Below are positions 1 through 24,373 of a DNA stretch of 24,373 nt, piece after piece; positions within the stretch are counted from its first letter, which is position 1; every line of letters begins with the position of its first letter. The notes under the pieces are model-generated. The model was not told the DNA's origin. It worked only from the letters and a program-made list of their open reading frames with translations, and did no database searches. The DNA lies in the IMG/VR virus record IMGVR_UViG_3300005525_000101, positions 1-24,373 of that record. One strand, 5' to 3'. A program made the position numbers and the translations under genes. The DNA comes from a virus.

Positions 1-38
1 AAATATTCTTTAGTTATAAAATATTTTTTAGCTGGCAT
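1..38 (-). CDS. Start of an unidentified gene, cut by the left edge
   Basis: Only the first 12 codons (MPAKKYFITKEY) are inside the window, so no function can be given. The start is well supported: an AAGGAG ribosome-binding site lies at 47..52, eight bases before the ATG. The gene follows the dNMP kinase after a gap of 56 bases, so it probably belongs to the same replication operon. In many phages a DNA polymerase or another replication gene sits here, but nothing visible tests that. Confidence 0.6.
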   Translation of the reverse strand, partial: MPAKKYFITKEY

Positions 39-46
39 AAATTTTT

Positions 47-52
47 CTCCTT
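47..52 (-). promoter_or_regulatory. Ribosome-binding site of the left-edge gene
   Basis: The minus strand reads AAGGAG, eight bases before the ATG at 38. This perfect Shine-Dalgarno match is the main reason to believe the truncated left-edge gene is real. Confidence 0.6.
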
Positions 53-94
53 ATATGTCTAATCTTAGATACACCGAATATTATTTAAGACACA

Positions 95-733
95 CTAAAG
101 TATTCCTTGATTAATAAGAAATTGTTTGATAAGATTATTCTTTTCGTCTATTGAGCAGTTTGTGTTGTCTATTACACAACTAAATTTCGACCAATCGTAC
201 TTAACTGGATCCAGAGCAATCTCAGGTTCTGACCAAGAATGAAAAGGATCTCTCGCTAATCTAACCACAAATCCACCAGAGTCTAAAACAGCATCAACTT
301 CATTTGGAAATCTATTATCTAATAGTAGAGCCATATCGATATTGTCTTTATGGATTTGTTTAATAGTAGCATCTACCCATATATTATTTTTCATTTTTCT
401 AAAAATTCTTGTACCCACAAATTCCATAACTTGTCTTGCTGTCATAAATCCGCTAGAATCATATTCAGAATCATAAGTCCATGATATATCATAGTCTGGC
501 ATATCTTTCCAGCGAATATTGGTCAGACTATTCTTATCTTCATCACTACCATAGCACTGCTGCTCAGTTAATCCTAATAAGTCTATACAAATATTTCTTT
601 TTAGAGGATCAGCAAAGCTATAGGTTTTAATGCTGATTTTTGGATTTATAGAACGGATAAGATCCTGTACATATTCTCCAGATGTACTTTTACCAGATTG
701 TTTTCGTCCAGAGAATGCTAAAATTGTTGTCAT
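95..733 (-). CDS. Deoxynucleoside monophosphate kinase (phage T4 gene 1-like)
   Basis: The 212-residue protein opens with a beta strand and a P-loop, GRKQSGKST, at residues 9-17. That is the signature of phage dNMP kinases and of P-loop nucleoside monophosphate kinases generally. Such enzymes phosphorylate dNMPs to dNDPs with ATP in the cytoplasm. A basic, aromatic stretch around residues 95-130 and the LLLDNRFPNE segment fit the substrate-binding and LID parts of the fold, although I cannot assign single residues. The ATG overlaps the primase stop as ATGA, so translation is probably coupled. With the dCMP deaminase and ribonucleotide reductase it makes a dNTP supply set. The family is fairly sure; substrate specificity is inferred from the phage setting. 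Confidence 0.8.
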   Translation of the reverse strand: MTTILAFSGRKQSGKSTSGEYVQDLIRSINPKISIKTYSFADPLKRNICIDLLGLTEQQCYGSDEDKNSLTNIRWKDMPDYDISWTYDSEYDSSGFMTARQVMEFVGTRIFRKMKNNIWVDATIKQIHKDNIDMALLLDNRFPNEVDAVLDSGGFVVRLARDPFHSWSEPEIALDPVKYDWSKFSCVIDNTNCSIDEKNNLIKQFLINQGIL

Positions 734-1890
734 ACTATTTTTCCTAGATAATTCTTAATTTGATCATTAATTTCTTCACTATTCATTTCTCCCACATCGC
801 TCTTTGATATTTTGGGTATAAAAATTCTATAAGTATTCTGGCACTTATTCTTAATTTGTTCAGCGGCCTTTATTCCTGCTTCATCGTTGTCTGTTAGTAT
901 CACAATATTCATAGCTCCAGATGAATCTAATATGATCTTTTGTCTATCGCTCAAGGATGATCCAAAAATAGCTACACTATTATGAATACCGTTTTCTTCT
1001 AATCTCCAAACATTACCAGGACTTTCTACCACAATAACTGTTGATGTTTTAAGAATATGTTCTTTAGCAAACCAGAAGTTGTAAAGATGATTCTGGCTTT
1101 TAAAGTCTGTGTTATGTTTCCATTTACAAAATTTCCAAACATCGTCGGGTAATGGACACCCACCATTGGGATTATGAAATCCTTTGCAATTTGGACATTT
1201 TTCGTGGATGCTTCGTCCGGTACATCCTACCATATAACTATAGTTATTGTCATATATTGGCACAACAATTCTATCACTCATCTCTTTACCAGATTTACTA
1301 CATAAACCAACATCATATTTGGTTAGTATTTCTGGTGAATATTTTCGATCTAAATAGTATTGAGCAGGAATAATTAAAGATTTGACTATCTGACTTCTGG
1401 TTACTCTGCTTGTGCTTTTTTCTTCTGTCTTGTTGAGATAGTTAACAACATTCGTGAATTGTTTCTTTTCTCTTTCTGTTTTGGATATTTTTAGATCGGA
1501 TAGGTCTTGTTTAATAAATTTTAGGGCATAATCAACAGCCTCATTAAAAGAGCACATCTTATCACCATCTTTATTCCATCCATGATGATGACGAGATAAT
1601 ATGCCTCTAATAAATCCTAGTACTGATCCTTTGAATGTTTTTTCACAATTGTGCGTTCTACACTTCCAGTTTCCTCTATAACTGTCTCCTTCTGGATACA
1701 AGTTAAGTGCGGACGCATTATCTCCACCATGTATGGGACAGGCCATAACGATCATCTTGGATTGAGTTCTATAATCAATTCCAAAAGAATCTAATAGTGG
1801 CTCAATATTGTCACAAACCTGATCACAAATCAGCTTTAGTTTTAATTGATCATTCAAATGGGATTTGGTCTTCATCGCTATCGTTTTCAT
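730..1890 (-). CDS. DNA primase with CHC2-like zinc finger and TOPRIM domain
   Basis: This 386-residue protein is a DnaG-type primase that makes RNA primers at the fork. An N-terminal zinc-binding motif is visible as C51, H54, C77 and C82. A second cysteine cluster (CPNCKGFHNPNGGCP) lies near residues 230-250 and may be another zinc site. The TOPRIM domain has its catalytic glutamate in VVES (E289) and the acidic pair in DNDEAG (D334, D336). The protein is shorter than bacterial DnaG (about 600 residues) and lacks an obvious helicase-interaction domain, as is common in phages. An AGAAGG site about 11 bases before the ATG at 1890 supports that start, which overlaps the helicase gene by 41 bases. 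A second ATG at 1875 has no ribosome-binding site. Confidence 0.88.
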   Translation of the reverse strand: MKTIAMKTKSHLNDQLKLKLICDQVCDNIEPLLDSFGIDYRTQSKMIVMACPIHGGDNASALNLYPEGDSYRGNWKCRTHNCEKTFKGSVLGFIRGILSRHHHGWNKDGDKMCSFNEAVDYALKFIKQDLSDLKISKTEREKKQFTNVVNYLNKTEEKSTSRVTRSQIVKSLIIPAQYYLDRKYSPEILTKYDVGLCSKSGKEMSDRIVVPIYDNNYSYMVGCTGRSIHEKCPNCKGFHNPNGGCPLPDDVWKFCKWKHNTDFKSQNHLYNFWFAKEHILKTSTVIVVESPGNVWRLEENGIHNSVAIFGSSLSDRQKIILDSSGAMNIVILTDNDEAGIKAAEQIKNKCQNTYRIFIPKISKSDVGEMNSEEINDQIKNYLGKIV

Positions 1891-3307
1891 CTACAATAAA
1901 ACCTTCTTCATTAGATTTGACATTATTCTTAATTTCCAAGTGCGTTCTTCCCTCTTTAATTTGGGCACACCATCCCTTCATATGACAGTTGATATAATCG
2001 TTATCGTCCAGACCGCCACCGTGTCTGCATACTAATGGTATTAGTTTACGATTACCACCATCTGGCCCATCTTCTGCTATTTCTTCATCGCTCTTGCGTT
2101 TAAAAATTGAGAAATTGCTACACAACCAAATGATTCGATCTGAACCACTAGCAGAGTCGGTACTTTCTTTTGAAATACCATCTCTATTCAACTGTATAAA
2201 AGCTACGATTGGCACTTTGTATCTAACAGCAAAATTATGCAAACTGGTCATCATAAATCCTAAAACCTGATATTCTTTAAGATCTTGGCTTATACCAGCA
2301 CTATCCATAAGCTTTAGATAATCATAAAATATCACACACTCTTTGGCTGTACCATCATCATTTAGTCCTACCTCTTTAACTAGCCATCTTCTCATTATAG
2401 CTAATTGATCCTCAAAAGGCATACCAGCAATACTTTTGTGGTATATATTCATACCTTTTAGTTTTTCTGCTGAGGATAGTATCTTATTCTTTTTGTCAAC
2501 AGATTCAGAAAATTTACCAGTTTCGATAGAGTTAATATCAACTTCGCTCATCATAGCCAATAGTCTATGAATATGATCTTCTTTATTCATTTCGGTATCC
2601 ATATTTAATATGGGAATACCTAATGCTGCTATGTTTTTACTCATATTATCAGACATAAGAGTTTTACCAACTTTTGGTCTAGCACCAATTACATTGATTG
2701 TTCCTCGTCTTAGTCCACCACCAATAGCCTGATCGTATATTGGAAATCCTGTTGGAATACCCACCTGATCCAATTTAGTTTCTTCTAGATGTTTAATATA
2801 ATCATCAATAGAAGAAGATATTTGTTCTGGACCACTATCACTATCATTTAGCAGCGAAGTGAAATTAAAAATACTATCTTCGGCCAATCCTATAATCGAA
2901 GATATTGGTTCTGATCCTGTTATCTCTAAGATTTTATCCTGAGCTAGTTCTAGCTGCTTTCTTAATAGTCTAGCTATTTCTAGCTTTCTTATCTTGGCCG
3001 CAAATTTTCTAACATTATCAAGACTAACAGGAAAATCCATAATAGCCTTAAGATGCTGGGTTTCCTCTTTCTTTGAAAGAACATGAGAAACTCCCAAATC
3101 CTGAGCCACAGAATAGATGGAGGCTATATCAATAGTTCCGTGATTATTCTCGCAAAGATGCTTTAAGCATTTGAAGATAATGGTATTGCTATCTACAGTA
3201 AAAGATGATTCCTGTAATATATCAGCAATGTCCAAATAAGCATTTTCACCATACGAACAAATACCAGCCAATACCGCTCTTTCTGCGGCGGGATCACACA
3301 AAATCAT
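1850..3307 (-). CDS. dnaB: Replicative DNA helicase, DnaB family
   Basis: The product is a hexameric 5'-3' helicase that unwinds the fork and partners the primase just downstream. The N-terminal 100 or so residues match the DnaB N domain (DPAAERAVLAGI). A linker helix follows, then a RecA-type ATPase core with Walker A GARPKVGKT at residues 208-216 and a following NMDTEM segment typical of DnaB. The reading frame extends upstream to 3328, but I chose the ATG at 3307. It forms a TGATG overlap with the previous stop and has AGGAG at 3315..3319, seven bases before it. The resulting 485 residues are close to the usual DnaB length. Confidence 0.9.
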   Translation of the reverse strand: MILCDPAAERAVLAGICSYGENAYLDIADILQESSFTVDSNTIIFKCLKHLCENNHGTIDIASIYSVAQDLGVSHVLSKKEETQHLKAIMDFPVSLDNVRKFAAKIRKLEIARLLRKQLELAQDKILEITGSEPISSIIGLAEDSIFNFTSLLNDSDSGPEQISSSIDDYIKHLEETKLDQVGIPTGFPIYDQAIGGGLRRGTINVIGARPKVGKTLMSDNMSKNIAALGIPILNMDTEMNKEDHIHRLLAMMSEVDINSIETGKFSESVDKKNKILSSAEKLKGMNIYHKSIAGMPFEDQLAIMRRWLVKEVGLNDDGTAKECVIFYDYLKLMDSAGISQDLKEYQVLGFMMTSLHNFAVRYKVPIVAFIQLNRDGISKESTDSASGSDRIIWLCSNFSIFKRKSDEEIAEDGPDGGNRKLIPLVCRHGGGLDDNDYINCHMKGWCAQIKEGRTHLEIKNNVKSNEEGFIVDENDSDEDQIPFE

Positions 3308-3672
3308 CAGCCTGCTCCTGTTGCGCACTTGTTACACTTGTATCTCTCTATTTCCATAGACTCAAGAATACTTGGTGCAACCTTATCTTTTTTACCACAA
3401 ATTCTACATTGAACCTTAACAAGTTCAAACGGCCTATTTCTTAGTGATGGTGGTGGTTTTTTGATCTTACGATCTATCTCCACATCCTCTTTACACATAC
3501 CAAATTCTGGCATGTTATCAAATTTGTTTGTGCTTTTCTTTTTGGTTTGTCGTGGTTTGGATGATCGCTGAGTTTTACGCTTTGGTGTCTCTACCTCATT
3601 TTCATCATCATTAGTTAAACCCTTTTGTAATATTGCTATTAATGCTTTGATATCATCATTATCAAGACCCAT
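3307..3672 (-). CDS. Small zinc-ribbon protein of unknown function
   Basis: This 121-residue protein has a lysine/arginine-rich, probably disordered middle (residues 25-50). It ends in a four-cysteine zinc ribbon: C89 and C92, then C113 and C116. I do not recognise a named family. It lies between a helical protein and the DnaB-like helicase, and its stop forms TGATG with the helicase start, so the two are probably made together. Basic DNA-binding character and position would suit a replication accessory factor such as a helicase loader or single-strand binding partner, but that is inference. The ATG has a good AAAGGTG site five to six bases upstream. Confidence 0.75.
   Translation of the reverse strand: MGLDNDDIKALIAILQKGLTNDDENEVETPKRKTQRSSKPRQTKKKSTNKFDNMPEFGMCKEDVEIDRKIKKPPPSLRNRPFELVKVQCRICGKKDKVAPSILESMEIERYKCNKCATGAG
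3315..3319 (-). promoter_or_regulatory. Ribosome-binding site that fixes the dnaB start
   Basis: AGGAG on the minus strand stands seven bases before the ATG at 3307, which overlaps the preceding TGA. It argues against the longer frame beginning at 3328. Confidence 0.6.
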
Positions 3673-4156
3673 GTTTCACCTTTGTCCTTTGTACAGAAAG
3701 CATAATATCTGAAAGATTTTTAACGCTATTAGCTAAATATGATAGTCTATCCATGCGCTGTTGAGCATACTTTTTAATCTTATTCAATGAGATGGCTTTA
3801 TCATTATGTTTAATGGCTTGTATAGATTTTTCTACAAAGCCGTATCCTTTATAATTATTTATTTCATCTGCTATGGTCTCTTTAATATTTTCTTCTGCCC
3901 AGTTGTGTCTGGCAATTTCTCTATTAAGAGTTCTCTGTAAGAAGAATGCGTACTGTGCTAATCTATAAGATATTTGAGCACAATCTTCCGGATCTAATTT
4001 CTCTATAGCATCTCTATTCATGGTGAAGTATGTATTTAGTTCACTTTCTGTGAATCCATGAACATCTGAATATATACCTAGTCCTATAGAATTCTCATAT
4101 TCGTCAAGTATATCGTCCCAATACTTTAGTTCCTCTTTGGATGTTTTAGCACTCAT
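3662..4156 (-). CDS. Helical protein of unknown function in the replication operon
   Basis: This 164-residue protein is mostly alpha-helical by composition, with charged amphipathic stretches and no signal peptide, membrane segment or cysteine motif. The segment from about residue 60 to 110 (YRLAQYAFFLQRTLNREIARHN) looks like a helical core. I recognise no family. It sits between the nuclease gene (11-base overlap) and the zinc-ribbon gene (11-base overlap), inside a run of recombination and replication genes, so a role in that process is likely but unproven. It has only a distant GGAG before the start, so its translation probably depends on the upstream gene. Confidence 0.7.
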   Translation of the reverse strand: MSAKTSKEELKYWDDILDEYENSIGLGIYSDVHGFTESELNTYFTMNRDAIEKLDPEDCAQISYRLAQYAFFLQRTLNREIARHNWAEENIKETIADEINNYKGYGFVEKSIQAIKHNDKAISLNKIKKYAQQRMDRLSYLANSVKNLSDIMLSVQRTKVKHGS

Positions 4157-4556
4157 TTTGGATTAACTCGCTCCATTCATTTTCTTTTTGATCAAATCTA
4201 AGACCAATATACTTGATTCCATTTATTTCACACCACTCTTGTTTTTCTCTATCTCTTTTTTGTGCTTTTAAAAAATTAAGCATAGTAGAATGGTAGAATG
4301 GTACAAATTTAAAATGTTGTTCACCATGAACTTCTATGCAAATTTTCTTTAATGGTATATAAAAATCTAAATATAATACCTCGCCCTTCCTCAATGGTAT
4401 CGGCACTTCTTCTAGTAGTTGCAGAGTGGGGAAGTGGCCAGTAATCAGTTTTCTTGCAGACAGATGCAAAGAAGACCTATTGCTAACTTTACCTTTAGCC
4501 ATATTGCCGGTTAATAGCCAATTATGTGATTGACCATCTAAAGCTTTAATTATCAT
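4146..4556 (-). CDS. PD-(D/E)XK-type nuclease, DUF559/Vsr-like
   Basis: The 136-residue protein has the core of small restriction-endonuclease-fold enzymes. There is an aspartate in LDFY (D64), then IEVHGEQHF (E75 to F82), then a helix with R101/D102/K105 and the NGIKYIGLRF strand. This order matches DUF559/Vsr-like nucleases, where the acidic residues bind metal. I see no zinc motif or fused domain. The ATG overlaps the RecA-like gene's stop as ATGA, so it may process recombination intermediates, for example as a resolvase or end-processing nuclease. A free homing or repair nuclease is the alternative. A second ATG at codon 19 would shorten it, but coupling favours the first. Confidence 0.7.
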   Translation of the reverse strand: MIIKALDGQSHNWLLTGNMAKGKVSNRSSLHLSARKLITGHFPTLQLLEEVPIPLRKGEVLYLDFYIPLKKICIEVHGEQHFKFVPFYHSTMLNFLKAQKRDREKQEWCEINGIKYIGLRFDQKENEWSELIQNEC

Positions 4557-5563
4557 TCTATGCCTAAAGTTATTTTTATAGTTTTTACAAGATCTTGATA
4601 TATAAGATCATTTTCAACTAAGTACTGTCTAGCCTTTTCTGTTCCTTGAAACTTAGGCTTATCAGGCAAGCTTGTAAAGGTATACCATGCCCCACCCTTA
4701 TGTATTAATCCAAGATCAGAAGCCATTACAATAGCTTCCATTTGTTTATCTATACCCTGTCCATATCTAATATAACCTAGAACTTGGCGTCCTGGTGGTC
4801 CTAATGGAGAAGAACCAACTATCCACTCTATTTCTTGTCCTATTTGTGTATTTTCAGCACCTAATAGCCATGGCTTACTCGATTTGGCTCTTAACTTAAC
4901 ATCTACCTGATAAGCAATACCGGTACCACCGCCCTCTTTAAATTCTGCACCATATCCGGTTGGATTACCTATTAAATGAGTGATACCAATTACAATATTT
5001 TTATTAACCGGAATAACATTGCCGACCTTTCTGCAAAACTTTTTCAATAATTTAGCACCATCTGCTCTTTGCATTTTATCCATTTCACTGGTGATTTCTG
5101 CTTCTGTACATAACGATGAATACGAGTCTATAATAAGAATAGACCCAGGGATCTCATTAATAATTTTTTCTGCTATGGTTAGATATTCCTCGGCATGTAA
5201 TATTTTACCCTGTTGACTACCAATAACATTAAATCTGGATAAATCTAAATTAGCTATACCTTCTAAGTCTCTTTTTCTTAGCCTACCCTCAACATTCAAA
5301 TAATAAACCTCTCTTGGTTTTTTTAAATCTCCTTGATAAATTTCTTTTTGTGCCGTAGCAGCAAAGTCTAACGAAGTTAGCGTTTTTCCACATTTAGGAT
5401 GTCCAGTTAAAATAACAAAACTGCCTTCTGGAATACCTCCATTAAGAGCATAGTCTATAGATGGACTTACTGGAATGGTTAATACTTTTTGGTCTATAAT
5501 AGCATTACCATTTAATATAACATTATCACCGAAGCTTTTAACCACATCATCTTTAAGACTCAT
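4553..5563 (-). CDS. recA: RecA/UvsX-family recombinase
   Basis: This 336-residue protein is a strand-exchange ATPase for recombination-dependent replication and repair. Walker A is GHPKCGKT at residues 54-61, and Walker B is in SILIIDSYSSL with D146. A conserved ITHL segment follows, and the THLIGNPTGYGAEFKEGGG stretch corresponds to the DNA-binding loop region. Length fits RecA (about 350) and phage UvsX (about 390). An AAGGA site lies nine bases before the ATG, which overlaps the preceding gene by 11 bases. The coupled nuclease downstream suggests joint work in recombination. A RecA-like KaiC/RadA paralogue is the main alternative. Confidence 0.85.
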   Translation of the reverse strand: MSLKDDVVKSFGDNVILNGNAIIDQKVLTIPVSPSIDYALNGGIPEGSFVILTGHPKCGKTLTSLDFAATAQKEIYQGDLKKPREVYYLNVEGRLRKRDLEGIANLDLSRFNVIGSQQGKILHAEEYLTIAEKIINEIPGSILIIDSYSSLCTEAEITSEMDKMQRADGAKLLKKFCRKVGNVIPVNKNIVIGITHLIGNPTGYGAEFKEGGGTGIAYQVDVKLRAKSSKPWLLGAENTQIGQEIEWIVGSSPLGPPGRQVLGYIRYGQGIDKQMEAIVMASDLGLIHKGGAWYTFTSLPDKPKFQGTEKARQYLVENDLIYQDLVKTIKITLGIE

Positions 5564-5981
5564 TATCTAGATCCTTTAACTTGGAAATAATATTTGACTG
5601 TTTGACTGAATTACGATCAAAATTAACTGTGCTTGGTCTACTTAATTTTAGTGACAGTTCTTGGTTTTGACTCTGTAGTTTTTGTTCTTCTTGCTCTATG
5701 ATAGGAGTTAAAAAAGGTGCTCGCAGAGAGTATATTTTTTGAGCCTTATCGCTATTTAGGGCTCTTATAATAGCAGTATCAGAGTATTTTTTTAACAACT
5801 TATGCGCAGAAGCAATTTGATCCTTATAGAATTTTTCCCATAATTTATTGGTCCAAAATCTATAATGTAAATCTTTTTTACTATTCTTAGCTTTTCTTTC
5901 ACAGATTATCTCTGTGATATACTGGGCTGCGGTAACTTGTTTACCGTTAGAATACTTTGAAGGATAAAGTTTATCAGACAT
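5553..5981 (-). CDS. Basic protein of unknown function upstream of the recombinase
   Basis: This 142-residue, lysine-rich protein has an aromatic, basic N-terminal half (HYRFWTNKLWEKFYKDQ at residues 39-55). A glutamine/serine-rich, probably disordered tail follows from about residue 100. No domain is recognised. Its start codon follows the preceding TGA directly, and its end overlaps the recA-like gene by 11 bases. DNA binding or a loader role beside the recombinase or helicase would suit it, but this rests on position and charge alone. Confidence 0.65.
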   Translation of the reverse strand: MSDKLYPSKYSNGKQVTAAQYITEIICERKAKNSKKDLHYRFWTNKLWEKFYKDQIASAHKLLKKYSDTAIIRALNSDKAQKIYSLRAPFLTPIIEQEEQKLQSQNQELSLKLSRPSTVNFDRNSVKQSNIISKLKDLDNES

Positions 5982-6296
5982 TCAATCAGTCTTTGGCCTA
6001 TGAATATAGTTTACGTTCGTTTTCTTGGTATTCATATTCTTGATAAACTCATCAGACAACTGAGCAGCACTTTCTGTCATGATACTAACGGTATTGTTTT
6101 TCTTACCAGAAGTATGACGAATCATTAAATCTGCTGTTTTGTCTTTGTTTTTTGGTTTTGGTTGTGAATCACCAAGAACCTTGGTTACTTCTGCTAATGG
6201 TAGCTTTAATTCATTAGAGATTTCTTCTGGACTTTTCTTAGCATAATCAGATAAATATTTGATAGCATACTCTTTGGTTTTAGAAATTTTAGCCAT
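5982..6296 (-). CDS. Small protein with a possible helix-turn-helix
   Basis: This 104-residue protein carries a segment at residues 22-42 (SPEEISNELKLPLAEVTKVLG) that reads like a helix-turn-helix of the 'condition met, then bind' type. A lysine-rich linker and an unremarkable tail follow. It could be a small DNA-binding regulator or a structural adaptor. The start forms TAATG with the preceding gene, and an AAGGG site lies about ten bases upstream. The helix-turn-helix reading is only moderate. Confidence 0.6.
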   Translation of the reverse strand: MAKISKTKEYAIKYLSDYAKKSPEEISNELKLPLAEVTKVLGDSQPKPKNKDKTADLMIRHTSGKKNNTVSIMTESAAQLSDEFIKNMNTKKTNVNYIHRPKTD

Positions 6297-6688
6297 TAGT
6301 TTAGTTCCCTTTCAGCATTATTTAACCATGCGGTATTTTTGGTAGCAAGAAAATTAATATATAGATCGAATACTTTAGCATTAACTTCTTTGAATTCGAA
6401 TTGTTTACGACCTATTTTGGATAGAAACTTGGTATTTTTACCTTCGCTAAATAATCCAATAGGATTATAGATTTTACCATAAGTTCCAACCTTGATATAA
6501 TATCTTGCGGGTTTATTGTCTGTAACCACAGACTTGGCTGCAACCTTATTATTCTCTTCGTTAGATCGTGGTTTACCATTATCATCTAAATAGTCATGAT
6601 CGCCTAATATAGTATAATAGGCATAAGACTTAGTAGATGGAGTTACATTCTTTTGAAAAAACATGGTTTCGTCATTTAACTGGGCCAT
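6296..6688 (-). CDS. Conserved-looking phage protein of unknown function
   Basis: This 130-residue soluble protein is rich in aromatic and charged residues. It has no cysteine motif, signal peptide or membrane segment. The segment ARYYIKVGTYGKIYNPIG (residues 61-78) looks like a beta hairpin. I do not recognise the family. It lies between the FmdB-like zinc ribbon (13-base overlap) and the possible helix-turn-helix protein (TAATG junction). An AAAGGA site lies 11 bases before the ATG. A single-stranded-DNA binding role has been considered because of the aromatic, beta-rich look, but nothing visible proves it. Confidence 0.65.
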   Translation of the reverse strand: MAQLNDETMFFQKNVTPSTKSYAYYTILGDHDYLDDNGKPRSNEENNKVAAKSVVTDNKPARYYIKVGTYGKIYNPIGLFSEGKNTKFLSKIGRKQFEFKEVNAKVFDLYINFLATKNTAWLNNAERELN

Positions 6689-7023
6689 ATGGTTTTTGTT
6701 CCTTTCTTCATGCGTGACATTCCTTTGGGTAGTGGTTTTTCTTCTGTTGTTTCTTTGTATGAATTGTGCTTTCTATATAGATCAGCCTTTTGATCCTCGC
6801 TCATTCGATCTCTATTTCTATTAGCCAGATCACCTATGGTTTTCAACTCGCTATCTGATTTTTTTACAGATGTATTTTGGGTGATAATATCCTTAGTATA
6901 TTCCCTAATTGTTTTTTTACTTTTACAACAAGAACATTTGGGTTTTTCTACATAGTCTTTGATATAGAAAAACAACTCAAACTCTGATTCACAATTTTCG
7001 CAATAATAAGAATAAGTAGGCAT
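6676..7023 (-). CDS. FmdB-like zinc-ribbon protein
   Basis: The protein begins MPTYSYYCENC, the classic opening of the FmdB/CxxC zinc-ribbon family of putative regulators. Four cysteines are in place (C8, C11, C30, C33), and the ribbon closes near KTIREY. The remainder is charged and probably disordered, with a basic end (GMSRMKKGTKTIWPS). I moved the start from 7056 to the ATG at 7023. That ATG makes a TAATG overlap with the HNH gene and gives the standard family N terminus, so the protein is 115 residues. In phages such proteins are scattered and their function is unknown; transcription control is a guess from host family members. Confidence 0.75.
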   Translation of the reverse strand: MPTYSYYCENCESEFELFFYIKDYVEKPKCSCCKSKKTIREYTKDIITQNTSVKKSDSELKTIGDLANRNRDRMSEDQKADLYRKHNSYKETTEEKPLPKGMSRMKKGTKTIWPS

Positions 7024-7601
7024 TATAAATATGATTCTGGTAAATAGCCAATCCATTCAGATGGGATCTCTGATCTTATCTTAGATAGATAGGTGGTTAT
7101 AGGCAAGTACTTTACATTTTTTTGAGGTTTATTTGGCAAATTCTGTAACGGCATATTGGCTTGTTTAGGTGTTCTACTACCTTTTCTTCTGTTGCACTCT
7201 CTACATGCTGTAACAATATTGGTCCAAGATGTTGGAGATCCTATATTATAATCCCAAACCGACTTTGGAATAACATGATCATATGTTAATGTACCAATAT
7301 CAAATCTTTTATTACAATATTGACAGGTATAATTATCTCTTATGAATAAGTTTTTTCTAGAAAATTTTACTTTGTAGTTATTTATTCTAAAATATTTTGC
7401 TGTTTTTACAACAGCAGGGATAGGATATTTTTTATTAACTCCACAAATAAAATCATCTTTATAGAAATCTATTATCTCCACACCAATACGAACATCATAT
7501 GAATGTTTAATAGACCATAACAAAGCCTTTTGCCAACCAATAATAGTTAATGGAGTATAATCAGCATTAAGCACTAAGCATCTAGAGTGTTTGGTTTCCA
7601 T
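7023..7601 (-). CDS. HNH endonuclease
   Basis: This is a stand-alone HNH nuclease of the kind whose N terminus reads VLNADYTPL. Zinc ligands are visible as C93/C96 (CQYC) and C133/C136 (CREC). The catalytic DH pair lies in TYDHVIPKS (D108, H109), with N128 in SWTNIV, numbering from the ATG at 7601. A TTG at 7616 would add five residues, but neither start has a good ribosome-binding site and family members start near the later one. It overlaps the PhoH gene and runs by TAATG into the FmdB-like gene. It may cut DNA during replication or act as a homing enzyme; the neighbouring genes look intact. Confidence 0.85.
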   Translation of the reverse strand: METKHSRCLVLNADYTPLTIIGWQKALLWSIKHSYDVRIGVEIIDFYKDDFICGVNKKYPIPAVVKTAKYFRINNYKVKFSRKNLFIRDNYTCQYCNKRFDIGTLTYDHVIPKSVWDYNIGSPTSWTNIVTACRECNRRKGSRTPKQANMPLQNLPNKPQKNVKYLPITTYLSKIRSEIPSEWIGYLPESYL

Positions 7602-8319
7602 TTTCGTAAGAGTCAAGTTTGGTTAAAATAGTACCTATGATTGGATGACGCACAATATCTTTCATATCAAGATATGATATGCCGATACCGTCAATGTTAT
7701 TTAAAAGTTGAGTTAAAACGTAAAAACCGCCCTGTAAATGTCTTCGTAAATCTGATTGACTAATATCTCCAGTTAGTACCATTTTACTGTTGTTACCAAG
7801 CCTTGTCAAGAGCATTTTTAATTGATCATACGATGCGTTCTGGCATTCGTCGGCCACAATAAATGAATCATGAAAATTGCGTCCTCTCATTAAGCCTAAT
7901 GGCACTATCTCTATTCTGTTATTACTTTTTAAACTATTATATTGGGCGGGAGAGATAAAGTGATTTACCTCGTCTAGAAGAGGTAGTAGATAAGGATGTA
8001 GCTTTTCTTCTGCTGTGCCTGGAAGATAACCTATCTTTTCTCCACTTTCTACTACTGGTCTTGTTATAACAATTTTTTTAACCTTGTTCTCTAACAGATA
8101 TTCTAAAGCCATACCTATGGCAATATGTGTTTTACCACTACCAGCAACACCTTGACAAAAGGTGATGTGATTTTCCGCCACTGTGCGGATATATTCTTTT
8201 TGATTATCTGTGCGTGGTTTTAATCTATTGCGATATTTGGTTTCTGCCGGACTACTAATTTCATTAGTTAAATCAATAACTGCGGATTTTTTCTGTGAGT
8301 TTTTAGTTTTTTTTCTCAA
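7582..8319 (-). CDS. phoH: PhoH-like ATPase
   Basis: This 245-residue P-loop ATPase carries Walker A GVAGSGKT (residues 57-64) and Walker B FIVADECQNA (D157, E158). The conserved ITRPVVESGEKIGYLPG and LTGDISQSDL segments of PhoH are also present. PhoH is common in marine and freshwater phages; its biochemical role there is unsettled, with RNA helicase/nuclease-linked activities proposed. The start is a TTG, with AAAGG eight bases upstream. The next in-frame ATG falls inside the ATPase core, so a non-ATG start is required. It follows the ribonucleotide reductase after a 23-base gap and overlaps the HNH gene. Confidence 0.9.
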   Translation of the reverse strand: MRKKTKNSQKKSAVIDLTNEISSPAETKYRNRLKPRTDNQKEYIRTVAENHITFCQGVAGSGKTHIAIGMALEYLLENKVKKIVITRPVVESGEKIGYLPGTAEEKLHPYLLPLLDEVNHFISPAQYNSLKSNNRIEIVPLGLMRGRNFHDSFIVADECQNASYDQLKMLLTRLGNNSKMVLTGDISQSDLRRHLQGGFYVLTQLLNNIDGIGISYLDMKDIVRHPIIGTILTKLDSYENGNQTL

Positions 8320-8342
8320 TGGTTAACCTTTCGCGGATAGAG

Positions 8343-10535
8343 TTAAATTAGACAAGCGCCACCGGCACAACTAATTTCCTCGATCCCGACAGTATTATCT
8401 TCAGTTTCCAATAGTTGTGTATAATCAACCTTCTTGAAACTATTAAACAAATCACAATAAATCTTCCAGTTATAAACATCCTTCATACAGTATGTTAATC
8501 TTCTGGTGTCTCCATTAAAGTATTTACCAGCAAAGTTTTTCATTTTGGTTACAAACATTAATTTAGATTCATGATGGTCTTTATTAGCTTGATTTAATAC
8601 TACATAATCACAAGCGGCCCAAAGATTATTATTGAATGCGTTTAGTGCAAGCTCTATTAATCCAGAACACCATAGCGCAGCATCTCCGTACTCTTTAACT
8701 ATTTCTCTACTAGTATAAACAGTAGTAAATGGGGCTTGTGGATAGTCTTTATCTCCGCTTTGAGGAATTAGACTAATACCAGCAAAATACTTTCTATTGT
8801 CATAAATATACTTTGTAACATCATCCCATTCATCTGGTTTTACTGTTACAGTATTACTAACATTGTGACATAAATATTTTTGAGTACATAAATGAGTATT
8901 TTTACCACTTTGCACCCAATGCTTTTGAGTATCCTTAACTACAGATAACATCTCTATAGCTGGTAATTGATTTTTAAGTTTAGCCCCATCTGGAACCTCT
9001 ATGGGAAATTTTATAACCTCATCGGTATTATTGGCAGACCACGATGATTTTTCGCATGACTGCGGATTTATTTTCTTAAAGTGCTGGTAGGGCGCCTCTA
9101 AAATATTGGCCTGTACATGGCGTATATATCGTTTAGCATGGTGTGGGTGGATACCGGATGAAGTACCTAGCATAGAACTTGCGGTTCCTTCTGGCTTCAA
9201 GCAAGTCACCCGTGCTGCTTGGTTTATGCCAATTTTTTTAGCTATTTCTTTATTAGTTTCTACTGCAACTTTAGCACCAGTTTTGAGTACCTTTTCTGAC
9301 AATATCAAATCATGTTTCTCCATAATACCTGTCATTGATACTCCCAATAATGATTCTTTACAAAAAATCTTTTCTGATATTTTACCAAGATAATCTAAAT
9401 TTGTAAACCCGGCTTGTAAAGTACCTATTATAGCAGCGGCTTTGCATCTTTCATAAAAATCATTTTCATCTTCTAATGAAGAACAGTTGATAGTGCTCAA
9501 ATTACATCCTTGCCATCCACTAGCGCCACTATCAATATCAACAGGATATAGGTTAACCTCGACACACGGATTGAATACCATTTCTGTTGATTCTGCCCAA
9601 ATAAATCCTGGCTCACCAAACTCTTTAACGCTTTCCATTAAAATTTGGAACTCTTCAAATGTTGTTTGTTCTTTTAATAATAATGCAGAATTATTACTTC
9701 GGGCTCTTTGAGGATTCTCTATAAACCAGTTACCCGTTTTTGCCTTAGCCATCTCTTCATCTTCTGGACTAAATAATGCTAAACTAGCAGATCTTCTAAC
9801 ACCGCCACTTAATACAGCATCACTACTGTGCATAACAATATCATAAGCATCAATTGGTCTTAATTTTTTCTGACCATTTCTAATACAACGATCTAGTAGT
9901 GCTCTTATTTTTTCTAGGCCGTTTGCTAGTGGTTCATAACCGGGGGCTTTACCAACCCCACTAGCCAGCGACGATCCTTTTGCTCTAATATTTGAATAAT
10001 CAAAAACCACATGAGTATTCTTATATTGCTTAAATTCTTCTACAGGCTTGCTAGAATAGCTGCTTAATAAGACACCTAGAGCATCAGCCCATCCTTCGAT
10101 ACTGTCATCGATAACATATTTTGTGGCTGTTTCTGGTTCTGGATTGTGTTCTAGCGAAGGTAGTTTTGATACATGGTGCTTTTGTACACTAAATCCTGTG
10201 CCACTACCACACAACAATAGCCAAAAACATTCTTGGAAAAATCTTAAACGATCACAATAACTTGCTGTACAATTAAAAATTTTACTATTTCTTTTTAGTA
10301 TTGGATCTCCACCAAACTGTAATGCTCTTTGAGATCCTAATACTTTCTTTTTATACATCATATCGTATGCCCAATTGATTTGGTCTGTTATACCAAAATC
10401 AGCATACTTTGTATGCATCATGTTTTTAACTCTTTCGACCGCTTCTTTCCAAGTTTCCCTGCGATTTTTATCTTCTAGCCAACGAGCATATTTGCTAACG
10501 AAAGTATAATTTTGCAGTTCTTGAAGAGCGGACAT
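8343..10535 (-). CDS. nrdJ: Adenosylcobalamin-dependent (class II) ribonucleotide reductase
   Basis: This 730-residue monomeric reductase makes deoxyribonucleotides from ribonucleotides using vitamin B12 radical chemistry, with no small subunit or oxygen. Catalytic residues are visible: the first redox cysteine C89 (FNCTAS), the radical cysteine and glutamate in NPCVE (C324, E326), and the second redox cysteine C344 in GCNLSTIN. The C-terminal swinging pair sits in SCAGGACLI (C723, C728), with the same five-residue spacing as Lactobacillus RTPR. The length also fits that monomeric ribonucleoside-triphosphate reductase. AGGAG is five bases before the ATG and overlaps the stop of the 46-residue gene upstream, implying coupling. 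Activity depends on host or scavenged cobalamin. Confidence 0.93.
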   Translation of the reverse strand: MSALQELQNYTFVSKYARWLEDKNRRETWKEAVERVKNMMHTKYADFGITDQINWAYDMMYKKKVLGSQRALQFGGDPILKRNSKIFNCTASYCDRLRFFQECFWLLLCGSGTGFSVQKHHVSKLPSLEHNPEPETATKYVIDDSIEGWADALGVLLSSYSSKPVEEFKQYKNTHVVFDYSNIRAKGSSLASGVGKAPGYEPLANGLEKIRALLDRCIRNGQKKLRPIDAYDIVMHSSDAVLSGGVRRSASLALFSPEDEEMAKAKTGNWFIENPQRARSNNSALLLKEQTTFEEFQILMESVKEFGEPGFIWAESTEMVFNPCVEVNLYPVDIDSGASGWQGCNLSTINCSSLEDENDFYERCKAAAIIGTLQAGFTNLDYLGKISEKIFCKESLLGVSMTGIMEKHDLILSEKVLKTGAKVAVETNKEIAKKIGINQAARVTCLKPEGTASSMLGTSSGIHPHHAKRYIRHVQANILEAPYQHFKKINPQSCEKSSWSANNTDEVIKFPIEVPDGAKLKNQLPAIEMLSVVKDTQKHWVQSGKNTHLCTQKYLCHNVSNTVTVKPDEWDDVTKYIYDNRKYFAGISLIPQSGDKDYPQAPFTTVYTSREIVKEYGDAALWCSGLIELALNAFNNNLWAACDYVVLNQANKDHHESKLMFVTKMKNFAGKYFNGDTRRLTYCMKDVYNWKIYCDLFNSFKKVDYTQLLETEDNTVGIEEISCAGGACLI

Positions 10536-10540
10536 ATTAT

Positions 10541-10545
10541 CTCCT
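10541..10545 (-). promoter_or_regulatory. Ribosome-binding site of nrdJ, inside the stop of the small gene
   Basis: AGGAG lies five bases before the reductase ATG. The TAG stop of the 46-residue gene shares its first bases, so ribosomes ending there land on the reductase start. Confidence 0.65.
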
Positions 10546-10684
10546 ATTTATCTGTATCTATTAAAGTAAGAAGGCCAAATAAGACTAGGCCATGAAAAGA
10601 ATAGTTTATCATTTCGGGATTTTGTGTGAACCATCGTTGATAAAAATAGATTCCTATGCTAATATAAAATGCTATCTTGTACAT
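10544..10684 (-). CDS. Hidden 46-residue hydrophobic peptide between dCMP deaminase and nrdJ
   Basis: Reading the gap shows an ORF beginning MYKIAFYISIGIYFYQRW and ending LLTLIDTDK. Its ATG forms TAATG with the deaminase stop, and its TAG overlaps the nrdJ ribosome-binding site, so it fills the space with no slack. Two hydrophobic stretches (about residues 3-15 and 29-42) separated by a polar turn suggest a small helical-hairpin membrane protein. No family is recognised. A membrane protein between two soluble nucleotide enzymes is odd: it may recruit them to the membrane, act on the envelope early, or be a non-functional filler. There is no strong ribosome-binding site of its own. Confidence 0.6.
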   Translation of the reverse strand: MYKIAFYISIGIYFYQRWFTQNPEMINYSFHGLVLFGLLTLIDTDK

Positions 10685-11154
10685 TATAATACACCACACA
10701 ATTGTTTCAGCCACGAAAGGTCTGGATCGATATATAAAATTTTGATTCCGCTCATTGAGACAAAAGTATCAAATCTGTCTTTTGCTTTTTGATCGAATAG
10801 ATGGGTTCCATGATCTTTTGTCATAACAACCGTAGAAACTCCTTCTTGCCATAAAGCCATTATACAGTCGTTGCAGCTTTGACCAGTTACATATGCTATG
10901 CCATTATCCGGCCTAACTATACAATTAGAAAGAGCATTTCTTTCGGCATGAATCATCCAAGGATATTTTTCTGGTCTAGTTTTGGGTAGTTTTGAATCAT
11001 CTAATCCTCTTGGAAATCCATTGTATCCTACTCCTAGAATACGATTATGAGAATCTGTGATCACACAACCATGCTGAGTTTGCTCATCATGACTACGTTG
11101 AGAAACAACTTTTGCTAAACCTAAAAAATAATCTGTCCACGATGGTCTGTTCAT
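10684..11154 (-). CDS. dCMP deaminase (zinc-dependent cytidine/deoxycytidylate deaminase family)
   Basis: This enzyme converts dCMP to dUMP, feeding thymidylate synthesis. The zinc and catalytic residues are present: HAE at 69-71 in MIHAERNAL, and C94 and C97 in QSCNDCIM. The usual proline before the first cysteine of PCxxC is a serine. The VGYNGFPRG motif (residues 42-50) is typical of phage and bacterial dCMP deaminases. The frame can be extended to a TTG at 11172, but I chose the ATG at 11154 (156 residues) because a near-consensus promoter ends just before it. No ribosome-binding site is present, consistent with a leaderless message. Confidence 0.88.
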   Translation of the reverse strand: MNRPSWTDYFLGLAKVVSQRSHDEQTQHGCVITDSHNRILGVGYNGFPRGLDDSKLPKTRPEKYPWMIHAERNALSNCIVRPDNGIAYVTGQSCNDCIMALWQEGVSTVVMTKDHGTHLFDQKAKDRFDTFVSMSGIKILYIDPDLSWLKQLCGVL

Positions 11155-11188
11155 ACAACTATTATATGCCAACAGTTCACAGAGTCAA
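11154..11188 (-). promoter_or_regulatory. Near-consensus sigma-70 promoter, probably giving a leaderless dCMP deaminase mRNA
   Basis: On the minus strand TTGACT (11183..11188) and TATAAT (11161..11166) are 16 bases apart. Six bases (11155..11160) separate TATAAT from the ATG, so the predicted start point is the A of that ATG. The -10 box is perfect and the -35 box differs from TTGACA in one base. The site lies between the end of the DUF1552 gene and the nucleotide-metabolism operon. Host RNA polymerase could read it early in infection. Confidence 0.65.
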
Positions 11189-11195
11189 GACACAA

Positions 11196-12431
11196 TTATA
11201 GTATTTCTGTTAATGGACCAGACTGTTCGGCTGCTGCCATTTCTAAATCAAGCTCTCCAAATTTTTCTCTGTTATCTCCAACAGCATGTAGCAGCGATAG
11301 ATAGAGATTGCGAATGGTTCTGTTGCCGGTACTACCATAAGCTGGATATTGTAAAAATCTACCATCGGTTTTTAGTCTGCCGCCTAAATTACCTATCAAT
11401 ACAATAGGCCATTCGGCACAAAAACCATGATGACCCTCACCAGAGTCGCTCATCCAAACTATAAGACTATTATCAAGCATTGTACCATCGCCCTCTTTAA
11501 TAGAATCGAGTCTATTAGCAATATCTAATACTCTTTCAGCATGATATTTACGAATTGGTACAGATAAATTATCTGGTCCATTCATATGACCAATAGCATG
11601 ACCATCAATATCAATACCTAAAGATTTCCATGTATGATATTGTTGAATTCCACCAGCAGCATCTAAAGTAACTATATTTGTTAGTCCACTAATAAGAGCT
11701 GACACTAAAATATCACACTGAGATTCAAATCTATCGATATTTAATTCACTATGAAATTTATCTGTTATTGGTTGGTTTCGTCTAATCTTATCCTGAATTT
11801 TAATAGTTTCATTTTGTCTATATAAAATCTCATCAAATGATTGTAAATAATTATCTAATTTAATCTTATCCATTGATGGTAAACTATTGCGTACTCTATT
11901 TATATCTGTTTTAATATAGTCTAGTAGTTTATTTCTAGCATTATATATTTTACCCGCATCGCCCTCTGCTACACTACCAAATAATGTTTGAAAAGCAACA
12001 TTTGGTTGACAAATCATTGATAGCGGTTTTTTATATCCAATAGCTGATACACTTTGAACAAAAATTGCAGATGATTGTGGAGGTATAGCTAAACCTAATA
12101 CTGGGATTATACTTTTAACAGATTCAGCTAGTGCATGATCTATAGTTTGACCAGCAACATCTTTTCTCCAATGAAAACATCCTAATCCGCCATATCCTTT
12201 TCCATGGTCTCCGCCACCAGAGACTTTATGTGATAGTTTTTGTATTATACACATTTTTTCCTTTAATGGATTAAGTGGCGCTATAGCATCTGGTAATTCT
12301 AATTCATTCAAAGATTTATCAATTATATTAGATTCACTAGTAGTTTTTATTTCTTTTGGCTGTATATGACGGGGATATAGTCCATTGGATTCAATAAAAA
12401 ATATTATACGAGGGGGGAGATTTTTCTCCAT
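11196..12431 (-). CDS. DUF1552 protein, main body (frameshifted from its signal peptide)
   Basis: The 411 residues match the planctomycete DUF1552 (HXXSHH) family along their whole length. PPRIIFFIESNGLYPRH is the usual opening strand, LKEKMCIIQKLSH follows, and the C-terminal part has YHAERVLDIANRLDSIKEGDG, LDNSLIVWMSDSGEGHHG and PIVLIGNLGG. The biochemical function of the family is unknown. Members are exported by the Tat route and usually occur beside DUF1501. Read as a separate gene it would start at an ATG with no ribosome-binding site and no signal peptide. The missing N terminus is present upstream in another frame (12391..12546), joined at a run of six C. The intact product would be about 450 residues. 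Confidence 0.8.
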   Translation of the reverse strand: MEKNLPPRIIFFIESNGLYPRHIQPKEIKTTSESNIIDKSLNELELPDAIAPLNPLKEKMCIIQKLSHKVSGGGDHGKGYGGLGCFHWRKDVAGQTIDHALAESVKSIIPVLGLAIPPQSSAIFVQSVSAIGYKKPLSMICQPNVAFQTLFGSVAEGDAGKIYNARNKLLDYIKTDINRVRNSLPSMDKIKLDNYLQSFDEILYRQNETIKIQDKIRRNQPITDKFHSELNIDRFESQCDILVSALISGLTNIVTLDAAGGIQQYHTWKSLGIDIDGHAIGHMNGPDNLSVPIRKYHAERVLDIANRLDSIKEGDGTMLDNSLIVWMSDSGEGHHGFCAEWPIVLIGNLGGRLKTDGRFLQYPAYGSTGNRTIRNLYLSLLHAVGDNREKFGELDLEMAAAEQSGPLTEIL

Positions 12432-12546
12432 TAGCTTGAGATGCTAAGGAATCTAAAAAAGGCTGTAGAATAATAGCTCCTGCACCAAGAGTTAATCCTT
12501 TTATATAATTTCTTCTATTTGTTATTGTTGGTAGAATAATACTCAT
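12391..12546 (-). CDS. Tat-like signal segment of the DUF1552 gene, in a different frame
   Basis: The ATG at 12546, two bases after the DUF1501 stop, opens a 51-codon frame. It begins MSIILPTITNRRNYIKG and continues with a hydrophobic stretch ending near FLDSLASQ. The twin arginines (11-12) followed by N-Y-I-K fit a Tat signal of DUF1552 proteins, and the next residues (GEKSPP) run into the family's conserved PPRIIFF in the next frame. Removing one C from the run at 12412..12417 would fuse the two frames. As given, the frame stops at 12391..12393. An AAGGA lies about 12 bases before the start. This is part of one gene, not an independent protein. Confidence 0.7.
   Translation of the reverse strand: MSIILPTITNRRNYIKGLTLGAGAIILQPFLDSLASQANGEKSPPSYNIFY
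12412..12417 (-). other. Run of six C where the DUF1552 reading frame shifts
   Basis: The two DUF1552 frames meet here (GGGGGG on the plus strand). One base fewer restores the full gene. The cause may be a sequencing or assembly error, a real mutation, phase variation of the run, or +1 slippage of a proline tRNA on CCC codons. Confidence 0.6.
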
Positions 12547-12548
12547 GA

Positions 12549-13934
12549 TTATATTAATTCCTTTATAAGATTACCTTCTGGTAAAAGTGGTATTGGTCGA
12601 CCAGTAAAATCATGGATAATACTTTTTGGATTAATATTCATATGATAAAATATTGTAGTCCATAAATCTTCTGGTAATATCATTCTATCTTCAACAAAAG
12701 CTCCCTTGTCATCAGACTTGCCAATAACCTGACCCATTTTAAAGCCACCACCAGAAACAAGAATTGAATATGCTTTTGACCAATGATCTCTGCCCGGCCA
12801 AATTTTTCCACCTTTACCAGATTTATATTCTAATTTTGGAGTGTGTCCAAATTCACCCATTACTACAATCATAACATCCTTATCTAATCCTCTATCATAA
12901 ACATCTTCTATTAGAGCAGCTATGGCTTCGTCATATAATGGCGCTCTAAATTTCATATCATCAAATAAATGAGTATTAACAGCATGACAATCCCAGTTAT
13001 AATAAGTATTATCTGTCGGCGGTTTAATAGATACACTAGGATTACTCATAGTAACAATAACACTACCGCATCCAGCTTCGATTAATCGTCTTGCCATTAA
13101 AGCTCTTTGTCCCCAGGCGTGTTGACCATACTTTAATCTTATATTTTCTTTTTCTAGAGAAACATCAAACGCAGCTTTCACAGAGGAACTAAATAATAAA
13201 TTTTGTGCCTGATCATGAAACTTATCCATAGTAGACATCGATTTTGTTAAATCTATTGAGCGATCAACTTTATCTATAGATTTGAGTAAATTCATTCTAT
13301 TATCTAGTCTTTCAGAAGTTAAACCCATGCTTAGGGATAATGAATTAACTTTAAAATTATGTTTTGATGGATCCCCATCAACTTCAAATGGGGTATACTG
13401 TGGTCCTAGATATGCTGCGCCCAAAGCTATGCTATCGGGTTTGGTTGCTCCACTATCTCCTAAAATAATACTATTAGGTATAGATGATGTATTATTTTTT
13501 TCTGTAAATCTATTTATCATTGAACAGGTTGACGGGTGGTCATTAATAGTTCCTGTTGGTGTTGCTGGTCTTCTAGCCATCATAACTCTTTTAGAGCCGC
13601 CACCATGATCGGTAAAAGAATGACTCATTGAGCGAATAATAGTAAACTTGTCTGCAATCTTGGATTGCTTTGGAAATAGTTCACTTATTTGTATACCATT
13701 AATATTAGTATTAATTGGTTTTAATAGACCTCTATATTCGTCTGGCGCTTGCGGTTTAAGATCATACGTTTCTAACTGAGAAACACCACCGGGTAACCAT
13801 ATAAAAATCAAAGACTTTCTAGGTTTGGGTTCTACTGCTTGTAGTTGGATCATATCCGATAATGTCAATCCAGCAAATCCTAAAGAACCAATTTCTAGAA
13901 AAGATCTTCTATCAATAGGCCCGCAGCATCTCAT
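12549..13934 (-). CDS. DUF1501 protein with Tat signal
   Basis: This 461-residue protein is an intact DUF1501 member, related to the sulfatase/alkaline-phosphatase fold. The N terminus CCGPIDRRSFLEIGSLGFAG is a Tat signal (RR at 9-10). Family landmarks follow: WLPGGVSQLETYDLKP, a DHGGGSKRVMMARR segment, NWDCHAVNTHLFDDM, VMGEFGHTPKL and GRDHWSKAYSILVSGGGF. Its enzymatic role is not established. Such proteins are numerous in Planctomycetes and are thought to act outside the cytoplasm. The start overlaps the GlsB-like stop as ATGA and the stop lies two bases before the DUF1552 signal segment. A phage copy is unusual. Base composition matches its neighbours, so the acquisition does not look recent. 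Confidence 0.9.
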   Translation of the reverse strand: MRCCGPIDRRSFLEIGSLGFAGLTLSDMIQLQAVEPKPRKSLIFIWLPGGVSQLETYDLKPQAPDEYRGLLKPINTNINGIQISELFPKQSKIADKFTIIRSMSHSFTDHGGGSKRVMMARRPATPTGTINDHPSTCSMINRFTEKNNTSSIPNSIILGDSGATKPDSIALGAAYLGPQYTPFEVDGDPSKHNFKVNSLSLSMGLTSERLDNRMNLLKSIDKVDRSIDLTKSMSTMDKFHDQAQNLLFSSSVKAAFDVSLEKENIRLKYGQHAWGQRALMARRLIEAGCGSVIVTMSNPSVSIKPPTDNTYYNWDCHAVNTHLFDDMKFRAPLYDEAIAALIEDVYDRGLDKDVMIVVMGEFGHTPKLEYKSGKGGKIWPGRDHWSKAYSILVSGGGFKMGQVIGKSDDKGAFVEDRMILPEDLWTTIFYHMNINPKSIIHDFTGRPIPLLPEGNLIKELI

Positions 13935-14179
13935 TTTAACACTAATTTATTATATACTATTAGTGATACTATTGATCCAGCAATACCCATAAAAATACCA
14001 GCAGGAGATACTGAACTATATGACCCTAATAGGTATAGTATGGCTCCACCAGTATACGAACCAATTACGCCTAAAGCAACAGTTTTCACAAAGCCAAAAT
14101 TTTCTTCACCAGGTACTATGCTCTTGGCTATGGAACCCACAAATAAACCATATACACACCATACTATAATATCAAACAT
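13931..14179 (-). CDS. GlsB/YeaQ/YmgE-type small membrane protein
   Basis: This is an 82-residue, very hydrophobic protein. It has a glycine-rich pattern (GLFVGSIAKSIVPGEENFG, then ALGVIGSYTGGAILY, then GIFMGIAGSIVSLIV) typical of the transglycosylase-associated GlsB/YeaQ family with three membrane helices. Its function is unknown in bacteria, where it is linked to stress responses. The frame opens at 14185, but GGAG lies seven bases before the ATG at 14179, which also gives the normal family N terminus. It overlaps the previous gene and runs by ATGA into DUF1501, suggesting a role at the inner membrane together with the exported pair. Confidence 0.8.
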   Translation of the reverse strand: MFDIIVWCVYGLFVGSIAKSIVPGEENFGFVKTVALGVIGSYTGGAILYLLGSYSSVSPAGIFMGIAGSIVSLIVYNKLVLK

Positions 14180-14564
14180 GGGCATTCTCCACTAGGGTTA
14201 TTACTTCTTCTTGAGTTACATTTTCTCCACTATCTAATATAGCATTTAATAGCTGGAAACTATATTTTTGGTAGTCTTCTGGACTTAGTTCACGACGAAG
14301 AACTTTTTTGATTCTCATTTTAGTAAACCATCCCCGACGACTACTATACGACTTAATATTTTCACCATAAAGACCGTACTTCTGTTCTGCTGAACAATCT
14401 GAGCTTAATTTATTTTTATTACATTCTTGTAATATTCTTACAAGAGTTAATACTATACTAATAATCATTAATATGGCAATAACACTACCAAACTTTTGAT
14501 CTTCCGAAATATTAGTTTTATGAAGTATTTTTGTGGCTATATTTTTTAATTCAATATTATTCAT
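14172..14564 (-). CDS. Single-span membrane protein of unknown function
   Basis: This 130-residue protein has one clear membrane segment at residues 27-44 (SVIAILMIISIVLTLVRI). A basic region follows (SSRRGWFTKMRIKKVLRREL, about 73-92), then a helical tail. The N-terminal 25 residues and the C-terminal half are soluble. No family recognised. It is joined by ATGA to the secreted CxxCxGxG gene upstream and overlaps the GlsB-like gene. Its size and topology would permit an inner-membrane partner role in lysis or export, but there is no direct evidence. Confidence 0.7.
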   Translation of the reverse strand: MNNIELKNIATKILHKTNISEDQKFGSVIAILMIISIVLTLVRILQECNKNKLSSDCSAEQKYGLYGENIKSYSSRRGWFTKMRIKKVLRRELSPEDYQKYSFQLLNAILDSGENVTQEEVITLVENAHV

Positions 14565-14929
14565 CTCTTATAAACTCTCTGTGGGTAATATATTTTTCTA
14601 GGAGGAGAAGTTTGATAAGCTTTAGGAATATCACACTGGGTATCATTACATTGTGGAATCTGTTTTATAACCGACTGTGGGTGGGTAATATTTTGAGTTT
14701 TTGGTGGTTCACAGTATCCACAATCCACCATTTTTATACCGTCGCCACTAAGATACTTACCAGTACCTTTACAAATAGGACAATTTTTTCTAGCATATTT
14801 GTGATCTACTGGACTATTTTGTGCTTTGATTATACCGCCACTCAAAACAACAGAGGATAGTGTGGAGCCGGTATATTGACTACCAAAAATTAATACCGAG
14901 GCTAATAGTACAAAAGATAGTGTTTTCAT
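14561..14929 (-). CDS. Secreted cysteine-motif protein, DnaJ-zinc-finger-like
   Basis: This 122-residue protein has an N-terminal signal peptide (hydrophobic from about residue 5 to 16, with a possible cut before QNSP near residue 37). The mature part contains C50-x2-C53 within CPICKGTG and C70-x2-C73. That resembles one DnaJ CxxCxGxG zinc-binding half-site, with the second GxG missing. A further C94/C99 pair is present and the tail is rich in proline, tyrosine and basic residues. It is probably exported, so cysteines may bind zinc or form disulphides. Starts and stops overlap both neighbours as ATGA. Function unknown. Confidence 0.7.
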   Translation of the reverse strand: MKTLSFVLLASVLIFGSQYTGSTLSSVVLSGGIIKAQNSPVDHKYARKNCPICKGTGKYLSGDGIKMVDCGYCEPPKTQNITHPQSVIKQIPQCNDTQCDIPKAYQTSPPRKIYYPQRVYKR

Positions 14930-15087
14930 TTTTTCTTACGTCTCCATCTTGGGCGCCACCTTTTATCATCTTCTACAGAAGAATCATCTTCAATAGTTTT
15001 TGGAGCAAACATCTTTAGTACAGCTAGTATAAAAGTTAATAGCATAGAGATTAATCTTTGAAGAGCTATTCTGTCTAATAGTTTCAT
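14926..15087 (-). CDS. Hidden 53-residue membrane protein
   Basis: This gene fills the gap between the papain-like protease and the secreted cysteine-motif gene. It has a strong AAGGAG site six bases before the ATG, overlapping the protease stop (TAAGGAG), and an ATGA overlap with the gene downstream. The protein starts MKLLDRIALQRLISMLL and has one membrane helix (about residues 12-28). An acidic stretch (EDDSSVEDD) follows, then a very basic tail (KRWRPRWRRKKK). Small one-helix proteins with charged tails beside holins and lysins can be antiholins, spanin parts or lysis regulators. Which of these, if any, cannot be told here. Confidence 0.7.
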   Translation of the reverse strand: MKLLDRIALQRLISMLLTFILAVLKMFAPKTIEDDSSVEDDKRWRPRWRRKKK

Positions 15088-15096
15088 AAAATCTCC

Positions 15097-16020
15097 TTAT
15101 AAGTAATCGAATCCGTAATCTGGTAATTTTTGCAGTGGGAAACCGTCGAAGTTACTAATTGCGAATGCTCCATTTTGTTTAATCATTCTTTCTGCGATAT
15201 CACTATGAATTAAAAATGAACCATTTGGTAATTGACCCCATTCTGGATGCCCACCATCATTCCACTTACCCCAACTATTACATATTAAAAAACTCATATC
15301 GTTACCAGTATCATCACAAGCAGCCCAACACATCGCATGCGCCCATGAGCCTTGTGGTTTTGCAAATCCTTTTTTATCTCTAACACTACTAAATCCTTGA
15401 TCACTACATACTGTTATACCATAACCATTAGCAAGAGCATCTCGTGCTTCTTCTATGGTTCTAATCTGACTAGCGGTTTTCATCTGATAATCATTAGCCA
15501 AATCTAAAACCTTATCTGGCAACCCTCTCGATCCCCACTTACCCCCCATGCTCCCATTATATTTACTAAAATCTGCAATTCCAGGATAATTTTTTCTTGC
15601 TATAATACCACCAATTTTAGTAACAAATTCTACTGTTCTAGCACAACTAGAACCTTCTCCTCCGTGACCTCTTTGACCATAGATAGCTTCTGTTGCCCCT
15701 CTTGCAACCCATCCTTCTTTTTCTTTTTTAATATCGATTTCTACGGCTCTGCTTATATCACACGCGTTCCTTGTACTATGACTAGTACAATCTCCTAAAG
15801 TTTGTCTTTCAGTGAATGCTTCTTGATCAAATTTTAAATATGATAAGTATGGCCTGCTTAATAATCCCTTACCACTATTTTTTATTTTTTTAGCACCATC
15901 GCTAAAATAAGCATATTTAGCATTTTCCATAAATAAATCATAAACATGGGGTTCATATATACAACCACTAAATCCATTTTTATATTTTTCATATAATTGT
16001 TGAGATGTTAATCTAGCCAT
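15097..16020 (-). CDS. Papain-like (C1 family) cysteine protease, candidate lysin
   Basis: This 307-residue protein has the papain catalytic layout: Q73-T-L-G-D-C78 with the nucleophile C78, H228 in GSWAHAMCW, and N248 in ICNSWGKW. Spacing and the NSWG motif are those of C1 peptidases. No signal peptide or propeptide is evident, so it must leave the cytoplasm another way or act inside. It lies in the holin/membrane gene module where an endolysin is expected, and no muramidase, amidase or transglycosylase is visible. It may therefore break a protein-rich envelope. A virion maturation or tail-associated role is the alternative. AAAGG lies eight bases before the ATG. Confidence 0.85.
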   Translation of the reverse strand: MARLTSQQLYEKYKNGFSGCIYEPHVYDLFMENAKYAYFSDGAKKIKNSGKGLLSRPYLSYLKFDQEAFTERQTLGDCTSHSTRNACDISRAVEIDIKKEKEGWVARGATEAIYGQRGHGGEGSSCARTVEFVTKIGGIIARKNYPGIADFSKYNGSMGGKWGSRGLPDKVLDLANDYQMKTASQIRTIEEARDALANGYGITVCSDQGFSSVRDKKGFAKPQGSWAHAMCWAACDDTGNDMSFLICNSWGKWNDGGHPEWGQLPNGSFLIHSDIAERMIKQNGAFAISNFDGFPLQKLPDYGFDYL

Positions 16021-16022
16021 AA

Positions 16023-16562
16023 TTATGCCTTTATTTTATTGCTTTTTTGTAAATTGTCTTTTGCCCACAGTGGTTGCAGATTTGAATAGTGACATAATTT
16101 TTCTAATTCTTCTTTATTTTTTGCTGATGATAATGGTATGATATGATCTATGTGCCAACCATATAATCCATAATTATCCCAACTCATATTTTTATCAAAT
16201 TTATTAGATATATATTGTTTAAGAAAATCTATTGAACAACCAAGCATATCTAATGTAGATTTAGATTTATTTTTTCCGTGTAGAGCTAAATTAATTCTGC
16301 GTCTAATATTTTCTGACATTCTATAACTTATATCTGTTTTAAGTCTTTCTTTTTTTCTTAGCCTGCTTTTTATTTTAATATCTGGTCTTCTGGAGTAATT
16401 TAGTGCTTTTTTTTGTAAAATTTCATAATTATGAGATTTATATTTTTGTTTTTTTTTCTGAGCACAAGATTTACATATGTATTCCAACCCATCATGTCTG
16501 GTCTTATCCTTATAAAAATTAGTATCTTCTTGAGATAACTTGCACTTATTACAGTTTTTCAT
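16023..16562 (-). CDS. Free-standing HNH endonuclease with N-terminal zinc knuckle
   Basis: This 179-residue protein starts with a CxxC zinc knuckle (C4, C7, C30, C33) and a long basic helix. It ends with the HNH core: WHIDHIIPLS (H137, D139, H140), N161 in YSNLQPLW and N170. This layout is typical of mobile phage HNH nucleases. I start it at 16562, which lies five bases after the previous TAA, rather than at 16616, where it would overlap that gene by 50 bases. It is inserted between membrane/lysis genes and is not related in position to an intron, so it looks like a homing invader. The neighbouring genes appear intact. Confidence 0.88.
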   Translation of the reverse strand: MKNCNKCKLSQEDTNFYKDKTRHDGLEYICKSCAQKKKQKYKSHNYEILQKKALNYSRRPDIKIKSRLRKKERLKTDISYRMSENIRRRINLALHGKNKSKSTLDMLGCSIDFLKQYISNKFDKNMSWDNYGLYGWHIDHIIPLSSAKNKEELEKLCHYSNLQPLWAKDNLQKSNKIKA

Positions 16563-16566
16563 TTTA

Positions 16567-17058
16567 TTATTGAGATCCCATATAGCATGCCCAAGCGAGA
16601 GCATTAAAACCTTCAACCGCTTTTTCTCTTAGGCTATCATCTAATAATACACTATCGTCACCTATAGCGGCTTTAATGAGATTAGTTCCGGCTTCTGCGA
16701 GATTCTCATACTTGCCTTTCATATCCAATTTAAGCATAATTCCGGCCAATCTGTTAGCTTGACGAATTTCTTCTGTATTTTTAATAATACAATCTTCACC
16801 ATCCAAACTAACTAGAGTAGCAAGATCCAAATATAAAGAGGCTAATCTTTTACCATCAACCTTTCTACTAGATGGTCCACTTTTTAGAGCTTTGGTAACA
16901 GATTCACACTCATCCAATAGTTCTTTATTAGATGGCTTAACAACATTTACAGAACCGACAGCATAATCAGTATTATCTAGCGTGGGTAAACTAGGTTTAA
17001 ATAATCCTACTGCGATTAGACACGCCGCAATTAACAATAGTAATGTTTTCGAGTTCAT
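16567..17058 (-). CDS. Anchored or secreted helical protein of unknown function
   Basis: This 163-residue protein has an N-terminal hydrophobic stretch (MNSKTLLLLIAACLIAVGLF) that is either a signal or a single anchor. An I-A-A-C motif at residues 10-13 could be a lipobox, but hydrophobic residues on both sides favour an anchor. The rest is helical, with LASLYLDLATLVSL and IRQANRLAGIMLKL near the middle. I chose the ATG at 17058, which overlaps the previous stop as ATGA with AAGGA seven bases upstream, over the frame start at 17076. Family unknown. It belongs to the run of membrane proteins around the holin. Confidence 0.7.
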   Translation of the reverse strand: MNSKTLLLLIAACLIAVGLFKPSLPTLDNTDYAVGSVNVVKPSNKELLDECESVTKALKSGPSSRKVDGKRLASLYLDLATLVSLDGEDCIIKNTEEIRQANRLAGIMLKLDMKGKYENLAEAGTNLIKAAIGDDSVLLDDSLREKAVEGFNALAWACYMGSQ

Positions 17059-17432
17059 ACTTTTTCCTTTCCACAAACTACCGGACTTAAATATGGAAAC
17101 ATTTGATCGGCCACTTTGACAGCCTCATCGCATCCACTAGCAACAGCCAAATCTCGTGTTTGTTTCCAACTCACAACCAACTTAAAAAAGACATCTTCTT
17201 TATCTGTTGTTTCTAGAACAGGAACGCTTGGTTGAAATACTGGTACTGTTGGTGTTTTATTAGATGATAGTACACCTTTTACTTTTTCTACCAGTCCACC
17301 TAAAAATTCTTGTACGGGACTAAGTTTTTCTTTAAACAATACCCATAGTACCAAACCAGCACCAGCATATAACGCAAGATCCGTTGGAGTTACTTTGCTA
17401 GCAAATTCACCGAAACTTTCTGTGTAATTCAT
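17055..17432 (-). CDS. Single-span membrane protein of unknown function
   Basis: This 125-residue protein has a membrane segment at about residues 19-33 (LALYAGAGLVLWVLF). A proline/valine-rich linker (PTVPVFQPSVPVLE) follows, then a soluble C-terminal domain with two cysteines (C100 and C119). The topology, with a short N terminus, one helix, an extended linker and a small domain, resembles envelope-spanning accessory proteins such as inner-membrane spanins, though this is only a likeness. ATGA overlaps join it to both neighbours. Confidence 0.65.
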   Translation of the reverse strand: MNYTESFGEFASKVTPTDLALYAGAGLVLWVLFKEKLSPVQEFLGGLVEKVKGVLSSNKTPTVPVFQPSVPVLETTDKEDVFFKLVVSWKQTRDLAVASGCDEAVKVADQMFPYLSPVVCGKEKV

Positions 17433-17815
17433 AAACCTGCCTCTTTTTTAATGAAAACGCCCGTATTTCTAAAAATGGTAACAGTAGCATCAATTGTGGC
17501 ACTCACCATGATCATGAGAATACTTTTGATGTACCTATGTATAATAGGTTCAATTATGCTCGGTACAAAGGGAATGTCAACTACAATAAAAATTTTATCA
17601 TAGAACCTATTAAGCAACTCCATTGCTAAGTCCTTTTTTTTGGGACTACTAAGATCATTACCAATAGCTTCTATGATTTGTACAATCGTTGCTGTATTTA
17701 ATTGTAATAGTTTCCATGCTTCATTTAATGCAAATTTTTTAACATAACCAATACTATCTTTAGTATTAACTATTAGTTTTTCTACTTCGTTTTTTATTAG
17801 TTCTTGGTTTGACAT
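17429..17815 (-). CDS. Membrane-associated helical protein of unknown function
   Basis: The 128-residue protein has a charged helical N-terminal half and a hydrophobic C-terminal half (about 75-92 and 97-115, including SILMIMVSATIDATVTIF), so it may insert in the membrane. It has an excellent AGGAG site six bases before the ATG. The start lies 50 bases inside the holin-like gene, where that protein's basic tail is encoded. A second holin or antiholin is possible. I recognise no family. Confidence 0.65.
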   Translation of the reverse strand: MSNQELIKNEVEKLIVNTKDSIGYVKKFALNEAWKLLQLNTATIVQIIEAIGNDLSSPKKKDLAMELLNRFYDKIFIVVDIPFVPSIIEPIIHRYIKSILMIMVSATIDATVTIFRNTGVFIKKEAGL

Positions 17816-18101
17816 TTTTAGCTCCTTTTATATTACGCTCATTAACTATTTTTCGTTCTTCTGGACTAGCAGTAGTCCACCAGGCTTTTTTAATTTCTGT
17901 GCGCCCCTTAATATATCTAAATAGTACTGCTAATTGTCCCATAATGAGTATGAGTGCTTCTAAACCTTTATTAGTTTCGCTTATAAGATCATCTTTTTGA
18001 GAGACGCTCTCTAATAATCCTAGTAAATAAGCGCCACTAAATAAAAAACTTACTAGTGTGAAATAAAATTCTGAAGTCTTCCAACCTGGCTTATATTTCA
18101 T
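17766..18101 (-). CDS. Holin-like membrane protein
   Basis: This 111-residue protein begins KPGWKTSEFYFTL, a common opening of small phage holin-like proteins. It has two membrane helices, about residues 12-30 and 47-63, with a short polar loop (SQKDDLISETNKG). The C terminus is very basic (NVKPRTNKKRSRKTNS), as in many holins. It would time lysis by permeabilising the inner membrane. GGAG lies about nine bases before the ATG. It follows the gap with the mini zinc-finger gene and leads the envelope module, which includes a possible protease lysin. Function is inferred from shape and position. Confidence 0.65.
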   Translation of the reverse strand: MKYKPGWKTSEFYFTLVSFLFSGAYLLGLLESVSQKDDLISETNKGLEALILIMGQLAVLFRYIKGRTEIKKAWWTTASPEERKIVNERNIKGAKNVKPRTNKKRSRKTNS

Positions 18102-18148
18102 AATTAATACTCCAGACTATATTTACACCAGAACAGAATCTGATTTTG

Positions 18149-18301
18149 CTATATTCTGATCCCACCATAATGGCTGCATATTCTTTGATTAATTTTATCA
18201 CACGTTCTGCATTTAGATAATTTTCCATATTTTCCCATTTTATAATTTGGGAAATCTGCTAAGTCTTTAGGTATTTTACACTGAGTACAAACTTTAAACA
18301 T
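18149..18301 (-). CDS. Hidden 50-residue zinc-knuckle peptide
   Basis: The gap between the serine protease and holin-like genes holds an ORF with VCTQCKIPKDLADFPNY and KCRTCDK: C5, C8, C31 and C34. The same layout forms the N terminus of the HNH nuclease at 16023..16562. It has no HNH domain after it, so it may be the leftover start of a lost homing nuclease or an independent tiny nucleic-acid-binding protein. The cysteine pattern makes chance unlikely, but no ribosome-binding site is seen before the ATG. Confidence 0.5.
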   Translation of the reverse strand: MFKVCTQCKIPKDLADFPNYKMGKYGKLSKCRTCDKINQRICSHYGGIRI

Positions 18302-18388
18302 TATTAAATATAGTTATATTATAAAGAGAATATTTAATATTACACTAAAAGATCATTATTAATATTTAGTAATATACTTATACACCAA
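18302..18388 (-). promoter_or_regulatory. AT-rich spacer, possible promoter region
   Basis: This 87-base gene-free stretch separates the tail genes from the envelope/lysis module. It contains a minus-strand TATAAT at 18318..18323, without a good -35 box. It also has an imperfect inverted repeat, roughly 18338..18349 with 18365..18375, whose arms are ATATTAC(AC)TAAA and TTTAGTAATAT. Both may be chance in such AT-rich DNA. I see no clear terminator. Confidence 0.3.
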
Positions 18389-19396
18389 TTATGCATATTT
18401 AGAATAGATTGCACTTAGATCTATTGGAGTTAAACTATATCCTTGTCCTGGGGATAAACTTTCTATAATATTATTTACTTGATTATATCTATTAGTAATA
18501 AAGGGCCCAGATGTTGGAGTTAGCCATGTTGTCAAAACTACTAATTCATTATCTATTATAATAAATAAAGGACTACCACTATCTCCAATTACTATATTAT
18601 CACTCCACGCAGCAAATTGTTGAGGCTGCGGATTCATAAGCGCATAAGATCCATTAGGATCTATATTTGTGGTACTAGCTGATAAATACCATAATAAATT
18701 TGAAAATCCTCCACTACCGGCAGACCATAGATTACAGCTTGTCCATAATTTAAGAATAGCTTTTTCATTCTGATTTAATCCTACAGCATATAAAAATGGA
18801 ATATTAGTAAAAGTATTAGTATCTGGCGGAGCATATTGATCGTATATAGAATTAATAATATTTACATTTATATAATTTTTGAAATTAGTCGGTAGTACTT
18901 TAGCAATTTTAATATTGCTTGGCACCTCACTATCTAGTAGGGCTATAGATATGTCGGTTCCATATATACCACCACTATCACGATCAAGCCCATATTGTAT
19001 AATATTTCTACGTATAACATTATTATTATCATCTACAAAAACCAAAGGAGTACCACCGGGAATCACGCTTGTTTGAAAATGAGCAGCAAATAATACATGT
19101 TTACGGGTGATTAATGTTCCTGCTCTTTGCCACCAATTAGCACCGCTAAGTTGAGCAGGACTAAAGCAACTAATATTTGTAACACCATTTAGCCAACAAT
19201 TTGGATTTCTGATAAATTTACCCAAACCATTAAAATAAGGATCCTGCGAGGAATATATTAAACTACTAGTGTTAGGATTTTTATTAAGTAATTTATTAGC
19301 TGTAAAAGAATTGATATGATTTGGTATAATACTTTTATCAATTTTTAATAAACATTTATTTTTAAATAGTTTATTACGATTAATGCGTATTGTCAT
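18389..19396 (-). CDS. Trypsin-like serine protease
   Basis: This 335-residue protein has the chymotrypsin-fold triad: H106 in LFAAHF, D148 in GTDISIALL and S273 in GDSGSPLF. An N-terminal extension of about 85 residues precedes the catalytic domain and has no clear signal peptide. It lies at the end of the tail/fibre gene series, so it may be a virion component that cuts host surface proteins or a maturation protease for fibre proteins. A trypsin-like enzyme beside fibres is unusual. There is no ribosome-binding site; the start overlaps the preceding gene by 17 bases, suggesting coupling. Confidence 0.82.
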   Translation of the reverse strand: MTIRINRNKLFKNKCLLKIDKSIIPNHINSFTANKLLNKNPNTSSLIYSSQDPYFNGLGKFIRNPNCWLNGVTNISCFSPAQLSGANWWQRAGTLITRKHVLFAAHFQTSVIPGGTPLVFVDDNNNVIRRNIIQYGLDRDSGGIYGTDISIALLDSEVPSNIKIAKVLPTNFKNYINVNIINSIYDQYAPPDTNTFTNIPFLYAVGLNQNEKAILKLWTSCNLWSAGSGGFSNLLWYLSASTTNIDPNGSYALMNPQPQQFAAWSDNIVIGDSGSPLFIIIDNELVVLTTWLTPTSGPFITNRYNQVNNIIESLSPGQGYSLTPIDLSAIYSKYA

Positions 19397-19676
19397 AATT
19401 ATTTGGAATATTTCTTGTTAGTAATATATAAGCTGTTTGATCTATTTCTTCTATTTCATTTTTATTTAACAAATCGTCTAAAATATTTTTTATAATATCA
19501 TACGAAATATCTTCTGTAGAAATAGCAACATAATATCTATTATTAGAATCTTTTTTTGCGTATTCTATTGTATCAAAAGCGTTTTCCTGACCATTAGATG
19601 GCAAACTTAAATACTCATTAAATAGAGACAACATCCTATTATATTCCGATTCATAAGCTCTGAAAAATCTATTCAT
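19380..19676 (-). CDS. Small acidic protein of unknown function
   Basis: This 98-residue protein is acidic and asparagine/tyrosine-rich, with a YYVAISTEDISYDIIKNIL segment that looks like an alternating strand-helix fold. No signal peptide or motif. I chose the ATG at 19676 over 19697 because it overlaps the previous stop as ATGA. It lies between the LamG-like structural protein and the serine protease; a chaperone or inhibitor for the latter would be plausible but is not shown. Confidence 0.65.
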   Translation of the reverse strand: MNRFFRAYESEYNRMLSLFNEYLSLPSNGQENAFDTIEYAKKDSNNRYYVAISTEDISYDIIKNILDDLLNKNEIEEIDQTAYILLTRNIPNNYDNTH

Positions 19677-20521
19677 AATGTAATACCTATATTCCACTTA
19701 TTGGATAAATAAACTTCTAAAGATATTCTTTCTGATATAGTTAATATTCTACTATGAATAATTAGTTCGCATATTCTTCCTGGTAAAAAAAAGTTTCCGC
19801 AACATGTAAAACCGATATCTCCAGAACTATCTCTTAATGCTCCAAGTATGGTACCATCTGATAGATTTGCTATGGTTCTAATACCCCATGTTGAAGAACC
19901 AATCATAAAAGATGTTGGTGCATTTCCAGTACTTACTGATTGTCTTCCATTACGTCTCATGCCGCCTCCTCTAAGATCATTTTCTGTACCAGCCGTGGCG
20001 TATGTATTTCTTAAAGATATTTCTAGCAAATTGTCTGATGATCCAGCACGGCCACAGGTTATAATTGGCGCAACATGAGGAGCCACGGTATCTGATTGTC
20101 TTTGAACAACAAAAGATATTGTTAATAATGTATTAAGAACAAATGGTATAGAATTAAATAAAAAATCATTGATTCCATCAAATAATACTGATGGTAATCT
20201 ATTAACAGATTGTGGAGAAATATTCAAAATTGGTCTATTATTATTAGTAGATTGAGTCATATGAAATCTTGATGGTCCTTTGTCTAACCAACAACCAATA
20301 GGATTATTATTAGAGCTAACAGGATTGGTACCATTGCTATTAATAAATAGAGTCTTCAAATCTGCTGCATCATACCATGCTAAAAGATTAGATATTTGAT
20401 TGGGTTGACGAGATAATGATTGAATTCCATATGTATTAACTATAACTGATCTTTGTTCCTGCATAGGAAATGGAAGAGTTATACCTTGATCTAATGATTG
20501 ACTCAATATGCCGTTATTCAT
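19673..20521 (-). CDS. LamG/concanavalin-like structural protein
   Basis: The 282 residues include a jelly-roll domain of the LamG-like kind. LLAWYDAADLKTL opens it near residue 46, then come GCWLDKGPSRFHM and LPSVLFDGINDFLF. GRICELIIHSRILTISERISLEVYLSNKW closes it. Such domains bind sugars or proteins and are common at phage tail tips. It is joined by ATGA to the preceding beta-rich gene and to the following small gene. A carbohydrate-binding role in adsorption is likely, but the ligand is unknown. Confidence 0.78.
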   Translation of the reverse strand: MNNGILSQSLDQGITLPFPMQEQRSVIVNTYGIQSLSRQPNQISNLLAWYDAADLKTLFINSNGTNPVSSNNNPIGCWLDKGPSRFHMTQSTNNNRPILNISPQSVNRLPSVLFDGINDFLFNSIPFVLNTLLTISFVVQRQSDTVAPHVAPIITCGRAGSSDNLLEISLRNTYATAGTENDLRGGGMRRNGRQSVSTGNAPTSFMIGSSTWGIRTIANLSDGTILGALRDSSGDIGFTCCGNFFLPGRICELIIHSRILTISERISLEVYLSNKWNIGITL

Positions 20522-20907
20522 AAATCTGCGCCAAGAGCGGTTACTACTCCTGCATTAACAGTATGAACAGTGGCCCTTAGAGTCCAAGAAGATGATGGTA
20601 ATATTAGATTATTGTAAATAGTAGCCACCCTTGTTTGCTTAACACTCTGAGATCCTGTTGCAGCAGGTATAGCAATCTCATCAAATAAAAAATTACTAGA
20701 ACCATCATTTAAGAATAATCTAACCATTGTGGCACTAGCCACGGTATTTGTCATTTGCACAACTACTTCAGCTATACGAGTACCAGAAGAGGCTCCCGTG
20801 ATTACAGTTACGGTATTTGTGGGAGATGTATAAGATGTATCAGCAGAGGATGACAATGCAACACTACCTATTCTTGGTGTAACAGCAAACGCTGGATTAA
20901 GAGCCAT
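20518..20907 (-). CDS. Small beta-rich phage structural protein
   Basis: This 129-residue protein begins ALNPAFAVTPRIGSV and contains MVRLFLNDGSSNFLFDEI and SWTLRATVHTVNAGVV. This pattern recurs in many phage proteins of unknown name encoded near tail fibres, and it suggests a beta sandwich. A perfect AAGGAG lies seven bases before the start and shares the stop codon of the fibre gene (TAAGGAG). It overlaps the LamG-like gene by ATGA. It is probably a virion component. Confidence 0.72.
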   Translation of the reverse strand: MALNPAFAVTPRIGSVALSSSADTSYTSPTNTVTVITGASSGTRIAEVVVQMTNTVASATMVRLFLNDGSSNFLFDEIAIPAATGSQSVKQTRVATIYNNLILPSSSWTLRATVHTVNAGVVTALGADL

Positions 20908-20917
20908 AAATTTCTCC

Positions 20918-23620
20918 TTACCTAAAAGATGACCATAAATATAAATTAGAACTATTAATAATATTTGTTGTAGTGTTTACTGTCAAAGTATTTGCATTAT
21001 CATTATAATTTAAGCTTATACCAGTACCAGCTATTAATAAGTTTGCTACTCTATCATCGACATCTTCTGCCGTTAGACCGGTTACCGCAATAGTAAATAC
21101 TGTTCCAGATTGTGAAACTCCAATATTAGAACCAGCTATTATATTTGTCACTGGTAACAATCCACTAACAGAGGTATTAAAATCAGTAATTTCACTACTA
21201 GAATGATTATGTCCTATTAAACTATAGTTTCCGCTAGGTTGTAATCCGGTTACACTAAGATTATAGATATTATTACTAAAGTTAGAAGTAATATAGCCAG
21301 AACCAGTAATACTTGGTAATAGTCCACTAACACTACTATTGAAATTTGTAATTTCACTACTAACGTGTGTATGACCAACTAAACTGTAGTTTCCGCTAGG
21401 CTGTAGTCCAGTTGTGCTAATAGTCAAACTATTTAGATTATCATTATAATTGAGATTAATATAATTACCAGCAATTAATAATGATGATATTCTATCGTCA
21501 ACTTCTTCACTAGTTAAACCAAATGTCCCAGTTACACTCACTGTATAATCACCAGATAATGAGGTTACTCCTATACCACTTCCAGCAGATATATTTTTTA
21601 CTGGCAATAATCCACTTACACTATTATCAAAATTAGTAATATCGCTAGATGTATGAACATGTCCAACAATACTATAATTTCCGCTAGGTTGTAATCCAGT
21701 TGTACTAATAGTAAATGTATTATTAATTAAATTTTCATCAAATACTATTCCGGTACCAGCTACTAATGTGGTTGATACTATATTTTTTACTCCACTAGAG
21801 AAATTAGTAATATCACTAATAGTGTGATTATGTCCAACAGCACTATAATTACCACTTGGCTGTAGTCCTGTTACACTAATAGTATAAATGTTGTTAGCAA
21901 AGTTTGAGACAGCATAGCCAGAGCCACTAACGCCGGGAAGTAGTCCGCTCACACCGCTACTAAAGTTTGTTATATCGCTGGTTATGTGAGCGTGGCCAAC
22001 CACACTATAATTCCCGCTCGGCTGTAGTCCTGTTACAGAAATAGTGTAAGTATTATTGGTAAATTTGGAGGTTACTTGATCAATTCCAGTAACAGTTGGT
22101 AATAAGCCACTAACACTAGAATTAAAATTTGTTATATCTAAACTAGAGTGAGTGTGGCCAACAACACTATAATTTCCACTAGGTTGTAAGCCAGTAACAC
22201 CAATAGAATAAATATTATCAGAAAAGTTTGATATTATATAATTGATACCGGTTATATTTGGTAATAAACCACTTACTCCACTATTAAAGTTTATTATATC
22301 GGCTATGGTATGAGAATGACCACTTAAACTTATTCCTATTCCATTCACAGTTAAACTATTAAAATTACCAGTTCCACTTGGAATAGTTACTGGCCCAGTA
22401 AAAATTGCTCCAGCAAGGGCGGCCTTAGATGCTAAACTATTAGTTACACTAGTTGCAAAATTAGGATCATTACCAAGAGCAGAGGCTAATTCATTTAGTG
22501 TATCTAGTGTACTCGGTGCAGAGTTAATGAGATTACTAATTTCTGTTCGTACAAATGCTGTATTAGCAATTTGAGTATTATTGGTTCCACTTGGTGCGGT
22601 TGGTGCTGTAGGTATTCCACTTAATGTTGGACTATTATTAAAAACCAAAAATCCAGAACCAGTTTCATCAGTAATGAGGGTGGCTAAATTGGAACTAGAT
22701 GGAGTTAATAGGAAAGTTCTACTATTAGATGACAAATCTGTGATATCTGCTAGTTGTATTGTTGGATCAGTTAAACTAACAGTATAATTTGTTCCACTAT
22801 TACTAACTGTTATGCCACTAACTCCTATTAGTGATGTAAAATTTGATGGTGGCAATAGTCCACTTACAGAACTACTAAAGTCGGTAATATCACTACTAAA
22901 GTGCGTATGACCAGCTAAACTATAATTGCCACTTGGCTGTAATCCTGTTACACTGATTGTTAAACTATTAGCAATATCATCATAGTTTAAGTTAACATAA
23001 TTATCAGCTATTAATAATTTACTAACCCTATCATCGACCTCTTCACTAGTTAGTCCAAAAGTTCCTGTTACACTAACTATATAATCTCCAGAAACTGAAG
23101 ATATTCCTATTCCACTGCCAGCGGTTATATTTTTAATTGGTAACAGTCCACTAACGGAGCTATTAAAGTCAGTAATATTAGAACTTATATGAGTATGACC
23201 GACCACGCTATAATTACCACTCGGCTGTAATCCTGTGACTGATATTGTGGTAAAGCCTGTAGTATCATTATAACTTAAATTAATGTAATTTCCCGCATAC
23301 AGTCCACTCTGCCCAATAATATCCTGAACACTCTCTAAAAAATCAATTATATCACTAGATGTTAAATTAGGATCATTTAATGATATAGTATAAATTCCAC
23401 TAGTTGATACTATACCTATTCCGCTTCCTGGTAATATATCTTTAACCGGTATTAAATCATTAATATCAGATGGTAATAATGCAACACAACTATTAACTTC
23501 TAAAATATTCGTATTATTATAAGTGATAACCTCTATAGACGCTGGTTGATCACCAATACAACTTTCAATAGTTATGGTGTTAATATCAGGATCTAAAATT
23601 TTAACATCAAAACAACTCAT
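20918..23620 (-). CDS. Repetitive tail fibre with nine G-H-x-H motifs
   Basis: This 900-residue protein consists of repeated units of the form TGLQPSGNYS-xxGHxH, then ITxFxxSVSGLLP, linked by glycine/serine-rich beta segments. I count eight clear units plus one divergent (SLSGHSH). Two nearly equal longer blocks contain TSEEVDDR and LNYNDNxNSLTIS. The centre holds ANTAFVRTEI and TLNELASALGNDPNFATSV, a well-known tail-fibre segment. In T4 gp37, HxH motifs from three chains bind iron in the fibre tip, so this is predicted to be a trimeric, metal-stabilised fibre. The ATG at 23620 overlaps the previous stop by ATGA; the TTG at 23629 is less likely. Confidence 0.85.
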   Translation of the reverse strand: MSCFDVKILDPDINTITIESCIGDQPASIEVITYNNTNILEVNSCVALLPSDINDLIPVKDILPGSGIGIVSTSGIYTISLNDPNLTSSDIIDFLESVQDIIGQSGLYAGNYINLSYNDTTGFTTISVTGLQPSGNYSVVGHTHISSNITDFNSSVSGLLPIKNITAGSGIGISSVSGDYIVSVTGTFGLTSEEVDDRVSKLLIADNYVNLNYDDIANSLTISVTGLQPSGNYSLAGHTHFSSDITDFSSSVSGLLPPSNFTSLIGVSGITVSNSGTNYTVSLTDPTIQLADITDLSSNSRTFLLTPSSSNLATLITDETGSGFLVFNNSPTLSGIPTAPTAPSGTNNTQIANTAFVRTEISNLINSAPSTLDTLNELASALGNDPNFATSVTNSLASKAALAGAIFTGPVTIPSGTGNFNSLTVNGIGISLSGHSHTIADIINFNSGVSGLLPNITGINYIISNFSDNIYSIGVTGLQPSGNYSVVGHTHSSLDITNFNSSVSGLLPTVTGIDQVTSKFTNNTYTISVTGLQPSGNYSVVGHAHITSDITNFSSGVSGLLPGVSGSGYAVSNFANNIYTISVTGLQPSGNYSAVGHNHTISDITNFSSGVKNIVSTTLVAGTGIVFDENLINNTFTISTTGLQPSGNYSIVGHVHTSSDITNFDNSVSGLLPVKNISAGSGIGVTSLSGDYTVSVTGTFGLTSEEVDDRISSLLIAGNYINLNYNDNLNSLTISTTGLQPSGNYSLVGHTHVSSEITNFNSSVSGLLPSITGSGYITSNFSNNIYNLSVTGLQPSGNYSLIGHNHSSSEITDFNTSVSGLLPVTNIIAGSNIGVSQSGTVFTIAVTGLTAEDVDDRVANLLIAGTGISLNYNDNANTLTVNTTTNIINSSNLYLWSSFR
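21148..23246 (-). repeat. In-frame repeats of the tail fibre gene
   Basis: The sequence coding for the TGLQPSGNYS-xxGHxH motif recurs nine times at irregular distances, with G-H-x-H codons near 21205, 21365, 21651, 21825, 21985, 22147, 22310, 22900 and 23187. The repeats keep the reading frame and vary mainly at third codon positions, pointing to old duplication with purifying selection. They offer sites for recombination that could change fibre length. Confidence 0.75.
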
Positions 23621-24021
23621 AATGAACAATCTAGTATAATAGATGATTGGCTAAATCTTTTAACTATGGTTATTGTACCATATAATACTCTTATTGTGAG
23701 TTTGCCACCACCACTATATAAATCTTGATCACTTTGTAATTCTAAATCATATTTGGCACTATTGAAATTATAGTTATTAGTAGTTGTGGCCGGGATCAGT
23801 AATGTTATGGTTCCTTGAGGTCCATCAATAGTAAATTTATACTCACTAAAATTAGTATTTAAACTACTAAAAGTTTTATACTCATTATTTCCAGTTTTCA
23901 TAGTTAATCTAGCACAATAATTAGTGAGATCAATAACGTCTCCATTGCTATCTTTATATATTAAAGATAATCTAAAGGATGTTCCTTGTTCAATAGAGAA
24001 ATCATATAGTTTTGCGCTCAT
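23617..24021 (-). CDS. Baseplate/fibre-attachment-like protein (BppU N-terminal type)
   Basis: This 134-residue protein begins with YDFSIEQGTSFRLSLIYKDSNGDVIDLTNYCARLTMK-like strands and ends with KYDLELQSDQ and GGGKLTIRVLYGTITI. That is the pattern of the small beta domain found at the start of baseplate upper proteins and other tail structural proteins. It is probably part of the virion next to the fibre. It overlaps the fibre gene by ATGA, and AGGA lies about 12 bases before its start. Assignment to a named family is moderate. Confidence 0.7.
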   Translation of the reverse strand: MSAKLYDFSIEQGTSFRLSLIYKDSNGDVIDLTNYCARLTMKTGNNEYKTFSSLNTNFSEYKFTIDGPQGTITLLIPATTTNNYNFNSAKYDLELQSDQDLYSGGGKLTIRVLYGTITIVKRFSQSSIILDCSL

Positions 24022-24022
24022 A

Positions 24023-24373
24023 TTAAATTAATCCTAAAATATTTGATCTATTAATACCGCGTGGTAATGGCCAAGTATCTCTTTGAGAATAAGATTCAGT
24101 TCCTGTTATTACATACGCCCCATCATTCTTATTATAACTAGCGTGTTTAAATGTGGCATTACCATAGATTGTTGTTCCATAATTACTAGAACTATGATTA
24201 AAAACACAATCTCCGGTTATAGTACCACCACCTATAGAATAACCATTAAAAACACAATCTCCGGTTATAATGCCATTATTGTAAGAATAATCATTAAAAA
24301 CACAATCTCCGGTTATAGTACCACCACCTATAGAATAACCATTAAAAACACAATCTCCGGTTATAATGCCATT
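24023..24373 (-). CDS. C-terminal part of a repeat protein, cut by the right edge
   Basis: The last 116 codons of a gene continue beyond the window. The visible part has 16-residue repeats of the form ITGDCVFNxYSxxxGx, with cysteine and phenylalanine at fixed positions. The tail (TESYSQRDTWPLPRGINR) is non-repetitive. Regular 16-residue steps with G-D-C-x-F resemble beta-solenoid or pentapeptide-like folds, where the same residue stacks on each turn. As the first of the adsorption genes it is likely a fibre or spike. The stop lies one base before the ATG of the next gene. Family unknown. Confidence 0.72.
   Translation of the reverse strand, partial: NGIITGDCVFNGYSIGGGTITGDCVFNDYSYNNGIITGDCVFNGYSIGGGTITGDCVFNHSSSNYGTTIYGNATFKHASYNKNDGAYVITGTESYSQRDTWPLPRGINRSNILGLI
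24201..24373 (-). repeat. 48-bp tandem repeats with a 96-bp superperiod
   Basis: The string CACAATCTCCGGTTAT on the plus strand begins at 24205, 24253, 24301 and 24349, exactly 48 bases apart. Units alternate between two versions, and the stretch from about 24201 is repeated identically 96 bases later to the edge. Each unit codes for 16 residues. Near-identity of the DNA implies recent duplication. Confidence 0.85.

Follow-up and report, generated by a model that had tools for sequence, protein, structure and literature searches.

An uncultured phage carries, at a site that is vacant or differently filled in its relatives, two adjacent genes of the bacterial families DUF1501 and DUF1552, and these were very probably captured separately from PVC-type bacteria and set side by side as cargo. 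Both lie in a stretch of viral DNA of 24,373 nucleotides (the window). Profile searches with PF07394 and PF07586 placed both families where the initial annotation had read them, with scores far above the curated cut-offs (Table 1). Membership of the DUF1552 ORF in its family rests on the PF07586 profile, not on an export signal. The HXXSHH motif, taken as a DUF1552 motif solely from the family name, reads HAIGHM at the corresponding position in the window copy and is also missing in 18 of 18 aligned cellular relatives (for example HAIGHG, HNLGH). DUF1552 and DUF1501 proved homologous by hhalign (probability 96.8); judged from this alignment, both families derive from a shared ancestor.

Table 1. 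Features of the pair, its borders and the upstream cassette (window positions; "by eye" marks features read by inspection; loci are those of the lineage).
Feature	Position	Strand	Evidence and remarks
Ribonucleotide reductase, lineage marker	8343..10535	-	phrog_367; 79 other relatives 85-89% identical (best 80 of 559)
dCMP deaminase	10684..11172	-	phrog_174, 4.4e-33; TTG start listed, ATG just past the promoter-like element likelier
Promoter-like TTGAC-N17-TATAAT before dCMP deaminase, downstream cargo border	11161..11188	-	same spot in much of the lineage
DUF1552 body, 411 aa	11196..12431	-	PF07586, 133.4 bits (cut-off 30), profile 1-305 of 307; hhalign to DUF1501
DUF1552 twin-arginine signal, own frame, 51 codons and stop	12391..12546	-	aligns with signals of cellular DUF1552 relatives
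A5-TCT-C6 tract where signal frame meets body frame (+1)	12412..12425	-	90.6 kb contain 9 runs of six G or C, this one included
DUF1501 gene, 461 aa	12549..13934	-	PF07394, 252.5 bits (cut-off 27), profile 1-390 of 390; twin-arginine N-terminus; predicted alkaline-phosphatase-superfamily fold
84-aa protein, last conserved-cassette gene, upstream cargo border	13931..14185	-	PF04226, 26.1 against 25.3 bits; 130/158 loci
Cassette gene, 130 aa	14172..14564	-	one membrane segment by eye; 127/158 loci; 65% identical in L318
Cassette gene, 122 aa	14561..14929	-	signal-like N-terminus and CxxCxGxG by eye; 118/158 loci; 51% in L318
Cassette gene, 307 aa	15097..16020	-	papain-like by eye (GDC ... H ... 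NSWG); 129/158 loci
HNH/endonuclease VII-like ORF, inserted in cassette	16023..16616	-	phrog_1035, 9.2e-22; 3/158 loci
Cassette gene, 169 aa	16567..17076	-	signal-like N-terminus by eye; 121/158 loci; 56% in L318
Cassette gene, 125 aa	17055..17432	-	118/158 loci; 72% in L318
Cassette gene, 128 aa	17429..17815	-	116/158 loci; L318 homologue weakly matches a holin profile (E 0.025)
Cassette gene, 111 aa	17766..18101	-	hydrophobic segments by eye; 111/158 loci; 66% in L318

The carrier is a genuine phage, as first proposed. A segment of 24,310 bp recurs, identical, in a longer contig of 90.6 kb that encodes a portal protein, DNA polymerase and glycosyltransferase, and the pair's neighbours include PhoH, ribonucleotide reductase (phrog_367), dCMP deaminase, tail fibre, DnaB, UvsX and primase. 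The pair has a GC content of 0.33-0.35, against 48-67% in the ten cellular loci measured around its nearest relatives, and codon usage ranks its two genes 37 and 45 of 49 (a low rank being odd). A misassembled host fragment would account for the cellular descent of both genes, but the identical sequence in a second, longer record, together with the phage-fitting composition and codon use, makes such a chimera very unlikely. The borders on both sides of the insertion are moreover conserved and the promoter-like element is still in place, and we set misassembly aside at a probability close to nil. Across the 49 DUF1501-bearing IMG/VR records tested (of 80), the terminase profile phrog_2 matched 31, with long frames (624-685 aa, E <1e-20) in 10 records and other matches of about 220-360 aa; the match in G001 is its PhoH gene, and since 11 of 14 control genomes matched too, the short matches mean little. 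A search for further phage genes covered three records of 45, 48 and 42 ORFs (for the first two, the 25 commonest families), and in G018 it returned no head or tail family.

Comparison across the lineage illustrated that the pair is optional cargo in an otherwise conserved backbone. Both cargo borders are present in 121 of 158 lineage loci, representing 81 distinct ones; the gap between them is below 200 bp in 56 of these 81 and larger in 25, including G001. Because the site is so often empty, the pair is dispensable for the cassette upstream. Lineage loci are often clipped by contig ends or are near-copies, and this clipping means that the absence of a cassette gene from a locus says little; one further locus scan covered the best 80 of 155. 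Other filled sites hold glycosyltransferases and papain-like or no-match proteins. Ten of their 82 ORFs, spread over nine of these 24 sites, were picked by hand: four matched glycosyltransferases, one GDP-mannose dehydratase, one a C39 peptidase below the cut-off, and four had no match. At eight of the 24 distinct sites a second papain-like protein and a long partner take the place of glycan genes, and several sites hold uncharacterised proteins. Promoter-like matches around the pair numbered 49, against 40.7 in shuffled sequence (s.d. 6.7), which is no excess.

The families are not unique to the window among viral contigs: IMG/VR yielded 153 stretches with DUF1501 relatives, of which the best 80 were kept as loci, and DUF1552 in three virus records. 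A further 22 viral records gave 26 weak DUF1552-profile places, none of which we count as a DUF1552 gene, 25 lying inside DUF1501 ORFs and the last (in G007) being a different 214-aa ORF at 13.5 bits. Trees of both genes, in which "phage" denotes an IMG/VR record, placed their descent in PVC-type bacteria (Planctomycetota/Verrucomicrobiota). The DUF1501 tree, a quick search on thinned rows with one support value, needs eight label changes, six of them forced by well supported branches, and in it the window copy and L018 form their own clade. In the DUF1552 tree the window copy (97/99), L318 (100/99) and G040 lie at different places among cellular genes. Together, the two trees require several separate captures. 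The best cellular DUF1501 copies are 46-50% identical (among the matches listed, Planctomycetota); the first cellular scan kept the best 80 of 558, and closer relatives came from a later search of Planctomycetota only. Window DUF1552 is 35-44% identical to eight relatives from one PVC subgroup, and one genome of 39 held up to 43 matches to it.

Gene neighbourhoods contradict the earlier view that the two families are commonly neighbours in hosts and that the phage preserves them as a unit. DUF1552 flanks only one of the best 80 of 558 cellular DUF1501 loci, 39 of which have a DUF1553-type partner nearby, and DUF1592 accompanies DUF1552 in 28 of 30 cellular loci. Around the nearest relatives, DUF1552 is found in none of eight DUF1501 loci opened; DUF1501 is found in none of six DUF1552 loci, all six with DUF1592 directly upstream. 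Partner families were identified throughout with profiles of our own, built from few relatives; these detected no DUF1553- or DUF1592-type cytochrome partner in any ORF of the 90.6 kb contig, so we do not file the pair as a planctomycete PSCyt/PSD module. The papain-like cassette protein, which had no Pfam or PHROG match, matched in 14 of 392 Planctomycetota at about 41% identity at best and in none of 387 Verrucomicrobiota, the latter search being one without a positive control. In the four loci opened, none of the remaining genes among the 15 tested from the window had a match, and these results are no more than a hint at the host.

Close inspection of the DUF1501 gene bore out the features ascribed to it: its start overlaps the stop of the preceding gene by four bases (ATGA, 13931-13934), and its N-terminus reads IDRRSFLEIG. 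Of the 150 viral DUF1501 ORFs with at least 390 aa (near-copies included), 147 have an RR near the start, no later than residue 45, and export of the protein is plausible. The conserved acid, histidine and arginine residues D58, H110, D315, H317, E361, R382 and H384 are retained in the window copy, L015 and L018; H110, D315, H317 and H384 are invariant. Position 364 is R in 82 of 87 sequences and H in these three. On its predicted model (pLDDT 90.9), DUF1501 is a protein of alkaline-phosphatase-superfamily fold. Via this model it aligns with ENPP6 (5egh; Z 19.7, rmsd 3.3, 256 aligned), 490 of 999 chains reach Z of at least 8, and Foldseek returned sulfatases and LtaS at E of about 1e-6. Sequence comparison gave no significant match between sulfatases and DUF1501, and a PDB sequence search nothing significant. 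The sulfatase GDHG motif aligns by sequence to GEFG in DUF1501 (E 0.15), which may mean an altered or absent catalytic activity.

The same features held only in part for DUF1552. Its ORF, from the ATG at 12431, has no signal; the twin-arginine signal proposed for it is encoded in another frame, which starts at an ATG (12546) two bases past the DUF1501 stop, a gap and not an overlap, and closes at 12391. An in-frame export signal, a common trait of relatives, is thus missing from window DUF1552, and its export is doubtful. The structure model (pLDDT 38.4) is too low for a reading of the fold. The gene is probably decaying or misread, a length change in C6 (or A5), in nature or in sequencing, having split signal from body: each part looks intact, they join at the only six-G/C run within the gene, and the L318 phage copy and cellular relatives have both in a single frame. 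Against this stand the identical tract in two records, though perhaps from one population, the near absence of frame splits in the other 24-kb genes (2 counts among 2,170 lineage ORFs with matches) and a body open over 411 codons. Programmed +1 frameshifting or slippage at CCC CCC T would make an exported form in small amounts, perhaps beside a cytoplasmic one, and would fit the preservation of both frames and the rarity of such runs (9 in 90.6 kb), one of which falls exactly at the junction; it is improbable, as L318 and the cellular relatives require no shift and only a single allele is at hand.

What might the pair do for the phage? In the explanation we prefer, which as a whole falls just short of an even chance, a phage has very probably captured DUF1501 and DUF1552 separately from PVC-type bacteria and carries them together between a conserved cassette of small proteins, membrane-bound or exported, on one side and the promoter-like element of nucleotide metabolism on the other. 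The host Tat system would export DUF1501 folded; once exported, it may use metal ions to hydrolyse phosphodiesters, phosphate esters or sulfate esters and so strip charged groups off host surface glycans or lipids. Such stripping could alter receptors, excluding rival phages, or loosen the envelope. DUF1552 would be a further member of the alkaline-phosphatase superfamily, its export impaired or rescued only at a low level by frameshifting. Host and role of the pair are inferred, and that the captured genes encode hydrolases directed at the host's envelope is a tentative reading of function, less likely than not. The earlier suggestion of an envelope role is favoured here because part of the same-site cargo is glycan-related; the papain-like/long-partner and no-match cargo, the out-of-frame DUF1552 signal, GEFG in place of GDHG and the absence of significant sequence matches to sulfatases speak against the preferred explanation.

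Two other functions were considered. In the manner of a classical auxiliary metabolic gene, an exported hydrolase might feed phage growth by cleaving phosphate or sulfate from esters in the periplasm or at the surface; the predicted fold of DUF1501 would suit such scavenging, and genes for PhoH, ribonucleotide reductase and dCMP deaminase are found a short way downstream. We consider it doubtful, since the pair stands where the membrane cassette ends, ahead of the promoter-like element that precedes the nucleotide genes, and the other cargo is partly glycan-related. Lysis help, in which exported proteins and the membrane cassette (with a possible holin and the papain-like protein) breach the PVC envelope, draws on the start/stop overlap of DUF1501 with the cassette, the membrane segments and weak holin match there, and the second papain-like protein added at eight of 24 other filled sites; it is quite unlikely, given a holin match at E 0.025 only and a site empty in most distinct loci. 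A broader reading concerns uncultured phages of PVC bacteria in general: they would repeatedly have taken up exported DUF1501-type hydrolases as a common tool against the PVC envelope or inner compartments, often with two to four DUF1501 copies close together, and window DUF1552 would be under C6 frame control, yielding exported and retained forms from one gene. This we regard as unlikely.

One source describes DUF1501 as lacking biochemical characterisation (PMC4452313), and the portions of the literature available to our search report no activity for DUF1501 or DUF1552 and, in phages, neither family beyond a weak CDD match in Pseudomonas phage ZC03 (PMC5418858). At the thresholds used, PHROG gave no match for four singly reported DUF1501 copies or for window DUF1552, and one match (E 0.009) for the L318 DUF1552; tblastn of both window proteins against 50,697 INPHARED phage records found none. 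DUF1501 and DUF1552 are large PVC families, and a phage copy makes their open question testable with one small gene. That phages have taken up such genes several times independently suggests that one of them, lacking the cytochrome partner, benefits the virus during infection. Recurring viral DUF1501 is a route to the function of common, uncharacterised bacterial proteins, and DUF1501/DUF1552 cargo may mark phages infecting PVC bacteria.

Set against known systems, the window DUF1501 shares the full profile, twin-arginine start and invariant residues with DUF1501 of Planctomycetota, but sits in a phage and without a DUF1553-type partner. Its DUF1552 neighbour likewise has the full DUF1552/HXXSHH profile (PF07586) and differs in its signal, placed in another frame, and in that no partner of DUF1592 type was detected on the phage contig. 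DUF1501 in a phage has a precedent in A0A6J5M742 (BFVD; uncultured Caudovirales phage), a database record already annotated as such, on which our literature search found no paper. NPP phosphodiesterases and sulfatases have the predicted fold in common with DUF1501, at 10-14% identity in structural alignment rows and with a different metal motif in sequence. Phage cargo (moron or auxiliary) genes are, like the pair, optional and host-derived within a conserved backbone; the pair differs from them in that a start/stop overlap joins it to the preceding operon.

The minus strand of the window reads, in transcription order, tail fibre, small membrane or exported proteins, papain-like protein, 84-aa protein, DUF1501 (PF07394), DUF1552 (PF07586), dCMP deaminase, ribonucleotide reductase, PhoH, UvsX, DnaB and primase, with unnamed ORFs interspersed. 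Pfam scores bear out both DUF assignments of the initial annotation. Neither window protein has a significant PHROG match, and tblastn of both against 50,697 INPHARED records gave no match. Window positions 1-24310 are contained, at 100% identity and in reverse orientation, in a longer contig of this phage, G001 (IMGVR_UViG_3300008116_000014, 90,658 bp), which beyond the window adds a portal protein and a glycosyltransferase as well as a DNA polymerase split between two ORFs. The polymerase ORFs (G001 26689-28074 and 30613-32220) match phrog_405 at 53-406 and 623-1065, with other ORFs intervening. The window's final bases copy G001 positions 34-114 in inverted orientation and look like an end artefact or assembly fold-back.

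Coordinates of features in the window
Feature	Position	Strand	Remark
TTGAC-N17-TATAAT element	11161-11188	-	intact, ahead of dCMP deaminase
DUF1552 gene	11196-12431	-	Pfam 133.4 bits, cut-off 30
DUF1501 gene	12549-13934	-	Pfam 252.5 bits, cut-off 27
Papain-like protein, 307 aa	15097-16020	-	155 relatives in IMG/VR; no match in Pfam, PHROG, NCBIfam or INPHARED
HNH/endonuclease VII-like ORF	16023-16616		within the cassette of small proteins
Inverted copy of G001 34-114	24293-24373

The phage belongs to a widespread uncultured lineage, defined by relatives of its ribonucleotide reductase (best 80 of 559 stretches) and papain-like protein (best 80 of 155); the 79 other reductase relatives among that best 80 are 85-89% identical to the window's. 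Searching with the window's genes, we found the 84-aa gene and dCMP deaminase together and in order in 121 of 158 loci. The cargo site between them is under 200 bp in 87 of the 121 and bigger in 34; with copies removed, 81 distinct loci comprise 56 empty and 25 filled sites. Among all 158, DUF1501 or DUF1552 occurs only in G001, fetched twice. The HNH/endonuclease VII-like ORF is present in three of the 158, two being the same contig, and is thus likely a mobile insert. Strict matches to TTGAC-N17-TATAAT lie upstream of dCMP deaminase in 62 of 133 regions (34 of 87 different ones), where the overall rate would predict 0.003 per region. Because this promoter-like element is intact in the window, the DUF1501/DUF1552 pair is placed as an insertion after the 84-aa gene and ahead of the element. 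The start/stop overlaps first described hold for one junction, where the DUF1501 start overlaps the 84-aa gene stop, but the ATG opening the DUF1552 signal (12546) lies two bases past the DUF1501 stop, out of frame.

Ten proteins chosen from the 82 ORFs of filled sites, and drawn from 9 of the 24 distinct filled sites outside G001, included glycosyltransferases (L136, L173, L370 and L360), a GDP-mannose dehydratase (L388) and a C39-peptidase-like match scoring under its cut-off (L329); four of the ten had no match. Three near-identical loci (L345, L346, L347) have an 8327-bp site with ORFs of 1688, 758 (threonine/proline-rich start) and 321 aa.

A DUF1501 model built from 87 sequences (pLDDT 90.9, pTM 0.90) predicts an alkaline-phosphatase-superfamily fold, with sulfatases and LtaS as Foldseek matches and ENPP6 as top VIA match (Z 19.7, rmsd 3.3, 256 aligned). 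H110, D315, H317 and H384 are invariant in 87/87 sequences and D58 and E361 in 85/87; all six are retained in the window and in two viral loci, L015 and L018. The metal site may differ from that of sulfatases, since their GDHG motif aligns, below significance, with GEFG. Profile comparison indicates that DUF1552 is homologous to DUF1501 (probability 96.8).

DUF1501 carries an export signal; the twin-arginine signal also claimed for DUF1552 lies in a different frame. The DUF1552 ORF starts MEKNLPPRIIFF, with export signal absent, and the frame opened by ATG 12546 (TNRRNYIKGLTLGAGAIILQPFLDSLASQ) closes at 12391. The two frames are offset by +1, the junction (12412-12425) is an A5-TCT-C6 stretch, and runs of six G or C number nine in 90.6 kb of G001. 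Eighteen aligned cellular relatives, one cut by a contig end, hold signal and body within a single protein and align first with the window's signal frame, then with its body frame. Programmed frameshifting across this junction is possible but less likely; a recent change or read error is likeliest, because DUF1552 is intact in L318 (another phage contig), cellular relatives are single-frame, and splits in other genes of the 24 kb are rare (2 counts in 2170 lineage ORFs with matches, DUF1501 and DUF1552 themselves lying outside this count).

The best cellular DUF1501 copies, from Planctomycetota (392 genomes searched, 245 with a match), are 46-50% identical to the window's; two alleles of other virus contigs are nearer, at 55-56% (best 80 of 153 IMG/VR stretches). 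One such contig, G006, encodes RIIA, RIIB, an RNA ligase and a clamp loader and also shows a long match to terminase, and across 17 kb surrounding L015 DUF1501 is the only protein match to G001. In a 138-row tree the window's DUF1501 pairs with L018 (support 100), this clade being joined to one of Planctomycetota (99), and the label "virus record" changes eight times, six forced by well supported branches. Counting fragments, the best 80 of 153 viral loci have one DUF1501 ORF in 29, two in 35, three in 6 and four in 10 (L042, L044-L047, L051, L052, L057, L061, L064), the four lying near one another; where the tree includes more than one copy from a contig, these sit in separate groups and are therefore not simple recent duplications. 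Among the carriers, G010 (227 kb) encodes a portal protein, a head maturation protease, and proteins for head closure and tail sheath stabilization, while in G018 the matches were to PhoH, exonucleases and an Rz-like spanin, with neither head nor tail families among them. Putative phage contigs from IMG/VR also carry both DUF1501 genes and a DUF1553-type gene (L068:4103-6490, its protein having PSCyt1, PSCyt2 and PSD1 domains; L020:7976-10069; L024:15522-17258). The window is one instance of recurrent DUF1501 use by viruses rather than a unique curiosity, with DUF1552 a doubtful partner.

Three virus records carry DUF1552: G001, that of L318, and G040. The window's copy groups with L285 (97/99) and that of L318 with L283 (100/99), each from a genome titled Verrucomicrobia; the two cassette-sharing phages therefore acquired DUF1552 separately. 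It lies ahead of the cassette in L318 and behind it in the window. The G040 copy (L254, bases 54-968, cut by the contig end) is placed only to the level of the second main group of DUF1552. G040 (122 kb, with a long terminase match) does hold both families, but its DUF1501 (L053) is ~79 kb away, so among the loci fetched the two adjoin only in the window's phage.

The sequences show DUF1501 to be well conserved and of hydrolase type, to bear an export signal, and to be optional cargo captured on several occasions; we infer its export, catalysis and substrate. In PMC4960237 DUF1501 gives its name to a module found preferentially in compartmentalised PVC species, a passage of PMC4452313 describes it as lacking biochemical characterisation, and part of PMC5122149 places DUF1501 with a twin-arginine motif next to bacterial chitin synthases. 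Once captured, it would remodel the host surface or envelope, a role we prefer tentatively because glycan-related genes form part of relatives' cargo at the same site. A purely glycan reading of the site is countered by the 8 of 24 other filled sites that carry a second papain-like relative with a long partner (L329, L331, L334, L335, L362, L363, L366, L376). Nutrient release ranks below surface remodelling, and help with lysis is improbable. Our overall explanation of the pair in this phage falls just short of an even chance. The donors are PVC bacteria and the host is likely one too; distant relatives of the papain-like protein, in 14/392 Planctomycetota versus 0/387 Verrucomicrobiota, are a weak pointer to Planctomycetota.

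The two families had been described as common neighbours in host genomes, preserved here as a unit. Cellular neighbourhoods do not bear this out: among the best 80 of at least 558 DUF1501 loci (flanks of at most 6 kb, many cut), DUF1552 appears in one (L194, opposite strand). The nearest DUF1501 copies opened have DUF1552 in 0/8 and DUF1553 in 2/8 loci; the nearest DUF1552 copies have DUF1592 immediately upstream in 6/6 and DUF1501 in 0/6; and 2 of 30 short DUF1552 loci include DUF1501. Whereas a search of G001 for DUF1553 and DUF1592 genes found neither partner, cellular DUF1501 and DUF1552 often stand near a DUF1553-type gene (39 of those 80 loci) or DUF1592 (28 of the 30), respectively.
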